Position numbers and translations under genes: made by a program. This document shows positions 1 to 64,000 of a stretch of 64,000 bases of DNA, in pieces (the stretch's first letter is position 1; the number at the start of each line of letters is the position of its first letter). The DNA lies in the IMG/VR virus record IMGVR_UViG_3300028177_000001, positions 186,001 to 250,000 of that record; one strand, written 5' to 3'. The DNA is from a virus. The notes below the pieces were generated by a model. The model made no database searches and was not told the DNA's origin. It saw only the letters and a program-made list of their open reading frames with translations.

Positions 1-1412
1 ATGATGCCCGTCAGGATGCCGAGCAGCTTCGGGGGAAGGTCGGCCACGTTGCGCACGCAGACGTTCATGGGGAACAGCAAGGGGACCTCATCGCACCCTT
101 CGTCGTCAATGCCGACGCCGATGATCTCGACCTTGGCCTCACGGGCGATGCGAATCTGGCGCCGGACCACCGCAGAGCAGTTGGGGACCCCGTCGGTGAT
201 GACGATGACCACCCGGTGACGCTCAGGACGCGTGTTCAGCTCCTGCAGAGCGTACTGGATGCCGTCGCTCAGGGGCGTTCCACCGCGTGCCTGCACGTGG
301 GCGAAGCGGGCCAGACACTTGTTGAGGGGCTCCTCCCAGTCCTTGAAGACGTCCAGGATGATCGACTGGCTCCGGTGGAAGCGAACCGAGCCGTCGTCAC
401 GGTACTGGTCGACGCTGCTACCCCAGCCGCCCCCACCACGCGGACCCACCACCAGGCACGGAGCGCCCAGCTGGTCCATAGAGGAGGCGATGGCCAGCGC
501 ACCACGAGCCACGTCCATCCGCGACCCGCACATCGACCCGCTCTCGTCGAGCACCAGAGCCACGGCCAGGGAGCACTCCTCCTTCTGGGTGGTCCGCCAG
601 TCGGGGCGCGTTGCCCGGCGTCCCGACTTGATCTCGACGTAGCTGCCTACCAGCCGACGCTCCGACAGGCCAGTGCCCTTGCGCACCCCGTGCGTGGTCT
701 TGGGCTTCCGAGCGCGAAGGAACTTCGCCCGCATCTGGTTCCGGAGGAAGCTGGCCTGCGACCGTACACTCTCCAGAATCGCCCGAGCAGCGGGCAGGCT
801 CGACGCAGGCCCGTTGACCACCACCACCTGGTCGCTACTCGGGTCGGAGGGCCGCCAGGCCTGCTCGCCCGTCTCGACATCGGTGTCCTCGGCGTCGAGG
901 GCGTTCTCCAGAGCCTTGCTGGCGTCCTTGAGGTCGGGCTCCTCGCCCTTCTCCGCCTCGCCCATCAGGTTCTCAGCCAGGTCCTTCATGTCGAGGGGGT
1001 CGGGCTCCGTGTCGTCCCCGCCTTCGCCCCCTGCCTCGTCTCCGCCCTCACCCTCGTTGGTGGAGCCGTCGGAGTTGGAGCCCTCCTTGTCGCTATCCTC
1101 CGGCTCGTCGCCGTCGCCGTCGGACTCGCCTTCCCCCTCGGACTCGTCGTCCTCGTCGGACTCGTCGTCCTCGTCGCCTTCGCCCTCTCCGGAACCCTCG
1201 GGGTCCCCCTCGGACTCGTCCTCGCTGTCCTCGCCACCCTTGCCGGAGCCCTTGCCCTCGTCGTCGGACTCGTCTTCGCCCTCTCCCGGCTCTCCGCCAC
1301 CCTCACCTTCGTTGTCCCCGTCCTCGTCAGAGGGAACCGGGGCCAGGTCCAGGTTGGAGCCGCTCAGCGCGAGGCCAAGGCGGGCGAGAAGTTCGGAGGC
1401 AGCAAGGCTCAT
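1..1412 (-). CDS. Acidic-linker vWA protein, CobT-like (3' end outside window)
   Basis: The minus-strand frame is open from an ATG at 1412 through the window edge, so the C-terminus is missing. About 35 N-terminal residues lead into a long Asp/Glu/Gly/Ser-rich linker (roughly 35-140). A basic segment and then a von Willebrand A domain follow from about residue 290. The MIDAS motif is visible: DESGS after a hydrophobic strand, a conserved Thr in GGTPLSDG, and ITDG. Proteins of this layout (cobaltochelatase CobT and relatives) act with MoxR/CobS-type AAA ATPases. Such an ATPase lies two genes upstream, with a separate metallopeptidase-like protein between. I infer that the three form one machine that remodels a protein or metal complex; the substrate is unknown. 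A two-box promoter lies 39 nt before the start. Confidence 0.8.
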   Translation of the reverse strand, partial: MSLAASELLARLGLALSGSNLDLAPVPSDEDGDNEGEGGGEPGEGEDESDDEGKGSGKGGEDSEDESEGDPEGSGEGEGDEDDESDEDDESEGEGESDGDGDEPEDSDKEGSNSDGSTNEGEGGDEAGGEGGDDTEPDPLDMKDLAENLMGEAEKGEEPDLKDASKALENALDAEDTDVETGEQAWRPSDPSSDQVVVVNGPASSLPAARAILESVRSQASFLRNQMRAKFLRARKPKTTHGVRKGTGLSERRLVGSYVEIKSGRRATRPDWRTTQKEECSLAVALVLDESGSMCGSRMDVARGALAIASSMDQLGAPCLVVGPRGGGGWGSSVDQYRDDGSVRFHRSQSIILDVFKDWEEPLNKCLARFAHVQARGGTPLSDGIQYALQELNTRPERHRVVIVITDGVPNCSAVVRRQIRIAREAKVEIIGVGIDDEGCDEVPLLFPMNVCVRNVADLPPKLLGILTGI

Positions 1413-1450
1413 GGGGGACTCCCGGGGAGCTGGCGCTCCCTACACAGATC

Positions 1451-1478
1451 TTACGTCGGAACCCAGGGCGGGGAACCC
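1451..1478 (-). promoter_or_regulatory. Two-box promoter for the vWA gene
   Basis: On the minus strand GGGTTCCC (1478-1471), 13 nt, GACGTAA (1457-1451). It matches the motif seen throughout the window and overlaps the stop codon of the gene before it. Confidence 0.75.
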
Positions 1479-1720
1479 TACAACCGTGCGGTGCCGTAGT
1501 TGTTCATCCGCACGGGGTTTGTCAGGACCCACTGGCCGCATAGGTTCAGCTCCCCGTGCCACTCCCACCGGACCAGGTACGAGTTTGCCACAAGTCGGGA
1601 CGGGGTGTTGTTCCACGCCGCCTCGGGGCTTCCCATCGAGGGCCTGGATGCACGATGTAGCTCCTCTGGAAGAGGCTCAACATCCGGGGGAACTGTGTGG
1701 GTGAGCCAGACGTACAGCAC
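1478..1720 (-). CDS. Small unknown protein, 80 aa
   Basis: A GTG start at 1720 is preceded by AGGA about 8 nt upstream, and the frame closes at 1478 inside the next promoter. The product is rich in Trp, Tyr and Asn near its C-terminus (for example VRWEWHGELNL) and has no motif I can name. It fills the gap between the metallopeptidase-like and vWA genes in the same direction, so co-expression is likely. Composition and position support coding, but I do not recognise a family. Confidence 0.5.
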   Translation of the reverse strand: MLYVWLTHTVPPDVEPLPEELHRASRPSMGSPEAAWNNTPSRLVANSYLVRWEWHGELNLCGQWVLTNPVRMNNYGTARL

Positions 1721-1733
1721 AAGGGTCTTCCTG

Positions 1734-2921
1734 TCAGTCGGGCTCGACCAGAGCGAACTCGAGGTCCTGGACTCCGGTCTCGTTGTCGGGCAGGCCAGCG
1801 CGGATGACTTCCACCTCACGGCCCTTGTGGGGTCCGGCCTTCAGGGTGGCGCGGTCGCCGACCTTAAAGACCTGGTGCTTGGAGGACGGGCCTCCGCCAC
1901 CCTCGCCTTCCTGCTCGGGCTCGGCACTCCCGCCACCCTCGCCTTCGTCTTCGCCCTCTCCGGGCTCGCTGCCCTCGTCGCCCTCGTCACCCTCGTCACC
2001 CTTGTTGGGCTTCGGCTCAGGCTTCGGCTTCGGGGGCTCCACTGCGGTCTCGGCGATGAGAGCGACCACTTCCATGGCCAGCCACATGCCGGACAGGTCC
2101 GGCTCAGCCGGAAGGTCGATGGCGCGGTCCATCAAGGGGCGAAGCGGTCCCCTCTCCACGAAGAGGTAGCCAGCGGGGTTCGCCTCCTTGTAGCCCTTCA
2201 GGGCGGTCACCTGCAACGGGGTGGTGTAGCCCAGGCCCAGATCCCGGAAGACTCCCATCACCACGCTCATCGCCCCCTGGGGAGCGGGCTTGCCGCCCTT
2301 GCCCGCCTTGAGGCGTCCCTCCTCTTCCTGCTCGAGAATGAGGTCCTGGAGGCACTCCATCTTGTTCAGAGCACCAGGGAAGTCCTCGCAGCCCCGACGC
2401 TCGATGCGCACGTCGTCGATGAGGTTGTCCCAGTGGAGGAGCATTCCCGTCAAGGGGGCCCAGCCTCGGTGACCGTTCGCCGGGTCGTAGGGGATCGCGG
2501 TCCAGTGGTCCAGGACCTTCGGCCACACCTCGTTGATGTGGATCCGAGTCCGACGGCTGTACTTGGTGTGCCAGGCTTCGTGGTAGCCACCCCCGACCAG
2601 GGCATAGGCCAGCTTCTTGTACAGGTCGTCCGGAGTACTGGCGATGGTGATGCCAGGGTTGTGGACCACGCTGGCGTTTGCCTTCGCTACCCAGCCCTCC
2701 ACATCGCGCCGACCGGGCGTCAGGGAAGGGTTCAGCTTTGCCCACTCGCACATCGCCGCCATGAAGGCTCGAGCCGTCCAGCCGTCTCGGTTCAAGAACC
2801 GAGCCCCGCGACTCACGACCGACCGCACGTTTGGACCGAGGACCGCGTCCACGGTTGCCTGGTGCGTGTTCCGCCAGCGCTGTCCCTTGAAGGCTGCCGG
2901 TCCCTTGCTTGTGCGCTTCAC
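1734..2921 (-). CDS. CobT/DUF2201-like metallopeptidase-fold protein
   Basis: GTG at 2921 follows a strong GGAGGAG. The 395-aa product has a helical N-terminal part with an HExxH-type motif, HEAWHTKYS, near residue 114; this is typical of the metallopeptidase-like half of CobT and DUF2201 proteins. A Pro/Lys then Glu/Gly-rich linker (about 300-345) and a small C-terminal KOW-like segment follow. In relatives this half is usually fused to a vWA domain. Here the vWA is a separate gene downstream, so the unit appears split. Whether it cleaves protein is unknown; the motif is intact. Confidence 0.65.
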   Translation of the reverse strand: MKRTSKGPAAFKGQRWRNTHQATVDAVLGPNVRSVVSRGARFLNRDGWTARAFMAAMCEWAKLNPSLTPGRRDVEGWVAKANASVVHNPGITIASTPDDLYKKLAYALVGGGYHEAWHTKYSRRTRIHINEVWPKVLDHWTAIPYDPANGHRGWAPLTGMLLHWDNLIDDVRIERRGCEDFPGALNKMECLQDLILEQEEEGRLKAGKGGKPAPQGAMSVVMGVFRDLGLGYTTPLQVTALKGYKEANPAGYLFVERGPLRPLMDRAIDLPAEPDLSGMWLAMEVVALIAETAVEPPKPKPEPKPNKGDEGDEGDEGSEPGEGEDEGEGGGSAEPEQEGEGGGGPSSKHQVFKVGDRATLKAGPHKGREVEVIRAGLPDNETGVQDLEFALVEPD

Positions 2922-2946
2922 TGTACACTCCTCCCAGTCATCTGAG

Positions 2947-2974
2947 TTACGTCTGAACCAGCCTCGGGGAAGCC
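2947..2974 (-). promoter_or_regulatory. Two-box promoter for the metallopeptidase-like gene
   Basis: Minus strand GGCTTCCC (2974-2967), 13 nt, GACGTAA (2953-2947). The -35-like box differs from consensus by one base. The start codon is 26 nt downstream. Confidence 0.7.
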
Positions 2975-3048
2975 TCCCAGAAATAACCCAGAAATAGACG
3001 CTGAAGCTGCTGCCTCCGCGTACGAGGCTGGACTCGGTTCTCGACCCA

Positions 3049-3289
3049 GCCTGGCCAGTTCCAGTAAGGTTTTGCCCCTGCAGAGTACTGGCTCGTCCTC
3101 CCCACTCCGACCCCCTGCCGAGAGGGCGCGAAACGCCTCCTCGGCCCTGGGTTCTCTGGCCAAAGACTGGGGGGTCGGAGTGGCTGGAGACGAGGCCCCT
3201 CCTCCCCGTAGACCAGCAGGAAACCGAACTGGGCTCCTGCCTCCGCCTGGCCAGTTCCAGTTGGGTCTTGCCCCTGCAGAGTACTGGCT
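3049..3289. repeat. Two 45-bp direct repeats in a 368-bp gene-free stretch
   Basis: The interval 2922-3289 holds no convincing gene. Copies at 3049-3093 and 3245-3289 match at 42 of 45 positions, and each carries GGCCAGTTCCAG near one end and AGTACTGGCT at the other, giving a weak internal dyad. The second copy ends at the stop codon of the AAA gene. The repeats could be a processing, binding or recombination site; nothing decides which. Confidence 0.7.
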
Positions 3290-4525
3290 TCAGTCGTCGC
3301 CGAGGGCCCCGCCCTTCAGGTGGGGGTCGATCAGCCGGTTCGCCGTCAGACGGGACTCAGAGTCCAGACCTTCGAGCCACGCTCGCATCCCGTGCTTCAA
3401 GAGGTTGTCCGGCGTCGTGGCCGAGTAGTGGAGCACGTCCTCGCACTCGTCCAGGATAGCGCAGAGGCTACGGTGGGTGAACTCGGCGTACAGGTCCTCG
3501 TTGTCGATGGCCTTGCGCAGCGAAGCCGTCGCGTGACCCAGCTGACCCAGCTTCTTCTCGCTGGAGTCGCTGAAGATGCTCGGGTCCGCTGCGGCCACCC
3601 CTGGGTACTTCGCCCGAAGGATCTTCCCCTCGTCGACCCAGTCCATGTACTTCGCTTCCATCTTCCGTCCCAGACGGTCCATGATGGATGCGTCGATCGG
3701 GTTCGCCGAACCCATGCGACCCCGTGCGTCCCCAGTGCCGCAGCTGTTCGCCGTGCAGATGAACTGCGTCCCCGGGAAGAGAGGAACCATGCCTCCGTCC
3801 GGACCCAGGATGCGTCCCGAGATCGAATCGGTCAGGATGCGGAACCACTCGGCCTGAGCCTCGTCCGCTCGGTCCACGTCGCTCAGCAACACCAGCGCCG
3901 CTCGTGCGACCCCGTCCCGACCCTCGACGCCGTTCACCAGCGCGTTCCAGAGGTGGCCGAACTCCCAGCTCGTCCCCTCCTTGTCGATAGCCCGCGTGTA
4001 GAACCACGGCGACAAGTCCGTACCCGGTCGGAAGGTGACCATCACCACCGGCTTCCGTGTGTACGCGCTGTATGCGTGGACGATAGCGTCCTTGCCTGTC
4101 CCCGGCATGCCCCAGATGAAGGCGTTCCGACCCCGAGCCATCGCCATGATCGCCCGGCTGAACACCCCGCGTGCCGCCCCCTGTGTGGGGAACTGGTAGT
4201 TCGAAGGCAACGGCAAACACTCCGACTCCGGCACCGCCCCGTCCACCGGGATCTGGATGCCCATCAGGTTTGCCGTCAAGCCCGTCGGCGCGGGCGCTCC
4301 CCGACGTACCGCTGCCGTCTTGAGCATCTTGAGTGCCTCGTCCGAAACCGTCGCGGCTCCAGCGTGGGCGCTCAGGTAGTCTGCCACCGTCAAACCGTGG
4401 GCCTCCATCAAGTGGCTCACCAACGCGTGACTCTTGTAGCCGCACTCAGCACACTCGACCCGAGCGTCTGTCACACTCAAGGTCTGCGTAGCAGCGGGGG
4501 CGGCACTCGTAGAAGCGGTCGTCAT
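3290..4525 (-). CDS. MoxR/CobS-type AAA+ ATPase with N-terminal zinc finger
   Basis: The 411-aa product starts at ATG 4525 with GGAGA upstream. Residues about 24-60 hold a CxxC...HxxxxH zinc-finger-like element. The AAA module has Walker A GMPGTGKD near residue 141, Walker B ending LLSDVDRAD, and sensor-1 CTANS. This resembles CobS and MoxR ATPases, which use ATP to remodel targets together with vWA partners. The partner-like vWA and metallopeptidase-like genes follow directly. Phages are known to carry CobS-like genes without a cobalamin pathway, so I do not infer cobalt insertion. Confidence 0.82.
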   Translation of the reverse strand: MTTASTSAAPAATQTLSVTDARVECAECGYKSHALVSHLMEAHGLTVADYLSAHAGAATVSDEALKMLKTAAVRRGAPAPTGLTANLMGIQIPVDGAVPESECLPLPSNYQFPTQGAARGVFSRAIMAMARGRNAFIWGMPGTGKDAIVHAYSAYTRKPVVMVTFRPGTDLSPWFYTRAIDKEGTSWEFGHLWNALVNGVEGRDGVARAALVLLSDVDRADEAQAEWFRILTDSISGRILGPDGGMVPLFPGTQFICTANSCGTGDARGRMGSANPIDASIMDRLGRKMEAKYMDWVDEGKILRAKYPGVAAADPSIFSDSSEKKLGQLGHATASLRKAIDNEDLYAEFTHRSLCAILDECEDVLHYSATTPDNLLKHGMRAWLEGLDSESRLTANRLIDPHLKGGALGDD

Positions 4526-4576
4526 GGTCGTGTTCTCCGTGGCGGCGATGCGCGCTCAAGGTTCCCTTCGAGTGCC

Positions 4577-4604
4577 TTACGTCCACTCCCCACCCAGGGA
4601 ACCC
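4577..4604 (-). promoter_or_regulatory. Two-box promoter for the AAA gene
   Basis: Minus strand GGGTTCCC (4604-4597), 13 nt, GACGTAA (4583-4577), 52 nt before the ATG. This is the longest leader among the copies. Confidence 0.75.
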
Positions 4605-5104
4605 TATCAAAGTACGAATACCTCCCGTTCACTGTCCTGCCTCCCGTTCACTCTGCGACCCCGAACCCTCTCGTACAACCCCGCTCTCAATCACTCCGAC
4701 CCTTCCTGCGACCCCGCCGCAATCCCGATTTATTCTGCCCGTTTAGAGACACTGGGCGTAGACGTGGGGAGACACTGGGCGTAGACGTGGGGAGACACTG
4801 GGCGTAGACGTGGGAGAAACGGGCTGGTGGGTAGGTAGACGTGGGAGAAACGGGCTGGTGGGTAGGTAGACGTGGGTGGAGGACACTGGGCGTAGACGTG
4901 GGTGGAGGACACTGGGCGTAGACGTGGGTGGAGGACACTGACGTGGGGGAAGTGGAGTGGGGAGTGTTCGTAGACGTGGGGGAAGTGGACGTGGGGGAAG
5001 TGAAAACGGGGTCACTATACTTGTTCTCGCGGTGGAGCAGAGGCAGCGTGGGTAAGGGTCCACCCGAGGGGACACCGACTGGGTCTCATGTCTTCGAGAC
5101 GGTA
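4605..5104. other. 500-bp gene-free region
   Basis: Reading frames here are short and built from repeats. From 4605 to 4740 the sequence is CT-rich with small direct repeats (CCTCCCGTTCACT twice, CTGCGACCCCG twice). From 4745 to about 5000 it is a tandem array, described separately. From 5010 to 5104 I see no clear signal beyond the tail of the response-regulator transcript. Together with the array this is a candidate origin or control region. Confidence 0.6.
4745..5000. repeat. Iteron-like tandem array, core GTAGACGTGGG
   Basis: The core GTAGACGTGGG occurs at 4758, 4781, 4804, 4835, 4865, 4892, 4918 and 4970, with partial copies near 4941 and 4988. Spacings run from 23 to about 31 bp and then become irregular. 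Units differ in the linker: an ACACTGGGC type and a GAAACGGGCTGG type. Evenly spaced short repeats of this kind often bind a replication initiator or repressor. The array could equally be a recent duplication. Confidence 0.85.
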
Positions 5105-5503
5105 CTACCCAGTTTCTGAAACTCCCATCAAGGGGGGAGTGTAACCGGGGCTGAAGATCCCAGAGAGTGACTGTATCCGTTCTACGAGGGACACATGGTC
5201 CGGTTTCTGGACACAGAGTTCCGGGGGGAGGATGTTTCCGGCTTCTTTGAGGACACTTACAGAGGCCGAGTAGACAACGAAGGGGATTTGTTCCCGACTT
5301 CTTTCGCGGACCTGTTCACAGACGAGTTTCCATTGCCCATGCAGGCCATCACAGACAACGACATCCGGTCGTGAGGCAAGTAGGGGGATAGCTTCCGAGG
5401 CAGAGGCCGCTTGCGAGACTCTGGACACAGTCGGGAGCCGGGAGAGCAGACGGGAGAGTGCTTTGAGGAGCAGGGGTTCATCCTCTACGATTAGGACATG
5501 CAC
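5105..5503 (-). CDS. Single-domain response regulator
   Basis: The 132-aa product is one receiver domain: VEDE acidic pair near residue 8, phospho-acceptor Asp in VVVCDGL near 52, Ser in VYSAS and Lys in VQKPD. The GTG start at 5503 lies 5 nt after the preceding gene's stop. With no output domain it probably works by protein contact or as a phosphate sink for the kinase at 6753-7853. It is the last gene of the signalling cluster. Confidence 0.85.
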   Translation of the reverse strand: MHVLIVEDEPLLLKALSRLLSRLPTVSRVSQAASASEAIPLLASRPDVVVCDGLHGQWKLVCEQVRERSREQIPFVVYSASVSVLKEAGNILPPELCVQKPDHVSLVERIQSLSGIFSPGYTPPLMGVSETG

Positions 5504-5508
5504 GGGAT

Positions 5509-5877
5509 TTACTCATGTTCATAGAGGACGAGGGTTCCCCGTTCACGGAGTTCCGCAAGGAGTCCGAGGTATCTGGGGTATCTGGAGGAGAGGCGACGAG
5601 AGAAAGAGAAGAGGGGGCCGAGACGGGAGACTCGTGCGAGGCCGAGGGGGAGGGGGACATCCTTCCATTGAAGGACGAGGGCGACAGGTTCCTGCCCATC
5701 AGCGAAGGTGGGGCCTTCCTGATTGGTCGGGATCCATCGGACGGTGCCAGACGGTGAGGTGAAGCGTCGGGCTCGCGGGGGTTGACCGAAGCACTCACTG
5801 TTCGTCAGGAGGGCTGGGTCAGACGGGATGAACAGAATGGAGAGAGACAAGTTGGGTAGACCTCTGGGGGAGGTCAT
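5509..5877 (-). CDS. Unknown protein in the two-component cluster, 122 aa
   Basis: ATG 5877 has a purine-rich AGAGGGTAGAGA upstream, and the stop lies just before the next response regulator. Third positions are mostly G or C, as in its neighbours, which favours this frame over overlapping plus-strand ones. A central stretch reads like beta strands (VRWIPTN, VALVLQWKD) and the tail is Arg/Leu-rich. I do not recognise a family. Confidence 0.5.
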   Translation of the reverse strand: MTSPRGLPNLSLSILFIPSDPALLTNSECFGQPPRARRFTSPSGTVRWIPTNQEGPTFADGQEPVALVLQWKDVPLPLGLARVSRLGPLFSFSRRLSSRYPRYLGLLAELRERGTLVLYEHE

Positions 5878-5912
5878 TCTCTACCCTCTCGGAGAGAGGG
5901 TGGGACTCCTTT

Positions 5913-6113
5913 TCAGGAGGGCGACTTGTTCAGTTCCGCTCGGCAGAGTTTCAGGGCAGCTTCCGCTTCTACGGGGGCAGAGGGGGCGGCCAGTTTGGCC
6001 CACTCAGCCAGCGCACGCATTAGCCCATCCGTCTTCAGTTCCAGGGGGGCTCGAGTATCCGGTGCTGAGTCTGACGATGTTCTCTTCAAGGACTTGAGTG
6101 AAGATGCGGACAT
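5913..6113 (-). CDS. Small helical protein, 66 aa
   Basis: ATG 6113 lies 2 nt after the stop of the upstream response regulator, and GGGAGAA within that gene serves as ribosome site. The product has a Ser/Thr-rich N-terminus and an Ala/Glu/Leu-rich helix. It may be a phosphotransfer or adaptor partner given its place, but no conserved His is visible. Confidence 0.5.
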   Translation of the reverse strand: MSASSLKSLKRTSSDSAPDTRAPLELKTDGLMRALAEWAKLAAPSAPVEAEAALKLCRAELNKSPS

Positions 6114-6115
6114 GT

Positions 6116-6760
6116 TCAGAGTTCTCCCAGGCCCCGGAGGGCAGCGACGATGGCACCTACTTCGAGAATGATCCGACCCACAAACCAGAAGATGCCTTTG
6201 ATTTGCGCTTCGATTTCCTTCTTGCCTTTCGGGTCCGATAGGCGGACGAAAAAGTTCTTGAGCAACGGCTTCGGGGAGAGCCCATCCCGAATGTCAGTCA
6301 TCAGAGTCGCGAGTTCAGTCAGGACAGTCATTTGAGCACGGACCAGGCGTCCGGTTTCATCCTCTGTCATGCGTCGCAGGTGACGTGCTTGAGCGACCTT
6401 GACAGCACGGACGAGCGTCGTGGAGTTGGTGACTGACTTGATGAGGAGGTCATCCGCCCCTTCACGGATCATCTCTTCTTCGATGCCATCGTGATACAGC
6501 GCGGTGAGGATGACGATGCTGTTCCCGGTGAGGGCGCGCACTCGTTTGACAGTCGTGCGACCATCATAGGGCGGGACCTTGAGGTCCAGGAGAACGCACA
6601 ACCATTCCTTTCGGAGCAGTTCCTTCGAAGCTTCGGAGTCGATTTCCTCAATGTGGACGAGAGTGATGCCGCTTCCGTCGAGGAGCTCCATGACTTCCTC
6701 TGCGTAAGACGCCTTGTCCTCCACCAGGAGTACAACCCCGGTTGTATTGTTTTCAGACAT
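6116..6760 (-). CDS. Response regulator with C-terminal hydrophobic helix
   Basis: Residues 1-125 form a receiver domain: LVEDK, Asp in VLLDLKVP near 60, Thr in ILTAL and Lys in LLIKS. The remaining 90 residues are helical and end in a hydrophobic segment (GIFWFVGRIILEVGAIVA) that could insert in or lie on the membrane. No DNA-binding domain is visible. It overlaps the kinase gene by 8 nt, so the two are probably coupled. Confidence 0.8.
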   Translation of the reverse strand: MSENNTTGVVLLVEDKASYAEEVMELLDGSGITLVHIEEIDSEASKELLRKEWLCVLLDLKVPPYDGRTTVKRVRALTGNSIVILTALYHDGIEEEMIREGADDLLIKSVTNSTTLVRAVKVAQARHLRRMTEDETGRLVRAQMTVLTELATLMTDIRDGLSPKPLLKNFFVRLSDPKGKKEIEAQIKGIFWFVGRIILEVGAIVAALRGLGEL

Positions 6761-7853
6761 CCGGGGGCCCCGCTTCCATTAGATTGAAGTACACTGTTGA
6801 ACCGCTCTGGCCGTCGCTCTCCATCCAGACGGCACCCCCGTGGCGTTCGAGGATTCGTCGACAGGTCGCCAGCCCCAGTCCGTTGCCGGGGATTTCCGAG
6901 AACCGATGCAGTCGCTTCGACGGTTTGAAGATGTCCTCCAGGTATTCCGGGGGCACGCCCATGCCGTTGTCCTCTACCGAGACGAGGATCACGCCCTCGA
7001 TGTCAGTCCGGCTCGCTTTGACTTCAAGCACGAGAGGGCGGGAGGGGTGTTGGTACTTGAGAGCGTTTTGAATCAGCTGGCGGAAGACCGTCTCGATGGC
7101 GTCCCGGTTCCCTTTGACGATGTAGCCTTGGCAGTTCAGCTTCGCCGTTGTTGCGATTGATGCTCGCACAGCGGGACAGCCTTTGTTCCCGTGCTGGCAG
7201 ACGTTCCCACAGGCCAGGCATTTCGCAGCCGCTTTGAGGGCTGAGTGCAGATGGAAGGAGGCACCGTCGCCGTCCGGGGTCTTCACGTAGGACAGGAACC
7301 CTTCGGTCACGTAGTCCATGCGGTCGATCCCTTGACGCAAGAACCCCAGCCACTTCTCCGCCTTCTCAGGGAAGACGACATCTCCCCGGGAGCAGTGTTT
7401 CTCGAAGTGGGACAAGGCCGCGCCGAGTTCCCTGAGAGGGGAGAGCAGGTCATGACTGGCCGCTGCCGCGAACCACTCCAGGTCCTCTTGCCGGCGGACC
7501 GACTCGGTGATGTTCATGTACACAACGCTCACGTGCTCGTCCCCCGCTGGGGCAACGATCACATTGTAAGTCTTAGGCAACCGTCCAGCATTCGCATACC
7601 GGTAGTGGAAGGACTGGGTTTCCCCAGACTTCGAGACCTCCTGTAGGAGCGGAATGAAGTCCCCCAAGAGCTCAGGCCAGGCTTCACTGGCCGGCTGGTG
7701 GTGCTTCTGGGCCATGTCCAGCCCCCACTGCTCCGAGAACGCCTTGCGGGCTTCCTTATTGAAATCGGCCATACAGGACTTCCCGCTGTCCAGGAGGTCA
7801 ACCTTCCAGACTACGATGGCAATCCCTACAGTCTTGAAGACCTGCTTATGCAT
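6753..7853 (-). CDS. PAS-domain sensor histidine kinase
   Basis: The 366-aa product has no obvious membrane segment. An N-terminal PAS-like region (about 1-115) ends at the typical MNITE. The H-box SHDLLSPL lies near residue 133, the N-box QLIQNALKYQ near 261, and the G boxes DNGMGVP and GNGLGLA near 295-325. Between dimerisation and ATP-binding parts is a cysteine cluster (CLACGNVCQ then C) that could bind metal or sense redox. It lies between two response-regulator genes with overlaps at both ends. Confidence 0.9.
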   Translation of the reverse strand: MHKQVFKTVGIAIVVWKVDLLDSGKSCMADFNKEARKAFSEQWGLDMAQKHHQPASEAWPELLGDFIPLLQEVSKSGETQSFHYRYANAGRLPKTYNVIVAPAGDEHVSVVYMNITESVRRQEDLEWFAAAASHDLLSPLRELGAALSHFEKHCSRGDVVFPEKAEKWLGFLRQGIDRMDYVTEGFLSYVKTPDGDGASFHLHSALKAAAKCLACGNVCQHGNKGCPAVRASIATTAKLNCQGYIVKGNRDAIETVFRQLIQNALKYQHPSRPLVLEVKASRTDIEGVILVSVEDNGMGVPPEYLEDIFKPSKRLHRFSEIPGNGLGLATCRRILERHGGAVWMESDGQSGSTVYFNLMEAGPPDV

Positions 7854-8271
7854 TAGGAGCAGCGGGGAACAGGACGTGTCCGATGCGCTGCAGTATCTCG
7901 GACAACTCGCGGAAACTTACAGGCTTTGAAAGAAAGTCGTCCGGCCCCACCCCGAGTTGTTCGGCCTGCGAACGGTCCGTGGGGTTGTTGCTGGTGGTGA
8001 GTATGATGACGGGAATCTTGCCCGCCCACGAGCTCTGAGACCAGTGGGCGAGAAACTCGAGACCGTCCATCACGGGCATACCCAGGTCCAACAGGATCAG
8101 GTCGGGGATAGGTTCCTGGCCAGAAAGGAGCCATTCCAGAGCCTCCTTCCCATGGGTTGCTCGGAACAGGGACACCCCTACACCTGCCTCCTCGAAACCC
8201 TCCAAGAGGATCTCGTGAAAGACGTCGTCGTCCTCTACGTGCAGAATGATTGATTGCCTTCCGAAAATCAT
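7846..8271 (-). CDS. Single-domain response regulator, Rcp1-like
   Basis: The 141-aa product starts at ATG 8271 with AGGGAG 9 nt upstream. Receiver motifs: HVEDDD, Asp in LILLDLGMP near 63, Thr/Ser in ILTTSN and Lys in LSKP. The layout resembles the short regulators that pair with phytochrome-type kinases. It overlaps the kinase start by 8 nt and leads the signalling operon. Confidence 0.88.
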   Translation of the reverse strand: MIFGRQSIILHVEDDDVFHEILLEGFEEAGVGVSLFRATHGKEALEWLLSGQEPIPDLILLDLGMPVMDGLEFLAHWSQSSWAGKIPVIILTTSNNPTDRSQAEQLGVGPDDFLSKPVSFRELSEILQRIGHVLFPAAPNA

Positions 8272-8311
8272 GACTTCGAGCTCCCTGTGAAGGGGCCCAC
8301 CTATAGCCAGG

Positions 8312-8428
8312 CTACTCGGTAGATCCTTCCGGCATAACAATCCACGTGGCGGGAGGGCACAACGGGTCCAGCTCTTCGATCGCTTGCGCGTGCATCATAA
8401 TGCTCCACAGGAGAATCAGTTCAAGCAC
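8312..8428 (-). CDS. Small hydrophobic-N-terminus peptide, 38 aa
   Basis: GTG 8428 follows the upstream stop by 2 nt with GAGGAAG as ribosome site. The product starts with LELILLWSIMMHA, a possible membrane or signal segment, followed by a short acidic tail with one Cys. Support is its placement and ribosome site only. Confidence 0.4.
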   Translation of the reverse strand: MLELILLWSIMMHAQAIEELDPLCPPATWIVMPEGSTE

Positions 8429-8430
8429 GG

Positions 8431-8712
8431 TCAGTCTTCCTCTTTGGGATAGAGACGGAGTCCCCCGTAATACCCACTGCCCTCCAGAGTGAACTCCCGA
8501 CCCTGATACTCGTACGTGGTCCAGGAATCGTGCTGCCACCCGTTGGTAGTGGTGTCGTCCAGGCTTTCCGCGCCAAGGCCCGTGAGCACCTTGTCTCCGT
8601 CGGAAGGACACCCCACCTTTACACTGACCTTGGTCTTTTCTCCGTTCAGCACGGTCAGGAACTCTTCTTTGATACGGTCCCAGACGGCCAGGACCAGTTC
8701 AGCGTCAGTCAT
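8431..8712 (-). CDS. Unknown protein, 93 aa
   Basis: ATG 8712 overlaps the end of the zinc-ribbon gene upstream. The N-terminal half is helical (ELVLAVWDRIKEEF). The C-terminal half alternates polar and aromatic residues (YEYQGREFTLEGSGYYGG), suggesting a small alpha/beta fold. No family recognised. Confidence 0.6.
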   Translation of the reverse strand: MTDAELVLAVWDRIKEEFLTVLNGEKTKVSVKVGCPSDGDKVLTGLGAESLDDTTTNGWQHDSWTTYEYQGREFTLEGSGYYGGLRLYPKEED

Positions 8713-8995
8713 CCTTCAGCTCCCTGACCAAGCCGCCGATGCCGGTGGTCACAGGCACGTTCTCCTGTTCGCAGTCGGGGTTCTTACAGGCCCAGTCGGT
8801 TCCCCAGAGGTAGGTCATGGGTAGGCGACAGCCGAAGCACGGAGGCGCACGGACAATCGACGCAGCGATGAAGACAGGGTCCGTGTTGATAGCAGCACCC
8901 GCGACGTGTTCTGTGTGCCCCTTAGAGCCGCAGATCGAACACTCGGAGACTTCCACAGCACTCCCCATAGAAAGCACCAGCTTCTTGCTTGCCAT
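8705..8995 (-). CDS. Zinc-ribbon protein, 96 aa
   Basis: ATG 8995 overlaps the previous stop as TGATG, so translation is probably coupled. Cysteine pairs CSIC, CFGC and CKNPDC can form one or two zinc ribbons. Function unknown; many phage proteins of this size are nucleic-acid-binding accessory factors. Confidence 0.6.
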   Translation of the reverse strand: MASKKLVLSMGSAVEVSECSICGSKGHTEHVAGAAINTDPVFIAASIVRAPPCFGCRLPMTYLWGTDWACKNPDCEQENVPVTTGIGGLVRELKDD

Positions 8996-9198
8996 CAGGA
9001 GTCCCACTCGTGTGGGGGCTGCTGCTGTCTGGCCCAGTCGGCCACCACAAGAGCGGGCAACCAGATAGGCAAAGAGAGGACCCCGCCCAGGATAGCTCCG
9101 CCGACGATAGCTCCGCCACCCGCGACGGAACCTACCACTCCGGCCAGGCGGAAGACGCGCATGAGGGCGCGACGCTTGAGACTCGGACGCTTGGTCAT
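8995..9198 (-). CDS. Small membrane protein with glycine-rich helix, 67 aa
   Basis: A basic N-terminus (TKRPSLKRRALMRVFR) precedes a Gly/Ala/Val membrane segment and a second hydrophobic stretch ending in Trp. The shape could fit a holin-like or inner-membrane effector, but no lysis genes are adjacent. It overlaps its upstream neighbour by ATGA. Confidence 0.55.
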   Translation of the reverse strand: MTKRPSLKRRALMRVFRLAGVVGSVAGGGAIVGGAILGGVLSLPIWLPALVVADWARQQQPPHEWDS

Positions 9199-10001
9199 GT
9201 GCGCTCCTTGAGCAAGGAGTCGTGCTCCATGTTGTCGTAGCAGCTACCTCGGACGTGGTTCAGATAAGTCGCGAGCGCAGCCACCCCGTGCTCTGCGAGG
9301 GCTTCCGCCTCCTCCTCACCGATGATTTCCGGGGCACCGTGTAGCCGGCAGTATGTGCAAGGTGACTGGCGGACCTCGAGTTCATTCGGGGGAAGCCACC
9401 GGTGGATGCTCTCGATCATGAAGTGTTCGCCTTCCGGGTGCACGTCGACCACCTTGGTGAATCCGGGACGCGGAGTCCTCTTGATAGCCCCCCAGGCGTC
9501 CGCTGTGGGTCGGGCGAGGTCCCCGACCTTGATGTCGAGAATGAAGGGGGACGTCCCCTTGGCCGCTTCCGCAATCGCCTCCTTCAGGAAGGGTCCAGCG
9601 ACCTTCTCTACGAGCTTGCCCACACGCCGCTTGATCGCAGCGGTTGCCTCGGTCTCCAGGTCGCCGATGTCCCACATGTAGTGAACGTCTTCCAGCTGGT
9701 ACCTCAGAACGCCGTCTATGGTCTGGGTCCCCTTCACCTTGAAGTAGGGGCCGTGGGGTCGCTGCGGGAAGTTCGCCTCCCATTTGCTCTTGATCGGTCG
9801 TACACGGGCTCCCACGGCCAGGGAGTCCGGACTGGTCGGCTGAGCCTCCGAAACTACTCGCAGCTCAGGGTGCTCTTCTGCGAGCCACGTGACCACGTCC
9901 TTCAGTCCGGCAGGCTGGTATCCCGGGTCTCCATCGCTGTTCTGGCGAGAGACGCGCTCTGCGTGGTTACGCGGAGGGATCCAGACAAAGAGTTCAGACA
10001 T
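9195..10001 (-). CDS. Unknown protein, 268 aa
   Basis: The product starts at ATG 10001, inside the end of the preceding gene. It has mixed alpha/beta character, with a motif VGARVRPIK near residue 63 and a Cys pair CTYC near 220. I do not recognise it. It sits in a coupled chain of four small genes. Confidence 0.6.
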   Translation of the reverse strand: MSELFVWIPPRNHAERVSRQNSDGDPGYQPAGLKDVVTWLAEEHPELRVVSEAQPTSPDSLAVGARVRPIKSKWEANFPQRPHGPYFKVKGTQTIDGVLRYQLEDVHYMWDIGDLETEATAAIKRRVGKLVEKVAGPFLKEAIAEAAKGTSPFILDIKVGDLARPTADAWGAIKRTPRPGFTKVVDVHPEGEHFMIESIHRWLPPNELEVRQSPCTYCRLHGAPEIIGEEEAEALAEHGVAALATYLNHVRGSCYDNMEHDSLLKERT

Positions 10002-10263
10002 AGATGACCTCGAGGCGGTGTTTCAACTCAAGCTTCAAGGCGAGAGCCTTCAGGTGTTGGGAGTTGCCGGACCTGTGGCCTACGCTGTAGACGCCGGGCA
10101 CGTGGACGGACAACCGCCAGTCGTTGTGCTGGTCAAGCTGCCATCTGTCGTCCCGACCCTGGTAGATGCGGACGGGCTCCCAGCCGGGCTCTTCGGGTTC
10201 GAGAATTCCAGCCAGGAACTGGGCAAACAGCGTTGGTGTCAGCGGGCTCTTGACTCGAAACAT
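9994..10263 (-). CDS. Unknown protein, 89 aa
   Basis: ATG 10263 is preceded by GAGG about 9 nt away, and the last 8 nt overlap the next gene. The product has alternating aromatic and charged residues (WRLSVHVPGVYSVGHRSG). No family recognised. Confidence 0.55.
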   Translation of the reverse strand: MFRVKSPLTPTLFAQFLAGILEPEEPGWEPVRIYQGRDDRWQLDQHNDWRLSVHVPGVYSVGHRSGNSQHLKALALKLELKHRLEVIYV

Positions 10264-10288
10264 TGTGTGTCGTCCTCTGGGGGACATA

Positions 10289-10678
10289 CTACCGTCCCTC
10301 CAGGGCTGCCACCGCTGTCTTCAGCTTCTTCCAGTCCCGGCTGTAGCCGAGCACGCAAGCTCCTACAACAGCCAGGACGTGCTTGCATGTCCCGGCCCGC
10401 CCGTGGTCGTAGCAGTCGCACTTGACGATTGCTCGTCCGCCCCCCTTGAGGGTAATGGACACTGGGTAGGCTTGAGTGCCCTGCACCAGAGCAGTGATGC
10501 TGTCCGGCTCGTCGGCTCGGACCCACTTGACCGCCCCGGACTCAAGCAAGGCTCGCGCCTTCTGGCGCCGAGCAGCTTCGGAACCCTCCACCAGCAAACG
10601 GAGTGCGCGGGAGCGCCCGAGGATCTGCCCTTGGGCTTCCTTCAGGGCGTCGATCAGGTCTTGCATTTCCTGTGTCAA
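10289..10678 (-). CDS. SWIM zinc-finger protein
   Basis: A TTG start at 10678 follows GGAGG by 5 nt; an internal ATG at 10666 is less well placed. The 129-aa product has a helical N-terminal half and then the SWIM signature CDC...CKH near residues 89-102. SWIM fingers bind DNA or protein and occur in Swi2/Snf2 and plant MuDR proteins. Here the finger stands almost alone, so it may be an adaptor. Confidence 0.7.
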   Translation of the reverse strand: MTQEMQDLIDALKEAQGQILGRSRALRLLVEGSEAARRQKARALLESGAVKWVRADEPDSITALVQGTQAYPVSITLKGGGRAIVKCDCYDHGRAGTCKHVLAVVGACVLGYSRDWKKLKTAVAALEGR

Positions 10679-10741
10679 AGCGGCCTCCGACTCTCGAAGA
10701 GTTACCGGGGTGCCCGCTTCGTAAGACCCTCCAGCAGCCCC

Positions 10742-11167
10742 CTATGAAGCCGTTTTGAGCGCCTGGCCAACAATAAGGGGCAGTGCGCTGAGAGCCTGGG
10801 TAGCGTAGCCCCACGGGTCAGTTTCGCGCTTCTCCAGGGCCTCCCGTGCGGTCCGAAGCAGAACCATCTCTACGTGCCAGGCGAGTCTGTCTTCGGGAGA
10901 GAGCCTCCGATAGGCAGATGCCACCTGCTGCCTGCTGTACTTGCAGAACGAGCCCCCGATTCCCAGGTCGTGGATGATCTTGCCCTGGGGCCACCAGCCC
11001 TTTGCCCATCGGTGTTCCGTATTCTTCCCGTCGATGAACTTGGACATCACGTCGCGGAGAGCCTGGCCTTCTGGTCCGATCTGGTGGTGGTAGCTCCGCA
11101 GGGAGTCCTCGGCCTTCTTGAGGCGCAGCCAGTTCTTGTAGATCTTCCGGGCCTGTCGTCTGTTCAT
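10742..11167 (-). CDS. Unknown basic helical protein, 141 aa
   Basis: ATG 11167 follows GAGGCACG. The product is Arg/Lys- and Trp-rich in the first half (KIYKNWLRLKKAEDSL, WAKGWWPQGKI) and helical after. DNA or RNA binding is possible from charge alone. Confidence 0.55.
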   Translation of the reverse strand: MNRRQARKIYKNWLRLKKAEDSLRSYHHQIGPEGQALRDVMSKFIDGKNTEHRWAKGWWPQGKIIHDLGIGGSFCKYSRQQVASAYRRLSPEDRLAWHVEMVLLRTAREALEKRETDPWGYATQALSALPLIVGQALKTAS

Positions 11168-11193
11168 TCGTCGTGCCTCTTCGGATTGCGCGC

Positions 11194-11694
11194 TCAGCGA
11201 GGGGAAACCTCGTACAGTCGTAGCGCGTGTGCTCGCAGCTGGGTCAGTGCCTCGACCTTCCGGTCGATCTTCTCGATCGTGGACCCTCGGTCACGAACCT
11301 TGAGGTCGTAGGCTTCAATCATCGCAGGGAGGTGTTCGATGTAGTTGCAGACGAGGTGAAGCTCGTGGTGGCCGTCCCACACTACCGACCCGCCCTCTCC
11401 GGGCAGCGCCTGGGGGGTCTCGGCTTTGAGCCCCAGGGCTTCGACCAGCAGCTTCTCTGCCTGCTTCTCCTCGTGCCGGTCAGACCATGCAGTCAGCCGA
11501 ACCCGCTTGAGGTCCTCCGTGAGTTCCACGGCCCAGGTCAACGGGGCGGCGAGGAGACGGAAGTTCCGCAGGGCTGTCCTCTTCTCCAAGGCGTGCACGT
11601 CGCGGTTGAGCTCCGTAAGCATCTCGCGCATGCCGCTCATCTGCTCGATAAGCAGGTCTCGCCTTCGGGTGAGGCGGATCAACTCAGAGCTCAC
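11194..11694 (-). CDS. Coiled-coil protein, 166 aa
   Basis: I place the start at GTG 11694 so that it does not run into the divergent plus-strand gene. The product begins with a heptad-like helix (about 1-50), has an Arg-rich middle and ends with another long helix. No enzyme motif is visible. Its 5' end faces the gene at 11760, leaving a 65-bp divergent control region. Confidence 0.55.
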   Translation of the reverse strand: MSSELIRLTRRRDLLIEQMSGMREMLTELNRDVHALEKRTALRNFRLLAAPLTWAVELTEDLKRVRLTAWSDRHEEKQAEKLLVEALGLKAETPQALPGEGGSVVWDGHHELHLVCNYIEHLPAMIEAYDLKVRDRGSTIEKIDRKVEALTQLRAHALRLYEVSPR

Positions 11695-11759
11695 GGCGTT
11701 CGACCCCGGTATTCGGCCTATCGGGGACCGATACGATGTCCTCAAATAGGAGTGCTGCA

Positions 11760-12326
11760 ATGCGCAGATTCATGGCCTTGGCCGTCCTTTCTCTGGGTCT
11801 CTTGACCCTTCCGATTACCTCTGCGTTCGCAGAAGACCCCCCGGCGGACCCCGTCGCTGAAGAGGTCTCCGCAGAGACCCCCGAAGACGCACCTGAGGCT
11901 GACGCTGAGGAAGCTGACGCGCCTGAGGCTGACGCTGAGGAAACAGAAGCCTCCGTCCCCGAGACCGACGCCGAGGCTCTCGCCGTTGCCGTGTCTATGA
12001 TCGACGCTCTCAAGGCAGGGCAGTACCCCCTGGCTGCGGGTCTGTTCCTCACCCTTCTGGTGTTCCTGGTCAACCGGTTCTCTACCAAGGACCTGATCCC
12101 CGACAAGTGGGAGCCTGTTCTGGCCTTCGGAGTCGGCTTCGCCGGTGCTACCGGAACGGGTCTGGCTATGGGTACACCTGTGGGCGAAGCTCTGGCTGCG
12201 GGTGCAATCGCGGGCCTCGCCGGTGTCGGTGGTTGGCAGATGGCCGTCAAGGCGCTGGGCGACCTGAAGCCTTCCAAGAAGGAAGCTGACCCGGAGCCTC
12301 CCGCTGAGGAAGACGCCAAGGCGTAG
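11760..12326 (+). CDS. Secreted acidic-repeat membrane protein
   Basis: ATG 11760 is preceded by AGGAG. The 188-aa product has a classic Sec signal peptide (RRFMALAVLSLGLLTLPI, cut near TSAFA). An Ala/Asp/Glu-rich linker follows with tandem copies of PEADAEE. Two hydrophobic segments (about 92-110 and 120-165) and a charged tail complete it. It resembles periplasmic-facing anchored proteins or some phage holins. A strong terminator follows. It stands alone on the plus strand. Confidence 0.7.
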   Translation: MRRFMALAVLSLGLLTLPITSAFAEDPPADPVAEEVSAETPEDAPEADAEEADAPEADAEETEASVPETDAEALAVAVSMIDALKAGQYPLAAGLFLTLLVFLVNRFSTKDLIPDKWEPVLAFGVGFAGATGTGLAMGTPVGEALAAGAIAGLAGVGGWQMAVKALGDLKPSKKEADPEPPAEEDAKA

Positions 12327-12549
12327 CCTTCACCGATAGCACAGGGGACCCCGCTGGAGTAGCCTCCAGCGGGGTCTCTGTCTTTAGAGGGGTCTGGCGT
12401 GTGCGAGGGTCCCAGTCGTAGCCGTTGTGGCCGCAGGTGTGGGTCTGGTCGCAGTTGCCGCACCTGTACTGAGGGCGTCCGTCCTGAGCGTAGCCGTCAG
12501 GGTCGATCCGCCCCTTGAGGCATGCCTTGCATCGGCGTCCCCGCTTCAC
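12247..12549 (-). CDS. Zinc-ribbon protein, C-terminus uncertain
   Basis: GTG 12549 overlaps the previous stop as GTGA and has CGGAGG upstream. The first 45 residues hold CKAC, CGNC and CGH, a treble-clef or ribbon. The frame then runs through the terminator hairpin and 80 nt into the convergent plus-strand gene, so the last 55 residues may be non-functional or the frame may be broken. Confidence 0.5.
   Translation of the reverse strand: MKRGRRCKACLKGRIDPDGYAQDGRPQYRCGNCDQTHTCGHNGYDWDPRTRQTPLKTETPLEATPAGSPVLSVKATPWRLPQREAPGQLPSWKASGRPAP
12347..12385 (+). terminator. Rho-independent terminator
   Basis: Perfect 13-bp stem GACCCCGCTGGAG / CTCCAGCGGGGTC with a TAGC loop, followed by TCTGTCTTT on the plus strand, 20 nt after the secreted-protein stop. 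Confidence 0.9.
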
Positions 12550-12848
12550 GGCTTCGAACCTCCGCAGAACTCCTCGGCTCTGCCGCAGTACGCACACGTC
12601 GGGGAGATAGTGAAGCCGTTCCGGTCCTCTGTGGTCAAGGACATGACGTGATCGGGTTCTGACGCCTCTGCAAGGAGGGGCTCCGGTTGGGGCCAGCGAA
12701 GGGCGGCTACGTCAATCTGAAGCCCCACAAGGTCGTCGTAGCCCTTGACGCCGGTGAGGGTCCCGTTCTCAGCAGCACACTCCACAGGGGAGCTGTGGAG
12801 GATCATGAGAACTCGCTCCAGGAGCTTGCGGTCGTTCACGTTGCTCAT
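12546..12848 (-). CDS. Unknown protein with C-terminal CxxC, 100 aa
   Basis: Starts at ATG 12848. The N-terminal part is a helix (KLLERVLMILHSS). The tail has CAYCGRAEEFC, a small metal site. Coupled by GTGA to the zinc-ribbon gene downstream. Confidence 0.55.
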   Translation of the reverse strand: MSNVNDRKLLERVLMILHSSPVECAAENGTLTGVKGYDDLVGLQIDVAALRWPQPEPLLAEASEPDHVMSLTTEDRNGFTISPTCAYCGRAEEFCGGSKP

Positions 12849-12884
12849 AACAAGGAGTACCGTTCCTTGAACCGGGCCCCCCGG

Positions 12885-13313
12885 CTATGGCTTGAGGCCC
12901 TTCAGAAACTCACGATCGAAGGCGTCCCGGTAGCTCTCTACGCTCTGCCTCATTATTCTCTCGACAAAGCCAGGCTGCGGCTTTGAGAGCTCGTCCGCAG
13001 GAACAGTGACCGGACGAACAGTGCGCGTGGGTACAGGCGAAGCCTTGACCAGTTTGCTGAACTCGGCAAATGAGATGTCGTCCATGACGAACATCTCGGG
13101 GCCTGGGGACCCGCCGAAGAGACCTGGGGGTCGGAATAGGAAGATCTGGGGGTCGTGCACGGAGGCCCAGTTGCGCGGGTCCTTGGTCCACTTCTTCCGG
13201 ATGCGCTTCTTCTTGGAGCGAGGGAAGCGAGTCTGTACCTGCTTGTAGACAGGTCGGATGGTGTGGATGTCGACGCTCCCCAAGGAGCCCATCATAGTTT
13301 CGAGGTTCGACAC
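12885..13313 (-). CDS. Unknown basic protein, 142 aa
   Basis: GTG 13313 follows a strong CCGGAGGAG. A very basic patch (FPRSKKKRIRKKWTK) near residue 40 is followed by a hydrophobic segment with PPGLFGGSPG. An RNA or DNA partner is plausible. It diverges from the sulfotransferase-like gene with only 16 bp between starts. Confidence 0.6.
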   Translation of the reverse strand: MSNLETMMGSLGSVDIHTIRPVYKQVQTRFPRSKKKRIRKKWTKDPRNWASVHDPQIFLFRPPGLFGGSPGPEMFVMDDISFAEFSKLVKASPVPTRTVRPVTVPADELSKPQPGFVERIMRQSVESYRDAFDREFLKGLKP

Positions 13314-13329
13314 GGGGTATCTCCTCCGG

Positions 13330-14022
13330 GTGCTGATTACAGACAAGTACGTCGCCGCATGCCAGCCCAGAACGGGCTCTACCCTGCGCCGCCACGGCTT
13401 TGTGCCTGTTCTGGGAGGGCTCTCGTCTATCGAAGTCGGCGGAAAGCTCTACAACGGCCACATACCCTTGAGGTCGTTCCCGTCTGAAGTCACTGTTGGC
13501 CGAACTGGCATTGCTACGGTCCGGGATCCCTTCAGCTGGATGGCCTCGGTGTACCACTGGATGCGGGCCGTCCCCCGAAAGAGCTTCGAACAACACCTGT
13601 TAGCCTGGGGGCAGGGCTCCGCTGAATGGTCGCGGGTGCTCTACGGCTGGACTCACCCGTGGGAGGTCTCGCCGCTGTTAGGCTCGCACGCCGTTGCGAA
13701 CCCCGGAGCCCCAGACTGGGCTTCGCAGAACGAAGGGTTCTGGACCATATCCACACGCTGGTTCCACGAAGGCTCTGCCCTGGTGTTGGATGCGTCCCGA
13801 CAGAATGAAGCGTGGGCCGAGCTCTTTCCCGAACACCGAGACGCTCTGATCGCGTGTGGGCGCAAAAACGGAACCCCTCGGCCCGTTGTCGCCGACCTCT
13901 ACACTTCGGAGCAAGAGGCGTGGGTCCGGGCGAGCGACGGAGTCTTGATGGAGAAGTTGGGCTACGACGGGCTGGGGGATATAGCCCTCCCCCACCTTGT
14001 AGGTTCGTGCCCCTCGCTCTAA
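13330..14022 (+). CDS. Sulfotransferase-like protein
   Basis: I start it at GTG 13330, which puts the first beta strand directly before the PAPS-binding loop PRTGSTL; an upstream ATG at 13258 would overlap the divergent gene. A second motif, TVRDPFSWMASVYHW, matches the 3'-phosphate site of the sulfotransferase family. The 230-aa length is near the family's lower end. Likely role: transfer of sulfate from PAPS to a glycan or other surface molecule. It could alter the host surface. Confidence 0.65.
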   Translation: MLITDKYVAACQPRTGSTLRRHGFVPVLGGLSSIEVGGKLYNGHIPLRSFPSEVTVGRTGIATVRDPFSWMASVYHWMRAVPRKSFEQHLLAWGQGSAEWSRVLYGWTHPWEVSPLLGSHAVANPGAPDWASQNEGFWTISTRWFHEGSALVLDASRQNEAWAELFPEHRDALIACGRKNGTPRPVVADLYTSEQEAWVRASDGVLMEKLGYDGLGDIALPHLVGSCPSL

Positions 14023-14324
14023 CAGGGGTCGGAAGGTCCTGGGTAGAACGACAGGAGAGCTGAGTCGTCCGCCGGGTCGTAGGTTGCCTGAACCGTGCCC
14101 CAGTCTCCGAAGAGTGCATGCAAGCGGTCGGCCTCCTCCAGTAGGTCTACACGGGTGCTGGTCATGTGGACGTGTGGGAAGTCAAGAACGCTCTCGAATC
14201 CGCGACCTTCCTTGAACTTGGTGGCCCCGTCCCCGGAATCCGTGGTGGTGAACCCCGCCCCGTTGAGACGGAGCACCCACTCTCGAATGCCGGGGTCAAG
14301 CGCCGCTACGAGCTTCGGGTCCAT
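14019..14324 (-). CDS. Unknown protein, 101 aa
   Basis: ATG 14324 lies inside the end of the small gene before it, with GGAGGAGC upstream. The product reads as alpha/beta with a conserved-looking FTTTDSGDGATKF and ends in a proline-rich tail. It overlaps the convergent sulfotransferase-like gene by 4 nt. Confidence 0.6.
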   Translation of the reverse strand: MDPKLVAALDPGIREWVLRLNGAGFTTTDSGDGATKFKEGRGFESVLDFPHVHMTSTRVDLLEEADRLHALFGDWGTVQATYDPADDSALLSFYPGPSDPC

Positions 14325-14419
14325 GGGCTCAATGCTCCTCCGCAGTTCTTGCAGTTGGTCTGGGTGTAGTTCACCTTCAAGACGGTCCCCGCCCCTGGGT
14401 GCGTATCGAGCTGAACCAC
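14306..14419 (-). CDS. Very small zinc-ribbon protein, 37 aa
   Basis: GTG 14419 sits 3 nt after the previous stop with GGGGATAG as ribosome site. The frame ends inside the next gene's first codons. It carries CKNCGG, half of a ribbon. The coupling on both sides makes this short frame credible. Confidence 0.5.
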   Translation of the reverse strand: MVQLDTHPGAGTVLKVNYTQTNCKNCGGALSPWTRSS

Positions 14420-14422
14420 GAG

Positions 14423-15583
14423 CTATCCCCGCCAGCCCGGAGGGGCCGGGACGCTGGGGCCCGTGGACGCGGGGAAGGCTGAGGGGGTCTGGTGCAGGTC
14501 GGGGAGCGGCACGCCCCACTCCTTCAGCTTGGCGCGAACACCGTAGCGGAACACCAGGACCGCGCTGGGGGTCTCGGAGGCCCGCTTGAAGGTGGTCTCC
14601 GTCGTGTACATCCGAGCCTGCTGGCCGTAGCCCGTACCCAGGCTGGGCGCACCCTTGGTGACCCGACGACTACGAGTCGGACTGGAGGAGAGGGTGCGGC
14701 TAAACCCGTCGTCCGACTCTTCGGACGCGGCGCAAGCAGCGTTCGCCGCGTACACAGTGCCCATGTCCGCAGCACCCAGAGAGTCTGGCTCCATCGGTGC
14801 GCTATCCATGACCGCGCTGCCTTCATCGTTCCTCTGTGAGTAGAGGTCGATGTTCGGAAGCTTGCCCGAAGGGGTGGCCGATTCCATCGTCCACGTCCCG
14901 TGCAGCGGTGTGGAATGCCCGGTGTTCAAAGCGAAGTTGGTCGTGGTCGGCGCGGCTTCGTCGAAGAGAGCGACCCCGATCACACCCGTGTTCTTGGTGC
15001 CTCGTCCGGTCTTGTTGGCGTAGCTCTGCGTCGACGCGTCGAACTGGAAGGCTGCGACCTCCGAGTCCGTCCGGCGCCAGCCCTTGATGTTCGCGGTCTG
15101 GTAGGCCCCGAGCACGTAGCCTGTGCCTTCGTAGCCTGCGGTCTCGCCGTCCACGACGTTGACTCCGTCGACTGAGAGGACGGCCAGCTTGCGAACCCCG
15201 GTGGTGTTGCGGAGACGGATCTGGTACTCTCCGGCCTGGGGGACCTCGAAGTAGGACTGACCCTCATGGGTGTGCTTGCGGAGGACACGGCCTCCCTGGA
15301 CGATGTCGACTTGCACGATAGACCTCGGATTGGAAGAAACCCGAGCAATGCTGCGGGTCGGGTGGTGGAACTGAACGGGGATGGTGGTGGGATTCTGAGC
15401 ACCCAGAAGGTCGCAGGCCTCGCACTTCTTCACGAACTTGGGCCCCAGACGGGCTGAGCCTGGATCCCCAGAGCGGCGACGCTTCAACCGTCTCCGGGTT
15501 TCGTGGCCGCAAGCCAGAAGCAAGCTGGCCCATGGCCCATGTGGGTTGTCTGCTACCACGGTGAGCACCGGGATGCGGGTCAT
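14423..15583 (-). CDS. Beta-rich conserved-domain protein, 386 aa
   Basis: ATG 15583 has AGGAGA upstream. Residues about 15-65 include CGHE and CEACD, a small zinc site. Residues about 90-205 hold a beta-sandwich-like domain with LSVDGVNVVDG, GWRRTDSEVAAF and TGVIGVALF. From memory of protein families, this motif set recurs in bacterial proteins of unknown function. The C-terminal 180 residues are low-complexity and Ser/Thr-rich with a proline tail. A surface, tail or decoration role is possible. It shares ATGA with the RHH gene upstream. Confidence 0.6.
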   Translation of the reverse strand: MTRIPVLTVVADNPHGPWASLLLACGHETRRRLKRRRSGDPGSARLGPKFVKKCEACDLLGAQNPTTIPVQFHHPTRSIARVSSNPRSIVQVDIVQGGRVLRKHTHEGQSYFEVPQAGEYQIRLRNTTGVRKLAVLSVDGVNVVDGETAGYEGTGYVLGAYQTANIKGWRRTDSEVAAFQFDASTQSYANKTGRGTKNTGVIGVALFDEAAPTTTNFALNTGHSTPLHGTWTMESATPSGKLPNIDLYSQRNDEGSAVMDSAPMEPDSLGAADMGTVYAANAACAASEESDDGFSRTLSSSPTRSRRVTKGAPSLGTGYGQQARMYTTETTFKRASETPSAVLVFRYGVRAKLKEWGVPLPDLHQTPSAFPASTGPSVPAPPGWRG

Positions 15584-15825
15584 GAGTTCTCCTGGTACTG
15601 AGCGAAGGGTAGAGGGTGGTCTGGACTTGAACCGAGGGGTGCCTCGGTTTCTGCTGGGAAGGGGTCTGGAGCAGGAGGCTTGAGGATGATCTTTCCAGAC
15701 TGCACCGCCCGGAGCAACTCCTCGATCATTACGCTGCGGTTTGCGAACCCCAGGCGCGGCGCGGCCTTCAAGGCCCACTTGCCCACTTCTACATCCAGGT
15801 TGATACCGAACTGCTTCTTGCCCAT
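15580..15825 (-). CDS. Ribbon-helix-helix-like regulator, 81 aa
   Basis: The N-terminal 45 residues have the pattern of a RHH domain: a short strand (QFGINLDV) followed by two helices (EVGKWALKAAPRLG, SVMIEELLRAV). A proline-rich tail follows. A 32-bp array of near-palindromic 10-bp units lies 16 bp upstream of the start, as expected for a self-repressing RHH protein. Confidence 0.55.
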   Translation of the reverse strand: MGKKQFGINLDVEVGKWALKAAPRLGFANRSVMIEELLRAVQSGKIILKPPAPDPFPAETEAPLGSSPDHPLPFAQYQENS

Positions 15826-15840
15826 GCTCTTACCCTACCC

Positions 15841-15872
15841 CCGCATATACGCGCATATACGCGCATATGCGG
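15841..15872. promoter_or_regulatory. Three-unit operator array
   Basis: Three head-to-tail GCATATACGC-type units with a 10-bp period, the last as GCATATGCGG, so the whole is close to a palindrome. One unit per helical turn is typical of cooperative RHH repressor binding. The remaining bases to 15942 show nothing further. Confidence 0.65.
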
Positions 15873-15942
15873 CAGCGCGGCCAGATTGGGCCAGAAAGTC
15901 TCGGCCTCGCTCGAAAGCAGAGCTTCAGAGAGGCGTGACCTG

Positions 15943-17391
15943 TTAGGTCAGCGGGTCGCCGTCCTCAATGTTTTCCTTCAAGTCGTCCAGAAGCTCTCGT
16001 AGCGTCATGGCGACCTTGCCCCGGACGTACCCAGCCGCCACGGCCCGAATCCCTGCGACCTGAACGAACGTCATCGGGTCGAAGGTGAGCTGGGTGCGTG
16101 CATCAAGCACTGCGTCCGTTAGTGAAGCAGCTGCTCGCCCCCGGGAGAGAAACTGCAAGAGGATAGTGGGGTCGATGTACGCGCCCCGCGTAGTAGATGC
16201 GTTGTCGTGGTTGAGAGCACTCTGCGCTTCGGTGAGTGCTTGCCCGATGGTTTCCACCAGAGCCTCTACAACCCTCTCTCGCAGGGCTTCAGTCTCCTCC
16301 TGGGCGAAGCCCCGGATGCGCTCGTACAAGTCCTCCTGCCCATTCCTCAGCGCTGTGAGCACAGTGTCTGTGGCGCGGAGCTTCCGGAAGTCGGTCGGGT
16401 CGATGCCCTTGAAGTTCTTCTTGAAGTAGTTGTGGAGGTCGTTGTATGTGAACCGCTGCCCAGACGCATCGATGAGCACGTACTTGGACTGACCCTCCCG
16501 AGCCTTGTCCACGTAGTCCTGGAGGACGCGGATCAGCAGACCGTCGGACAACCCCGCCGTGTTCAAAGTCCCGGCCTTGCCGATGAACTCAAGCTGAGCG
16601 AAGTTGTCCCTCAAGAACCGAACGTGGGACGGACCCAGGGTCACTGCGCCGAAGGTCTCCACGGCGACGGACTCACCGTCAATCGTCTCTACGACCCCGT
16701 TGCCCACCCGTCCCGGACGGATGCCTGTCTCCATCATGATGGCCGTGGCCAGAGCGGCCAGGCGTACTTGTTCGTTGCTGCTCTTCAGATCCTTCTTCAC
16801 CCGGATCACGATGGCGTTGTACCGCTTCAGGATCAGCTTCATCCGTGCGATCTTCTTCTCCATAGTGAAGCGCTCGTTCACAAAGCGGTCCGTGACACGC
16901 TGGATGTTCCCGTCGACGTCCACGTCAACAACGATGTTGTCCGGAAGGAACGCCCGCAGTTCCAGAGGCAGAGCCTCCTTGAGAGGGGCCTGGGCCACCG
17001 CCATTTGCTGGGCCTGGTAGCCCTTAGTAGCGAGACGATCCAGCTTCTCCAGTCCCTCTCGTGCTGTTAGGTAGCCGAGACCGATGTCCCGAAAGAGCAG
17101 ACTGCCCGCAGCTCGCCAGTTTCGAGCCTTGACGTGCTCTGCGTCTGTTCCCAGATACTGTTCAAGAAACGCAGCTACCTTCGGGTCTGACCTCAGCACG
17201 GTGTTCAGAGCCCGCTTGCGAGCCTTCTGAACCTTGGCCCCCCTGCCTGGGTTCGCCTCCTTCGCTGCAGCTACCTCAGCGGACAGACCCTGAAGCACTC
17301 GGCGAAACGCCCGGCGAGCGTCGGCCTGGTGCTTAGCCAGATCGACGCGGTCGCGTCTGAACTGCTGCGCGGGGGTGGGGAACGAAGGCAT
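15943..17391 (-). CDS. Type IB DNA topoisomerase
   Basis: The 482-aa product has an unusual N-terminal 170-residue helical part, then the type IB catalytic core. Catalytic residues are visible: Arg in ETGIRPGRVGN near 226, Lys in a QSKYVLID strand, Arg in TDFRKLRAT near 335, and Tyr in TTRGAYIDP near 405. The enzyme relaxes supercoils through a 3'-phosphotyrosine link. The core begins later than in the short bacterial or poxvirus enzymes. The start lies 2 nt after the preceding stop. Confidence 0.88.
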   Translation of the reverse strand: MPSFPTPAQQFRRDRVDLAKHQADARRAFRRVLQGLSAEVAAAKEANPGRGAKVQKARKRALNTVLRSDPKVAAFLEQYLGTDAEHVKARNWRAAGSLLFRDIGLGYLTAREGLEKLDRLATKGYQAQQMAVAQAPLKEALPLELRAFLPDNIVVDVDVDGNIQRVTDRFVNERFTMEKKIARMKLILKRYNAIVIRVKKDLKSSNEQVRLAALATAIMMETGIRPGRVGNGVVETIDGESVAVETFGAVTLGPSHVRFLRDNFAQLEFIGKAGTLNTAGLSDGLLIRVLQDYVDKAREGQSKYVLIDASGQRFTYNDLHNYFKKNFKGIDPTDFRKLRATDTVLTALRNGQEDLYERIRGFAQEETEALRERVVEALVETIGQALTEAQSALNHDNASTTRGAYIDPTILLQFLSRGRAAASLTDAVLDARTQLTFDPMTFVQVAGIRAVAAGYVRGKVAMTLRELLDDLKENIEDGDPLT

Positions 17392-17393
17392 CT

Positions 17394-18593
17394 CTACTGG
17401 CTTCTTGCCAGGCGGAGCAGTGTCCGACGCTCAGGCGACCCCTTTGGCAGCACTGATGCGAGACGTACCAGGGAGCTCTTTTTGTCGGCCTTCCCGCCCT
17501 TTGCGTACTTCTCGGCGGCGTCCTTCCCCTTGTAGGGGCCTCCGGCCTTCCCCTCTGGGTTCTTGGCGTACCACTTCCCCTTCTGTTGCCAGGTGGACCC
17601 CGCCTTGCGAGCAAGATCCAGAGGCTGGTTCTCGTCTACGATGTTGTCCTGAAGGTCGGCGCGGAACACACCGGGCAGATCAAAGGCAGCGGCCAGGGCC
17701 TCTTCGATAGGAGCCTCGATCACCTTCACCTTCATCTTGCGATGAGGGTCGGCCAGAAGCAGGCCTGCATAGCGGTGGTGGCCGTCAATGACTGTGGCCT
17801 TCCCCGTCTTCGGATCCCGGGCGACCAGAATGGGAAGGTCGGGGAGCTTGTCGAACTCACCCGTGAGGAACGCCTTGGCGATCCCGTAGCTCTTTCCCGC
17901 CTTGATTTCAGCCTGGGATGCAATCAACTTGCCGACCTCGATAGAGTCGTCAGTGATCTCTGTGCCCTCCGACTTCAGCTTGTCGAACCACTGCTCCTGC
18001 GTGGTCTTGTCGGACTTCGGGTCCGCCCCCGCCGCCACAGCGGCTTCCCCCTTCTTGACGTCCTTGGGGTCGTCAGAAGCCAGGAGGTCCTTCACGGACT
18101 TGTCCATGATCTGGGGCATGTTGTCCCGGGTGATGCCCAGGTTTCCTTCGCATGCGGGAGGCCTCAGGTTGCAGAAGTCCGTGGCCTTGTCGATACCCTT
18201 CTGGAGCTGCTCCGCGACGTGGATCGCCCGGGACAGATCCCCTCGGGAAACTTCACCGTCTTCCCCTGCAATCACGTTCAGCTTGAAGCTTCCGCCGAGC
18301 GCCTTGACCGCCGGATGATCCTGGAACTGCTTGAGGTCCCCGTCGCTCGCCTTGGTGGTGTCCGCGAACTCCTTCTCATCCCGGAGCACGCCCTTGTCCT
18401 CCTTGTCCTTCTTCCCCTCGCCCTCGTCAGTCTTCTTGACCTGGTGGTTCTTCGGATCCGCGCCTGGGTGTTCCTTCAGGTACTTCTTGAGGGCCTCTGG
18501 GGTGGCGAAGTCTTGCGCCAGACGCAGGAGGGCCCTCCGGTCCTCGGACCCCTGGGGGAGGACGGCGGCGAGCTTGATAAGGGGAAGGCGCAT
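17394..18593 (-). CDS. ParB/Srx-like domain protein with terminal tags at both ends
   Basis: The 399-aa product has a ParB-like core near residues 255-300: a VIDGHHRY motif after a strand, then KVKVIEAP. Residues 5-26 (LIKLAAVLPQGSEDRRALL) and the last 27 (LVRLASVLPKGSPERRTLL) are near copies of one tag. An EALKKYLKEHP motif near residue 33 recurs in the gene at 36567. The middle is Lys/Asp/Glu-rich. Known relatives of the core include partition proteins and nucleases. The tags suggest a shared fate, such as virion packaging or processing. Confidence 0.6.
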   Translation of the reverse strand: MRLPLIKLAAVLPQGSEDRRALLRLAQDFATPEALKKYLKEHPGADPKNHQVKKTDEGEGKKDKEDKGVLRDEKEFADTTKASDGDLKQFQDHPAVKALGGSFKLNVIAGEDGEVSRGDLSRAIHVAEQLQKGIDKATDFCNLRPPACEGNLGITRDNMPQIMDKSVKDLLASDDPKDVKKGEAAVAAGADPKSDKTTQEQWFDKLKSEGTEITDDSIEVGKLIASQAEIKAGKSYGIAKAFLTGEFDKLPDLPILVARDPKTGKATVIDGHHRYAGLLLADPHRKMKVKVIEAPIEEALAAAFDLPGVFRADLQDNIVDENQPLDLARKAGSTWQQKGKWYAKNPEGKAGGPYKGKDAAEKYAKGGKADKKSSLVRLASVLPKGSPERRTLLRLARSQ

Positions 18594-18658
18594 TCCGTCT
18601 CCGATAGAGCATTCGTACCCAGGCGCGGGTATAGGTTGCCTACTGAAGAGGAAAGGCC

Positions 18659-18847
18659 ATGCCCATCTACGAATACAGGTGCAAGGACAAGAAGTGTGAC
18701 ACCGTCACGGAGATCATCCGAAGCATCCGAGAGGCGGACGAACCCCAGCCCTGTAAGAAGTGCAAGGGCAAGACCCAGAAGATGGTGTCGCAAACCTCGT
18801 TCTCGCTCCAGGGCGGCGGCTGGGCCAGCGACGGCTACGGAAGCTGA
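18659..18847 (+). CDS. FmdB-type zinc-ribbon protein
   Basis: ATG 18659 follows GAGGAAAGG. The 62-aa product starts MPIYEYRC and continues with CKKC, the typical FmdB-family ribbon (one normal CxxC is spaced as CKDKKC). The family is common in bacteria and small regulators; its role is poorly known. It diverges from the ParB-like gene, leaving a 65-bp control region with a TATAGG box. Confidence 0.8.
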   Translation: MPIYEYRCKDKKCDTVTEIIRSIREADEPQPCKKCKGKTQKMVSQTSFSLQGGGWASDGYGS

Positions 18848-19146
18848 TCCGCCTCGCTGGCGTCTTCGCCTGCGGCCTGGCGGAAGATTCGGTCCCACCC
18901 CTGGCGGTATGCCTCGGTGTTGACCTTGGGCGGACCCTTCCCGGTCAGAGCGATGACCTCAACGTCGGCGACGGGCGAACCCTCCCGGGGCGACACTGCG
19001 TACATGTAGTCGCTCATGATAGGAGCACCGTCGACTGCGGGCTTCAAGTTCACGGGAGCTGCACCCTTCCCGTCGGTGTACATCGCGGTGATGCTACCGT
19101 CCTCGTGCGCTGCCAGCGGAAGCAGTTGACCTTTGGTGGTTCCCAT
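18835..19146 (-). CDS. Unknown protein, 103 aa
   Basis: ATG 19146. The product has Gly- and Asp-rich turns between short strands (GSITAMYTDGKGAAPVN, DVEVIALTGKG). It overlaps the convergent FmdB-like gene by 13 nt. No family recognised. Confidence 0.5.
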   Translation of the reverse strand: MGTTKGQLLPLAAHEDGSITAMYTDGKGAAPVNLKPAVDGAPIMSDYMYAVSPREGSPVADVEVIALTGKGPPKVNTEAYRQGWDRIFRQAAGEDASEADQLP

Positions 19147-19171
19147 GGGGAGGACTACCCTTTCCGAACTC

Positions 19172-19573
19172 TCAGAGCCCCCGAGCACGGAGCATGATGT
19201 GCTCCACAAAGGCATACGGGACTCGCACGTCGTGCTCTTCGATGTAGTGCGCGAATCCGGCGGGCCATCCGTACACCCCGTCCTCGTAGCAGAACCTCTC
19301 GCCGCATGGACGCAACTTGCAAATCCGGCAAGTTGAAGACCCGCTCCATGAGTAGAGCACCTTCTGGTTGTCCCGAAGGTACTGCAGCACCAGAGCCTTC
19401 TCAGTAGGCTCCCAGTTCGGGTCCACGTGCTCCCGGGGATCTGGGTAGTAGCGCATCTTCTTCGAGATCCGCTTGGTGGCGGGCCTCCAGTAGCCGATGA
19501 AGAGTAGATCGTCTCTGGGCTCTGCGCCCGGCCACTCGGGGTGGTCTTCCACAACCATTTCTACTCGGGACAT
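19172..19573 (-). CDS. Zinc-binding protein of a phage-type family, 133 aa
   Basis: ATG 19573 follows AGGAG. Residues about 75-95 hold CRICKLRPCG. A later motif, GWPAGFAHYIEEHDVRVP, reads like a conserved signature that I associate with small phage and bacterial proteins of unknown function. No catalytic residues identified. Confidence 0.6.
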   Translation of the reverse strand: MSRVEMVVEDHPEWPGAEPRDDLLFIGYWRPATKRISKKMRYYPDPREHVDPNWEPTEKALVLQYLRDNQKVLYSWSGSSTCRICKLRPCGERFCYEDGVYGWPAGFAHYIEEHDVRVPYAFVEHIMLRARGL

Positions 19574-19616
19574 GCGGAACTCCTATGTTCCCAGCATCAG
19601 GATAGCCCGAAAACCG

Positions 19617-19994
19617 TCAGCCCTGCGGACGAAACTGTCGGCGGCCCCAGGCCCGCGCCTCTGCACTACGCCTCAGTGCACGCAGGGCACAGTCTCTGGC
19701 AGTCTCGGTACGATAGCGCCGATACAGACGCCAGCCGCCTCGAGGCTCCCCTGAGAGGCTGAGGTCCCGCTTGTAGATGCTGTAGGGCTTCTTCTGCTTC
19801 CGAGTCCGCTTGGGTGGACGGGGAGTCCGCTTGCCCCGAGCCTCTTCCAGGTCCTGGATTGCCTGTAGCTCGGGGAGCGTGCGACTCTCGCCCCAAAGAC
19901 TTCGTCTGGGGTTCCCGCACATGCTGCAAGAACAGCGAACCTCTCGGTTGACGGAACGGCGGGTCTCTCCCCGCTGGTGGTTCAGGTGTGGCAC
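19617..19994 (-). CDS. CxCxxCGNPR zinc protein, 125 aa
   Basis: GTG 19994 has GGAGG 5 nt upstream. The motif CSCSMCGNPRR near residue 20 looks like a small family often seen in phage genomes. The rest is very basic (KRTPRPPKRTRKQKK), pointing to nucleic-acid binding. Confidence 0.55.
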   Translation of the reverse strand: MPHLNHQRGETRRSVNREVRCSCSMCGNPRRSLWGESRTLPELQAIQDLEEARGKRTPRPPKRTRKQKKPYSIYKRDLSLSGEPRGGWRLYRRYRTETARDCALRALRRSAEARAWGRRQFRPQG

Positions 19995-20012
19995 TTCGAC
20001 CTCCACGCTGTT

Positions 20013-20031
20013 CCCCGGCTGATCTCCGGGG
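20013..20031 (-). terminator. Short GC hairpin
   Basis: CCCCGG/CCGGGG stem with a 7-nt loop, just after a 6-codon open frame (ATG with GGAG upstream, ending near 20039). No T-run follows, so termination is uncertain. Confidence 0.4.
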
Positions 20032-20062
20032 CTAAAGCGTGATGTCGGGCATGCCGTTCTCC

Positions 20063-20341
20063 TTACTCACGTGAGTATAGCCCTGAACCTGACCCCTGGC
20101 GTGTGGTCTTCCCACCCAGCCAGTTCTCCTTCTTGATCCAGTCCCCGTTGCCCGAAGGGTCGGCGCAGTAGCACGTCCCGTTGATCTTCTGGTGTACGAT
20201 GGGAAAGCAGGCATCGGCGCAGAGGTGCTCCCGTCGGAGGACCTCTCGCAGATTATCGACTCGCTGGTCGTACTGATTGCCGCCCACGATCAGAGCGATC
20301 ACTACTGCGAGCAGGGTGAGAACGGCGAGGCCCTGCTTCAC
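20063..20341 (-). CDS. Membrane-anchored or secreted Cys protein, 92 aa
   Basis: GTG 20341 overlaps the previous stop as GTGA. Residues 4-20 (GLAVLTLLAVVIALIVG) form a signal anchor. The outer part has Cys at CADACF and CYCAD, which could form disulfides. No lipobox. Role unknown. Confidence 0.6.
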   Translation of the reverse strand: MKQGLAVLTLLAVVIALIVGGNQYDQRVDNLREVLRREHLCADACFPIVHQKINGTCYCADPSGNGDWIKKENWLGGKTTRQGSGSGLYSRE

Positions 20342-20997
20342 AGCTTGTCCCTTGACTGTATGAACGCCCGGTGCTTCTTCTCCAGAAGTTCGACTTCCTC
20401 GACCGCTGAGCGCAGGGCTGGGTCCACCGTATCCTGAATCTCAGTCACCGGCATTACAGGCACAGGCGGAGTGAACGGGCCTCGGACGACACCCCTGACA
20501 ATGAAGTCAAGAGGCGAGTCTGAGTCCCTCCACTGGAGGCGCTGGTTGGTCTTGTCTCCCCAGGCTCGGATCTTGGAGTGACTCGGACCTCTCTGGCGGG
20601 AACTCGAGCCCCTCTTGACAAGGGGGCTGTCGTCGTCCATTATCAGCGCCTGAATCCCCATGAACACACGGTGGGGGGTCCCGGTGATGCGCGTTCCGGT
20701 GATGCGCGTGATCTTTTTCTCGGAGAGGTCGGACCACCCCTTGCGGATTGTGACCTCGAGGGTCACCTCGAGACGGTCGTTCACAGCGAAGAGGCCCAGG
20801 TCCTGCTTGAGCTGGTCGATCATGACCTCAGGGTGCGCGAAGAACTCCAGCTTGAAGTGGGCCTCACCGGGAGCCGTCGGGGGGCTGCTTTCCAGCTGAC
20901 GCGCTGCCTTCCCCTTTCGCCAGAGGGCAAGATGTGCCAGGGCGGAAAGCACTAAGCCTCCCGACGTGAAGATCAGACTGGCAAGCAGGGGATCCAC
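20338..20997 (-). CDS. Single-pass membrane protein, 219 aa
   Basis: GTG 20997 follows GGAGGTGTA. An N-terminal membrane segment (LLASLIFTSGGLVLSALAHLAL) precedes a soluble domain of strands (RLEVTLEVTIRKG) and a C-terminal helix. No recognised family. A two-box promoter lies 19 nt upstream, and the next membrane gene is coupled to it. Confidence 0.6.
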   Translation of the reverse strand: MDPLLASLIFTSGGLVLSALAHLALWRKGKAARQLESSPPTAPGEAHFKLEFFAHPEVMIDQLKQDLGLFAVNDRLEVTLEVTIRKGWSDLSEKKITRITGTRITGTPHRVFMGIQALIMDDDSPLVKRGSSSRQRGPSHSKIRAWGDKTNQRLQWRDSDSPLDFIVRGVVRGPFTPPVPVMPVTEIQDTVDPALRSAVEEVELLEKKHRAFIQSRDKL

Positions 20998-21015
20998 TAC
21001 ACCTCCGAGACTTGA

Positions 21016-21043
21016 TTACGTCTCAAAGGTGCGGTGGGAACCC
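21016..21043 (-). promoter_or_regulatory. Two-box promoter
   Basis: Minus strand GGGTTCCC (21043-21036), 13 nt, GACGTAA (21022-21016), 19 nt before the membrane-protein start. Confidence 0.75.
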
Positions 21044-21050
21044 CTTGCCC

Positions 21051-21518
21051 CTATCCGGTGTAGGGGCAGCCTTCGTGGTCGCCGTCCGCCAGGCTGAACT
21101 CCACCGACCAGTAGGTCCCCTGCTTCCCTGCGAAGTGGGGCCAGGCATCCTTGTTCGCGATGCTCATGTTGAGCTCCGCCTGGGCCAGCCGGGACCGGTT
21201 GGTGTCCCAGCCCAGGGAGATACAGACATCCTGCTGGGACTCCATCGCTGCGACCTTCCAGAGCTTCCACGCGCCCTCGGTTCCTGCGGGCACCTCAACG
21301 ATCTTGATGAGGAAGTACTGACCCGGCTCCACGTCAACGGCGCCAGGGCTCGAGAACCGCAGGAGAGCATCCCCAGCCGGGGTCGCCTCCCAGAACTGCT
21401 TGTTCTCGTCGCAGCCGTTGGGCCAGTCTTCGTTCTTCGCGATCACGGGCTTGAACGCTGCTTCCGCGTCCTTGACGCGCAGCGTCACTGACATACACCT
21501 GAACTTTGCCTGTACCAT
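21051..21518 (-). CDS. Unknown beta-rich protein, 155 aa
   Basis: ATG 21518 follows GGAGAAGG. The sequence is Trp-, Asp- and Gly-rich with regular strands (PGQYFLIKIVEVPAGTEG, GTYWSVEFSLADGDHEG), perhaps a beta sandwich. A DUF-type phage protein is likely; I cannot name it. Confidence 0.6.
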   Translation of the reverse strand: MVQAKFRCMSVTLRVKDAEAAFKPVIAKNEDWPNGCDENKQFWEATPAGDALLRFSSPGAVDVEPGQYFLIKIVEVPAGTEGAWKLWKVAAMESQQDVCISLGWDTNRSRLAQAELNMSIANKDAWPHFAGKQGTYWSVEFSLADGDHEGCPYTG

Positions 21519-21601
21519 GGCACCTTCTCCGTCCCCTCACTGGGGGTGTTGTGGATTGAGGTGCCGCGCTGTTGACCCGGATCGCGACATGCCGGTGTAC
21601 C

Positions 21602-22120
21602 CTACACCAGCGATAGGGGAGGCACCGGGACGGGCTTCTCTTCTTCCGAACGGGAGTTCCAGTAGGTGCCGTCTGGAAGCTCAGCCTCCATGTAGCTCTC
21701 GTCGTCAAGCCACCGCGCAACGCCCACGATATGAACCGGGGTCCCCGCTGTGTGGTCCGGAGCCAGAGACCAGGGGGATGCCGTCTCATCCAAGTGTCGA
21801 AGAAACTGTGCCTGGTTGTCCGTGGTTCCGGTGAACAGATCCATGAACAGGCCTGCAACACCCAAGGCCTCGATATCCTCCTGCTCCTCTACGGTGTCCA
21901 CCTCCGTTCCGCAGGCCGGGCAGAAGTTTGCTCCAGCCGGGGCGTTTGAGCAGCAACCCTTCGGGGTGTTCTGCTCCCGCCAGTAGACCAGGAGTAGCTC
22001 TCGGAACGCCTCCATGGCCTCCCGAGGAGACTTGAACCCGTCCTCGTGCGTCAGGGGCAGGCAGGCGAGGGACTGGTCCTCGTGGTAGCCGTGGTGTAGT
22101 AGGAACGTGCGGTAGGTCAT
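21602..22120 (-). CDS. Zinc-ribbon protein, 172 aa
   Basis: ATG 22120. The middle holds CC...CPACG, a compact ribbon near residue 57-70. The C-terminal part reads GTPVHIVGVARWLDDESYMEAEL, probably a small strand domain. No clear function. Confidence 0.58.
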   Translation of the reverse strand: MTYRTFLLHHGYHEDQSLACLPLTHEDGFKSPREAMEAFRELLLVYWREQNTPKGCCSNAPAGANFCPACGTEVDTVEEQEDIEALGVAGLFMDLFTGTTDNQAQFLRHLDETASPWSLAPDHTAGTPVHIVGVARWLDDESYMEAELPDGTYWNSRSEEEKPVPVPPLSLV

Positions 22121-22162
22121 GTGGGTCCGTTGAGGGCAGCGTTTAGTGCTGCCTGTAGCTGG

Positions 22163-22666
22163 CTACGTGAAATCGATGCCGTGCAGTTTCCGCCACTCAG
22201 GCCACGTCAGGGAAATCGTTGCTCGCTTCGCTGACCAGACCATGTCCCGGAGTAGCTCAACCGTGTGATCCCGCTCAGAACGAAGACGCTGGGTGTCGCC
22301 CTGGAGTCCTGCGTTTACAACGGCCAGTTCGTTGTACTGTTCGCCCATCCTCTCGATAGTCTCCTGGGCCTCCTCCTGGTGGGCCTTGAGCGCGTCCTCC
22401 GCCCCGTGAAGGTGCTTCACGTAACCAAGTGTGATCCGCTCTTGTTCCTTCTGCCTGGCGTCGGCTTCGTCGGCGCGGGTGTTGTACTGCTTCAGTAGCT
22501 CAAACAACTCCAGGACGGTCTCCGGAGTGCAGTAGAACCCTCCGATCGAACCCAGGGGACACAACGGCTCGTGCTTCTCGCCAGGCACGCAGTCCCCGCT
22601 ACACTCAGGGTTCAAGCTGGCCAGGGCGCGGAGCCTCAGCTGCTTCAAACCGGGAGGGAGTTTCAT
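22163..22666 (-). CDS. Coiled-coil protein with N-terminal Cys cluster, 167 aa
   Basis: ATG 22666 overlaps the preceding stop as TGATG. Cys residues at CSGDC and two more may bind metal near the N-terminus. Residues about 55-140 form a long Glu/Gln-rich coiled coil. The C-terminus is Trp-containing. Confidence 0.58.
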   Translation of the reverse strand: MKLPPGLKQLRLRALASLNPECSGDCVPGEKHEPLCPLGSIGGFYCTPETVLELFELLKQYNTRADEADARQKEQERITLGYVKHLHGAEDALKAHQEEAQETIERMGEQYNELAVVNAGLQGDTQRLRSERDHTVELLRDMVWSAKRATISLTWPEWRKLHGIDFT

Positions 22667-22914
22667 CACGACGGACCCTCCACCAAGGAGTTCAACCGGG
22701 TGACCTCGTGCTCCAGAGACTCGATCCGGATTGTCAAGAGGTGGAGCTTGGCCTCGAGTTCGAGGCGGGTCAGGCTGTGGGTTGTTCCCTGCGCTCGGAG
22801 AATCTTCTCGGCAGCGTCGACCACCCCGCCGGACAGGACCAGCGCGGCCTTGATGTCGCTCATCCCCGCGCCGGTGAGTTCCCGCAGATACTTGATCTTT
22901 TCGACTTGGGTCAC
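22666..22914 (-). CDS. EF-Ts N-terminal (UBA/TS-N)-like protein with coiled coil
   Basis: GTG 22914 has AAGAGG 5 nt upstream and shares GTGA with the end of the GNAT frame. Residues 3-42 match the UBA/TS-N domain of elongation factor Ts: KIKYLRELTGAGMSDIKAAL then DAAEKILRAQG. In EF-Ts this domain contacts EF-Tu. The catalytic core of EF-Ts is absent; a heptad helix (about 48-82) follows instead. It may bind EF-Tu or another partner as a decoy or adaptor. Confidence 0.65.
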   Translation of the reverse strand: MTQVEKIKYLRELTGAGMSDIKAALVLSGGVVDAAEKILRAQGTTHSLTRLELEAKLHLLTIRIESLEHEVTRLNSLVEGPS

Positions 22915-23257
22915 GGGAACCTCTTGAATACGGTGGGGCATTCCGGGTGGGAGCTCATGGTCTCGGTGTACCCCTGTCGTAGGAGCCATCGGTACAACCG
23001 CTTGTTGTGGAGGTTCTCCACTCGCAGGGGATCCCTCGGCTTCGCGCTTCGCGCTCGGCTATCTTCTCCATCCAGTGTGAGAAGACGCCCTGGCCTCGCG
23101 CTTCCTCGTCAACGGAGATATTGGCTACGTCCAGGGTCTCCTCGCCGACCGGCAGGTCCACGCAGTGGTAGCCCCGACGCACATAGGCGGAAAGCTCGGA
23201 CTCCCGAATCCAGGCGTTCCTGAACTTGGACCCGTAGAACTGGCCGAGGGTCATCAT
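22911..23257 (-). CDS. GNAT-family acetyltransferase needing a -1 frameshift
   Basis: The start is ATG 23257. The first frame gives DVANISVDEEARGQGVF, the acetyl-CoA loop (RGQG) of GNAT proteins, and then loses sense after GIPCEW. The frame one base back continues as LRVENLHNKRLYRWLLRQGY, a classic GNAT tail, and ends FKRFP at 22911 in GTGA overlap with the next start. The switch lies at a CCCC run near 23030. Re-pairing of tRNA-Pro by -1 there would give a 115-aa protein. A sequencing or real deletion of one C is the alternative. Confidence 0.65.
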
Positions 23258-23634
23258 GGATTCGGCCCGTACTTGGAGAGCAGCTCACGGGCCTTCTGGC
23301 GCTCGTGTGCCTCCACGCGCTCCTTCCGACGTTCTTCTGACTTCCGCTCCTTCTCCGCATTGCGATCGGCGATCGCCTGAAGGTGATCCAGGCAGGACTC
23401 GGCTTCGATCACCGTCTCCGTAAGCTCAAAGGTCACGACCTCGCAGTCGGCGTAGAACTCCTTGGCCTCCCTGCGCCCCCGGGAATAGGAGGCGAGCAGG
23501 TGGAAGTGGTTCGTTAGCCCGCCTCGAGTGGACCAGATCTTCCCCTTCTTGGTGAAACTCGGTGAGGTTCCCCCGTTAGAGAACAGGCCGTCTGACTTGC
23601 GCCGGATCTTGAAGATCCTCTTGACTGCACTCAC
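23254..23634 (-). CDS. Unknown phage-type protein, 126 aa
   Basis: GTG 23634 follows GGAGTAG. The N-terminus (FKIRRKSDGLFSNGG, then FTKKGKIW) resembles a signature I have seen in small phage proteins. The C-terminal half is a Lys/Arg/Glu helix. No function known. Confidence 0.6.
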   Translation of the reverse strand: MSAVKRIFKIRRKSDGLFSNGGTSPSFTKKGKIWSTRGGLTNHFHLLASYSRGRREAKEFYADCEVVTFELTETVIEAESCLDHLQAIADRNAEKERKSEERRKERVEAHERQKARELLSKYGPNP

Positions 23635-23678
23635 GGGCTACTCCGTCGGTTCGATGCCTGTGATTACCCTTGTGCAAG

Positions 23679-23710
23679 CTGGGCCGACCCCCGGTAGAGG
23701 GTCGGCCCAG
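23679..23710 (-). terminator. Strong hairpin terminator
   Basis: Perfect 12-bp stem CTGGGCCGACCC / GGGTCGGCCCAG with an 8-nt loop, 20 nt beyond the stop of the gene at 23730. The T-run is poor. Confidence 0.75.
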
Positions 23711-23729
23711 TAGCTTCCGCCACGCGGGG

Positions 23730-24101
23730 TCAGGCGGCGTAGCGGTTGACGTCGCTGACGGCGAACTTGAAGCCCTTCCCGTTGCTGACGAGCTTCACGC
23801 TCACGGGGTAGCGGCTGGCGCGCAGGTTGATGTCCACGATGCGGTAGGTGCGACCCGACGCGGTGAACGTGGTGCCCCAGGCAGCGTTGAGGCCGATGAG
23901 CGACGCCTTGCCTGCGAACCCGACAGGCTCGCCGCTGGCCGTCTCGGCGGAGAAGGTCAGCCGGGGGGTGAAGGCGGAGCCGTCCCGCTCGAACTTGCCG
24001 CCGTTGATAGTCATGGTGACGCCGTGCTTCGCAAGAACGCCCGCAACAGCGGCCTCGATCTCACGGTTGAAGGCGGGGATGGAGTCGGCGTCGAACTTCA
24101 T
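23730..24101 (-). CDS. Unknown conserved phage-type protein, 123 aa
   Basis: ATG 24101 follows GGGAGA. The N-terminus (MKFDADSIPAFNREIEAA, then AKHGV) is a pattern I know from phage proteins of unknown function, with an N-terminal helix and a C-terminal strand domain. A single gene between its own promoter and terminator. Confidence 0.65.
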   Translation of the reverse strand: MKFDADSIPAFNREIEAAVAGVLAKHGVTMTINGGKFERDGSAFTPRLTFSAETASGEPVGFAGKASLIGLNAAWGTTFTASGRTYRIVDINLRASRYPVSVKLVSNGKGFKFAVSDVNRYAA

Positions 24102-24126
24102 GGTGTGTCTCCCTTTGACACCTACC

Positions 24127-24154
24127 TTACGTCCGAGCAGCACCCAGGGAAGCC
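24127..24154 (-). promoter_or_regulatory. Two-box promoter
   Basis: Minus strand GGCTTCCC (24154-24147), 13 nt, GACGTAA (24133-24127), 26 nt before the ATG. Same -35 variant as the copy at 2947. Confidence 0.7.
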
Positions 24155-24207
24155 TCCCTCCTCCGGGTCTCGGGTAGGGTAGGGCGTAAACCTGTACGGT
24201 GACCCCC

Positions 24208-24756
24208 ATGGCTGATTCCCTCAATGACCTCGTAGAAGGCGTCCAGTACGCCGTCATGGAAGCGCAGGAGATCGCCGAAGAACACCACATGGCCCTGGTC
24301 AGCCGCTTCTTTGAGAAGGACGACGACGGCAAGGAAAAGGCGATCACGCAGACCATCTACGTCCCCAACATGAACCCGGCCACGAAAGAGGAACAGCCTT
24401 TCGTCCAGGTGGACGTGCCCCTCATCTGCCTGGCTCAACTCGGCGGGATCAAGATCAAGGAGCTCAAGGTCACCTTCGTGGCAAACCTGTCCTCCCTGGA
24501 CACGGAAGAGGAGGTCGAAGAGAAGAAGGCGGAGGAAGCCGCTGATGAAGCCGAGGCGGATGCCGCCACCCCTGAGCCCCTCAAGCGTCTCGGACGGAGG
24601 GCTCGTAAGAAGGGTCGCCGTCTGCGGATGGGCATGAAGAAGGGGGGCGGCGCGGACGAGTTTACGAAGGCCACTATCGAGATCTGCTTCGTGGGGACCG
24701 ACCCGCCCGAGGGAGCAGTCAGAGTGAACGACCGCCTGCTCAAGACGATCCCGTGA
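24208..24756 (+). CDS. DUF2589-like protein
   Basis: ATG 24208. The N-terminal helix (ADSLNDLVEGVQYAVMEAQ) and the strand motif VPLICLAQLGGIKIKELKV, followed by a coiled acidic segment, match the layout of DUF2589 proteins as I know them. A basic patch (RRARKKGRRLRMG) precedes a last strand. Function of the family is unknown. It overlaps the next gene by GTGA. Confidence 0.6.
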   Translation: MADSLNDLVEGVQYAVMEAQEIAEEHHMALVSRFFEKDDDGKEKAITQTIYVPNMNPATKEEQPFVQVDVPLICLAQLGGIKIKELKVTFVANLSSLDTEEEVEEKKAEEAADEAEADAATPEPLKRLGRRARKKGRRLRMGMKKGGGADEFTKATIEICFVGTDPPEGAVRVNDRLLKTIP

Positions 24757-25184
24757 AAGAGTTCTGGGCCGCAGTCCGAAAGGCGCTCCAGAAGAGCGTA
24801 GGCACTCCCCCAACCAGGGAGGAGCTTGAACGAGCAGCAGGCCGGGCAGTGGGGATACCGATACAGTTCCCCAACTACAAAGAGGGTGACGCGGATTCCG
24901 GGGATGCCCTGGTCTCCCTGCCCAACCCCATCACGTATCTGAGGGCGGACTTCCAGGTTGAGGTTGATCCAGATGAGCCGGATGACTAAGAACCTACGGC
25001 AGTGCCCCCTCGTGCGGGGCTCGTGGGCGGCACTCCCGGAAGCCGCTGCGAGAACCTCGTCCATGAGCTCAGACGAGGCCCTCTCCCGGGCGGACACGAA
25101 GTCCGTCCCGTGGATGGGGCAGTCGGGGTCCTCGGCGATCCAAGGTCCCCCGATCGTGTAGCACTCTCGGTCGCAGTCAGGCAT
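24435..25184 (-). CDS. Cys/His small protein, true 3' end unclear
   Basis: ATG 25184 has a good GGAGAGAAG and overlaps the previous stop, and the first 65 residues look real (CDRECYTIGG, DPDCPIHG). The frame then stays open for 550 nt opposite two plus-strand genes, ending at 24435. Shifting one frame near 25005 would hit a stop at once. The true protein is therefore probably about 65 aa, with a frameshift or a long run-on. Confidence 0.4.
   Translation of the reverse strand: MPDCDRECYTIGGPWIAEDPDCPIHGTDFVSARERASSELMDEVLAAASGSAAHEPRTRGHCRRFLVIRLIWINLNLEVRPQIRDGVGQGDQGIPGIRVTLFVVGELYRYPHCPACCSFKLLPGWGSAYALLERLSDCGPELFHGIVLSRRSFTLTAPSGGSVPTKQISIVAFVNSSAPPPFFMPIRRRRPFLRALRPRRLRGSGVAASASASSAASSAFFSSTSSSVSREDRFATKVTLSSLILIPPS
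24753..24989 (+). CDS. Unknown acidic-tail protein, 78 aa
   Basis: GTG 24753 overlaps the DUF2589-like stop (GTGA). It ends in an Asp/Glu tail. Coupled expression suggests a partner of the DUF2589-like protein. Confidence 0.55.
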   Translation: MKEFWAAVRKALQKSVGTPPTREELERAAGRAVGIPIQFPNYKEGDADSGDALVSLPNPITYLRADFQVEVDPDEPDD

Positions 25185-25482
25185 GGGCTTCTCTCCACAG
25201 CTTGAGGCGACGGAAGCACTGGGCGCTCATCCCCCCGTAGGGAGTGGGTCCGCCGTACACAGACCCCGTGTGCTCCTCCCAGTCTCCAGCCTCGACTCCG
25301 ATGGCGCGGACCTTCTCTCGGGCTGCGGACAGACCTTGGGAGATCTCCCCTCGGTCGAGATGACCTTGCCAGAGAGCCTGGGTTGTCCGCCAGGCCTCGA
25401 AGAACTGGGGGTTGTCCCCAGGCCCGTCGATGAGTTCCTGGGCGAACGCGACAGCGTCTTCGAGGGCTTCCCGAGGCGTCAT
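25177..25482 (-). CDS. Unknown protein, 101 aa
   Basis: ATG 25482 overlaps the stop of the gene before (TAATG). The product is helical with several Trp (FEAWRTTQALWQ) and ends near KLWREAHA. No motif recognised. Confidence 0.6.
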   Translation of the reverse strand: MTPREALEDAVAFAQELIDGPGDNPQFFEAWRTTQALWQGHLDRGEISQGLSAAREKVRAIGVEAGDWEEHTGSVYGGPTPYGGMSAQCFRRLKLWREAHA

Positions 25483-25952
25483 TAGAAGCCCAGGTACTCG
25501 AGTTCCTCCGGGGTGAGCTCGACCGTTCTGACGGTGTACTCGATCCCGGTCTCGGAGACCATGGTGTAGGGGCTCAGGTTCCGGACGATCCGGGCCAGCT
25601 GCTTCAGCGCGGCCTTCTCTTCGTCGATGAGAGCCTGCTCGGTGAGGAGGTTCTGGACGACGCCCGCTCCGATGAGGCGCTGCTCGCCCTCGGGGGCGGA
25701 CATGGAGTAGGACATGGAAGCGGTGTTGACCAGGCGGTTGCTCACCATCTGGTTGGCGGACTGGGTGAGGAGTTCGATGAGATCCTGGTCGGAGATCGAG
25801 AACTCCTTGCGGATCAGGGCGATGCGCTCCTTCCGCTCGGCGATCTTGGCCTTCACCTGGTCGATCTTCCCCTCCATCGCCTCCCTGACATCCGCCATGG
25901 GCTTTCGGTAGGTGAAGTTGCGGAACATGCGTGCGGTAGAGGGACTGGCCAT
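25482..25952 (-). CDS. Unknown helical protein, 156 aa
   Basis: ATG 25952 follows AGGAGATCC. A Lys/Glu coiled helix (about 20-55) is followed by a helical middle and a short strand tail (EYTVRTVELTPEELEYL). It leads a three-gene chain. Confidence 0.6.
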   Translation of the reverse strand: MASPSTARMFRNFTYRKPMADVREAMEGKIDQVKAKIAERKERIALIRKEFSISDQDLIELLTQSANQMVSNRLVNTASMSYSMSAPEGEQRLIGAGVVQNLLTEQALIDEEKAALKQLARIVRNLSPYTMVSETGIEYTVRTVELTPEELEYLGF

Positions 25953-25981
25953 GGGGATCTCCTGAGTGGGGAGTCACCCTA

Positions 25982-26024
25982 CCCGGGAGACTGGAGAGCC
26001 CTTTGGAACCCCCAGTCTCCCGGG
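25982..26024 (-). terminator. Hairpin terminator after the HNH gene
   Basis: Perfect 13-bp stem CCCGGGAGACTGG / CCAGTCTCCCGGG around a 17-nt loop, one base beyond the HNH stop. Confidence 0.75.
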
Positions 26025-26025
26025 C

Positions 26026-26637
26026 TTAGTCAATCAGCTCAACAGTCCAGTAGTCAGCCCAGGGGCTGTCCGCCGGCAAGAACAGCTTCCACTCGTCCGG
26101 CACCTCGTACTTGAAGAGGGCCATCCATGCCAGCTCACGGGGCGTGGGCGGACGGGGCTTCTTCATCATGACGAGCCCAGCCTGCTTCAGCGTCAGGTCA
26201 GCCTTCCGAGCATTGCACGGACCGCACGCAGCGAGCAGGTTCCACCAGGAAGTCGGACGCACCCGCTCGTGGTGCCACGGAACCTTGACCCAGCCGTTCA
26301 CCGCCTTGGAGCGAGGAATGACGTGGTCCAGAGTCAGGAGCTCGAGATCGGGATTGCCCGACACCTTCCGGGGCTGGAATCCGCAGTACTGGCACTGGTA
26401 CATGTCCCGTGCGAACAGGTCCTTTCGGTTCAACCGAGCGGCCTTCCGAGGACGGACGTACTTGATGCGCGCCACGACAGCCGGGAACTCCAGCACGACT
26501 GATGTCGAACGGAGGAACCGGTCCGCGTAGTTCTCCACCACCCGAACCTGCTCGCGAAACATCAGGCCCACGGCCTTCTGCCACGAAACAACTTCGAGTA
26601 CGGTGTAGTCCGCGTTGAGTACGAGTACGGATTCCAT
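26026..26637 (-). CDS. HNH endonuclease
   Basis: The 203-aa product starts at ATG 26637 after GGAGGGAG. The HNH module spans about residues 80-145: CQYCG, LDHVIPRS, then NLLAACGPCNARKAD. The family cuts DNA using one metal ion. The N-terminal 75 residues (LVLNADYTVLEVVSWQKA) fit the common HNH subfamily with that lead. It may be a free-standing phage nuclease or homing enzyme. Confidence 0.88.
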   Translation of the reverse strand: MESVLVLNADYTVLEVVSWQKAVGLMFREQVRVVENYADRFLRSTSVVLEFPAVVARIKYVRPRKAARLNRKDLFARDMYQCQYCGFQPRKVSGNPDLELLTLDHVIPRSKAVNGWVKVPWHHERVRPTSWWNLLAACGPCNARKADLTLKQAGLVMMKKPRPPTPRELAWMALFKYEVPDEWKLFLPADSPWADYWTVELID

Positions 26638-26714
26638 GATGCTCCCTCCTCTGGGATTCTCCTGTGCGAATGTGATTGTCTGAAACGGTGGTGACCCTAT
26701 CGCAGGGATAGGGA

Positions 26715-26966
26715 GTGCAGCCCTGGGCACTGGCGTTGGTTGAGCTCATCAAAGATGATGACGTCCGGGCTGCCTTCTCTGCTGGGTTCTTTTTCGTGTA
26801 TCTGGCGTCGATGGTTGCGTTCCTGAGCTTCTTCCCGATCCCCGACGAGAACAAGAACACGGTGCACTTGATTGTGGGGGGGCTGGTCGGTGCGGGCATC
26901 GGTCCCGCGATCCAGGCCCTCCTGGACAAGAGACCACGAAGGTATCGGGACTCCGACTCAGGATAG
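26715..26966 (+). CDS. Two-helix membrane protein, 83 aa
   Basis: GTG 26715 follows a purine-rich stretch. Hydrophobic segments at about 22-40 (FFFVYLASMVAFLSFF) and 52-70 (VHLIVGGLVGAGIGPAI) are joined by a short charged loop, with a basic tail. The size and topology are like a class II holin. No lysis enzyme is near, so this is only a possibility. Confidence 0.55.
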   Translation: MQPWALALVELIKDDDVRAAFSAGFFFVYLASMVAFLSFFPIPDENKNTVHLIVGGLVGAGIGPAIQALLDKRPRRYRDSDSG

Positions 26967-27004
26967 CCGCGCTCAGCTACCAGGGTAGGGTGTAGTAGAA
27001 ACCT

Positions 27005-27021
27005 GGTTCCTCCCCGGAACC
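27005..27021 (+). promoter_or_regulatory. GGTTCC dyad upstream of the 27038 gene
   Basis: GGTTCC, 5 nt, GGAACC, placed 17 nt before the start. It uses the same hexamer as the -35-like box, but no GRCGTAA follows. GGGTAGGGT lies just upstream. Confidence 0.4.
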
Positions 27022-27037
27022 GCCCCCGGAGTCTATT

Positions 27038-27508
27038 ATGTCCGCATTCTACGAGTCAGATGTCGACGAAGTGGTTGATGATGCCACTGACCAGGCTGTT
27101 GACGCTGCTGAGAACCTCGTCCTGGACAACCTGGACGAAGCCGTCGAAGCTGGCCTGGATGAAGTGATCGATGCCTCCATCAAGGTGGTGGACGAGCACT
27201 TCGATCACCTGACCGGCAACGAGAAGGCTGACCACGTCATCTCCCTGGCTGCTGACTGGCTGGTGTCTAAGGGAGTGGAGCTCCGTGATGAGTACGAGGA
27301 TGAGATCAAGGAGGGCCTGGCCGAGTGGGTCCAGGAGCGGTTCGACGCCCTGAGGGCCGAGATCCAGGAGTGGCGCGACACCCGTCCGGAGCGCCGAGCG
27401 GAACGCCAGAAGTTCCGAGCTTCCCAGGAGGGCAAGAGCCGCGACGAGAAGAAGGCTGCCCGCAAGGAGCGCCGCCAGGCCAAGAGGGCTGCGCGCCGCG
27501 AGAGCTGA
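27038..27508 (+). CDS. Charged helical protein, 156 aa
   Basis: ATG 27038 follows GGAG. The first 60 residues are very acidic and the last 50 very basic (KKAARKERRQAKRAARR). All is predicted helix. Such bipolar proteins can be scaffolds or nucleic-acid bridges. No family recognised. Confidence 0.6.
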   Translation: MSAFYESDVDEVVDDATDQAVDAAENLVLDNLDEAVEAGLDEVIDASIKVVDEHFDHLTGNEKADHVISLAADWLVSKGVELRDEYEDEIKEGLAEWVQERFDALRAEIQEWRDTRPERRAERQKFRASQEGKSRDEKKAARKERRQAKRAARRES

Positions 27509-27551
27509 GCCCGGTCGGTTGATTATCGGCTACTTCCTCTTCGGAGGAAGT

Positions 27552-28133
27552 ATGTCGAATATCCAGTCCCGACTCCGCAGGGCCTCTGCCGAACACCCGA
27601 GTAACCGCCTCGCGGCGATGGCGGGTGATATGGAGATGGCCGAGGAGGTCCTGAGGGACATTACCTCGGCGCAGAGGAAGCTGGCCTCCCTTGCTCGTAA
27701 GGTCATCCGCGCAGCCCCTCCCCGTTCCGAGTGGTCAACCGACGGGAAGCCCAACGGACGGGTTGAGGTAGAGAAAGGCACCAGTGCCTACAGAGGCACC
27801 TCTGTCTTCACCACGGTGCGTGAAGGTCCGGTCCCGACAGTCCGCGTCTACTGGCCCCACATCGGATACGGGGCTCGCGCTGAGTACGCTGAAGGCAACC
27901 CGACTGTCACCGAAGTGGGTCGGGCGATCGGTCTTCCCCTCAAGGGTGGCCAGTGCTTCCGTCTGACCCTCTACGCGCCCCCGGCGGACTTCCTGGTGCG
28001 CAGCTGGGCGGAGTCGCCGCGAGGCACTACCGTGGCCAAGTTCTACTACTCGGTCGAGGGCTACGGAGGCATCGGTTCAGGCTTCGCCGCTGTGAAGCCT
28101 GACGGCTCCTGGATTATGGGCGGCCACGGGTAG
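27552..28133 (+). CDS. Unknown protein, 193 aa
   Basis: ATG 27552 follows GGAGGAAG. An N-terminal helical arm (NRLAAMAGDMEMAEEVL) precedes a beta-rich domain with Tyr/Gly repeats (HIGYGARAEYAEGN, VEGYGGIGSGFAAV). It could be a virion or surface protein; no motif decides. Confidence 0.58.
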   Translation: MSNIQSRLRRASAEHPSNRLAAMAGDMEMAEEVLRDITSAQRKLASLARKVIRAAPPRSEWSTDGKPNGRVEVEKGTSAYRGTSVFTTVREGPVPTVRVYWPHIGYGARAEYAEGNPTVTEVGRAIGLPLKGGQCFRLTLYAPPADFLVRSWAESPRGTTVAKFYYSVEGYGGIGSGFAAVKPDGSWIMGGHG

Positions 28134-28135
28134 TC

Positions 28136-28327
28136 TCAGCGTTCGGCCCTGCAAGGGCGACACCACGACTGGTTGGTCACCAGATCGCTACCGTCTTCGC
28201 CTCGACCCGCCATTCGTCGGAGGCCGAAGTCCTTGAGGGGCTTCTGCTTCTTGCAGTGCGGGCAGGTCCGGTGTACCACGCCGTCGACGATCTCGTCGGC
28301 CTTGATGTGTACTTCGTCGTAGGGCAT
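28136..28327 (-). CDS. Zinc-ribbon protein, 63 aa
   Basis: ATG 28327 follows GGAGGATG. CPHCKKQKPLKDFG and a later CRPC form a treble-clef-like ribbon as in small HNH-related phage proteins, but without the catalytic His pair. Confidence 0.65.
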   Translation of the reverse strand: MPYDEVHIKADEIVDGVVHRTCPHCKKQKPLKDFGLRRMAGRGEDGSDLVTNQSWCRPCRAER

Positions 28328-28414
28328 ACATCCTCCATAGGGAACGGACTACCGCTCGGAGGTCCTGCCAGACCCTGCTTCCCTCTTGCAGTTCTTGAGG
28401 TGCTTGTCGAAGGT

Positions 28415-28487
28415 ACGCCCAGCAGGACTCGAACCTGCGACCCCCTGATTAGGAATCAGGCGCTCTATCCAGCTGAGCTATGGGCGC
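28415..28487 (-). tRNA. tRNA-Arg (anticodon CCU)
   Basis: A 73-nt cloverleaf with a 7-bp acceptor (first pair G-U), D arm GCTC/GAGC, anticodon loop TTCCTAA, and T arm GCAGG TTCGAGT CCTGC. All arms pair. CCA is not encoded. It could supply a rare AGG codon. Confidence 0.93.
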
Positions 28488-28524
28488 TCTTCGGGAACTT
28501 ACCTGGTCAGCGGCAGGCTGCCCT

Positions 28525-28866
28525 CTACCAGTTCGCGGCGACAACCCCGCTGGCGGAGGCAGGAGTCCCGGGCACGGCCCACTCGCCCCCGCCGCCGTGG
28601 GTTCGGATGCGAACCAGAACACCCTCCCTCCAGAGGGTCTCCAGAAGATCCCCCACGGGCTCGATCTCCTCGTCGCGGATCTTGTCGGACAGTGCCCAGC
28701 AGGCCTCTTCTTCGGCGGGCCAGTCGTTAGACTCAAGCTGCTCGCAAACCATGTCGTCGGCGATCCCCACGGACCGCAGGGACTGAACAGCCCGCCACAC
28801 CTCCGTCGTGGTCCACGGTACGGCAGGGTGGGTAGCGAGGGCGTTTAGGACGGCATCAGTGTTCAC
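28525..28866 (-). CDS. Unknown protein, 113 aa
   Basis: GTG 28866, 21 nt after a two-box promoter. A helical protein with a possible winged-helix end (LLETLWREGVLVRIRTHGGGG). A regulator is possible. Confidence 0.58.
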   Translation of the reverse strand: MNTDAVLNALATHPAVPWTTTEVWRAVQSLRSVGIADDMVCEQLESNDWPAEEEACWALSDKIRDEEIEPVGDLLETLWREGVLVRIRTHGGGGEWAVPGTPASASGVVAANW

Positions 28867-28886
28867 GCAGGACCTCCACGTAGAAG

Positions 28887-28914
28887 TTACGTCCCTTGCG
28901 AGTGCGGGGAACCC
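28887..28914 (-). promoter_or_regulatory. Two-box promoter
   Basis: Minus strand GGGTTCCC (28914-28907), 13 nt, GACGTAA (28893-28887). The 90 bp beyond, up to 29004, hold only a 16-codon frame and no clear signal. Confidence 0.75.
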
Positions 28915-29004
28915 CTGGGAGTTGGGTTAGCCCCCTGAACAACCAGGGCAGGCGTCCCGCAGAGCCCGGAGCCGCATGTGGGACTCCCCGGAGGAACCCC
29001 GTTT

Positions 29005-29589
29005 TCAGGGGCAGAGGAAGTGCGGGACTCCGTCCCTGGCATCCAGGGCCATCGTACCGACAAGGGTGCTCTCGTCGGCGAAGAGATCCGCCACCAGCAT
29101 CTCCATGCCGTATGCGCCTGTTGTGTCGATGTCACACCACCCCAGCCCCTCCACGTACACGTCGTGCAGGCGACCCGTCAGGTGCATGGTCTCGTGGAGG
29201 AGGATCCAGGGAGCCGCCCGGTTCTCCGGCTCCGACCACCAGACCACACCGGTGTCCGGGTTGGCGTAAGTTCGACCCCCGGCGCGGAAGCCGTTCGTGT
29301 ACCGGGCGATGAAGTGGAACAGAGCTTCGTTGGGGTCGCCCGAGAGTGCGTTCAGCTGGGACACGAGAGTTTCATCCCGGTATTCGCTGGGCGTCAGGGT
29401 GGGGAGGTCTGCTGTGGCCACGGCCCACACGGACCGCGACACAGACAAGAGGATCTCATCCTCGATGTTGAGCAACTCCCCCAACTCCTCCTGGCAACGC
29501 TCCGACGGGTCCGCCCCAGACTGCCAGATGGTTTCTGAACAGACGGCGGGGATGTCGGGGACGCAAGCCAGGAGGAGAAGGAGGAGCAT
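29005..29589 (-). CDS. Lipoprotein with HExxH metallopeptidase motif
   Basis: The 194-aa product starts MLLLLLLAC: a minimal hydrophobic signal directly followed by the lipobox Cys at residue 9. Near residue 131 is LLHETMHLTG, a zincin-type HExxH. It is probably exported and lipid-anchored, cutting or binding a surface target. It follows the large lipoprotein gene by 8 nt, so the two may act together. Lipoproteins in phages often block superinfection. Confidence 0.68.
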   Translation of the reverse strand: MLLLLLLACVPDIPAVCSETIWQSGADPSERCQEELGELLNIEDEILLSVSRSVWAVATADLPTLTPSEYRDETLVSQLNALSGDPNEALFHFIARYTNGFRAGGRTYANPDTGVVWWSEPENRAAPWILLHETMHLTGRLHDVYVEGLGWCDIDTTGAYGMEMLVADLFADESTLVGTMALDARDGVPHFLCP

Positions 29590-29597
29590 GGGTCAGC

Positions 29598-31523
29598 CTA
29601 CTGCTCGATACGGGTGAAGGTCAGGCGGTCCAGGTGCAGCATCTCGGCGAGGCTGCGCCACACGTCGATGGTGTCCTGGTCGTGCTGCGCCGACTTGAGG
29701 GACACGTCCAGCTCTGTGATGCGGATCTCGCCCCGCCGACTCTCCACGTAGCCTTCGAACATGAAGTCCATAAAGCCACCCCGGAAGTAGTCGCGGCCAT
29801 CGTCGGTCCGAGTGACCGGGAGGACCATGATCTCGCTGCTGCCAGGGACCATCACATGGATGAAGGACTTGATGTTGGTCTCCTCCAGGTAGTCGGAGGC
29901 ACGGACCTTCCAGAGACGCAACTCGGCCTCAACATCCCAGGGGGCGAAGCTGATCGAGGTGCGGTAGGCATCACCCCAGTCGACCTTGTTGGCCTCCTCT
30001 TCCTCGGTCTGCTCCATGCAGGTCCACTCGACCTGAACGGTGGCGGGCTCGAGCGGGTCGTAGGACTCGATGACCCAGGTGCCCAAGGACAGTGAGACCA
30101 CGTCGTACTCGATGCCGAGATCGCGCAGGTTCACCGAGTCCATGAACTCGGGGAACATCCCCCACGCGAAGCCGGGGGCCTCGAACTCGATCTTGTCGAC
30201 GGCTCCCGCCTCAAGGATACGGAAGCCCTTGAGCGCAGACTCCGCCGCGTTGTACGGCGAGCTACCGGGCTTGCCCAGCAAGATCGCCCTGTAGCGGTAT
30301 TCACCCAAGGCCTCGACGGGCATCAGGACGTACTCGTCGATGGCGGGGACGCAACCCAGGCCTCCGCTGCTGTCGGTGACCGACTTCGCAGAAGCCGACG
30401 CGGCCGACGACTCCAGCCCGTAGTAGTCCCCTCCGTCACCGGAACTGCCGTCCGTGGGCGGAGTACTCATGGAGTTGGCGCTGGTCATCTCCGTGCCCAT
30501 GCGAAGCTCGATGAAGTGCTCCGCCTCCACCTTCTTGGTGTGGCTGCCCGACGAGGAGGTGGTCTTCGTTGCGCCGAAGGTTCCCCCAGCCCCCGCTCCA
30601 ACAGAGCCGCCCGTGGACGAGACATTGCCGGAGGCGTCCACCTTGACGTTGGCGCTGGCTGACGTAGTCACCGTGCCCTGGACAGTCGAGTAGGTCTCCG
30701 AGTAGACCTCCGCGCAGTAGTCTCCGCCAGAGTCCATCGTGCCCCAGCCGCTCACCGAACCGGTCTCGGTGATCTCGAACCAGAAGCTGCTGAACAGGTC
30801 GACATCGACGGTGGCGGGCATGATGTGTGCCCCATTGCCCCCGTTGAGGTCCCACTGGCGGTGGTACACGTCACCCTTGCCGTCCACCATCGCCTCCTCG
30901 AGGTCAATGTGCAGCCGGACGTAGTCGTCGACGCTGGTGACACCTTCCACCCCTCCGTCCCAGCACGCGATCAGACCGAAGGCGTCACCGGCAGAGGTCT
31001 CGATGGCGGGGTTGCCGTACATGCAGTTCGACCGGATGATGCCGGTCATCACACCGGGACCCTGGCCGATGACGAGGTCGGACGATGCGTCCTTCGCCGC
31101 CGCATAGTCGCCGTAGGAGATCACGCTGTACAGGATCGTCCAGTCGGTCTCGTCGAAGAACTCGCGGAGGGCCTTGAGGTCGTCCGTGAGCTTGCCCTTC
31201 TTCTTGTCCGAGGCGCAGTTGGAGCCGGGGTCGATGGCAGTGGCGTCCATCCAGAACTCGGGGTACCACGCCTCGTTGAAGTGGGCGTTGATGTCGTTGC
31301 CCTCGGTCCACGACTGGCGGAGCTGCGCATTGCCCTTGCCGGAACCGGACATGCCGCCGTTGGCCCAGTCGGGACCGGTCTCGGTCGACCAGTGCTCGTT
31401 GTCGGCACCACAGCCCGCGAGGAAGTAGATCGACCCGGCAGCGACGAGGGCCGTGAGGCCGATTGCCCCCAGCGACCCCCGGACGATGCCCGGCACGGTG
31501 TTGAAGGGGGTGGGGATATTCAT
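29598..31523 (-). CDS. Large secreted lipoprotein, 641 aa
   Basis: ATG 31523 has AGGATCAG upstream. The signal (about 15-37) ends in the lipobox FLAGC. The rest has a Ser/Thr/Gly-rich middle (about 265-370) and beta-rich flanks with several Cys, typical of an exported protein. No enzyme motif recognised. It is the largest unknown gene in the window and pairs with the HExxH lipoprotein. A role at the host envelope is inferred. Confidence 0.7.
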   Translation of the reverse strand: MNIPTPFNTVPGIVRGSLGAIGLTALVAAGSIYFLAGCGADNEHWSTETGPDWANGGMSGSGKGNAQLRQSWTEGNDINAHFNEAWYPEFWMDATAIDPGSNCASDKKKGKLTDDLKALREFFDETDWTILYSVISYGDYAAAKDASSDLVIGQGPGVMTGIIRSNCMYGNPAIETSAGDAFGLIACWDGGVEGVTSVDDYVRLHIDLEEAMVDGKGDVYHRQWDLNGGNGAHIMPATVDVDLFSSFWFEITETGSVSGWGTMDSGGDYCAEVYSETYSTVQGTVTTSASANVKVDASGNVSSTGGSVGAGAGGTFGATKTTSSSGSHTKKVEAEHFIELRMGTEMTSANSMSTPPTDGSSGDGGDYYGLESSAASASAKSVTDSSGGLGCVPAIDEYVLMPVEALGEYRYRAILLGKPGSSPYNAAESALKGFRILEAGAVDKIEFEAPGFAWGMFPEFMDSVNLRDLGIEYDVVSLSLGTWVIESYDPLEPATVQVEWTCMEQTEEEEANKVDWGDAYRTSISFAPWDVEAELRLWKVRASDYLEETNIKSFIHVMVPGSSEIMVLPVTRTDDGRDYFRGGFMDFMFEGYVESRRGEIRITELDVSLKSAQHDQDTIDVWRSLAEMLHLDRLTFTRIEQ

Positions 31524-31541
31524 GTTCTGATCCTGGACTGA

Positions 31542-31555
31542 GTTTGAACTCAAAC
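31542..31555 (-). promoter_or_regulatory. Dyad GTTTGA-N2-TCAAAC
   Basis: A perfect 6-bp inverted repeat 19 nt upstream of the large lipoprotein start, a likely operator. The wider stretch 31524-31710 has no gene and no clear two-box promoter. Confidence 0.45.
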
Positions 31556-31710
31556 CCCACGTCGGCTCATCCGACGAAGGCTCTCGTTCGCATTCAGTGT
31601 CCGGGCAGGATCGAACACACTCCGGCGAGGCAGGACGAGCCATGCCTCAACCAGAGATACCGGGGAGTATATCCCGGGACCCCCCAGGGACCCCCAGAAA
31701 GTTTTGCTCT

Positions 31711-31926
31711 TTACCTGCGGTTTCGCCTGCGAGAAGCCTTCGACCTGGCTTTCGCTGGCTTTCGCTGCGCCGCGTCGCCCCGGTAGCCGCGTCGCTTCGG
31801 CGGGGTGCCGGGGAAGTCCGTAGCGGCTGTGCTGCCGGGTTCCACCTTCAACGTCAGCTTGCCGTCGTCCGGAGCTGCGTGGGTGTCTTCTACAGAGAGG
31901 GTGACCTGGTCGGGAGTAGCATGCAT
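31711..31926 (-). CDS. Small protein with basic tail, 71 aa
   Basis: ATG 31926 lies after GGGTAGGGTG. The first half looks like short strands (QVTLSVEDTH, KLTLKVEPG). The last 30 residues are Arg/Lys-rich. Unknown. Confidence 0.5.
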   Translation of the reverse strand: MHATPDQVTLSVEDTHAAPDDGKLTLKVEPGSTAATDFPGTPPKRRGYRGDAAQRKPAKARSKASRRRNRR

Positions 31927-31935
31927 GCCCACACC

Positions 31936-32322
31936 CTACCCGATATCCCAACGCCCACTCTTCGAGTCGTACTCCACAGACTTCTCGACAAAGAAGTCCT
32001 TCATCTGCCTCTCCAGATCAGCCACCAGCTGGCGAGCCATCGGCCGGGGCATCTCATGCACCTTTTTCTTCAGAGCCTTGAAGGCGAAATGGTGGAGGTT
32101 CCGGGGCACGTCGTCGACGTAGGTCTCCTCGCCGTTCACCAGGATTGAGTCCCCGTTCGGAGACATCACCAGGACGTCAGACCAGACACCGTTCCGAACC
32201 GAGCCGTACGACCCCCACTGACCCGCTGCCTTGAGCAACGTCTGTCTCGAGGCGCTCCCCTTCTCCAAGGTGGAGGCCAGGCGAATGAGCGCGGCGCGGT
32301 CGGTGCGGCTAATCTTCTTCAT
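31936..32322 (-). CDS. Unknown protein with N-terminal RLASTL tag, 128 aa
   Basis: ATG 32322 follows GGGAAG. Residues 10-33 (AALIRLASTLEKGSASRQTLL) match the tag found at both ends of the ParB-like protein at 17394. The rest is a strand domain followed by a helix. No function known. Confidence 0.62.
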   Translation of the reverse strand: MKKISRTDRAALIRLASTLEKGSASRQTLLKAAGQWGSYGSVRNGVWSDVLVMSPNGDSILVNGEETYVDDVPRNLHHFAFKALKKKVHEMPRPMARQLVADLERQMKDFFVEKSVEYDSKSGRWDIG

Positions 32323-32376
32323 GAGAGCTTCCCGGAAGGTGAGAGAACCCTCTCTGAGGATAGTCGGGCTACCGGA

Positions 32377-32634
32377 TTAGTTCCAAGGTAGCTGGATGCC
32401 CGCGTCCTCGAGCACTTTGGTCTCCGGGGCCGTCAGGTGGTAAGGCATCCGCTCCAACGCCTCCACCTTGATGTGTTCTGGGCGGGCGAGCTCCCCCTCA
32501 ATAAGGGCAGCAACTCCGAAGAGTCGAAGCTCGCGCTCGACCAGATCTGAGGTAAGGCTCACCGCCTGGTGAAAGTCGGGGTCCGCGAAGAACCGTCGTC
32601 TCCTCATCCGGGCAAAGGTAGCGAGTGAGCCCAT
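32377..32634 (-). CDS. Unknown protein, 85 aa
   Basis: ATG 32634 follows AGGAGG. A basic N-terminus (RMRRRRFF) and a helical body. It sits directly downstream of a tRNA gene, in the same direction. Confidence 0.58.
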   Translation of the reverse strand: MGSLATFARMRRRRFFADPDFHQAVSLTSDLVERELRLFGVAALIEGELARPEHIKVEALERMPYHLTAPETKVLEDAGIQLPWN

Positions 32635-32674
32635 AAAGTCCTCCTGAGATACTGGCGGCCCGCATAGGACCCCT

Positions 32675-32746
32675 ACCCCTGCCAGGATTCGAACCTGGGA
32701 CCCTCTGCTTAGAAGGCAGATGCTCTATCCACTGAGCTACAGGGGC
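32675..32746 (-). tRNA. tRNA-Arg (anticodon UCU)
   Basis: A 72-nt cloverleaf: acceptor GCCCCTG/CAGGGGT, D arm GCTC/GAGC, anticodon loop CTTCTAA on a TCTGC/GCAGA stem, T arm CCAGG TTCGAAT CCTGG. No encoded CCA. It would read AGA/AGG codons. Confidence 0.95.
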
Positions 32747-32755
32747 GAAAGGGTC

Positions 32756-33526
32756 TTAGGCCCCGAAGAACGAAAACACATCCAGGGGAACGTCTTCGGG
32801 AGGCCAGTTCAAGTATGCGACGTGTTCCAGTCTCTCTACTGTACCTCCGGACCGCATGTTCGGAACCCGTCTCCGCGACACTACCTCCCAGGGGAGACCC
32901 GGGAAGGTCTCGGGGGCTGTAGAACCGTAGGTAAACACTACGGGGTTCGAACAGCCTTCTATCAGGGCGAGGGTGTGCGCGGGACTGTATGAGTCCTCGC
33001 CCACATAGTTGCCGCTGGTTCCTCTGTACGGAGGGTCTACAAACAGTAGATCCCCAGGCAGGGGAGTGTGCTTAGAACCGTCCCCGTGTTCAACCCTAAC
33101 CCGGCGTCCCGCACACAGAGCGCGCAAAGTAGTCCGGATCGGTAGCTCGTGCTGGGGATAGGTCGTCCAGCTGCTCCACTGCCCCACCACCAAGCTGCAC
33201 ACATTGATCTTGAGGTAGAGCTCGGCTCCTTGACTTAGGCCGAGTTCTCTGATGTCGAACTTAGGGGTCTGAGACCGAGCCCGTCGGTACAGGGCTCCCA
33301 GAGCACGAAGCTCCTCCGCACCGACTTCCTGCAGCCAGTGCCACAAGGCCACCACGTTCGGGTCTGTGTCGTAGCCCAGCGCCGGCAGGTCGTGGTTTAG
33401 AGAGTACGCACCACTTCCCAGGTAGGGCTCCACAATCCGGGAGCACCCGCGAGGGGGCGGGCGATAATGCTGAAGCATCCTCCCCTTGTTGCCGCTGTAG
33501 CGGAACAGCCTCTTAGGCACGAACAC
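32756..33526 (-). CDS. Dam-type DNA adenine N6-methyltransferase
   Basis: The 256-aa product has the D12-class motifs: FRYSGNKGRML near the N-terminus (motif X), VEPYLGSGAYSL near 35 (motif I), and FVDPPY near 165 (motif IV). Such enzymes methylate adenine in short sites (often GATC) with S-adenosylmethionine. It could protect viral DNA from host restriction or change expression. GTG 33526 directly follows the upstream stop. Confidence 0.88.
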   Translation of the reverse strand: MFVPKRLFRYSGNKGRMLQHYRPPPRGCSRIVEPYLGSGAYSLNHDLPALGYDTDPNVVALWHWLQEVGAEELRALGALYRRARSQTPKFDIRELGLSQGAELYLKINVCSLVVGQWSSWTTYPQHELPIRTTLRALCAGRRVRVEHGDGSKHTPLPGDLLFVDPPYRGTSGNYVGEDSYSPAHTLALIEGCSNPVVFTYGSTAPETFPGLPWEVVSRRRVPNMRSGGTVERLEHVAYLNWPPEDVPLDVFSFFGA

Positions 33527-33709
33527 TCACTTCGGGGGGCTCAGTTTCCCTACAACGAAGGTGCCGGGCAACTTGTAGAAGCGTACCTCGCCCTGGTGTG
33601 TGTCGGCGTCACGTAGAGCGCGGGCCGCAGCCGAACCGTCCCCCATAATGCGGGCGACAGTCTCCACTACTTCTCGAGTCACCTGGGTGCTGGGGTCAGG
33701 TGCTTGCAT
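33527..33709 (-). CDS. Unknown protein, 60 aa
   Basis: ATG 33709 lies inside the end of the gene upstream, and its stop abuts the methylase GTG. A helical half followed by short strands (EVRFYKLPGTFVVGK). It may be a methylase partner. Confidence 0.55.
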   Translation of the reverse strand: MQAPDPSTQVTREVVETVARIMGDGSAAARALRDADTHQGEVRFYKLPGTFVVGKLSPPK

Positions 33710-34220
33710 TGTCTTCCAGACCTACTTCGCGAGGTTCGGACGGATCATTGGGGATCCGTCGGGTGGGGTTCTGTACAAGCCACTCCTCCAGGGCTCCCTG
33801 GTGGGTAGAGCACAAGACGCTCGTAAGGGGTGGCCAGGTATCCACCCCGTCGGCTCGGGCCAGCACGAAGCTGTGCCGCCCCGACAACGCGCACTCTCCA
33901 GAGCATGCTTCAGCGGTCCGCTCGGCAGGACCCCGACCTGCTCCTGTTGAGAGCTCCCTCAGAATGGACTTGCGATAGTCCGTCTCGAACTTGTCCTCCA
34001 TCCACCGTCGAGTCGGCTTGTGTGGGATCGCCCAGAGCTGGGCTGGCATCTTGTACACGCCCTTTTCGTCCGGCAAGATCGCAAACCACATGCCCAGGAA
34101 GTTCTCCTGCATGCAGATGAGCTGGTAGGTCAAGCCGTCGAACTCGTACAGGTCTCCCATGTACTTGGTCGCGGGCTCCGGGTCCGGCTTCGAGCCGAAC
34201 ATGCCTAACATGTCAAACAT
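33696..34220 (-). CDS. Unknown protein, 174 aa
   Basis: ATG 34220 follows AGGAGACAC. N-terminal Met/Phe-rich start (FDMLGMFGSKPDP), strand-rich middle and three Cys in the C-terminal third. No family recognised. Confidence 0.58.
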   Translation of the reverse strand: MFDMLGMFGSKPDPEPATKYMGDLYEFDGLTYQLICMQENFLGMWFAILPDEKGVYKMPAQLWAIPHKPTRRWMEDKFETDYRKSILRELSTGAGRGPAERTAEACSGECALSGRHSFVLARADGVDTWPPLTSVLCSTHQGALEEWLVQNPTRRIPNDPSEPREVGLEDNAST

Positions 34221-34238
34221 CGTGTCTCCTGTAGGGGT

Positions 34239-34550
34239 CTACCCTGCGTCGAGGGCTTCCAGCTCGTTCTGAGCCCGCTCAGCCGCGTCCACGTCCGAAG
34301 GGTTGTTGGGGTCGAGCCCCGGGAAGCTCTCCAGCAACTGGAGCTGAGCCTTCTCGCTGAGCTTCTGGAAGACCTCCAGTTGCTTCGTCTTCTCCTGAGC
34401 CAGCTTCAGCTTGACCCGGTTTGTCAGTATCCCTTCAGCCCAGAGGTAGGACAGCCAGGTCATCACGAAGACGAACAGCCCAACCCACACCGGGTGGAAC
34501 TTGATGATGTACGCCAGGGCGTCGACGAAGGGGAGGATTAGTTCAGTCAT
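34239..34550 (-). CDS. Single-pass membrane protein with cytosolic coiled coil, 103 aa
   Basis: ATG 34550 shares ATGA with the preceding gene. A membrane segment (about 20-40, WVGLFVFVMTWLSYLW) is followed by a Lys/Glu/Leu coiled coil. The layout suits a small anchor for another protein. Confidence 0.6.
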   Translation of the reverse strand: MTELILPFVDALAYIIKFHPVWVGLFVFVMTWLSYLWAEGILTNRVKLKLAQEKTKQLEVFQKLSEKAQLQLLESFPGLDPNNPSDVDAAERAQNELEALDAG

Positions 34551-34867
34551 GGGGTTTCCGGCATCATGGTTTTGCCCCGAGCCGAGACCAGGTCCCGCCC
34601 CAGACTTGTTTCCTCGCGAGCCACACGGGAAGCGTGAAGCTTCTGGCGGTTGCTGGTGTAGGCTGCCAGACCCGCAGGAGTGAAGCGGTACACCGTTCGG
34701 GGGATATTCGGGAAGATATCCTGCTGGGGTCCAACGGGCTCGACCTTGACGGACACCAGGAGCCCTCGCTTGACCAGGGACGGAATGGTGCGGTTGTGCA
34801 TGTAGCCGTAGAGCTTCCCGTCCACGACGCCCTGGAGCACTGTGTACTGGTTTGAAGAGAGTCTCAT
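34547..34867 (-). CDS. Winged-helix-like regulator, 106 aa
   Basis: The N-terminal 65 residues read as a winged-helix unit (YTVLQGVVDG, SLVKRGLLVSV, then YRFTPAGLAAY as the wing and last helix). A transcription factor is likely. It shares ATGA with both neighbours. Confidence 0.55.
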   Translation of the reverse strand: MRLSSNQYTVLQGVVDGKLYGYMHNRTIPSLVKRGLLVSVKVEPVGPQQDIFPNIPRTVYRFTPAGLAAYTSNRQKLHASRVAREETSLGRDLVSARGKTMMPETP

Positions 34868-35559
34868 TCCTCGGCGTCCTCGGCCAGGCGCTCGAGGAAA
34901 ACCGGAGTCACGGGGATGGGCTGGTTCCTCCGTTCTCCGTAGATCTCGGGGTTGGGGATGATGCATCCGTCCTCGACCACGACCAGGCCGTCGGCAGCGA
35001 TGAAGTCCTCCGCCAGGTAGTCAAACTGGCAAGCCCTGTGGTAGCGTCGCAGGTTCGCCCAGAGCCGCTTGAGGCCTCGGTTCTGCGAAGCCGAGACGAA
35101 AAGCTTCGCGGGCGGAGCGGGGACTTCCGTCTCGGGTGAGTTCTCGACCAGGCTGAGGTTGGATCTTGGGTCCGGCTCCTCGGAGACGGGCAGGGAGTCG
35201 AAAGGGATGGCCTCGCCCTCGGCTACCAGGACCTCGAAGTCCTTCATGGTGTGGCCATTCCTCAAGTCTGTGAGCCCCTTCCAGATGACCCGGATGGGGT
35301 GGCCTGGTGGGATCAGGGAAGCATCGACCAGCTGGATGAGCTTGGTCCCGGAGAGCATCAGGCTCTGGCCCATGGGGATGTGGATCAGCACGACCTGGTA
35401 CTGGCCGTATGCCCCCGTCTTGACGGTCTGGCCCCCGTAATAGCCGACGACCTCCTGACCTACCTCGGTGGGGCTCCAGCGTTGGGGGGCCTGGACCCTA
35501 CGCCACTTGAACTGCTCGCGGATCTGCTCGCGGATCTGCTGTGCGTGGTCGGTGCTCAT
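34864..35559 (-). CDS. Unknown protein, 231 aa
   Basis: The N-terminal 110 residues hold regular strands ([24 protein letters not shown]), perhaps an OB-like or Gp5-type fold. A Pro/Glu linker follows, then a helical C-terminal third. Overlaps at both ends by ATGA. Role unknown; nucleic-acid binding is a guess. Confidence 0.55.
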
Positions 35560-35801
35560 TCTTCATCTCCGTGGAGGGGTCGCCCGTAGTCGTCAGGTTC
35601 GTCGAGGAACTTGAGGGCTGTCTTGGGCCCCGTGGTCCGGGCAGAGATAACATGCAGCTGACCCGGCTTGAGTCCTCCGATGTCACTACCGTAGAGAAGC
35701 GGGAAGTTCCGGTTCTTGGCAGCACGACGCTGCTCCGGTGTAACCTCGTCCTCGGGGACGCCGAACATCTCGGCTGCGGTCTTGCGGTGGATGTCACTCA
35801 C
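35556..35801 (-). CDS. Orphan DNA polymerase I finger fragment, 81 aa
   Basis: GTG 35801 overlaps the previous stop as TAGTG. The first 45 residues match the family A polymerase motif B region: [14 protein letters not shown], then [14 protein letters not shown] ending LLYG. In the full enzyme this O-helix binds the incoming nucleotide. No palm or exonuclease motifs occur nearby, so it is a stand-alone fragment. The neighbours suggest that it is translated. Confidence 0.65.
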
Positions 35802-35911
35802 TACTGCCACCCGCTGATGTCGAGGCACTCGCCGTCGTCTTCCTCCCTCCAGATCTTCATCTGGAGGGTTCCGCCTTCGGCCAGCTCCACCTCGATGTTG
35901 TACTCGTACAT
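35801..35911 (-). CDS. Very small protein, 36 aa
   Basis: ATG 35911 directly follows the E1-like gene's stop (TAAATG), and its own TAG forms TAGTG with the next start. The sequence ([17 protein letters not shown]) is two strands and an acidic tail ending GWQ. The tight coupling supports it. Confidence 0.6.
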
Positions 35912-36487
35912 TTAGGCGAGCCGCAGGTAGGAAGTCGGGGTCAGCTGGAAGCTACGCTTGGTGCCGTCCAGGAGGAACCGCTGTGCCTCCTGGGCGATGT
36001 GCCCCCCCACGATGCTGTAGAAGGGGAGAAGCACCCCGTCCTCGCAGGTCGGAACCCCGTCGTTGGCCTCCTGGTCTGCCGAGAAGTGCTCGGTCCAGAT
36101 GACCCGAGCAAAGTCACCTGTGGCGGCCAGACACCCGTGCAGGCAGGGGATGCCGTGCTCAATAGCGAACCCCTGGATGATGAGGCGGGCCTCGATGTTG
36201 TCGGTGCAGTCGATGAGCAGGTCGGCGTCGCCGAGCAGCTGCAAGGCGTTGTCCGACGTGAGTCGATGCGGAATCACCTCGCACTTCCGCTTCCACTGAG
36301 CCTGTAGACTCTGGGCCGTCGCCTGCGCCTTGTTCCGCCCCCGCGCCATCTGCGGGTACTCCTGGGCCTGCGTGTTCTTCATCTCGACCTTGTCGAAGTC
36401 GATCAGCTTCAGGGTCGCAACCCAGTTCCGGGCGTTGTGTACAGTGGGGGAACCGATAGCTCCGAGTCCAACAACAGTGACGCGCAT
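35912..36487 (-). CDS. ThiF/E1-like adenylyltransferase-fold protein
   Basis: The 191-aa product begins with the nucleotide loop VVGLGAIGS and continues with [13 protein letters not shown], the E1 Asp/Asn/Gln cluster (normally with Arg), and LLIDCTDN. This is the core of ThiF, MoeB and ubiquitin E1 enzymes, which activate a C-terminal Gly with ATP. A short Cys-containing tail follows. The ThiF zinc Cys pairs are not evident. A JAB peptidase and a possible ubiquitin-like protein occur 10 kb away. Confidence 0.8.
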
Positions 36488-36508
36488 AGGGTCTCCTCCT
36501 ATGAGGGA

Positions 36509-36536
36509 TTACGGCCTCCGGTGTCTCGGGGAACCC
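36509..36536 (-). promoter_or_regulatory. Two-box promoter for the E1-like gene
   Basis: Minus strand GGGTTCCC (36536-36529), 13 nt, GCCGTAA (36515-36509), 22 nt before the ATG. One mismatch in the -10-like box. Confidence 0.7.
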
Positions 36537-36566
36537 TCGGTAGTTAGGAAATATCTCAGAGCCGGT

Positions 36567-37826
36567 ATGCGGCCCTCACCCCAGAAAGTAGCAGCCCGGT
36601 ATCTTCGGGCCCGTGAATGGGGGAGCCAGGAGGCTCTGGACGACTACCTACGGGAACACCCCAGGGCGATCCCCGAGAAGCACTCCGTTCGTGAACCGGC
36701 AGAGGAAACGACGGCTCCGTCTGCTAAGTCTGCACCTGATGGGTTCACCCTTCCGGACAAAGACGTCCCCGTCAAGTTTGAGATGGGCACCATCGAGGAA
36801 TATGAGGACGACCCCTCAGAGCCCGAGGGCTACCGACTTGTCTCCTCAAAGCCCCTCTTCAAGAGTGAGAAGGCGGCGCTGAAACACATGGGGCTGAAGC
36901 TTCCCTCCATGGACAAGGTCGCGGAGGCTATGGGGGTAGACGCCTTCCCCGGAAAGGTGTCCTCGGAAGTCGTTACGCGGCGCTGGTTTGGCAAGCCGGT
37001 CCTGAGTATTGTCACGCAGGGTCCCGGAATCGAAAGTCACGTGCGCTTTGTAGGGAAAGACGAGGACGGCGACACCTACATCAAGAACCAGACTTTCATC
37101 TTGAAGCCTGAGGCTCACGGCGGAGGGATCGGCACCAAGGCTCTCTACACCCAAGTGCAACAAGCGCGGAAAGCTGGGGTCTCCTACATCAAGACCAGCG
37201 CGGGCGGACCCCCAGACATGAACGGCTACTACACGTGGCCTCGCCTGGGCTACGACGGATTGCTCTCGAGCGTGAACAAGGACGAAGCCTACGAGGACAC
37301 CTCAGTCCCCGAGGACGACCCCAATCGATGGAAGAGCAGAGACATCCCTTCTATCGAGGAAGACATCAAAGCCGCCGTCAAGAAGGGTGACCTCCCCAAG
37401 GGAGCCGAGAAAGTGGAGACCGTTCGGCAGCTCATGGATCTGGAGGGAGGGTCTGCCTGGTGGAAGAAGAACGGCCGAGCGTTCTCGGCTACCTTCGACC
37501 TGGAGTCCGACGACTCGGTAGATGCGCTGGAGGACTACATCGAGGCTACAGCAGCGAAGCTGGGGGTCAGCCCCCAGGAGTGGATGGACATGAGCCCAGA
37601 CGAAATCCGAGCCTCAAAGAAGAAGTCCCCTTCCCCGAAGCGGGTCGCGAGCCTGTTCCTGGCAGCGAAGCGGCGCAAGAAGAAGGACGACGAAGACGAG
37701 GAGGACGGAAAGGGCGACCAGTCCGACCTGGATGAGTCCGACGAGGACATCCTGGATAGCGTCTGGAAGAAGCGGCGCGACAAGAAGCGCCCCTACAAGC
37801 CGTCGCGGTTCCTCAAGAGGAAGTAG
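36567..37826 (+). CDS. GNAT-fold protein with VAARYL tag
   Basis: I choose ATG 36567 because it starts the conserved tag SPQKVAARYLRAREWG; an earlier in-frame ATG overlaps the divergent promoter. Residues 15-40 continue with EALDDYLREHPRA, shared with the 17394 gene. A GNAT-like region (about 150-235) has the acetyl-CoA loop GGGIGTKALY and a tail NGYYTWPRLGYDG. A second tag (KRVASLFLAAKRR) precedes a Lys/Asp/Glu tail. Probable acetyltransferase, perhaps packaged in the virion. Confidence 0.62.
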   Translation: MRPSPQKVAARYLRAREWGSQEALDDYLREHPRAIPEKHSVREPAEETTAPSAKSAPDGFTLPDKDVPVKFEMGTIEEYEDDPSEPEGYRLVSSKPLFKSEKAALKHMGLKLPSMDKVAEAMGVDAFPGKVSSEVVTRRWFGKPVLSIVTQGPGIESHVRFVGKDEDGDTYIKNQTFILKPEAHGGGIGTKALYTQVQQARKAGVSYIKTSAGGPPDMNGYYTWPRLGYDGLLSSVNKDEAYEDTSVPEDDPNRWKSRDIPSIEEDIKAAVKKGDLPKGAEKVETVRQLMDLEGGSAWWKKNGRAFSATFDLESDDSVDALEDYIEATAAKLGVSPQEWMDMSPDEIRASKKKSPSPKRVASLFLAAKRRKKKDDEDEEDGKGDQSDLDESDEDILDSVWKKRRDKKRPYKPSRFLKRK

Positions 37827-37834
37827 GCAGCCTC

Positions 37835-38104
37835 TCAGTCGTCCTCGGCGATCCAAGAGGCTACGATCTCCTGGGCTTTGGCGTAGAATGGGGCGAACTC
37901 TGCGTCGTCAGTGTCGAACTGGAAGAAGTCGTCTTCGGGCTCGAACCACATCTTCTCGTGGTCGGCGAGCAGAGGGTAGCGGTCAAGCTCGTCATCGAAC
38001 AAGAGCGCGGCCAGGATGTTGACTGTCGCGTCCGGCGTGAGGGCCTGACCTTCGTGGGAGGCCCTCCTAAGGATCTGAAGCACCTGCGGGCGGAAGTCAA
38101 ACAT
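37835..38104 (-). CDS. Unknown acidic protein, 89 aa
   Basis: ATG 38104 overlaps the stop upstream (TGATG). Acidic and aromatic in the second half (WFEPEDDFFQFDTDDAEF). Such proteins can mimic DNA, but this is untested. Confidence 0.58.
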   Translation of the reverse strand: MFDFRPQVLQILRRASHEGQALTPDATVNILAALLFDDELDRYPLLADHEKMWFEPEDDFFQFDTDDAEFAPFYAKAQEIVASWIAEDD

Positions 38105-38274
38105 CAGTCGTCCCGACTTAGGGAATTGAAGAAGTCAGTGAACCTCTGGGTCAGTCTCCGAGAGGTTCCGGTCTGCCGCCAGGCCTCCCGCACACTGACA
38201 CCCAAGGACACGTCCAACACCCAGTAGGCGGCGATGGAGACAACAATCCAGTACTCGGGGGGCACAATGCTCAC
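38104..38274 (-). CDS. Small membrane protein, 56 aa
   Basis: GTG 38274 follows GAGAGAACC. One membrane segment (YWIVVSIAAYWVLDVSLGV) and a basic/polar tail. Coupled to the next gene. Confidence 0.58.
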   Translation of the reverse strand: MSIVPPEYWIVVSIAAYWVLDVSLGVSVREAWRQTGTSRRLTQRFTDFFNSLSRDD

Positions 38275-38281
38275 GGTTCTC

Positions 38282-38482
38282 TCAGTCGTAGTTCCAGACG
38301 TTGTCGTTGTGGCGGGTCTTGGCGGGGAAGTCGAGGGTCTCGGGGTCGTCCCCGGCACGGAGACGCTCGAGGGCGATGCGCTCCTTCGCACGGAAGAAGC
38401 GGAAGCCAGTGACCTCCCAGGGACGGACATCGTAGGGGTAGTCCTGGCGGGCGGTCACCTTGCGGCGGTGGTTGGTCTTCAC
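38282..38482 (-). CDS. Unknown basic protein, 66 aa
   Basis: GTG 38482 has AGGAG in a hairpin loop (38483-38509). Basic and aromatic throughout (GFRFFRAKERIALERLR). Probably regulated through the leader described next. Confidence 0.58.
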   Translation of the reverse strand: MKTNHRRKVTARQDYPYDVRPWEVTGFRFFRAKERIALERLRAGDDPETLDFPAKTRHNDNVWNYD

Positions 38483-38503
38483 GGCTAACTCCTGGTTAGG
38501 GGG

Positions 38504-38533
38504 TTAGCCGAAGCCCTCGGGGTTGCTGGTCAT
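38504..38533 (-). CDS. Leader peptide (9 codons) with RBS-enclosing hairpin
   Basis: ATG 38533 has a strong AGGAG and lies 23 nt after the promoter, the normal spacing for a first gene. It ends in TAA that forms one arm of a stem: GGCTAA (38509-38504) pairs with TTAGCC (38488-38483). The loop holds the AGGAG of the next gene. Ribosomes finishing the leader would open the stem. Confidence 0.4.
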   Translation of the reverse strand: MTSNPEGFG

Positions 38534-38555
38534 GGGTCACTCTCCTACAAGAGAG

Positions 38556-38583
38556 TTACGCCGGAGGTAGCCGGAGGGAACCC
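38556..38583 (-). promoter_or_regulatory. Two-box promoter
   Basis: Minus strand GGGTTCCC (38583-38576), 13 nt, GGCGTAA (38562-38556). Confidence 0.75.
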
Positions 38584-38591
38584 TCTTCTTT

Positions 38592-39215
38592 TCAGTATTC
38601 GTCCGAGGGGCTGGTTCCGCCGTGGGGGCACCAGTCGTGGGGGCAGGGCTCCCCCTCTTGACCGTACTTGGCAGGGCAGCCAGACTCCGCGCCGCAGGCA
38701 CAGTCGGGGCACCAGCCCCCGTAGGAGGGCTCCGGGTTGACCCCGCACTCCGTGCACTTGGTCAGGTCGCCTCTTGCGTTGACCCGGTCATTTTCCCAGG
38801 TCAGCTGCCAGCGGACTTCGTTGAGCGCAGCCTCGGGCGTGGGGCCCTGACCCTTGACGGTCTCCGAGACACGGTGAAAGAGCCAGTGGTGTACCGGCTG
38901 GCCGTCCTCTTCCCAGGAGGTGCTCGATGCGACTTCCCACCCCAGGGCGGTGATGTCATAGGGGAGGTGCGGCTTAGAGGGCAGGGTGTGGTGTTCCCGC
39001 GTGCGGTCCAGGTAGCGGGCGCGTTCCTCGTCGGAGGGGCCACTCATACTCATAGAGACGGTCTGGGGGCGCATCGCTTCAGCAAGCTGCGCCCGCACCT
39101 TCGGGTCCTTGAGAGCCACCGCGATCATCTCGTCGCGACAGAGGACGCACCAGGCAGTTGCGTTCTGGTCTAAGAAGACCTCAACTTCGCCGTGGGTCTG
39201 GCAGATGATCTTCAC
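38592..39215 (-). CDS. Cys-rich zinc protein, 207 aa
   Basis: GTG 39215 follows GAGAGGC and overlaps the previous stop. An N-terminal Cys pair (CQTHG, CVLC) and a C-terminal cluster (CTEC, CPDCACG, CPHDWCPHG) could bind two or three zinc ions. The middle is helical. No named family. Confidence 0.62.
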   Translation of the reverse strand: MKIICQTHGEVEVFLDQNATAWCVLCRDEMIAVALKDPKVRAQLAEAMRPQTVSMSMSGPSDEERARYLDRTREHHTLPSKPHLPYDITALGWEVASSTSWEEDGQPVHHWLFHRVSETVKGQGPTPEAALNEVRWQLTWENDRVNARGDLTKCTECGVNPEPSYGGWCPDCACGAESGCPAKYGQEGEPCPHDWCPHGGTSPSDEY

Positions 39216-39424
39216 AGTGTTGCCTCTCGGGTGTTCGGCAAGTCCCCTTCTCGCCCGGAGCCTCCGCACTGAGTGCAGCATACGGGAATGCTACCCTCTC
39301 GGATGGCATTCCCCCTGCACTTTCGGCAGACGGGCCTCGGGTCGGTCCGGAGCGTGCGCTCGCACCTGTACCGGACGCAAGGAGCCCCGTCGGCGGGGTG
39401 GCCGTTGGGGCAGGAGGAGGCCAT
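39212..39424 (-). CDS. Zinc-ribbon protein, 70 aa
   Basis: ATG 39424 overlaps the stop before it (TGATG). CPNGH, CRKCRG and CCTQCGGSG give two ribbons. GTGA overlap with the next gene. Confidence 0.6.
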   Translation of the reverse strand: MASSCPNGHPADGAPCVRYRCERTLRTDPRPVCRKCRGNAIREGSIPVCCTQCGGSGREGDLPNTREATL

Positions 39425-39639
39425 CAGTAGTCGACGCGGGCGCGGCAAGCGCGGCGAGAAGCCTTCTTGCGAGCGTCGGGGACCACGGTGCGAATGGCAC
39501 GCCAGCCGTTCAGGCCGGTGAGGGGCAAGCCCTTGGCGAAGTGCTCGGCGCGGTCGATGCCAGCCTGGGCAGCAACACCCCGGAGGGCGTTGTCGGCCTG
39601 GGCACCCTTGCGGCGATTACGGCGGATCTTGCGGGCCAT
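39424..39639 (-). CDS. Small very basic protein, 71 aa
   Basis: ATG 39639 lies 27 nt after a two-box promoter. The product is Arg/Lys/Ala-rich (ARKIRRNRRKGAQ at the start, KKASRRACRARV at the end), as in DNA- or RNA-coating proteins. Confidence 0.6.
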   Translation of the reverse strand: MARKIRRNRRKGAQADNALRGVAAQAGIDRAEHFAKGLPLTGLNGWRAIRTVVPDARKKASRRACRARVDY

Positions 39640-39665
39640 GAGAGTCTCCTTCCTTTCGAACTCTA

Positions 39666-39693
39666 TTACGTCCGAGACACCGCAGGGGAACCC
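39666..39693 (-). promoter_or_regulatory. Two-box promoter
   Basis: Minus strand GGGTTCCC (39693-39686), 13 nt, GACGTAA (39672-39666). It abuts the stop of the gene upstream. Confidence 0.75.
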
Positions 39694-40203
39694 CTACACA
39701 CCCAACGCACTCCGCTGCGCTGGTGTAAGGGACGCGAGAGTCTCTGTTCGGATGATCTCCTCGACGAGGTCTACGCGGTGACCGACCACCGTAGCGTGCT
39801 CCCTGGCGTCACTGGAGTAGGTGCACTTCCGGTGGTAGATGATCTCCTCTCCGTTCGGGTCCCAGGAGCCGTCGTCGGCCAGGCGCTTCACTCGGAAGGC
39901 GGTGCCGCCACCGTAGCCTGCGTCCCGCCCGTAGAGTCCGGGGTCGCTGGCGGGCTCGGGCTTGACCGAGACCACGATGAACTTCGCAGCCGCTCGCGAA
40001 GGGTCTACGGAACTCAGGTCCGTGGTCTGGGTGGTGGTTCGGGTCCACCCGTCCTTCTCCTCCTTGAGGCCCCACTGCATCAGACCCCCTCTTCCCAGAT
40101 AGATAGGAGACGGGATAAGCACCAGCCTCCCGTCTTTGTACTGGGTGCTGTGGTGGCAGTGGGGGAAGATGCTTCCCAGAATGATGTCTCCGAGGGCTTC
40201 CAT
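39694..40203 (-). CDS. Unknown protein, 169 aa
   Basis: ATG 40203 has GGAG 5 nt upstream and lies 24 nt after the promoter; an earlier in-frame ATG would sit at the -10-like box. Cys/His residues (FPHCHHS) near the start and a Gly/Tyr-rich middle (LYGRDAGYGGGTAF). No family recognised. Confidence 0.58.
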   Translation of the reverse strand: MEALGDIILGSIFPHCHHSTQYKDGRLVLIPSPIYLGRGGLMQWGLKEEKDGWTRTTTQTTDLSSVDPSRAAAKFIVVSVKPEPASDPGLYGRDAGYGGGTAFRVKRLADDGSWDPNGEEIIYHRKCTYSSDAREHATVVGHRVDLVEEIIRTETLASLTPAQRSALGV

Positions 40204-40226
40204 GGGGGCTCCGGGGTCTGCCTTCA

Positions 40227-40253
40227 TTACGCCCGAGACGCCGCAGGGAACCC
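40227..40253 (-). promoter_or_regulatory. Two-box promoter, 12-nt spacer
   Basis: Minus strand GGGTTCCC (40253-40246), 12 nt, GGCGTAA (40233-40227). The only clear copy with a shorter spacer. Confidence 0.7.
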
Positions 40254-40263
40254 CCCACAGAAA

Positions 40264-40584
40264 CTAAGACATCGACTCCACGACGGCCTGGTACTCGGGG
40301 GAGTTCTTCCGGATCATGTCTTCGGCGATGTCCTTGACGAAGTTGACCTCAGCCATGATGCCGTCCTCGTCATCGTTCTGCATGCTGAGCTCGAGCCAGT
40401 ACATCCAGTTCTGGTAGTTGCCCGGCTTGCCTCCGAACCCGAGGTTCTCTGCCGCGATCTTCAGCAACAGCATGTACTGCGGATCCTTGCGGGCCAGAGC
40501 CCCGAAGGACCAGATGTTCCGCACCTTCTTCAGTCTGGAGGTCTTGGTGTACGCGGCGACGACGCGGGCGACGGATGGGGCCAT
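40264..40584 (-). CDS. Unknown protein with VARVVAAY tag, 106 aa
   Basis: ATG 40584. The N-terminus (APSVARVVAAYTKTSRLKK) resembles the VAARYL/VVAGFL tags of other proteins here. The rest is helical and aromatic. No family recognised. Confidence 0.6.
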   Translation of the reverse strand: MAPSVARVVAAYTKTSRLKKVRNIWSFGALARKDPQYMLLLKIAAENLGFGGKPGNYQNWMYWLELSMQNDDEDGIMAEVNFVKDIAEDMIRKNSPEYQAVVESMS

Positions 40585-40636
40585 GTTGATTCCGGGTTTC
40601 GACTAAACAGGTGCCTGGGGGGTGGCTATAGGCAGT

Positions 40637-41107
40637 CTACTGCACGGCTCGAGCCAGTTCTCCTATCGCGGTGTCCCCCCACAATTTCCCTTCTGTGTGG
40701 CTTGGGAGGGCTAACCAGTCAAGGCTCTTGTGCCACACAATGTGGTGGTCGCGGCGATAGCCGAGCCGTCGAGCGATCTTCTCCAGCCTCTCGGTGATAT
40801 CGTCTCCCGGATGTGCGTCCTCAGCCAGACCTTCTGCCTGCCATGCCTCGCAACATCTACGAAGGAGCTTAGCAACCTCGAGGGCCTCCTTCTCGGTCTC
40901 GCAGGAGAAGACAGGCCAGTGGGGCGTCCGATTGCCCCTGTCCATGGAGTGTACACAGACCTCGTAGCCGTCGCACACACAAGGGCGGCGGCACTGATTC
41001 GCCGTGACCCCGAGGTGGGGGAAGTCTTGTACTGTCTCGGCCACCTTGTGGATGTCTTTGAACGCCTGGCCGTCGTAGCGCCAGGCTCTGTGGAATTTCT
41101 CAGACAT
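40637..41107 (-). CDS. Cys-rich unknown protein, 156 aa
   Basis: ATG 41107 overlaps the exonuclease gene by 8 nt. Cys residues cluster at CRRPCVCDG and CCEAW. A helical C-terminal half includes RLGYRRDHHIVWH. Possibly an exonuclease accessory. Confidence 0.58.
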   Translation of the reverse strand: MSEKFHRAWRYDGQAFKDIHKVAETVQDFPHLGVTANQCRRPCVCDGYEVCVHSMDRGNRTPHWPVFSCETEKEALEVAKLLRRCCEAWQAEGLAEDAHPGDDITERLEKIARRLGYRRDHHIVWHKSLDWLALPSHTEGKLWGDTAIGELARAVQ

Positions 41108-41666
41108 CGTCGTGGTCTGTCATCATGTTCACGAACAGGACGCCCTGGCCGATCGCGTCGGTCAAGGCGGTGTGGTCGTGTCGGGGTGCCCCGTTGAACC
41201 AGCGCTTCGGCATGTTCCGCTTCGAGGCACCCTTGAAGTCGCCGCCGAGCTTGGTCCAAGCCAGGGTCTTGAGGTCCAGGCCCTGCATGCCAAAGGGCGA
41301 CTTGCCTACAAACTTCATCATGTACCAGTACACGAACATGAAGTCGAAGGTCACCGGGTAGCCAATGACCACCGCCTTGCCTGGTAGGGCTCGAACCCAC
41401 TGGCTGAACTGGCTCATCCCGGCCACAGGGTGCTGTTGGTTCTGGCTCAGGTGGGCCCAAGCCTCGGGCTGGTTGGCCCACCACTTCATTGTGTCTGGGT
41501 CCTGGCTCGCACCTTCGAGGGGGAGCAGGTTCACCTCAAACGTGGCGACCGGCTTGCGATCCCCAAGTACGAACGCAGCCGCCCCCAGGGAGAGCATAGA
41601 GTACTCTCCGGGGATTGGCCCGTCCGCCTCGATGTCGACGCTGATGTAGATTTCGGGCTTGGCCAT
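41100..41666 (-). CDS. DnaQ/RNase T-like 3'-5' exonuclease
   Basis: The 188-aa product has the DEDD pattern: ISVDIEADG near residue 10 (Asp, Glu), a central GYPVTFDFMF (Asp), and HDHTALTDAIGQG near the end (His, Asp). Such enzymes trim DNA or RNA 3' ends with two metal ions. Length and layout fit stand-alone RNase T/DnaQ proteins. It could process the unusual RNAs of this window. Confidence 0.8.
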   Translation of the reverse strand: MAKPEIYISVDIEADGPIPGEYSMLSLGAAAFVLGDRKPVATFEVNLLPLEGASQDPDTMKWWANQPEAWAHLSQNQQHPVAGMSQFSQWVRALPGKAVVIGYPVTFDFMFVYWYMMKFVGKSPFGMQGLDLKTLAWTKLGGDFKGASKRNMPKRWFNGAPRHDHTALTDAIGQGVLFVNMMTDHDDV

Positions 41667-42733
41667 CAGGGGCAGGCCTCCTTGACCTTCGCCACGGCTG
41701 CTGTGGATCCGGTCAGGTCAAACGTGACCACCTGGGGGGTCTGGCGGAAGGGATTGAGCTCCACAATCCAGGTTTCCCCGTCGTGGGCCTGGAAGGTGTT
41801 CAGCATGGTCTCGGGGTTCCGGAAGAAGAGACTCTTGCTGTCCTTCCCTGCGGTCCCTGTGACGTCGATGATGGGACCGTCGCCGAAGCGGTACTTGCCG
41901 GTCACTGAGTTGTAGCGGTAGTTGCTCTGGAGCATCGCCTGCGCGTTGATGTAAACATCGAGATCTCCTCCCAGGCACCGGAACACCAGCCGAGCGTTCT
42001 TGATGTCGCCGATGTAGGGGATGCCGTCCAGGCCCTCCAGCACAGCCGTGGCTTCCTTCTTGCGGGTCAGCGGGTTCTCGCTGTTGCTTCCCGCCCAGCG
42101 TCCCCCCAGCCACAGAGCCTTCTGCGCGTCATGGCTGTCCCGGGTGATCCGAAGGGCCCGCTTGAACTGGCCGTAGTCCTCGTCATCCTCTCCGATCTCG
42201 GCCAGGATACTCTCGGCCAGGTCCAGGGACTCCCCCGCCCGGTCGAACTCCCAGCCGTCCCACCAAGAACTGGTCATGGTCAGTTCCAGGTTGAACTTGC
42301 TCACCTTCTTGTCCCGGATTTCCTTTAGGCGAGCGGCCTCCGCATCCTCCGCTGCGTCGGTGTTGATGCACCAGGAGCCGTCCTCCAGACGAAGCTTGAC
42401 CGTGAACGACTTGTCGTCTGAACCTTCCCAGGATCGGATGATCCTCACGGTGGCCTCATTCCCGTCCTCGCTGAGGACCGCCGACTGCACGCTCATGGAG
42501 TCGGGAGTGTACAGAGTCTGGACGGCGGCGGCGAAGCCGTCCAGGGCGAAGACCTTCTCGTACTCTTCCTGGATGTCCTCTTTGGACGAGGCTGCCTGGT
42601 CGTCCGCGCAGACCATGTCCCACCTGGCCGCGATCCCCGCCGGAGTGATATCCTCGACGGTCTCGTATTCCACGGCCAGTGCGCTCACCTTTGATTCAGT
42701 TGAGCAGGCGAGCAAGAGGGAGAAGATCAGCAT
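41666..42733 (-). CDS. Lipoprotein, 355 aa
   Basis: The product starts MLIFSLLLAC, a minimal signal with the lipobox Cys at residue 10. A helical region follows (about 35-190), then a beta-rich C-terminal part (about 225-355) with three Cys. It overlaps both neighbours (ATGCTGA and TGATG). Probably exported and lipid-anchored; role unknown. Confidence 0.68.
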   Translation of the reverse strand: MLIFSLLLACSTESKVSALAVEYETVEDITPAGIAARWDMVCADDQAASSKEDIQEEYEKVFALDGFAAAVQTLYTPDSMSVQSAVLSEDGNEATVRIIRSWEGSDDKSFTVKLRLEDGSWCINTDAAEDAEAARLKEIRDKKVSKFNLELTMTSSWWDGWEFDRAGESLDLAESILAEIGEDDEDYGQFKRALRITRDSHDAQKALWLGGRWAGSNSENPLTRKKEATAVLEGLDGIPYIGDIKNARLVFRCLGGDLDVYINAQAMLQSNYRYNSVTGKYRFGDGPIIDVTGTAGKDSKSLFFRNPETMLNTFQAHDGETWIVELNPFRQTPQVVTFDLTGSTAAVAKVKEACP

Positions 42734-43155
42734 GGGATAGTCCGGGTAGAGGGTTCAGTTGAAAGCTGTAGGCCGAAAAGGATGCCGGCATTCAGAGGCA
42801 CGTCCAGGGGGAAGTCTTCTACCGCCAGAGGACGCCCGAGAGCCTTGGCAAGGCACCCCAGGTGGGCCGTACCCCGTCCGAAGTCTGCGGCCTGCCAGAC
42901 GGGCTTGTGGACCATGTGCATGGAGTCGTTGTTCTGAGCCCCGCAGTAGATGCAATCGAACATCCCCCGGACGTTCTCCCTGCCCTGCCCCTGCGCCCAC
43001 TCCACCGCGTCCTTCTGCCGAGAAAACTCCCGAGCCTCGGGGTGGGGCTCCACCTCAGGATCGAAGGGGAGGCACTCCACTCGGATGACGTCGTCTCCAA
43101 GATGGTTGAAGATGCGCCAGTGGTCCTTGACCCGAATGATGAGGGTGTACTTCAT
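42727..43155 (-). CDS. Unknown CxxC protein, 142 aa
   Basis: ATG 43155 shares ATGA with the gene before. N-terminal strands (YTLIIRVKDHWRIFN) and a metal site CIYCG...H...C in the middle. No family recognised. Confidence 0.58.
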   Translation of the reverse strand: MKYTLIIRVKDHWRIFNHLGDDVIRVECLPFDPEVEPHPEAREFSRQKDAVEWAQGQGRENVRGMFDCIYCGAQNNDSMHMVHKPVWQAADFGRGTAHLGCLAKALGRPLAVEDFPLDVPLNAGILFGLQLSTEPSTRTIPC

Positions 43156-43562
43156 GGGATCCTGGCGGTGACCAATCGGTACTGGTCAACGGTTCGGTTG
43201 TAGGGGGCCAACATCCGAGGTTTGAACTGAGCTCCACAGCTTACGGCTGCGCACTTCAGTACCTGTCCCGGGTCGAACCTTGCTCGGAACTGCGACGGAT
43301 GGCCCGCCAGCTCTGCCGGCTCTGTCGCGGGGTGCTCGTACCGAGGCATGTAGTTGGTCGCCCGGCAAGCGGGACAGTACCACAGGTAGCCCAGAGTGGT
43401 CAGTCCAAGGGGGGTCTGAAGGGGCACCTTCCAAGTCGTGATGACCACAGCCCCCTGGCCCATGAGACCCTGGTACGTCGGGTCGTCCGGATCGGCCCAC
43501 GTCGCGCGAACCCTCGCCTCATTGGAGGTGTCTCGCCCCCGTGCCCAGATTCCTGTCAACAC
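43152..43562 (-). CDS. Zinc-ribbon protein, 136 aa
   Basis: I place the start at GTG 43562, overlapping the upstream stop. CPAC near the middle and C...C (LKCAAVSCG) later form a ribbon. Strand-rich. Role unknown. Confidence 0.55.
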   Translation of the reverse strand: MLTGIWARGRDTSNEARVRATWADPDDPTYQGLMGQGAVVITTWKVPLQTPLGLTTLGYLWYCPACRATNYMPRYEHPATEPAELAGHPSQFRARFDPGQVLKCAAVSCGAQFKPRMLAPYNRTVDQYRLVTARIP

Positions 43563-44011
43563 TTGGCCACATCCTTCGCTCGGGCCTGCGCCTCTCTCAA
43601 CGGGAGGAGAGGCCAAGGTGGGTCCACATGAGAGATGTAGGTGTCGCAGTTCAAGAGAGACCGCTTCTCAAGGGGGTGGTCCGGCTCGCAAGCCATTCGG
43701 AACAGGGCGCAGGTGATGTTCTTCTTGCACCGAGTGGCGATACACGCAGCAGGGACGGCAGGCTCCGGGTCGGGCTCGGAGATGGTTCCAACCATACAGG
43801 GGTCCTCGCCCTTCTCGTCTGCGGCCACGACCGCAGCACTTGCCGTGAGCATCCGGATCGAGTGGGGTGCTGTGTCAACGCTGGGTGTGAAGCAAGCCCT
43901 CCCAGGCTCTGCGCCGCAGAAGGGACACGCGAAGCGGAGGATCACCTCAGACCACAGCCCTCGGGGCCAGGTATTCGTGATCATGATCCGAAGGCGATTC
44001 GTCGATTCCAT
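43556..44011 (-). CDS. Phage-type zinc-finger protein, 151 aa
   Basis: ATG 44011 overlaps the HNH stop (TGATG). CPFCGAEPGRACF is a common ribbon in phage proteins. Four further Cys lie downstream (CIATRCKKNITC). Possibly nucleic-acid binding. Confidence 0.6.
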   Translation of the reverse strand: MESTNRLRIMITNTWPRGLWSEVILRFACPFCGAEPGRACFTPSVDTAPHSIRMLTASAAVVAADEKGEDPCMVGTISEPDPEPAVPAACIATRCKKNITCALFRMACEPDHPLEKRSLLNCDTYISHVDPPWPLLPLREAQARAKDVAKC

Positions 44012-44607
44012 CAGCGCTTCCGGTTCCCCTTCAGCGGGTGCCTCGGGACCGCAGCCAGCGTTGCCAGCAGAGCGTCGTTCTTGTCGAGAATCATCCCGGG
44101 CAGGTTGGCCGAGACTTTGTGGTACTCTGGGCTGCGTAGCCACTGGGCGTAAGGCATGTCGCCTCGGGTGCGGTTGCACTTCTTGCATGCTGCTACGAGG
44201 TTCGCCTCAATCGAAGGACCTCCCTCCTCCCACAGAACCAGGTGGTCCACGGTCAGGGGGACGTCGTTCGCAGCACAATAGCGACAGCGGAAATGGTCCC
44301 TGCGGTACACTGCCCACGAGACGTTCTGGCTGATCTGGCGTGCGCTCTTCCGCACCAACGCCTTGCCGACTTCTCCGTGTTCGTCCTTGACGAGGGCCAT
44401 CACCTCGACTCGGTCGGTCTGCTGGATGAACGTCTGCCACTCGGCGAGGTCCATCTCGAGGACACCCGTGTCCTCCCACCAATGGCCGTCCAGTGTCTCT
44501 CCGGGAAGGGGTGCGGCGATGAAGTTGCCGGAGCCGTCCTGGTAGATCACTCCAGCGATCTGGATCTTGGTGCCGATGTCGGTGATTTCGAGATCAGAGA
44601 GCTTCAT
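44011..44607 (-). CDS. HNH endonuclease
   Basis: ATG 44607 follows AGGAACC. The 198-aa product has a strand-rich N-terminal half and an HNH module near residues 105-150: CRYCAAND, LTVDHLVLW, then NLVAACKKCNRTRGD. It is a second HNH, only loosely similar to the one at 26026. Confidence 0.87.
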   Translation of the reverse strand: MKLSDLEITDIGTKIQIAGVIYQDGSGNFIAAPLPGETLDGHWWEDTGVLEMDLAEWQTFIQQTDRVEVMALVKDEHGEVGKALVRKSARQISQNVSWAVYRRDHFRCRYCAANDVPLTVDHLVLWEEGGPSIEANLVAACKKCNRTRGDMPYAQWLRSPEYHKVSANLPGMILDKNDALLATLAAVPRHPLKGNRKR

Positions 44608-44879
44608 GAGGTGGTTCCTGGAATGTGGGTCTGGGCGCTCTGGCGTGGCTGATTGACCCCGGTGGTGTCGTGGAGCAGGATCGCCCCTTCTTTGCACTGA
44701 ATGCGAGAGGTCCAACACTGAGGGCATCCCTGTGCGTGGGCCAGAAAGCTCTGCACGTTGCGATCGCCTACGCTGAGGCTGACACCACCTTCGAGGTCAT
44801 AGACCTTGCCCCCTTGCGCCATCCGCTCGGTGACCTTCTTCGGAGGGACGGTGCCTGCTACTGGCTCGTTCGTGGTCAT
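44604..44879 (-). CDS. Unknown Cys protein, 91 aa
   Basis: ATG 44879 shares ATGA with both neighbours. CPQCW and one more Cys may bind metal. Mostly polar. Confidence 0.55.
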   Translation of the reverse strand: MTTNEPVAGTVPPKKVTERMAQGGKVYDLEGGVSLSVGDRNVQSFLAHAQGCPQCWTSRIQCKEGAILLHDTTGVNQPRQSAQTHIPGTTS

Positions 44880-45517
44880 GATTCTTCCGGTTCTGGCTGT
44901 TGGGCGATGATCTCTTCGGCGGAGGGCAGACCGAGAGCCTTGTGGCAGTCGATGCAGACCTTACAGCCGTCATCGGTGGTCCAGGCCACCTTGAGGTGGG
45001 GCGGGTCGTCTTCCTCGACCCCGTTGGGCCAAGTGGCGTAGCCCTGCCCTCCGGAGACCTTGCCGCCGAATAAGAGGGTGCGCTCGTGGGCGCAGACCCC
45101 CTGGGGACCGCCCCTGTTCTTCAGAACCATGACTTGCCCAGAGATCTTCTCGAGCAAGATTCGTTCTGCGGAGTACCTTCGGGCCGGTTCCAGCTTCTCG
45201 AGAGACTCCCCGTCCTTTTCGCGTAGCCGGAGGATCCTACCTTCTTCGTTCATGGGGTCTTCTCTCGGTCGAAACCAGGGCCAGCTGGGAAAGTCGCCCC
45301 GGACGTCACGACCTTGAGAGGCGATATGTCCGGGAGAGGAGTGGGCGAGGTAGACCACGTCCACGAACTGGTGTGGCATCAGGTAGTTCAAGCCCGCGAC
45401 CTCTTCCTGGACCACCGTGGTGAATTCCCCCAAGCCCCCGAAGCCAGCTTCTAAGCCAACGACTCGCCGGTTCGGGTCGCACTTCTGTAGTGCCTCGATA
45501 AGTTCGAAGACCTTCAC
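44876..45517 (-). CDS. Two-part unknown protein, 213 aa
   Basis: GTG 45517. The first 85 residues start MKVFELIEALQKCDPN, a lead common in small phage proteins. The second half restarts with an internal Met (MNEEGRILRLREKDG) that has its own good ribosome site, and ends with CKVCIDCHKAL. It may be a fusion, or both forms may be made. Confidence 0.58.
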   Translation of the reverse strand: MKVFELIEALQKCDPNRRVVGLEAGFGGLGEFTTVVQEEVAGLNYLMPHQFVDVVYLAHSSPGHIASQGRDVRGDFPSWPWFRPREDPMNEEGRILRLREKDGESLEKLEPARRYSAERILLEKISGQVMVLKNRGGPQGVCAHERTLLFGGKVSGGQGYATWPNGVEEDDPPHLKVAWTTDDGCKVCIDCHKALGLPSAEEIIAQQPEPEES

Positions 45518-45520
45518 GAC

Positions 45521-45955
45521 CTACTCTCCCGAGGGGCGGGAGAGCGCGTGCTGCGCCCAGAACTGGGCTGCCTCTTCAGCCGCCTCGGGCGGCAGGGTCG
45601 GGTCCGTGATCTCACGGGGAGCCAGGGGGCCGCCGTAGGCAGTGAACACCGTGACCACGTCGTCCTCGCGCTTCCCGATCACCGTCATCAGACGGGTGGG
45701 TCGCTCCGCTCGGTCGCAGAGACGGCTGAGGTTCGTACGCTCGCCGCGCAGGGCCCACTCGACCTCCTCGCTCGGGACCGGTTCGTCGCCGACGATGGGC
45801 CCGTGAATGCCCGACATCAGGTCACCGCACTCGCCACCCAGGGTGACGGTCGTCACGATGAAGGTGTCCCCGTCTGCCGCTTCGAAGAGACCCCGGATGA
45901 CCGCCTCGTGCGAGGGGTCAATGCCGTGGTCAGCGTGGAGGATGTTCATGTCCAT
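45521..45955 (-). CDS. Conserved unknown protein, 144 aa
   Basis: ATG 45955 follows AGGAGCC. Motifs LMSGIHGPIVGDEPV, RLMTVIG and FTAYGGPLAPREITDP look like a family I have seen in bacteria without a known role. The pattern suggests an alpha/beta fold. Confidence 0.65.
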   Translation of the reverse strand: MDMNILHADHGIDPSHEAVIRGLFEAADGDTFIVTTVTLGGECGDLMSGIHGPIVGDEPVPSEEVEWALRGERTNLSRLCDRAERPTRLMTVIGKREDDVVTVFTAYGGPLAPREITDPTLPPEAAEEAAQFWAQHALSRPSGE

Positions 45956-45986
45956 GGAAGGGCTCCTACGAAGGGTGGTGATGAGG

Positions 45987-46014
45987 TTACGTCTGGGGGA
46001 GGGTTCCCCTCCCC
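45987..46014 (-). promoter_or_regulatory. Degenerate two-box promoter
   Basis: GACGTAA (45993-45987) is intact and lies 32 nt before the start, but the -35-like box at the 13-nt spacing is GGGGAGGG. A GGGAACCC lies closer, within a GC hairpin. Confidence 0.4.
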
Positions 46015-46023
46015 CGACGCAGT

Positions 46024-46452
46024 TCAGTCTTGCGTGGCCCAGGCGAGCAGGTCCTGGAAGGACTGCTCGTCGCCGACGATGGCCTGCTCACGAGGGGTCA
46101 GCCCAGCGAAGCCGGAGATGTCGGCGAAGGAGTACCGCACGAGTCCGCGCACGATGTCATCCCGACTCCGACCCAGGGGGGTCTTCGGACGGATGAACAG
46201 CCGAGCGTAGGTGATCTCGTCGGTCGGGCCGAAGCGGTCCACGACGAAGTCGGCCAGGTTGGCCTGCACTGCCTCGATGCCCGGGATGTCACCGTTGGCC
46301 ATCGCCTCCACAGCCATCTGCTTGAGGTCGCCGTCGGTGGCGTCGTAGGGAACGGGGTCCGGGAGGAACCCGTTGGTGCCGTTGTATGTGACGTTGAGCC
46401 GTGCCGCGTTGGCAGGCAGGTTGACTGCGGGAACCATGAGTACTTCGTCCAT
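46024..46452 (-). CDS. Possible ubiquitin-like (PRTRC-C-like) protein, 142 aa
   Basis: ATG 46452 follows GGAGGTCC. The N-terminal half reads LNVTYNGTNGFLPDPVPYD and then LFIRPKTPLG. This recalls the ubiquitin-like PRTRC system protein C (YNG...LPDP...) and other beta-grasp proteins. A helical tail follows, so a free Gly-Gly end is not visible. The next gene upstream is a JAB peptidase. The ubiquitin-like call is tentative. Confidence 0.45.
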   Translation of the reverse strand: MDEVLMVPAVNLPANAARLNVTYNGTNGFLPDPVPYDATDGDLKQMAVEAMANGDIPGIEAVQANLADFVVDRFGPTDEITYARLFIRPKTPLGRSRDDIVRGLVRYSFADISGFAGLTPREQAIVGDEQSFQDLLAWATQD

Positions 46453-46478
46453 GATGGACCTCCTCTCGTTGAACAGAG

Positions 46479-46506
46479 ATACGGTGTAGAAACTTCGCGA
46501 ACCCCC
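46479..46506 (-). promoter_or_regulatory. Degenerate two-box promoter
   Basis: Minus strand GGGTTCGC, 11 nt, then CCGTAT, 27 nt before the start. Similar layout with a shorter spacer. Confidence 0.35.
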
Positions 46507-46529
46507 TTCCTGGGGGCTGCGCTGGGGGT

Positions 46530-46901
46530 TTACCGGGAACGGGCCCTCAGCTCTTTGATACTGCGGTCGGACAAGCGGAACAGACCCTGCACCGAGACGT
46601 ACAGGTTGTTCTGGATATCCCAGCGGAGGTAAGACACGTCGGTGAACGTGACCACGGGCCACCAGTACAACCGACCCAGTCCTTGCTCCAGAGCGCGGAA
46701 CGTGGTCAGGTCCGTTCCCGAAGGGGACGCAGGCCCATCCCAGGGATGCGTGTGTGCCAGACCCCCGATGGCCAGACGGTTCTCCCACATGACTTCCCAG
46801 AGGCCTCGGCTGTCGGGCAGCGAGCCTCCAGTGCGTCCTGCGGGCTCGTGCCAGTGAAAGGGCTCGCCGAGCTTGTCGAAGACGAGTGCGGTTTCGATCA
46901 T
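46530..46901 (-). CDS. JAB/MPN-type (JAMM) metallopeptidase
   Basis: The 123-aa product has the zinc motif HTHPWDGPASPSGTD near residues 50-64, matching HxHPx7SxxD, with an acidic residue upstream. JAB enzymes remove ubiquitin-like proteins or process sulfur carriers. Small stand-alone JABs occur in PRTRC and sulfur-carrier operons and in phages. Its neighbour is a possible ubiquitin-like protein. Confidence 0.75.
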   Translation of the reverse strand: MIETALVFDKLGEPFHWHEPAGRTGGSLPDSRGLWEVMWENRLAIGGLAHTHPWDGPASPSGTDLTTFRALEQGLGRLYWWPVVTFTDVSYLRWDIQNNLYVSVQGLFRLSDRSIKELRARSR

Positions 46902-46902
46902 G

Positions 46903-47286
46903 TCAGTACAACCTGTAGACGACCTGGGAGAGAGCTTGGTCCGCCTCTTCCCCTCGGTCGCTCTGGAGATAGGCGAGGATGGCGGCCACGAGGCGGTTTG
47001 AAGTCCCCTTCCCGGTCCACGGGCCGATTCCCTCAGGGTAGCCTCCCTCCGTCATGGAGGAAATCCTCACGATGTTGGCGACATCGTAGCCCGCCTCTTT
47101 CAGGCGATGTGCCACATGGTTGCCCCTGAGACCCGGCAGGCGGTGGTCCAGCATGACCCCGTCGAAGGACAGGATGTCGTCGATGGGAACCTCGTCCCAG
47201 CGCTCGGCCACCACGTACTCATGACCCTCGGGCCAGTACTTCATGTCCAGCAGCCACGGCTGGTCTTCGATAATCAGAATCTTCAT
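46903..47286 (-). CDS. Response-regulator-like receiver protein
   Basis: The 127-aa product has IIEDQ, Asp in GVMLDHRLPG near 45, Ser in VRISSM and Lys in WTGKGTS. The receiver is slightly short and divergent. No kinase is adjacent; the nearest is at 6753. ATG 47286 is 24 nt after a two-box promoter. Confidence 0.72.
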   Translation of the reverse strand: MKILIIEDQPWLLDMKYWPEGHEYVVAERWDEVPIDDILSFDGVMLDHRLPGLRGNHVAHRLKEAGYDVANIVRISSMTEGGYPEGIGPWTGKGTSNRLVAAILAYLQSDRGEEADQALSQVVYRLY

Positions 47287-47309
47287 ACGTGCCCTCGGCT
47301 CTGTGAGTG

Positions 47310-47337
47310 TTACGTCCTCGCAGGGCTCGGGGAACCC
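47310..47337 (-). promoter_or_regulatory. Two-box promoter
   Basis: Minus strand GGGTTCCC (47337-47330), 13 nt, GACGTAA (47316-47310). Confidence 0.75.
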
Positions 47338-47343
47338 TCTGTG

Positions 47344-47571
47344 TCAGAGACCTGACTCCCACAGAATACGAAGAACACCCTCTTCTGTCAGTCGATACTG
47401 CTTGCGCTCCCTGGCGGGGTGGTCCGATCGCTCCGCGTAGACAGGACCCTGGGGAAAGAAAGCCGTGCAGAGCCTTCCAGCAACGCGGGCATCCCTGGGA
47501 GAGAGCAAGCGCCACTCGTACATGACCAGAGCGTTCATCACCCGCAACTGCGCTGGGGAGAGCTTCTTCAT
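47344..47571 (-). CDS. Winged-helix-like protein, 75 aa
   Basis: ATG 47571 shares ATGA with the HD gene. SPAQLRVMNALVMYEW, DARVAGRLC and YRLTEEGVLRIL fit a small winged helix. Possibly a repressor. Confidence 0.55.
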   Translation of the reverse strand: MKKLSPAQLRVMNALVMYEWRLLSPRDARVAGRLCTAFFPQGPVYAERSDHPARERKQYRLTEEGVLRILWESGL

Positions 47572-48140
47572 GGGGTTAGTCCCGCCAGTTCGTTCATCAG
47601 ATTCAATCGAGCCTGGTCCTCGAGGCGGTCAGCCCAGAAGTCGCTGATGTAGATCCTCTCGGCGCCCAGAACATCTTGTAGGAATCGAGCTCGGCCGATC
47701 TTGTAGAGTTCAGCCGGAGCTACCGGGGCCCACTCAGCTGCAACCTGAGCCGCGTATTCACGGTAGCGGTCGGGGTTCTGCCCGAGGATGGCCATGTCGC
47801 AGTCCAGGAACAGGGCGGTGTCCCCCGCTTCATCCTGGTGTTGGCCGTGACTGGCCGTCTTGTGGATCAGGTCTTCAGCGAAGTCCAGGTCCATCCCGGG
47901 GAACCAGCGGGGAGCTTCCCTTCTCATCAGCGCTGCGCTGGCCTCCTCGTTGGTCGCGGCTCCCACCACGTAGATCGCGTCGTGCCAGAGGATTGCCGCG
48001 AAGACCTCATCCCGCTTCTCGATGAGGTGGAAGCAGAAGCGATAGTGGGCCAGGACCTCCTCCACGTGTGCGAAGGTGTGGTAGTGCCGACCAGGGGTCG
48101 AATACCACACCTGGAGGTCGTCCTTGAGGTTGGGGTTCAC
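47568..48140 (-). CDS. HD-domain metal-dependent hydrolase
   Basis: GTG 48140 overlaps the previous stop (GTGA). The 190-aa product has YHTFAHVEEVL near residue 20, then ILWHDAIYV and NEEASAAL, with a later Asp: the pattern of HD-fold phosphohydrolases in the family of HD proteins with YHxxxH. Likely acts on nucleotides. A helical C-terminus follows. Confidence 0.78.
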   Translation of the reverse strand: MNPNLKDDLQVWYSTPGRHYHTFAHVEEVLAHYRFCFHLIEKRDEVFAAILWHDAIYVVGAATNEEASAALMRREAPRWFPGMDLDFAEDLIHKTASHGQHQDEAGDTALFLDCDMAILGQNPDRYREYAAQVAAEWAPVAPAELYKIGRARFLQDVLGAERIYISDFWADRLEDQARLNLMNELAGLTP

Positions 48141-48505
48141 AGGACCCTCGCGGTGACAGTGACCTGAACGCACTGCACTACCACGTCCGCAATTGGGCTC
48201 TTGCTCCAGAACGCCAGGGCTTCCTTCTTCGAGGGGAATCTCTTACCTTGGGTGAGGTCTTGAGAGACCTCCCAGGTGTGGCTGGGTCCGGGTCCGTGGT
48301 TGTCCTCCCAGCCGACCTTCTCCCAGCACAGGTAGCGCTCGGCAGCGTACTTTCGCATGAACTGGCGGTGGCCTCCGATGGAACCTGCGTGCAGGGAGTC
48401 CATCCACGCCTTGTTCCCCTCGCGGTTGTTGGCCTTGATTTGAAGGACCACGTAGCTGCGAATCGTAGGCTTGAGGGGCTGCTCTTCAAGTACGGGGAAG
48501 CTCAT
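48137..48505 (-). CDS. Unknown protein, 122 aa
   Basis: ATG 48505 overlaps the AAA stop (TGATG). Strands at both ends (SYVVLQIKANN, DVVVQCVQVTV) flank a Trp-rich helical middle (EKVGWEDNHGPG). No family recognised. Confidence 0.58.
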   Translation of the reverse strand: MSFPVLEEQPLKPTIRSYVVLQIKANNREGNKAWMDSLHAGSIGGHRQFMRKYAAERYLCWEKVGWEDNHGPGPSHTWEVSQDLTQGKRFPSKKEALAFWSKSPIADVVVQCVQVTVTARVL

Positions 48506-49776
48506 CAGTAGTGCTCGGGTGTAGGCACGGCTTCGTCGTTCGAAGACACGGAAGAGCGGTTGGACAGATACTCCGCACAACGGTCCCCGGAGTGGAGTTC
48601 CCGCTGCTTGCGAACTCGACCAACCTCAACCTCGTACACGTCCTCGCCCACCACCCCGGTGGACATAAGAACCTCACGCACATCCGCCGGAGCGAAGCCC
48701 ATCATGTCCTTGAGGAGGAGCTCATGGTCGAGCCCTACACCGAACTTCGCCGCGTAGTGTGCAATGACCAGCCGGAGGTAGGGCTCCTCCGGCTCCTTGA
48801 CTTCCAGGACCTCGTCGAACCGTCCCGGACGCAGCAACGCGGGGTCCAGCTGCTTGATGCTGTTGACCGTACCTACGACCGTGATGCGACCTTTGAGGAC
48901 GTGGTCAGCCTGACCCAGGACCTCCAGGAGCCCCTCCATCGCGTTCATGTTCCGGTCGATGTCGTCGAGCAGAATCACATCCGGACGAAGCATGTCGATA
49001 AACTGGAGGAGGGTGCTGCTGCTCCCGTTCCCGCTGGTGGCCTTGCCGGACATCTGCAAGAGCCGTCCCCCCAGACCCTCGGCCAGCTTGTGTGCCAGTG
49101 TGGTCTTCCCGGTGCCCGGAGGCCCGTAGAGCAGCACCTTGCGAGCATGCCCCGCCTCCAGGAAGCGGCGTGTTCTCTTGAGCATAGACTGGAGAGCCGA
49201 CTCGACCCCGTTGTCCACGGAGACGTAGTCCCCAGAACCGGTCACCGGAGTGACGTCCAGGAAGGTGTCGTCCCAGACGCGCTTCCGCACCAGCTGGAGC
49301 CCGCAGTCCTTCTCCACTGCCCACACCAGGGTGGCCACTGCCTGCTGCACTGCCTCGATAGTCCCCGGCTTGATGAAGATGTTGTAGACCCAGGTGCGGT
49401 GCTCCCCCTCGGAGATGTGTAGGTAGAGGACCTGGCCTCCGGGCAGCTGAGCCTCAACCAGTTGCTCGTCCCCCGACTGGAACACCTTCTTGGTCGTGGT
49501 GTGCTCAGCGTACCGGAGGCACAATCGGTCGATGTGGCTTGACGAACCAATCGGCTTCAAGCCCCGCTGGTTGATCTCGTCCCGGATCAACCCACCGATG
49601 GCGGTGTTCTCAAGCTTCTTGGCGTCGCGGAACTGCTGGACAGCGTGCGAACTCTGGATGACCCGGTTGACCAGCTTCAGCGCGGGGATGTCAGCTCGGT
49701 CTCCTCCCCACGTACTGGTGAGACTGGTGACCAACTCCCACAGAGGATTCGCCGCTTTGGGTGCCTCGTCCTTCAC
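48505..49776 (-). CDS. AAA+ ATPase, Bcs1/FtsH-like
   Basis: GTG 49776 follows AGGAGTAGG. The 423-aa product has a 190-residue N-terminal region and then an AAA module: Walker A GPPGTGKTT near 220, Walker B VILLDDIDR near 270, and the arginine-finger motif DPALLRPGRFDE near 315. It resembles Bcs1 and proteasome-type ATPases. It likely unfolds or moves a substrate fixed by the N-terminal part. No protease domain is fused. Confidence 0.85.
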   Translation of the reverse strand: MKDEAPKAANPLWELVTSLTSTWGGDRADIPALKLVNRVIQSSHAVQQFRDAKKLENTAIGGLIRDEINQRGLKPIGSSSHIDRLCLRYAEHTTTKKVFQSGDEQLVEAQLPGGQVLYLHISEGEHRTWVYNIFIKPGTIEAVQQAVATLVWAVEKDCGLQLVRKRVWDDTFLDVTPVTGSGDYVSVDNGVESALQSMLKRTRRFLEAGHARKVLLYGPPGTGKTTLAHKLAEGLGGRLLQMSGKATSGNGSSSTLLQFIDMLRPDVILLDDIDRNMNAMEGLLEVLGQADHVLKGRITVVGTVNSIKQLDPALLRPGRFDEVLEVKEPEEPYLRLVIAHYAAKFGVGLDHELLLKDMMGFAPADVREVLMSTGVVGEDVYEVEVGRVRKQRELHSGDRCAEYLSNRSSVSSNDEAVPTPEHY

Positions 49777-49782
49777 AGGTGC

Positions 49783-50052
49783 CTACTCCTTGCCGCCTGG
49801 TGTGCGGGTGTACCCTACGTCTCGCAGAAAACACTCCCCGACTGGGCTGCCCAGCCACTGGATCACCGTAGCGGCGACCTCGCACTGCTCGTCCGTTGCG
49901 CTCTTCGGAGCGAGACCGCCGTCCCCGTTCATGAGGTAGTCGACGATGCTGCGAGGATGCCTGTTCTCGTGCTCCCACAGACGTGCAAACTTGCGTTCCT
50001 GCGGGTTCTGGTCGAGCCGGTGTCGGTTCCGCCCCTGGTGTCGCTTGCTCAT
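49783..50052 (-). CDS. Unknown protein, 89 aa
   Basis: ATG 50052 follows GGAGGAAG. A basic N-terminus (SKRHQGRNRHRLDQ) and a helical rest with two Cys. It directly precedes the AAA gene and may be a partner. Confidence 0.58.
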   Translation of the reverse strand: MSKRHQGRNRHRLDQNPQERKFARLWEHENRHPRSIVDYLMNGDGGLAPKSATDEQCEVAATVIQWLGSPVGECFLRDVGYTRTPGGKE

Positions 50053-50064
50053 GCTTCCTCCCAC

Positions 50065-51096
50065 TCAGTCGTCGTAGTCATCGTCGTAATCGCGACCGGG
50101 GTCGCCGTCAACGTGGCGCCACACCACCAGCTTGTTCTGGTCCATGGCCCAGCCGATGACGCCAGGCAACGACTCCAGGGTGAAGTAGGTGTCGCCCTTC
50201 GTGCCTCGGTGATCGTCCAGGCAGACCCCGGCGTCGACGATGCGCAGCGTGCGCTTGTCTACCACACACTCCAACCGGCGCTGTCGGAAGCGATACTGCA
50301 CCACTTTCTCGTTCCGGTTGCGGCTATCCCTTGCGTCCAGTAGCTCGGCGCCAGAGAGGGCCAGAGCAGCCCTTGCAGCGGCATCGAAGTCCTGGGCGGC
50401 CAGAGCCCGAAGCCCCGGACCCGTGGTGGCGTCCTTCAACGCCTGGTTCAGCTTCTCCTGCCTGTCCAGAAGAGCAGCGGCGGCGGCGCGTTCTGCCTCC
50501 GTGCGTGCTTCGTCCTCCAGACGGAGACGCTCCACCTCGCGGGCACGTTCTTCAGCGCGCTCGCGGCCCCAGGAGATCCACTGGAAGGCGAGATCCAGAG
50601 CGGGTGTTACTCCCTTGACGTGTGCGATGCTGTCCTTGCGGTCCTGGAAGGCGATTAGAGCTTCGTCCTCGGGGCCTTCGGGCCAGAGGACCTGCAGGTA
50701 GATGAGACGCCCCTCGCGGTCTCGTAGAACTTCGGCGCGGGAGAACCTCTCCAGACCCAGTTCCACGCAGTACACAGGCTCAGTCTGTTCAATCAACTTG
50801 TCTGGGTCCGGGTCTACGTGAGCCCCGTCCTGAATGAACCGATCGCCCACGAGGTAGCCGCGCAGGACCTCCTTGCCGGCGTCCTCGGCGAACTCGGGAT
50901 CCGGGTCTGCCAGGTCTCGTCCGGCCAGACGCATGCCCCGTCCTGCGGTAGCCTCGAAGGTCCACCACCCGTGCTCGGCCGGGAGGCGTCCTTGTAGACG
51001 CCAGGTTCGGGTCAGGGAGTGCACCTGGCGACCCCCCGCATAGGGGAGCACCTGGGTCTGCTTGCCCTCGGGGGCCAGTAGGTCCTTCCAGCTCAT
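50065..51096 (-). CDS. Coiled-coil protein, 343 aa
   Basis: ATG 51096 follows GGAGGATAC and shares ATGA. Beta-rich N-terminal part (about 1-165), then an Arg/Glu/Ala coiled coil (about 185-255), then a second strand domain and a DYDDDYDD tail. No enzyme motif. Possibly structural or scaffold. Confidence 0.6.
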   Translation of the reverse strand: MSWKDLLAPEGKQTQVLPYAGGRQVHSLTRTWRLQGRLPAEHGWWTFEATAGRGMRLAGRDLADPDPEFAEDAGKEVLRGYLVGDRFIQDGAHVDPDPDKLIEQTEPVYCVELGLERFSRAEVLRDREGRLIYLQVLWPEGPEDEALIAFQDRKDSIAHVKGVTPALDLAFQWISWGRERAEERAREVERLRLEDEARTEAERAAAAALLDRQEKLNQALKDATTGPGLRALAAQDFDAAARAALALSGAELLDARDSRNRNEKVVQYRFRQRRLECVVDKRTLRIVDAGVCLDDHRGTKGDTYFTLESLPGVIGWAMDQNKLVVWRHVDGDPGRDYDDDYDD

Positions 51097-51476
51097 GTAT
51101 CCTCCGAGAGAAGGAACCAGCGCCACCCTCGCAAGGGGATCCCGAGTTCCACCCAACGAGCGTCTTCCGTTTCGTTCCGCGTCTCCACAAAGACCTCTGC
51201 CGCTACCAGGCGCTTCAGCACCTCGTCGTAGAGGTACTCACCCGCGTTGTTGTAGGAGGAAGGCTTGCCCGCGATGTGCCCTTGGGTCGCCAGGAAGCTG
51301 TAGATGGACCACCACACCTCGCCGATGTAGTGCATGCCCTCCGGCTTCGGCTTCTCGTACGGGGAGTTCCAGTAGCAACAGGGCTGAAGGGCCCGAGCGA
51401 ACGCAAGGAACCCGGTCATGTCCACACTGCGAGCGATGATGTCCGCAGCCTTCTTTTCAAGTTCCAGGTCGCCCAT
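51093..51476 (-). CDS. Unknown protein, 127 aa
   Basis: ATG 51476, 25 nt after a promoter. Trp/Tyr-rich (MHYIGEVWWSIYSFL, RGWRWFLL) with helices between. No motif recognised. Confidence 0.6.
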   Translation of the reverse strand: MGDLELEKKAADIIARSVDMTGFLAFARALQPCCYWNSPYEKPKPEGMHYIGEVWWSIYSFLATQGHIAGKPSSYNNAGEYLYDEVLKRLVAAEVFVETRNETEDARWVELGIPLRGWRWFLLSEDT

Positions 51477-51500
51477 TAGACGGAGCTCCTTTAGCTCTGG

Positions 51501-51528
51501 TTACGTCTCTCCTGGCTTCCGGGAACCC
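51501..51528 (-). promoter_or_regulatory. Two-box promoter
   Basis: Minus strand GGGTTCCC (51528-51521), 13 nt, GACGTAA (51507-51501). The TAA of the -10-like box is the stop codon of the upstream gene. Confidence 0.75.
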
Positions 51529-51932
51529 TCCTCCAGAAGGGGCGCCAGTTCTTCACGGAGGAGGCGCAGGGCTTCCTCTCGCCTGCCTACGACCATGTGC
51601 ATGCCGATCTTGTCGAGCAGGTTGAAGTGGATCGGCTCCCAGTGCGGTCCGGGAAGCGCGTCCACGTCTGCCTGGGAGGGGGTTGCACCTGACGGCATGA
51701 CGGCCCAGTGGGTCACGTAGCTCGTGCATTCGAAGGACTTGCCGGAGCCGGGACGGTGCTGGTACCAGCGCTTCGTGAACGAGTTGTACCAGCACATCCG
51801 AGCGAAGCCCTGGGCGTACCTCTGGGTGTTCTCCAGGGGAATGTCCGCCACGTTCCGAGGCGCCATGGTCGCCAGGTAGTAGTTGCTCTGAGAGGGAGCG
51901 TGGTCGCGGGAAGCAATCCAGTCAGGGGACAT
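51501..51932 (-). CDS. Unknown protein, 143 aa
   Basis: ATG 51932 overlaps the previous stop by 11 nt. N-terminal half with aromatic motifs (MCWYNSFTKRWYQHRPG), C-terminal helix with Arg/Glu. No family recognised. Confidence 0.58.
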   Translation of the reverse strand: MSPDWIASRDHAPSQSNYYLATMAPRNVADIPLENTQRYAQGFARMCWYNSFTKRWYQHRPGSGKSFECTSYVTHWAVMPSGATPSQADVDALPGPHWEPIHFNLLDKIGMHMVVGRREEALRLLREELAPLLEEGSRKPGET

Positions 51933-52455
51933 AGTTCGGGTCCTTCTCGTAGAACCAGGGCTCCCCCGGCTTCTTCAGGTGCTGGTGGTCCAGCTTGTTG
52001 TCCGCCAGCGGGATCCCGGCCAGCCTCAGCTGAAAGACGAGCTGGTTTTCCGTGCCCTTGAACTCGAAGTGGGACTCCATGGTTTCCGCGACCTTCTTGC
52101 CGAAACGGTCCGGCAGAAGCCCGTGGCTGTGGTGATCGGGGACGTAGCCCTCCTCGTTGATGAGAACGAACCGGGTGTACTGCCGCACGTCGAAGTGTGC
52201 CTTCCCCCACTCAAGGGTCTCTGGTCCGGGGGACCATTCCTCGTAGTGCTCGGGGTCGTTGTCAATCAGGTACCAGAACGTGGGCTCCGTCGGGCCCCGC
52301 ACGATGTTCAGGGTCACCACGTGGTGGCAGGCGCACCCCAGACTGATCTCAAGCCCGTCGTTCTTGAGGAGATAGAGGGCTTCGCTTGCCCCGCAGTGAC
52401 ACGAGGTAGGACGAACGGCGACGCGGTCACCCGCTTCCAGAACAATGGGATCCAT
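51922..52455 (-). CDS. Unknown protein with Cys/His cluster, 177 aa
   Basis: ATG 52455 follows GAGGCTC. CHCG and CACHH near the N-terminus suggest a metal site. The rest is strand-rich with His residues (DHHSHGLLPD). Unknown. Confidence 0.58.
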   Translation of the reverse strand: MDPIVLEAGDRVAVRPTSCHCGASEALYLLKNDGLEISLGCACHHVVTLNIVRGPTEPTFWYLIDNDPEHYEEWSPGPETLEWGKAHFDVRQYTRFVLINEEGYVPDHHSHGLLPDRFGKKVAETMESHFEFKGTENQLVFQLRLAGIPLADNKLDHQHLKKPGEPWFYEKDPNYVP

Positions 52456-52915
52456 AGAGAGCCTCGAACTCAGGGTCGGACAAAGGAGTACCGTCTTCGT
52501 TGAGGACGTGCACTCCCAGACGCAAGACCTCGATCTCCTTTCCCATCCGGAAGAACTTCCATGTCTTGATCAGCTCCCAGCCTTGCGGGCAGTCCCAAGA
52601 CAGGATGTACGCCTCGATCTCCTCCCGGGTCTCCGTCATCGCGACGCAGCCTCCGCCTGGGAAGTAGTGCAAGCGACCTGTGTCGTCCTCGACGCAAGCC
52701 TCGTAGATGATCGAGGTCTTCCCGTTAGGGGACTCACACCGGAAGAACTCCACCTTCTTGATCCGGTGGTTGTACCCGGTACAGGAGTGGATCAGGTCTC
52801 CGGGCTTTGCGTCCAGGAGATAGTGCAACAGCTCACGGTACCAGCCTTCTGTGAAGTAGTCTGGGTTGAGCTTCTTCGCGAGGCGCTTGCGCCCTCGCCA
52901 CGCCTTATTGGCCAT
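52427..52915 (-). CDS. Unknown protein, 162 aa
   Basis: ATG 52915 has no clear ribosome site. Basic N-terminus (NKAWRGRKRLAKKL), then a mixed domain with a Cys/Gly loop (FPGGGCVAM). It starts 63 bp after the RtcB fragment's stop. Confidence 0.55.
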   Translation of the reverse strand: MANKAWRGRKRLAKKLNPDYFTEGWYRELLHYLLDAKPGDLIHSCTGYNHRIKKVEFFRCESPNGKTSIIYEACVEDDTGRLHYFPGGGCVAMTETREEIEAYILSWDCPQGWELIKTWKFFRMGKEIEVLRLGVHVLNEDGTPLSDPEFEALYGSHCSGSG

Positions 52916-52978
52916 GGTTGAATCCGAGTATGGTGTGGTAGCAGCCGCAGCAATACGGATTCCTGCACACCCTACCCG

Positions 52979-53275
52979 TTATGCCAAGGTCACGCAGGAG
53001 TGCGCGGGTCCCGAGCCGCCCTGGATGATGGTGTCCTCAGTGACGAGAACTCCCCCGACCGGGATGCTGTAGCCCAGGTGGGTGTCCGGCATCAGGTACA
53101 TGCCGATAGCTCCGGGGAACATCGCGGAGGACGCGGCCTGTGCCCAGAGCTTCTCATCCGTCTCACGGAAGAGGGGCTCGGAGAGAAAGGCGCGGACTTC
53201 GCAGCGCATGCCCCCTACGGGAGGGAGAACCCACTGGTTGGGTCCGGCCTGTACGACTTGCTGCATGAACGACAT
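52979..53275 (-). CDS. rtcB: RtcB RNA ligase N-terminal fragment, 98 aa
   Basis: ATG 53275 follows GGACCGACC. The sequence matches the start of RtcB 3'-phosphate RNA ligases: GGMRCEVRAF, then PGAIGMYLMPDTHLGYSIPV and GGVLVTEDTIIQGGSG. Where RtcB has the manganese-site Asp and Cys (YDISCG), this protein has PAHSC and stops five codons later. The other 300-plus residues are absent from the window. It is therefore a truncated relic, a split part, or a non-catalytic RNA-end reader. The Ro60-like gene lies 1.4 kb away. Confidence 0.72.
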   Translation of the reverse strand: MSFMQQVVQAGPNQWVLPPVGGMRCEVRAFLSEPLFRETDEKLWAQAASSAMFPGAIGMYLMPDTHLGYSIPVGGVLVTEDTIIQGGSGPAHSCVTLA

Positions 53276-53286
53276 GGTCGGTCCTT

Positions 53287-53988
53287 CTACTTCAGGGGAA
53301 GGCTTCCGGGGACGCCCTCGGGGAGGGGGAGTAGGATGTGGGTGGGGCGGATCAGAGCCCCACCCTTTGAGAAGACAGAGGAAGTGGCAGGGTCCTGGAG
53401 TGTCCCGTCCGCCCGAGGCGGGAGGACTCCTACCACAGGCCCCAGGCCAGCCTCGACCCGCATCACCGAGCACCACCAGATTGCGGCAGCCACGAGGGGT
53501 GTGATCTTCCCTGTGGCTTCGGCCTGGATGAGCCACGTCATGTCGTAGGGGGGACGCCTCCACCCCTTCTGACACTCCCAGTCAACGCCGTCGCCCAGGC
53601 AGGGCTCCTCCCCGTGAGACCCGTCCTCGTGCGAGGCATAGTAGGTCCCGCTGCCCTTGCAGTAGGAGCACTGCTCTCCCGCCGCCAGCACCCAGTACAG
53701 CCGGGAACGAACCTCCTGGTCCGAGCAGTTGAGGCGGAGGAACACCGGACTGCGATTGTCGTGGCCGACCAGGGTGGACTCCCCGTACCACAGAGCACGA
53801 AGCTCTCCCGCTTCTCGGCGAGTACCGTGGAGGAAGCCGTCTACGCGGAAGGTGAACTCGTCCCCCTGGTGATCCTCATAGGACCAGTCCATCCAGACAG
53901 GCCCGCCTCGCCACCCGTCCAGGACAGCGTTGTTCAGCACGTCGCCCTTCAGGACCAGGTCGCTGGGGGTCAGTTCGCGGTATTCCAT
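53287..53988 (-). CDS. Unknown protein with DnaJ-type CxxCxGxG, 233 aa
   Basis: ATG 53988 follows AGGAAAGG. CSYCKGSG near residue 107 and later Cys pairs resemble half of a DnaJ zinc centre. An acidic/aromatic N-terminal part and a proline-rich tail (ILLPLPEGVPGSLPL). No J domain. Function unknown. Confidence 0.6.
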   Translation of the reverse strand: MEYRELTPSDLVLKGDVLNNAVLDGWRGGPVWMDWSYEDHQGDEFTFRVDGFLHGTRREAGELRALWYGESTLVGHDNRSPVFLRLNCSDQEVRSRLYWVLAAGEQCSYCKGSGTYYASHEDGSHGEEPCLGDGVDWECQKGWRRPPYDMTWLIQAEATGKITPLVAAAIWWCSVMRVEAGLGPVVGVLPPRADGTLQDPATSSVFSKGGALIRPTHILLPLPEGVPGSLPLK

Positions 53989-54005
53989 GGCCTTTCCTGC
54001 GGGTT

Positions 54006-54452
54006 CTACTTGAGTTCGACAGTGGCTCCGGCCACTCGGAGGCCGTCGGCGTAGTCTTGGATGCGTTCCGGAGTCCAGAAGTTCGGGGAACCCGGGACGT
54101 CCAGAGTCATGACGACGGGGCACGCTGTTTCAGAGAGGTACTTGGCCTCCTTCAGTCCTGTTCCTGTGTGGTTTCGGATGCACTTGATGACCTGGATCTT
54201 ATGCCCCAGGGCTGTCATAATCAGCTGGGTAGGACCCAGCTGCGGGAACTCTTCCCCGTCCTCCAGGTACGGCAGGCACGACTCCAACAGGGTGTTGTAG
54301 AGGGTCGCCAGGTTGTGGTCCCGATGCTCCGGGTCGTGGAGTGCTCGGAGCGGCGTGTCCTGAAGATCCATCCGAACCAGGAGCTGCGCCAGGTGGCGCT
54401 TGTTCAAGAGGATCATGTCCCCTGGGAGATCAAAGTCGGCCACGTAGCGCAT
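54006..54452 (-). CDS. Ribosomal L7/L12 C-terminal-domain-like protein
   Basis: ATG 54452, 24 nt after a promoter. The last 70 residues (KIQVIKCIRNHTGTGLKEAK, then DGLRVAGATVELK) match the L7/L12 C-terminal domain, which contacts translation factors. The first 75 residues replace the ribosome-binding half with an unrelated helical part. Viruses are known to carry bL12-like genes. It may recruit elongation factors away from, or to, altered ribosomes. Confidence 0.7.
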   Translation of the reverse strand: MRYVADFDLPGDMILLNKRHLAQLLVRMDLQDTPLRALHDPEHRDHNLATLYNTLLESCLPYLEDGEEFPQLGPTQLIMTALGHKIQVIKCIRNHTGTGLKEAKYLSETACPVVMTLDVPGSPNFWTPERIQDYADGLRVAGATVELK

Positions 54453-54475
54453 CCGAGACAGCGGGTTCTACACTG

Positions 54476-54503
54476 TTACGCCCCGCCCCTGGGTAGGGAA
54501 CCC
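54476..54503 (-). promoter_or_regulatory. Two-box promoter
   Basis: Minus strand GGGTTCCC (54503-54496), 13 nt, GGCGTAA (54482-54476). Confidence 0.75.
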
Positions 54504-54590
54504 CTCAGTCCGTCTGGGTCCAGACCATGAACTTGAAGTGTTCAGCCTTTTCCTTCTCGAACTCGGCTCTCTTGGCGGGGTCGCGAGGTT

Positions 54591-54618
54591 GCCCCGACCC
54601 CGAACCGGGGGGCGGGGC
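54591..54618 (-). terminator. GC hairpin behind the Y-like RNA
   Basis: GCCCCG/CGGGGC with an inner CCCC/GGGG stem, directly after the RNA's 3' arm. No T-run. The 80 nt beyond hold a short open frame ending FKFMVWTQTD with no sure start. Confidence 0.55.
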
Positions 54619-54619
54619 T

Positions 54620-54694
54620 GGCAACCACCAACCGCACGGGATTCGAACCCGTCCGGGTGCTCTACTGAGCGACCATCTCTGGTTGGTGGTTGCC
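54620..54694 (-). ncRNA. Y-RNA-like RNA (tRNA mimic without anticodon arm)
   Basis: A perfect 14-bp stem (GGCAACCACCAACC, 54694-54681, with GGTTGGTGGTTGCC, 54633-54620) encloses a D-like arm (GCTC AGTA GAGC) and a T arm with canonical ACGGG TTCGAAT CCCGT. There is no anticodon arm. Bacterial Y RNAs are known to carry tRNA-like modules and a long Ro60-binding stem, and are often encoded beside the Ro60 gene. This RNA starts 17 nt after the Ro60-like stop codon, on the same strand. Confidence 0.75.
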
Positions 54695-54710
54695 CCTCTC
54701 GAGACTGTTG

Positions 54711-56663
54711 TCAGGCTGCCCAGGCGGGTCGTTCGAGGAGCGGAGTCCGAAGAATCTGCTCAACGAGGGACACTCGCCGAACGACCCGACGCTGAGCCGG
54801 AGCTTCACCCACGGGGGTCGCCGCGATCAGGTTCGCCAGAACCTGGCTGACTGCGTAGGGGTCCTCGAAGATGTCCTCGAAGTCCTGCGCAGTCCGCGAG
54901 GCGCAGGGGATCTGGAGTCGAGCCGCCGCGTCCGTGACCGTCCGACCCAGGTTCCCGTTGCCCCACCGCCCGTTGCCGGTGAACTGACCCCAGATGAACG
55001 ACACGGGCCGAAGCCCGGAGGCCTCGATCGCAGTCGCCAGCTGGAGGCCGGACTCACCGCACCCGTCGCCGATGAAGATGAAGAGGCTGTCCTCGTCTTC
55101 CTGCGGCTTGTGGTGCTGGATCGCCCGGACGCCCTCACCGTAGCGGGTGCCCCCGGAAGCCGTGTGCTTGGAGAGCGCGTGCTCCACGGCGGCAGACCGT
55201 GCGGCCTGGATCTTGATCTCGGTCCCCATGGTGTTGAAGATCGAGACGTGGGTCCGGTCGAGAGGGAAGCCTCCGACGAACTTGCTCAGGCAACGCTTCG
55301 CCGCCTCGATAGCACCGTCCATGGAGCCGGACTTGTCGATGATGAAGTACACCCGGAGGTTCCGAGTGACCTTCTCGATCGCCTTCGCCGTTGCCACGTC
55401 AGCCGCTTCCTCGAGGATGTCCCGCATCGCGTCCGTCTTCACGTTCCGCATGGTGTGCCGCGACCGCTGGTCCGTCGCGTTCTTCACACCACGAGCCAGC
55501 TTCTGCGCCACGGAGGGGATAGCCCCCACACCCAGGTCCTCGATGGTAGGCACCAGCGTCAGGATCTGCTTGTCGGAGACGCACCCCGCCTCTACAGCTG
55601 CCACGAAGATGGCGGGGGTGAGACCCACGCCCTCCGGCAGCTGTCCGACGAGGTTCAGCCAGGAGGGCTGCTCGGCCACGATGCGCTCGCAGACCTCCCC
55701 TTCGGTCAGACCCTTCCAGGTCACCTTCTCCTCGAGCTCCATGTCGAGCGCGATGGTCCGGTGACCGTCCTTGGCCTGAGACTGCTTCCACCGCAGAGCC
55801 TTGAAGAACTCCGGGCTCTGCGCCTTGTAGCGGACCGACCGAGCCAGCTGCTCCACCGTGTTGCCCCAGCCTGCCTTCACGAGACCGGCCAGCATGCGAG
55901 GGTTGTCCTCCCGGTAGCGGAGCCACTTCTGGACCGCCTTCTTGTACCGGCGGATCTGCGGGTTCCGAGCGCTCTGGGAGAAGCCCAGCTCACGGTTGAT
56001 GGCGTGGATCTCGGGGAGACGGAGGATCTGCCCGATCAGGAGGACCTGCTTGGGCGAGAGGTCCGACCCCTTCTGCCGGTGCAGGACCATGGCCTCGCCG
56101 ACCGCCCGGAAGTCGTCGTCGTAGAACAACACCTGGCCGTTCTCGGTGACGGGCTCCCCAGCGTGCTTCTGCGTCAGCATGAAGGCTGCGAGGATGGTCT
56201 GGAGGTCGCGCCGGTCCTGAGTGAAGGCCCAGCTGGCCCAGTGGGCCGAGAAGTCGGCGTCGGTCTTGTAGACCTCGGCGACCTGGCGGTACAGGTACTC
56301 AGCCACCTCGACGTAGATGCCGGGCTCGCGCCACTCGGCGACGACCGTGCCCCGTGCGTCCAGGACACGCTTGCCGTCCGGCGCCAGGGTTCCGAGAAGA
56401 ACCTCGTTGGTCGTGGTCTTCTGCTTCTTGCCGACGCCGGTCTTGGTCAGGTCGCAACGGAAGACGTGCTTGGAGCCGTCCTCCTGCTTTCGCCAGGTGG
56501 CCTGGGACCACCGGACACCGATGTTGGTGCGAGCGTCCTTGACGACGATGCCGGGACGGTTGTGGACCAGGTGGTCCGTGAGACCAGACACCGCCTGGAT
56601 GACGCGCTCAGCCGGGCCGAGGCCCTCGAGACGCTGGGGGTCGATCTGAACTACTTCGGGCAT
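54711..56663 (-). CDS. rsr: Ro60/Rsr-like TROVE-vWA RNA-binding protein
   Basis: ATG 56663 follows AAGGAGC. The 650-aa product has a long helical-repeat region; a segment near 265-300 (TVEQLARSVRYKAQSPEFF, then ALRWKQ) has TROVE-type character. A C-terminal vWA domain runs from about 435 with an intact MIDAS: DKSGS, GGTRYGEG and GDGC. Ro60 proteins form a ring that holds misfolded RNA and Y RNA and works with exonucleases. The adjacent Y-like RNA strengthens the call. A vWA protein with unrelated HEAT-like repeats is the alternative. Confidence 0.72.
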   Translation of the reverse strand: MPEVVQIDPQRLEGLGPAERVIQAVSGLTDHLVHNRPGIVVKDARTNIGVRWSQATWRKQEDGSKHVFRCDLTKTGVGKKQKTTTNEVLLGTLAPDGKRVLDARGTVVAEWREPGIYVEVAEYLYRQVAEVYKTDADFSAHWASWAFTQDRRDLQTILAAFMLTQKHAGEPVTENGQVLFYDDDFRAVGEAMVLHRQKGSDLSPKQVLLIGQILRLPEIHAINRELGFSQSARNPQIRRYKKAVQKWLRYREDNPRMLAGLVKAGWGNTVEQLARSVRYKAQSPEFFKALRWKQSQAKDGHRTIALDMELEEKVTWKGLTEGEVCERIVAEQPSWLNLVGQLPEGVGLTPAIFVAAVEAGCVSDKQILTLVPTIEDLGVGAIPSVAQKLARGVKNATDQRSRHTMRNVKTDAMRDILEEAADVATAKAIEKVTRNLRVYFIIDKSGSMDGAIEAAKRCLSKFVGGFPLDRTHVSIFNTMGTEIKIQAARSAAVEHALSKHTASGGTRYGEGVRAIQHHKPQEDEDSLFIFIGDGCGESGLQLATAIEASGLRPVSFIWGQFTGNGRWGNGNLGRTVTDAAARLQIPCASRTAQDFEDIFEDPYAVSQVLANLIAATPVGEAPAQRRVVRRVSLVEQILRTPLLERPAWAA

Positions 56664-56735
56664 GACAAGCTCCTTGAGCCCCCGCAGTGCAGGGGCGAGT
56701 GGATGGCAGGGAAGAATACCGCTCCCTGAAACGGA

Positions 56736-56754
56736 GACCCCCTCTACAGGGGTC
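56736..56754 (-). terminator. Hairpin terminator
   Basis: GACCCC/GGGGGTC stem with a TGTAGA loop, then TCCGTTT, directly after the stop of the 56755 gene. Confidence 0.6.
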
Positions 56755-57138
56755 TTAGGACTGGGTTCGCTCGTGCACTCGACCTTTTCCCTCTGCGGAG
56801 CCCACCAGACGGTGCTGGAGGGAGGCCAGATCCCAGATCATCCGGAAGACTTCGGGGACAGCGCGGTTCCAAGCGAGCTTCCAGGCCTGGACCTTCCAGT
56901 ACACACGGGCGAAGACCCTGTTGCGAGGAGGGTCGAAGTAAATGACCCGACGCAGGGGTGCATCGCAAGACGGACATTCATGCGGAAGATGAGGCACATA
57001 CCCCTTGCCGCAGTAGGCACAGGGTCCGATGAACAGTGGGATCTGCTCGCCTGGTCGGACCAGGTCTCCCGGCTTCTTATAGTAGGATGCCTGGGTGATG
57101 AGGTACAGGGTCTCTGAGACCTTCGTGAGCTCGTCCAT
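56755..57138 (-). CDS. Zinc-ribbon protein, 127 aa
   Basis: ATG 57138. CAYCG and CPSC near residues 40-58 form a ribbon. Basic/aromatic C-terminal half (RVYWKVQAWKLAWNR). It diverges from the promoter-bearing gene at 57243. Confidence 0.6.
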   Translation of the reverse strand: MDELTKVSETLYLITQASYYKKPGDLVRPGEQIPLFIGPCAYCGKGYVPHLPHECPSCDAPLRRVIYFDPPRNRVFARVYWKVQAWKLAWNRAVPEVFRMIWDLASLQHRLVGSAEGKGRVHERTQS

Positions 57139-57194
57139 GCTTCATATTACCGGTTCGGTGCCCTCCTATTACGGGTGCATGCTTATGCAACCCA

Positions 57195-57222
57195 GGGTTC
57201 CCCCTGGGCGTTCTCGGCGTAA
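57195..57222 (+). promoter_or_regulatory. Two-box promoter (plus strand)
   Basis: GGGTTCCC (57195-57202), 13 nt, GGCGTAA (57216-57222), 21 nt before the ATG at 57243. The only clear copy on the plus strand, showing that the motif is directional. Confidence 0.8.
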
Positions 57223-57242
57223 TAGAGGTGCAGGAGAGCGCC

Positions 57243-57575
57243 ATGGAAGTCCGCACCGAGACCTTCAACAAGTCGAACTGGTCTGGCGAGACTACCGAGC
57301 TCAAGGTTCGGAAGTACAAGGACGGTCGGGAGACCTTCAAGCTTCACGGCTACGACTTCACCCTCACCGACCCCGCAACCACGCCGTCCGACGATGGGGA
57401 CAGCGACTGGGACTTCATGTCCCGCAGCCTGGTGGGGAGCGGCTGGAAGGATCCCCTGTTCAAGGTGTGCAAGTTCCGCAAGGACAAGTACTGGACCTGC
57501 TCCCAGTACGATGTCTCTCGGGAGGACGCCGACCCGGTCGTGGCCGCTGCCAAGCTCGTCTTCATGGTGGTGTGA
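57243..57575 (+). CDS. Unknown protein, 110 aa
   Basis: ATG 57243 follows AGGAG. Strand-rich and Lys/Trp/Asp-rich (ELKVRKYKDGRETFKLHGYD). No family recognised. Confidence 0.62.
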   Translation: MEVRTETFNKSNWSGETTELKVRKYKDGRETFKLHGYDFTLTDPATTPSDDGDSDWDFMSRSLVGSGWKDPLFKVCKFRKDKYWTCSQYDVSREDADPVVAAAKLVFMVV

Positions 57576-57609
57576 ACACCCGTTAGGATGCCTATCCGAC
57601 AGAGGGTGC

Positions 57610-58650
57610 ATGCTACCTGACCCCTCTCGTGTTGTTGCAGGCTTCCTCCGCTCTGCGGGGAAGCACCCGAAGTCCTGGCGCCCCAGCTTCAATCTGGAGA
57701 GCCCCCGCATGTTCGGGCGGGACATGGAAAGCCCGGTGTCGTCTGTCTTCAAGGCGGACCACGGGAACTACATCCACGAGCCTTCAGACGGGGACGTTGT
57801 CCTGTACCAGCCCAAGGGGAAGCGGAAGTTCGTGACTCTGGGCCACGGCAACTTCAACACGGCGCGGGCCCTGGCCGTCAAGCACCACGAGGGAATCCTC
57901 AACCCGAAGACTCCTCGCGACTTGAGCAAACCCCCATGGAAGCGTGCCTCGGTGAACGTGGGAGGCAAGAGAGTCACTCGGCTGGCCACCTACGACCGCA
58001 CCAATCCTGACACCTTGAAGTGGGTCAAGGGATTCTTCTCCCGTCACTCAAAGCTCCGTCGTTTTGCATCGATCCCCGTCGTCCACGTCGAGGAGCCGAA
58101 CCGTCGTCGGCATCCTGAGGCGAGCTACACGAGCAAGGGCATCGAGCTGTACCCCAAGTTCCGTCAGCTATCGCCTGGAGTTCAGGACTTCGTGTTTGCT
58201 CACGAGATCGGACATGCGGTGCTGGAGAAGTGGGGCAACCGGGAGTTCATGTCGGCTGCCAAGGTTGCCGGTGTGGACCCGTGGGACACCCCCAACCTGC
58301 CGTTTGCTCAGCACAACTTCGATGAAGCCTTTGCGGACAGTTTCGCCAGCTACCACGTTGATGGGGATGTCCAGCGTCGGTATCCTGAATGGTCCTCCCT
58401 GGTTTCAGTTAGCCTGAGTGCTGTTCGAGGAGCGTCGATGCGAGTGGCGACTAAGACTCCGGCTGAGAAGGGGCTGGACGCTCTGGGCAAGGTGCGCAGT
58501 CCCAACACCCCGTTCTTCTCTCCGGGGATCGCCCCTCTCGACCGAGAGTGGCTTGAGAAGGCGTTCGCGAAGCAGATCGGCAAGGGCAGTGTGTTCTACA
58601 CTACCGTCTTCGGCCAGTCAACCATGTACGCAGTCTTCTCTGTAGAGTAA
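57610..58650 (+). CDS. HEIGH zinc metallopeptidase-like protein with VVAGFL tag
   Basis: ATG 57610 follows AGAGGG. The N-terminus PSRVVAGFLRSAGKHP resembles the VAARYL tag elsewhere. Near residue 198 is FVFAHEIGHAVLEKWG, a zincin HExxH, with EAFADSFASYH about 35 residues later as a possible third ligand. The 346-aa protein has a beta-rich N-terminal half. Likely a peptidase, possibly packaged or acting on the host. Confidence 0.65.
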   Translation: MLPDPSRVVAGFLRSAGKHPKSWRPSFNLESPRMFGRDMESPVSSVFKADHGNYIHEPSDGDVVLYQPKGKRKFVTLGHGNFNTARALAVKHHEGILNPKTPRDLSKPPWKRASVNVGGKRVTRLATYDRTNPDTLKWVKGFFSRHSKLRRFASIPVVHVEEPNRRRHPEASYTSKGIELYPKFRQLSPGVQDFVFAHEIGHAVLEKWGNREFMSAAKVAGVDPWDTPNLPFAQHNFDEAFADSFASYHVDGDVQRRYPEWSSLVSVSLSAVRGASMRVATKTPAEKGLDALGKVRSPNTPFFSPGIAPLDREWLEKAFAKQIGKGSVFYTTVFGQSTMYAVFSVE

Positions 58651-58817
58651 GACTACGCAGGGTCCTCGTGGGCACGCCCGTTCAAGAGAACGTGACCCGC
58701 CTCAGCCAGGGCAGTATCCGCCCACGTCTGCAGAACTCCCCCCGACCTTGCGATCGAGGGGAGTCTGAAGTAATCGACACGCGAGTGGGGCAGCTGGTGA
58801 ACCGCCCCCCGAAGGGG
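58651..58817. other. Gene-free stretch with hairpin
   Basis: Between the HEIGH gene and the tRNA-like gene. CTCCCC/GGGGAG pairs near 58735-58761, and a GC hairpin with TTCG-type loop (58802-58822) overlaps the tRNA 3' end. No gene seen. Confidence 0.5.
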
Positions 58818-58890
58818 GCGGGCATCAGGACTCGAACCTGAAACAACCTGGGTATGAACCGGGGCCTCTATCCAATTGAGGTATGCTTGT
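58818..58890 (-). tRNA. Degenerate tRNA-Met-like (anticodon CAU)
   Basis: D arm CCTC/GAGG, anticodon loop TTCATAC on a stem with one mismatch, and T arm TCAGG TTCGAGT CCTGA are clear. Only 4 of 7 acceptor pairs form. It could be a decayed tRNA, need editing, or serve as a tRNA-like RNA. Confidence 0.6.
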
Positions 58891-59114
58891 AGGCTGTTCC
58901 CGGGAGCGTGTCGAAAGCGTTGTAGGAGGGTAGGGAGATCGGTACGGCCACTCTTGCCCCTGTCAGTAGAGGACCTGGGACCGGGAGCATTGACGCTGCG
59001 GTGCGTCCCTCCCGGCCAGTTTTGACCTTTTCCTATGTGGCAGGCTACGAGCCGGAACCGCTGCTCGTTTTGTCGTCGAAGCCCTTGCGTACCGAAAGCG
59101 TTGAACGAAGAAGA
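58891..59114. other. Gene-free stretch
   Basis: No convincing reading frame. A plus-strand hairpin CCGGGAG/CTCCCGG (58981-59015) is followed by a T-containing tail and may end transcripts from the left. Confidence 0.45.
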
Positions 59115-59411
59115 TTACCCGTCCTGGTTCGGACGAACCCCCTGACGGGAGAGGGCGTGGCGCAAGTAGTCCAGAGTGCGGATGGCGTCAGCGTCATGCA
59201 TGCGGTCTCGCCGCAGTTGCAACTGCTGAACCTTCTTGCGGTAGAGCCTCAGGGAACCCGCAGACATGCCGCGAAGATCCCCCTCTGTAGCGATCCGAAC
59301 TCGGAAGGGCTTGTCGCACTTCCACCGTGAGTGGGCGACCAGGAACCGACCGCTCTCGTCCTCGTAGACAGTGACGGGCTCGAAGCCTTCTCGGTCCTGG
59401 CGGGAACCCAC
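59115..59411 (-). CDS. Unknown protein, 98 aa
   Basis: GTG 59411 follows AGGACTGACC. N-terminal strands (FEPVTVYEDESGRFLVAH) and a C-terminal Arg/Leu helix. No family recognised. Confidence 0.55.
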   Translation of the reverse strand: MGSRQDREGFEPVTVYEDESGRFLVAHSRWKCDKPFRVRIATEGDLRGMSAGSLRLYRKKVQQLQLRRDRMHDADAIRTLDYLRHALSRQGVRPNQDG

Positions 59412-59415
59412 GTGG

Positions 59416-59598
59416 TCAGTCCTTGGACGGGGACTCGTCTCGGCTGATGGTCAGCGGGGAGCTGCCGTCGGAGACGTGAGTCACCTCGTAGATGCCGTCG
59501 TTCCTGGGACGAGCCCAGGGCCAGATACGAATCCAGAGGCGACGCCACCAGGGGTCGTTGCCTACGATGGCGATGCGTTGCCCGGCTTTGAAACTCAC
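59416..59598 (-). CDS. Unknown Trp-rich protein, 60 aa
   Basis: GTG 59598 avoids overlap with the RNA at 59631. Trp/Arg-rich middle (WWRRLWIRIWPWARPR) could lie on membranes. The 5-nt gap to the next gene suggests coupling. Confidence 0.5.
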   Translation of the reverse strand: MSFKAGQRIAIVGNDPWWRRLWIRIWPWARPRNDGIYEVTHVSDGSSPLTISRDESPSKD

Positions 59599-59630
59599 GG
59601 GGTTCGTCCAGAGGAGGTCAGGAAAAAGGC

Positions 59631-59773
59631 GGGGAAGCACGGATTCGAACCGTAGGCTTGTAAGCTGCGTCCTGGTCTCCCTACACCGAAGCGGAAGGAG
59701 AGAGTGGGACAGCAAGAAGAGTCGTTAGACCCGCATTAACTGTGCGGTGCTCCACCAAGGAGCAATCTTCCCC
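59631..59773 (-). ncRNA. 143-nt tRNA-like RNA, copy 1 (Asn-type anticodon loop)
   Basis: Acceptor GGGGAAG/CTTCCCC, D arm TGCTC/GAGCA, anticodon arm CCGCA CAGTTAA TGCGG, and a canonical T arm with TTCGAAT. The loop reads GUU but has A instead of U at position 33. Between anticodon and T arms lies a 70-plus-nt insert with its own hairpins and the AGCTTACAAGC motif. Too short for a self-splicing intron and too long for a variable arm. Confidence 0.75.
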
Positions 59774-59933
59774 AAAATGTTGAAAGGGGGGTGGCCGATC
59801 CGAAGACCAGTTTAGCAGGCGCGAGCCGAACTACGCTACCACCATCGCGAAGGCCTCGAGCGTGCGGGGGGGACGCTGCTCGAAGCAAGGGGTCTGAACG
59901 TGCGAGCGGGAGAGCTGGGAGTGCTTTGTTGGC
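59774..59933. other. Spacer with a possible third structured RNA
   Basis: On the minus strand, 59843-59790 can fold: GGTGG pairs with CCACC at the ends, and a CTGGTC TTCG GATCGG stem sits inside. No reading frame. A decayed tRNA is also possible. Confidence 0.35.
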
Positions 59934-60011
59934 ACGCGGTGTAGGACTCGAACCTACGACCTTCCCACCCCCGAGAGGATGGGACGCTCTAACCAGCTGA
60001 GCTAATCGCGT
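59934..60011 (-). tRNA. tRNA-like with expanded anticodon arm
   Basis: Acceptor pairs 6 of 7, D arm GCTC/GAGC and T arm GTAGG TTCGAGT CCTAC are canonical. The anticodon arm is 22 nt instead of 17, forming an 8-bp stem with a TCTCGG loop, so no standard anticodon can be read. Confidence 0.65.
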
Positions 60012-60054
60012 AGTTGCTTGTAGGCTCTGCCCTGAGGCGCGTTCAGAAAGGGGT

Positions 60055-60081
60055 CCCTGCCCGAGCGGGGCTCGGGCAGGG
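60055..60081 (-). terminator. Hairpin after 143-nt RNA copy 2
   Basis: Perfect 11-bp stem CCCTGCCCGAG/CTCGGGCAGGG, then ACCCCTTTCT, just downstream of the RNA. Confidence 0.75.
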
Positions 60082-60088
60082 TGGATGA

Positions 60089-60231
60089 GGGGAAGTCAGG
60101 ATTCGAACCTGAAGCTTGTAAGCTGGTGCCGAGGGCCTCGTCAGCGAACCGACGAGGCGAGGAGCGCAGCTGGGAATCCTTGCGGATCCAGTTCCGTAGA
60201 CTGGTGCCTCTCCCAGGAGGCGGGCTTCCCC
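60089..60231 (-). ncRNA. 143-nt tRNA-like RNA, copy 2 (Arg-type anticodon loop)
   Basis: The acceptor is identical to copy 1 (GGGGAAG/CTTCCCC). D arm GCCTC/GAGGC, anticodon arm CCAGT CTACGGA ACTGG (ACG, with U33 present), and T arm TCAGG TTCGAAT CCTGA. The insert in the variable region holds ATCC GCAA GGAT and an 8-bp GCCTCGTC/GACGAGGC hairpin, then AGCTTACAAGC. Exactly the same length as copy 1; both have CAACA and a T-run just upstream. Confidence 0.78.
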
Positions 60232-60317
60232 ATAAAGTGTTGCGATTTCGAAGAGCGGCGAAGGGGTGTTCCCTTCTGACATGAGTACGATACCCCCCGA
60301 AGAAACCTCAGACCCCC

Positions 60318-60689
60318 TTAGAGTTCGGGAGGGGTCGTCAACTGGGGGAGCCCCTTGAACTTGCAGTAGGCTCTGGCGATGCGTCCTCTCCCCAGAACCA
60401 TGACGCCTCTCAGAATCCCCTTGGGGTCGTCAGGATGCCTGCAGCGGATCCCGTCGATGCAGCGGGGACAGCGCTCGCCCTTGAACCTACCAGTCCCCTC
60501 GCAAGCGATGCAAGTCCGGCAGTTGCACTTGCGGAGCTCAAAGCTCTCGGCCTCGTGTTGACACCGATGGCCGTCGATATGGGGCTGGAGTTCCGCACCG
60601 TTCTTGACTCGGGGAGTCTGCCAGCCGCAAGCGAGGCATCCGTAGACCCGGTCTCCCGAAGAACGCCGCTGGACCACCGCCTGGAACAT
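60318..60689 (-). CDS. Multi-zinc-ribbon protein, 123 aa
   Basis: ATG 60689 overlaps the kinase stop (TGATG). CLACG, CNCRTCIACEG and CPRC form two or three ribbons, one with the CxxCxGxG pattern. The C-terminus is basic. Possibly RNA-binding. Confidence 0.6.
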   Translation of the reverse strand: MFQAVVQRRSSGDRVYGCLACGWQTPRVKNGAELQPHIDGHRCQHEAESFELRKCNCRTCIACEGTGRFKGERCPRCIDGIRCRHPDDPKGILRGVMVLGRGRIARAYCKFKGLPQLTTPPEL

Positions 60690-61411
60690 CAGAGAGTGCG
60701 CCGATGCAAGTCCAGGAAGCCGTTCACTGGAGAAGCCAGGTTGTGGATGCGAGCCGCCAGGGCCTCTACCGCAGCAGAGCGAGAAGCTGGACTCTCGCGA
60801 TCGACGTCCCACGGGACATCCAGGACGGTGACGCCCATGTTCCGCAGAACCCCGACCATGTGGTCGATCTCCTGCTCCAGTCCCCGCAAGTAGTCCAGGT
60901 CGATGGCCTCCTCGCAGGTTCGCCCTGTCTCCACCTTCATGCGCCGACCGACCCGCTCGTTGCAGATCTCCGGAGACGTGAGGATCCTCACGCAGATGTT
61001 CGGCAGCATGACCGACGCAGTCATGGCGTGGTAGATGCTGCCGTAGGTGTCGAACTCTCGCTGGGACATGGTCCCGTTGCGGAGTTGGAGCCGAGCAAAC
61101 GCAGTGTCCCCGAAGTAGCTACGGTCCAGGACTGCGTGTCCGACGCCTTGCATGGCGTGCCACTGGGCTTGCAGGTGCATCCGATACCGGGCCTGGAGCT
61201 GGTGGACCTGGAGAACGAAGCTCCAGCGCTCCGGGTCGTCGTAGTAGTCCGACAGGTAGGGGTTCCCACCACCCTGGTCAGTGCCTCCCTTCTCGTCGGG
61301 CTCGAACAGCGTCAGTGTGCCCGAACCGAGTGCCACACCCAGCTCTCTACTCAGGGTGGTCTTGCCGGAGCCGATGAGCCCTTCTACGATGACAACTTTG
61401 GGGCGGTTCAC
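60689..61411 (-). CDS. Deoxynucleoside kinase
   Basis: GTG 61411 follows CGGAG and overlaps the upstream stop as TAGTG. The 240-aa product has the P-loop VIVEGLIGSGKTTL near residue 6, a DRS motif (LDRSYFGD) near 90, and a lid-like Arg cluster (ERVGRRM). This matches the dNK/dGK family, which phosphorylates deoxynucleosides for DNA synthesis. Confidence 0.88.
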   Translation of the reverse strand: MNRPKVVIVEGLIGSGKTTLSRELGVALGSGTLTLFEPDEKGGTDQGGGNPYLSDYYDDPERWSFVLQVHQLQARYRMHLQAQWHAMQGVGHAVLDRSYFGDTAFARLQLRNGTMSQREFDTYGSIYHAMTASVMLPNICVRILTSPEICNERVGRRMKVETGRTCEEAIDLDYLRGLEQEIDHMVGVLRNMGVTVLDVPWDVDRESPASRSAAVEALAARIHNLASPVNGFLDLHRRTL

Positions 61412-61761
61412 TATTTCTCCGAGGGAGCAGGGCGGGTGATGCGGTGGGGAGCTGGTGTAACCTTGAAGCGAACCAGTTTGACAGGCACGCGCTTCAGGTA
61501 CGCATGAACCAGGCGGTGACACCCGTCCATTAGATGTCCCTCAGCCGAAACCAGGACTGGGTAGCTAAGGTCTGACTGCAGTACCCGTTCGATATGTTCA
61601 GCCAGGCTTTCCAGCGTAATCTCTGGTTCCCAACTGTACTGCTTCCACTCGGGAAACAGCTCAGGGGCCATCTCCTCTACGGGGAGCCCCTTCGCCTGCT
61701 TCCACAACCGGTGTACATCCCACTCGCGGTCCCCGTCCGAGTGGACGTGAGTAGTGCTCAC
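61411..61761 (-). CDS. ParB-like domain protein, 116 aa
   Basis: GTG 61761. The C-terminal half has LMDGCHRLVHAYLKRV followed by a strand, matching the ParB/Srx-type DGxHR core. Small stand-alone ParB-like proteins can be nucleases or ATP/CTP-dependent enzymes. In PRTRC cassettes a ParB is a member. Coupled to the kinase gene. Confidence 0.65.
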   Translation of the reverse strand: MSTTHVHSDGDREWDVHRLWKQAKGLPVEEMAPELFPEWKQYSWEPEITLESLAEHIERVLQSDLSYPVLVSAEGHLMDGCHRLVHAYLKRVPVKLVRFKVTPAPHRITRPAPSEK

Positions 61762-62012
61762 TGGGGGACGATCTCGTAGGGGCCCTTGCCAGGAAGACGC
61801 CTTGGGGAGTCCAGGGCTCGCACTCGATGCCATCCGTCCTCTGCGGAGAGAACCCTGAATGAAACCCCGGAGCAATCCTTGAACACGGTCCCAGGCTCTA
61901 CTCGGACCGACTTCGGAACCCCGTCGAGACCAGAGAACTTGAGGTAGCTTCGAGGCTTCTTGTTGGTGCCCCGGTTCACGCTGTCCGTAATCTCTACGTG
62001 CAGCCAGTTCAT
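61758..62012 (-). CDS. Unknown strand-rich protein, 84 aa
   Basis: ATG 62012 follows GGAAGG and overlaps the deaminase stop. Short strands throughout (WLHVEITDSVNRG, VSFRVLSAEDG). Unknown. Confidence 0.58.
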   Translation of the reverse strand: MNWLHVEITDSVNRGTNKKPRSYLKFSGLDGVPKSVRVEPGTVFKDCSGVSFRVLSAEDGWHRVRALDSPRRLPGKGPYEIVPQ

Positions 62013-62800
62013 GGAGCCTTCCTTGCGATGCGCGGATCCTTCGGTCCTTCGACCTCCTGGACCTTTACGCCGTTCTCGCGGAGATACTCGACCCCCGCCT
62101 TGCCCCCGAGGTAGCCTCCGTCTACGACGATGACCTTGGTGATGCCCGCGTGGTGGATGAGCTTGGCGCACATCATGCAAGGCTCCGCCAGTACAATCAA
62201 CCAGGCACCCGCCGTCTGCACCCCGCCTGCCGCTGCGTTGCACACGACGTTCATCTCGGCGTGGTGGCATCCCCGCTCCATCCGGGTGCCGGACTCGATG
62301 GGTGGGTGCTTCTCTACGAGGTCAGCTGCGTATGCTTCTGCCTTTGCCCGAGCCGTCTCCCCCTTCAGGTCCAGGGGCTTGCCTGTCTCCAACATCTGGA
62401 TCTGCTTGCCTGTCGCGGCTTGCTTGTTCGCCATGTCATCGAGGATCGTCCGCTCGAACCAGGCCAGGATCCCATTACGCTTCGGGTCTACGCCCTCGCC
62501 CACCAGAGAGTAGACGCCCACGCCCTGGACCCCCCTGCTGCCTGCCCCGAAGGAACGAGGCAGGTGGCGATAGGACTCGCGAATCTCAAGGTCTTCTGCT
62601 TTGACGCCGTTGCGTTCGCAGTAGTGTCCCTTGCAGAGCTTGCCAGAAGCTCCTCGGGGCCCGCCGTTGTACCCGTCCGCCAGGATTACGTTGCGTTTCG
62701 GGTCGATTAGCATCGCCGCCAGCTTCCGCCGGGGACAGTGGCTGGCCTTTGCGAGACTGAGACACTGCTCGATGCGAATCTGAATGTGGTTCGGCTTCAT
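62009..62800 (-). CDS. dCMP-deaminase-type enzyme with a long insert
   Basis: ATG 62800. The 263-aa product has an N-terminal CPRRKLAAMLID and GYNGGPRG, then zinc motifs CHHAEMN near 179 and EPCMMCAK near 207, as in dCMP deaminases. About 100 extra residues lie between GYNGGPRG and HAE, including a CxxxHYC that might bind a second zinc. Usual length is about 150-190. It likely makes dUMP for the virus. Confidence 0.82.
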   Translation of the reverse strand: MKPNHIQIRIEQCLSLAKASHCPRRKLAAMLIDPKRNVILADGYNGGPRGASGKLCKGHYCERNGVKAEDLEIRESYRHLPRSFGAGSRGVQGVGVYSLVGEGVDPKRNGILAWFERTILDDMANKQAATGKQIQMLETGKPLDLKGETARAKAEAYAADLVEKHPPIESGTRMERGCHHAEMNVVCNAAAGGVQTAGAWLIVLAEPCMMCAKLIHHAGITKVIVVDGGYLGGKAGVEYLRENGVKVQEVEGPKDPRIARKAP

Positions 62801-62814
62801 GAGAAGGGATACCC

Positions 62815-62824
62815 GGACCGGTCC
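62815..62824 (+). promoter_or_regulatory. Palindrome GGACCGGTCC beside a TATACT box
   Basis: A perfect 10-bp palindrome 6 nt before TATACT (62831-62836) in the divergent region between the deaminase and the 62857 gene. A likely operator/promoter pair for the plus-strand gene. Confidence 0.5.
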
Positions 62825-62856
62825 TTTGCTTATACTCCCCGAGGGCAGGAGCGAAC

Positions 62857-63229
62857 ATGAAGAACCTTCGTAAGATCCTCGCTGAGGAGGGCTTCTGACC
62901 GTCAGGATCAGGAGAGGGAGACCGCTGAGGCTCTCGACCGAGTCTTGTCCGACCTCCTCACCGGAGACCTCAACCGTTCGGCCATGAACAAGTTCGAGAA
63001 GGAGGTGAAACGGAGTCGGCCCATCGATGCTCTCGAGGCCATCTCTACTTTCGCCCACAGTGGCTGGAGCGAGGGGCTGCGTCAGGGTGCGAGCGCGGCC
63101 CACAGCCTTGCACGGGAAGTACGGGCGGGGATTCTCGACCGCTCTATCCTGAAGCCTGTCAGCGAGCACAGCCTGCACGGCGAGACCGCAATGCTCTTCT
63201 GGCTCCTTACCGAGGTCTTCCCGGACTGA
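62857..63229 (+). CDS. Unknown protein with an RF2-like +1 frameshift site
   Basis: ATG 62857 follows AGGAG. The first frame gives 13 residues (MKNLRKILAEEGF) and stops at TGA. The +1 frame continues directly and stays open to 63229, giving a 123-aa helical protein. The junction reads GAGGAGG, 2 nt, TTC TGA C, which copies the prfB layout of a Shine-Dalgarno-like element just before a slippery codon and TGAC. No clear start lies in the second frame. Programmed shift or a sequence error. Confidence 0.6.
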
Positions 63230-63249
63230 GCTGCCGAGGCGCAGGCAGT

Positions 63250-63543
63250 TCAGGCAGCCGCGACCCGGATCCAGCCGCTGGTCTTCCAGCAGTCCTCGTC
63301 GCCCACGTCGGTCCACCCAGTGCCGACGACGACCAGGCCAGCGGCCTCCGCAGCGGCGACCACGTCGGCGATCGGAGTCTCCACGCTGCCCCAACCCTGG
63401 ACCGAGACGTGGACCTCACTCTCAACAGCCTCCCAGTGAGGGGCGGTCGGGACCCAGCGGCTCCCAGGACGGACGACGGGGACGCGGTCGAGGCAGTCGC
63501 GGACGGGGGAGACGGCGGCGGTGACGAGGGCGAGGAGGTCCAT
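63250..63543 (-). CDS. Unknown protein, 97 aa
   Basis: ATG 63543, 32 nt after a two-box promoter. Ala/Val-rich with alternating strands and helices (PIADVVAAAEAAGLVVVGTGW). No motif recognised. Confidence 0.58.
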   Translation of the reverse strand: MDLLALVTAAVSPVRDCLDRVPVVRPGSRWVPTAPHWEAVESEVHVSVQGWGSVETPIADVVAAAEAAGLVVVGTGWTDVGDEDCWKTSGWIRVAAA

Positions 63544-63574
63544 GGTGTTTCCGGGGCGCGGGGGTTCACCTCTA

Positions 63575-63602
63575 TTACGCCCGGAACCCGCCGAGGGAAC
63601 CC
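63575..63602 (-). promoter_or_regulatory. Two-box promoter
   Basis: Minus strand GGGTTCCC (63602-63595), 13 nt, GGCGTAA (63581-63575). Its TAA is the stop codon of the small gene upstream. Confidence 0.75.
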
Positions 63603-63736
63603 TCAGGGAACAACCACTGAATGAAGTCGTGGACCTCCTCCATCTGGTCGTCCGAAAAGGCGAGGATGTGCCCCAGGTTGCGACCCGACGAACCAGCAGG
63701 CCCGTTGTCTCTGTAGAAGTCGATGAGGGCGCTCAT
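63575..63736 (-). CDS. OGFr-like small protein, 53 aa
   Basis: ATG 63736 overlaps the upstream stop as ATGA with GGAAC before it. The motif FSDDQMEEVHDFIQWLFPEGS matches the opioid-growth-factor-receptor-type HxxIQWLFP signature found in some bacterial and phage proteins. Here it ends right after the motif. Confidence 0.6.
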   Translation of the reverse strand: MSALIDFYRDNGPAGSSGRNLGHILAFSDDQMEEVHDFIQWLFPEGSLGGFRA

Positions 63737-64000
63737 ATCAGTTCCTTCTCCTTAGCCAGCCATGTGGGGATGTCAATCTCGAAGATGTCGGCTTCCTCAA
63801 GGTCGGTGACGTCGCGGGTGCCTGGGTCGAAGCACAGCTTGCGAGGAAGCCAGGCCTCCACCTTGTCGTCTGTGACCAGAGCAGCGGCCTCGGACATCCT
63901 TCGTACGGTGACCGTGACCGTGACCGGGGTCCAGTCCTTGAGCAGGTTCTCTGCCTCAAGTCGTCTGGCGGCCTTGGGGACCGGGGAGGGCTTGCCCTCC
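63733..64000 (-). CDS. Unknown protein (5' end outside window)
   Basis: The minus frame is open from the window edge to 63733. It shows a basic helix (PKAARRLEAENLL), a strand (TPVTVTVTVRRM) and an acidic C-terminal half ending LAKEKELI. No family recognised. Confidence 0.55.
   Translation of the reverse strand, partial: EGKPSPVPKAARRLEAENLLKDWTPVTVTVTVRRMSEAAALVTDDKVEAWLPRKLCFDPGTRDVTDLEEADIFEIDIPTWLAKEKELI

Follow-up and report, generated by a model that had tools for sequence, protein, structure and literature searches.

A two-component signalling cluster without DNA-binding output domains in a jumbo phage

Phages are usually held to read the state of the host indirectly, through host regulators, and post-translational control during infection has been little studied in them. 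Among cellular two-component systems, close parallels to the cluster described here are the DrBphP/DrRR and Cph1/Rcp1 pairs, in which a kinase with an H-box of the ASHDLxxPLR type is partnered by a stand-alone receiver. Another is EpsW of Myxococcus, a chromosomally encoded single-domain regulator that acts by direct contact on a membrane enzyme, the glycosyl transferase EpsZ (PMC12802240). Two-component proteins also occur in phages: phoR and phoB, single host-type genes with a presumed input into the Pho regulon of the host and proposed as auxiliary metabolic genes, have been suggested to influence host Pho regulation (PMC10987575, PMC8228385). Jumbo phages in addition carry cREC, which shares a receiver-like fold (PMC7824862, PMC9503650) and has no kinase partner, being tied to NAD/ADP-ribose and RNA repair (PMC7824862).

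A phage operon of a related kind is found in Microcoleus phage My-WqHQDG, where genes for a kinase, a receiver, a second receiver and a coiled-coil/TM protein lie on a single strand with short overlaps, adjoining primase and PIF1 helicase. The near-identical IMG/VR contigs 3300007517_000146 and 3300032431_000082 hold the same four genes between primase-like and helicase-like ORFs. Since all four genes are open in both My-WqHQDG and this contig type, and are 48-63% identical with differences mostly at the third codon position, the operon is under purifying selection. The Microcoleus phage lineage is a cyanobacterial virus lineage unrelated to the present phage, with a similar gene set.

The locus analysed here resembles each of these systems in part. 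As in the phytochrome pairs, the H-box is of the same type and an Rcp1-like stand-alone regulator adjoins the kinase; unlike them, it has only a PAS-like region in place of the PAS-GAF-PHY photosensor, a four-cysteine linker, two more receivers and a phage location. With EpsW it would share a contact-based output at the membrane. With the Microcoleus type it shares a PAS kinase of the same class, predicted to be soluble (31% core identity), two receivers and a membrane-helix partner, grouped in a single tailed-phage operon and without a DNA-binding domain, a likeness of architecture only. The Microcoleus type, however, has a GAF domain, a separate coiled-coil membrane protein, a different gene order and no third receiver, whereas the membrane part of the present cluster is a tail fused to RR2.

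Layout and phage setting of the cluster

The window, a stretch of 64,000 nucleotides, corresponds to bases 186001-250000 of the 288,255-bp IMG/VR record IMGVR_UViG_3300028177_000001, and the cluster lies at 191-194 kb of this 288-kb virus record. The open reading frames were found on the minus strand, spanning 5105-8271 of the window as in the first-pass annotation, in the order RR1, HK, RR2, ORF66, ORF122 and RR3 (Table 1). That annotation described the genes as coupled by overlaps, which is correct for RR1/HK and HK/RR2 (8 nt each), the only overlaps in the cluster; the remaining genes are spaced by 2 nt (RR2-ORF66), 35 nt (ORF66-ORF122) and 5 nt (ORF122-RR3). The two small genes of unknown function that it listed are present as ORFs, but family searches gave nothing for either, their codon usage is no better than that of other frames, and their coding status is unproven. 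A search for sigma-70-type promoters in 3000-10500 of the window found none.

Table 1. Positions in the window of the genes and sequence features of the cluster; hhalign was run against a receiver profile
Feature	Position	Strand	Evidence
RR1: stand-alone receiver, 141 aa, Rcp1/DrRR-like	7846..8271	-	Pfam Response_reg 8e-20
HK: histidine kinase, 366 aa, predicted soluble	6753..7853	-	Pfam HATPase_c 1e-21
Four-cysteine insert CLACGNVCQHGNKGC, HK residues 212-226	7176..7220	-	gap in seven aligned relatives
RR2: receiver with helical C-terminal extension	6116..6760	-	Response_reg 3e-9; hhalign 95%
RR2 probable membrane helix GIFWFVGRIILEVGAIVAAL	6137..6196	-	hydropathy
ORF66: small putative ORF	5913..6113	-	without family matches
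ORF122: small putative ORF	5509..5877	-	without family matches
RR3: divergent stand-alone receiver, 132 aa	5105..5503	-	Response_reg 2e-6; hhalign 95%

The same record carries a T4-type topoisomerase II at 24 kb, a terminase at 92 kb and a sigma factor at 180.5 kb, and a block at 35.9-56.7 kb of the window is syntenic with Virus Rctr197k. The immediate downstream neighbour, a CobS-like AAA gene (3290-4525) 580 bp from the cluster, and the next gene (1734-2921) have homologues of 39-42% identity in three related jumbo phages. Flanking stretches were read directly and the remainder of the record was searched by family or protein; of the genes examined, none was a housekeeping gene. The record reports no end repeats and gives no completeness, which could speak for host DNA, a provirus edge or a chimeric assembly; with hallmark or clade-conserved phage genes on both sides, however, host DNA or contamination is rejected, and this reading as a whole is largely refuted and extremely improbable. 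The earlier assignment of the region to a phage withstood the check for host DNA and flanking housekeeping genes that had been named as its refutation, and it is almost certain that the cluster is a genuine two-component system and belongs to a phage.

The kinase, its receivers and the RR2 tail

HK matches histidine kinases in the PDB (from 7e-23). The phospho-accepting His (H134, in the H-box SHDLLSPLR) and the N, G1, F and G2 boxes are all present (NALKY with N263, DNGMG at 295, IFKPS at 308 and GNGLGL at 323); the Pfam HisKA score is weak (E 0.28). The earlier designation of HK as a PAS kinase is backed by kinases annotated 'PAS domain S-box' that match it over the full length and by the alignment with relatives, although Pfam makes no PAS call. 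About 117 residues lie ahead of the DHp, and Pfam matches neither GAF nor PHY in HK. No transmembrane segment was found, peak hydropathy being just 1.29, and HK is by prediction a soluble kinase. The linker between the DHp and the ATPase domain holds a CxxCxxxCx6C insert, missing from 7/7 aligned kinase relatives, which is a candidate metal or redox site. This insert and the membrane-type tail of RR2 are the features of the cluster that are new here.

The identity of HK to cellular kinases of the plasmid collection is at most about 33%, and its branch in the tree is very long (2.4 changes per site). Exact peptide patterns, a method that detects close relatives only, found none in the viral and genome contig collections, and alignment-based scans returned two phage contigs and generic kinases. 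Common descent with the Microcoleus-type kinase gave p 0.134 in the AU test, in a tree without resolution in which the window kinase sits on a long branch.

The acidic pair, the phospho-acceptor Asp, the Ser/Thr and the Lys of receivers are kept in RR1 (E13/D14, D62, T92 and K116), in RR2 (D15, D59, T86 and K108, within a receiver of residues 10-118) and in RR3 (E7/D8, D52, S79 and K100). The best PDB match of RR1 is 6xvu, a bacteriophytochrome-type response regulator, and RcpB and Rcp1 are also among its matches; the Response_reg score of RR3 falls slightly below the Pfam curated cut-off. Pfam, hhalign and the active-site residues agree with the first-pass count of three receivers and one kinase with all catalytic boxes, and we judge the two-component system very probably functional.

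A fourth receiver had been placed at 46903. This candidate (RR4, 46903-47286) is doubtful, with sub-threshold scores (Pfam E 0.033; hhalign 86% over 75 columns) and a position 38 kb from the cluster without linkage to it. Since jumbo phages carry the receiver-like domain cREC, and a true cREC occurs in the related phage G014 (PF20274 3e-11, 44 bits), RR3 and RR4 could be cyclic-phosphate processing domains of that type instead of two-component receivers. Neither matches PF20274 at E up to 1, however, and RR3 lies within a kinase cluster, a setting in which cREC is reportedly never found; we consider the cREC assignment very unlikely.

Family searches matched no HTH, DNA-binding or other output domain in any receiver, so the cluster differs from classical transcriptional two-component systems, and output by protein contact, as first proposed, follows sensibly from the absence of a DNA-binding domain in any regulator. 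The accompanying view that no regulator has an output domain overlooks the C-terminus of RR2, a helical stretch of roughly 85 residues that closes with a probable membrane helix. A predicted model places helices at residues 113-213 with low confidence (the AlphaFold models of RR2 and HK have pLDDT 41 and 38, too low for use). The mean hydropathy of the terminal helix is 2.08 over 19 residues, rank 4 among 105 window proteins and in the range of P0004 (1.91) and P0006 (2.18), coiled-coil/TM proteins of phages. With an Arg and a Glu inside it and a moment of 0.35, the helix may be amphipathic; hydropathy nevertheless makes it a probable membrane-spanning segment, and on balance we favour membrane anchoring of RR2. 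Homology of the tail to the coiled-coil/TM protein of the Microcoleus type could not be demonstrated (8/199 columns invariant), so the logic shared by the two operons may be convergence. P0004 itself had no matches in the phage collection beyond its own phage. Plasmids of Sinorhizobium and of Nonomuraea gave matches to RR2; that in S. fredii was rejected as a full RR2 relative, as the receiver is common to both, the C-terminal similarity is weak and the hydrophobic tail is absent.

Proposed role during infection

In the circuit that we propose, HK would sense a cytoplasmic state (energy, redox or metal) via its PAS-like domain and perhaps the four-cysteine linker, autophosphorylate on H134, and transfer the phosphate to RR1 (D62) and RR2 (D59), with RR3 (D52) a possible third acceptor. 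Bacterial single-domain regulators serve as diffusible partners or phosphate sinks, and RR1 and RR3 may do likewise. RR2 would bring the phosphorylation switch to the inner membrane and act there through protein contact. The process controlled would most plausibly be a membrane event of late or interrupted infection, such as lysis timing, blocking a second phage or envelope transport adjustment. We regard as evenly balanced the case that the cluster is a phage-encoded two-component system used during infection, sensing the state of the infected cell and with a membrane-located contact output; control of lysis or entry specifically is doubtful. It is distinctly unlikely that at least two tailed-phage lineages carry a membrane-tethered two-component circuit that senses the redox/metal state (here through the four-cysteine linker) and decides lysis timing or exclusion; such a circuit would be the phosphorelay counterpart of lysis-timing and arbitrium-type decision systems.

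An alternative is that HK and the receivers join host phosphorelays as donors, sinks or decoys and silence or trigger a host stress response, in which case RR2 and RR3 would have no private target. Three receivers per kinase and the lack of output domains would be in keeping with a sink or with cross-talk, and the stand-alone receivers of the relatives G005 (two), G016 (one) and G022 (two), in whose records no kinase was found, would need host partners; an action on host regulation has likewise been proposed for phage phoR/phoB (PMC10987575, PMC8228385). However, a complete operon of kinase and receivers whose genes overlap suggests a self-contained circuit, and a sink would not need the membrane-type tail of RR2. 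We judge such rewiring of the host somewhat unlikely.

A self-contained kinase with receivers in a jumbo phage, and a similar cyanophage operon under purifying selection, make phage-owned signal transduction testable and suggest that certain phages monitor the infected cell through circuits of their own. The absence of DNA-binding outputs, together with the membrane helices, points to fast post-translational control during infection, and the four-cysteine linker offers a concrete, mutable candidate sensor site.

Distribution among phages

The first-pass annotation had proposed a search for the same operon in related phages. It is absent from all 25 relatives, which makes the operon accessory. 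Six of the 25 hold other receivers, one of those six (two records) with hybrid kinases, and the signalling genes across the relatives are sporadic and unlike one another. The three relatives that share the neighbour gene have the site without the cluster, and GC at codon position 3 is 0.59-0.77 in the cluster vs 0.81-0.87 in core phage genes. These observations would suit passenger DNA, a host operon recently captured and without a selected role in the phage. The intact catalytic residues of four proteins argue against it, and so does the divergence of HK from cellular kinases, in both identity and branch length, which is unlike a recent capture; we hold the passenger reading to be quite improbable.

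Full kinases are rare in phages, as had been stated at the outset: of the matches examined from a search of 50,697 phage records, that of Microcoleus phage My-WqHQDG alone was convincing as a phage-borne kinase. Most kinase matches in the phage collection lay on small unannotated contigs or in records that include host-type genes, and we left them out of the count of phage kinases. HATPase matches in the relatives G007 and G013, and a second one in the present phage, were rejected as kinases and belong to type II topoisomerase ATPases (for G007 and G013 the assignment was made from sequence). Weak HATPase matches were also seen in the relatives G008, G017 and G019.

Composition and layout of the cluster

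The window covers bases 186001-250000 of a virus record of 288,255 bp. The six minus-strand reading frames follow one another, in the direction of transcription, as RR1, kinase, RR2, two small ORFs and RR3 (table below). The first-pass annotation described three receivers and one histidine kinase with all catalytic boxes, and this description stands: the four proteins have Pfam or hhalign matches, and alignment with residue inspection found the active-site residues complete in the kinase and in RR1, RR2 and RR3. The evidence for the kinase PAS domain consists of matches along the full length with PAS S-box kinases from haloarchaea and from Deinococcus (identity about 26-33%) and a plausible, low-confidence strand order in the predicted structure. 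The proposed coupling by overlaps holds for RR1/kinase and kinase/RR2 (8 nt each), whereas the remaining junctions are gaps of 2, 35 and 5 nt.

Coordinates and evidence for features in the window
Feature	Coordinates	Strand	Evidence
RR1	8271-7846	minus	Pfam receiver 8e-20
Kinase	7853-6753	minus	Pfam HATPase_c 1e-21
RR2	6760-6116	minus	Pfam receiver 3e-9; hhalign against receiver profile 95%
Small ORF (ORF66)	6113-5913	minus	no family matches, no codon-usage signal
Small ORF (ORF122)	5877-5509	minus	no family matches, no codon-usage signal
RR3	5503-5105	minus	Pfam receiver 2e-6, slightly below curated cut-off; hhalign against receiver profile 95%
Hairpin	5880-5904		11 pairs, just upstream of ORF122 start
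Repeat array	4746-5002	minus	eight exact CCCACGTCTAC units, spacing 15-52 nt
CobS-like AAA ATPase	3290-4525		MucR/zinc-finger-like N-terminus
Next gene	1734-2921
Topoisomerase IB	15943-17391		eukaryote-type catalytic core, Pfam 7.7e-8
RR4	46903-47286		divergent, receiver-like; E-D, D47, S76, K93
vWA protein	54711-56663		good marker of this jumbo clade

By its sequence, the cluster satisfies the definition of a two-component system. As also proposed earlier, its regulators carry no DNA-binding output. Complete catalytic parts, the lack of such an output and a phage context are all established at this level. RR4 had been counted as a fourth receiver, but its scores are sub-threshold despite the residues present, and it is neither a clear receiver nor a cREC. 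The hairpin spans a GAGAGGG ribosome-binding-like stretch and could control translation of ORF122; terminator-like structures in the cluster region did not exceed the count in shuffled sequences. The repeat array lies between the RR3 end and the start of the AAA gene, and its unit is absent elsewhere in the 288-kb record.

RR2 tail, kinase insert and a parallel operon

Two features of the cluster proteins constitute new anatomy. RR2 has about 85 further residues C-terminal to its receiver, helical in a low-confidence structure prediction and ending in GIFWFVGRIILEVGAIVAAL, whose hydropathy of 2.08 ranks fourth among 105 window proteins. In addition, the linker between the kinase DHp and ATPase domains holds an insert with CxxCxxxCx6C (residues 212-226), which is missing from all seven aligned kinase relatives; the four closely spaced cysteines suggest metal or redox binding.

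A parallel exists in Microcoleus phage My-WqHQDG, where a kinase with PAS, HisKA and ATPase domains heads a series of genes joined by short overlaps: two receivers come next, then a 179-residue protein that has a single transmembrane-type helix and is labelled coiled-coil from its sequence rather than by a predictor. The operon is flanked by a primase and a PIF1 helicase. Two IMG/VR contigs carry the same four genes between primase-like and helicase-like ORFs, their kinase having a GAF domain in addition; both are 100% identical to the query kinase, which came from one of them. Although residues differ by 37-52% between My-WqHQDG and the IMG/VR type, all four genes are still open, and differences are enriched at third codon positions (0.49-0.59 versus 0.21-0.39), which shows that a phage-borne operon of kinase, two receivers and membrane protein is under selection. 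The GIFWFVGRIILEVGAIVAAL hydropathy equals that of the Microcoleus-type helices (1.91, 2.18). However, the RR2 tail gave no convincing alignment with the Microcoleus-type protein, so the likeness is one of architecture, with descent not demonstrated.

The kinase would sense in the cytoplasm and transfer phosphate to RR1 and RR2, and RR2 would give a membrane-located output by contact. The main rival is that the system rewires the host through cross-talk. If RR2 does act at the membrane, our guesses from phage biology for the controlled process are lysis timing or exclusion. Phytochrome/Rcp1-type pairs are alike in kinase class and RR1, but contain a photosensor that the window kinase lacks.

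Phage context and origin of the kinase

The cluster-bearing record, which is linear and may be incomplete, is a phage and not host DNA. Its terminase (record 92-94 kb) matches that of an uncultured 485-kb phage at 54% identity along its full length, and that of Tunturiibacter phage Tunturi_5 at 28%. A T4-type topoisomerase II large subunit lies at record 24 kb and a sigma factor resembling RpoD at record 180.5 kb, and there is synteny with Virus Rctr197k across window 35.9-56.7 kb. The vWA protein retrieved 30 relatives among IMG/VR contigs, the largest of 497 kb. In three of them, the AAA gene that follows the cluster immediately and the gene after it have homologues (39-42% identical) that adjoin each other, and the cluster is absent, which makes it either an insert or a variable piece of cargo within a region of phage DNA. 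The PHROG terminase match (record 92403-93992) contains one TAG, possibly through match overrun, the open frame itself being 647-677 aa. The AAA and vWA proteins, 50 kb apart, may form an AAA-vWA pair, and the phage has topoisomerase IB in addition to the T4-type topoisomerase II.

In a kinase tree with a small sample of cellular kinases, the window kinase groups with the ASHDLxxPLR class at support 89/97, and its branch measures 2.4 changes per site; its place within the class is not fixed by the tree. With this small sample, monophyly was rejected neither for the window kinase and Microcoleus type (p 0.13) nor for all phage kinases (p 0.10). At third codon positions the cluster is less GC-rich than core phage genes, so later acquisition by the phage is possible, whereas the long kinase branch counts against a recent one.

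Signalling genes in other phages

When 25 relatives were searched for the same operon, as the first-pass annotation had advised, none contained it. Full kinases do appear rare in phages, as it held: the window kinase had 44 matches in 50,697 phage records, most of them on unannotated contigs of small size or in records that carry genes of host type, such as H27, and My-WqHQDG was the convincing phage-borne match among those examined. Scans of the large sequence collections relied on peptide patterns, which miss distant relatives. In the literature, phoR and phoB (PMC10987575, PMC8228385) and jumbo-phage cREC domains (PMC7824862, PMC9503650) are described in phages; no description of a complete multi-receiver phage operon was found in open-access papers.

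The varied kinases and receivers among the 25 relatives show that signalling genes recur in this jumbo clade, yet differ each time. G005 and G022 each encode two stand-alone receivers, and G016 encodes one. G015 and G018, which look like one virus, share a tandem pair of hybrid kinases (1,253 and 652 aa; L067:3190-9068 in G015) with multiple PAS repeats. The receiver-type match in G014 (L077:3632-4027) is a cREC cyclic-phosphate processing domain, and the 240-kb related jumbo phage G007 encodes a receiver-GGDEF diguanylate cyclase (L076:3233-4231), possibly a phage c-di-GMP signal.
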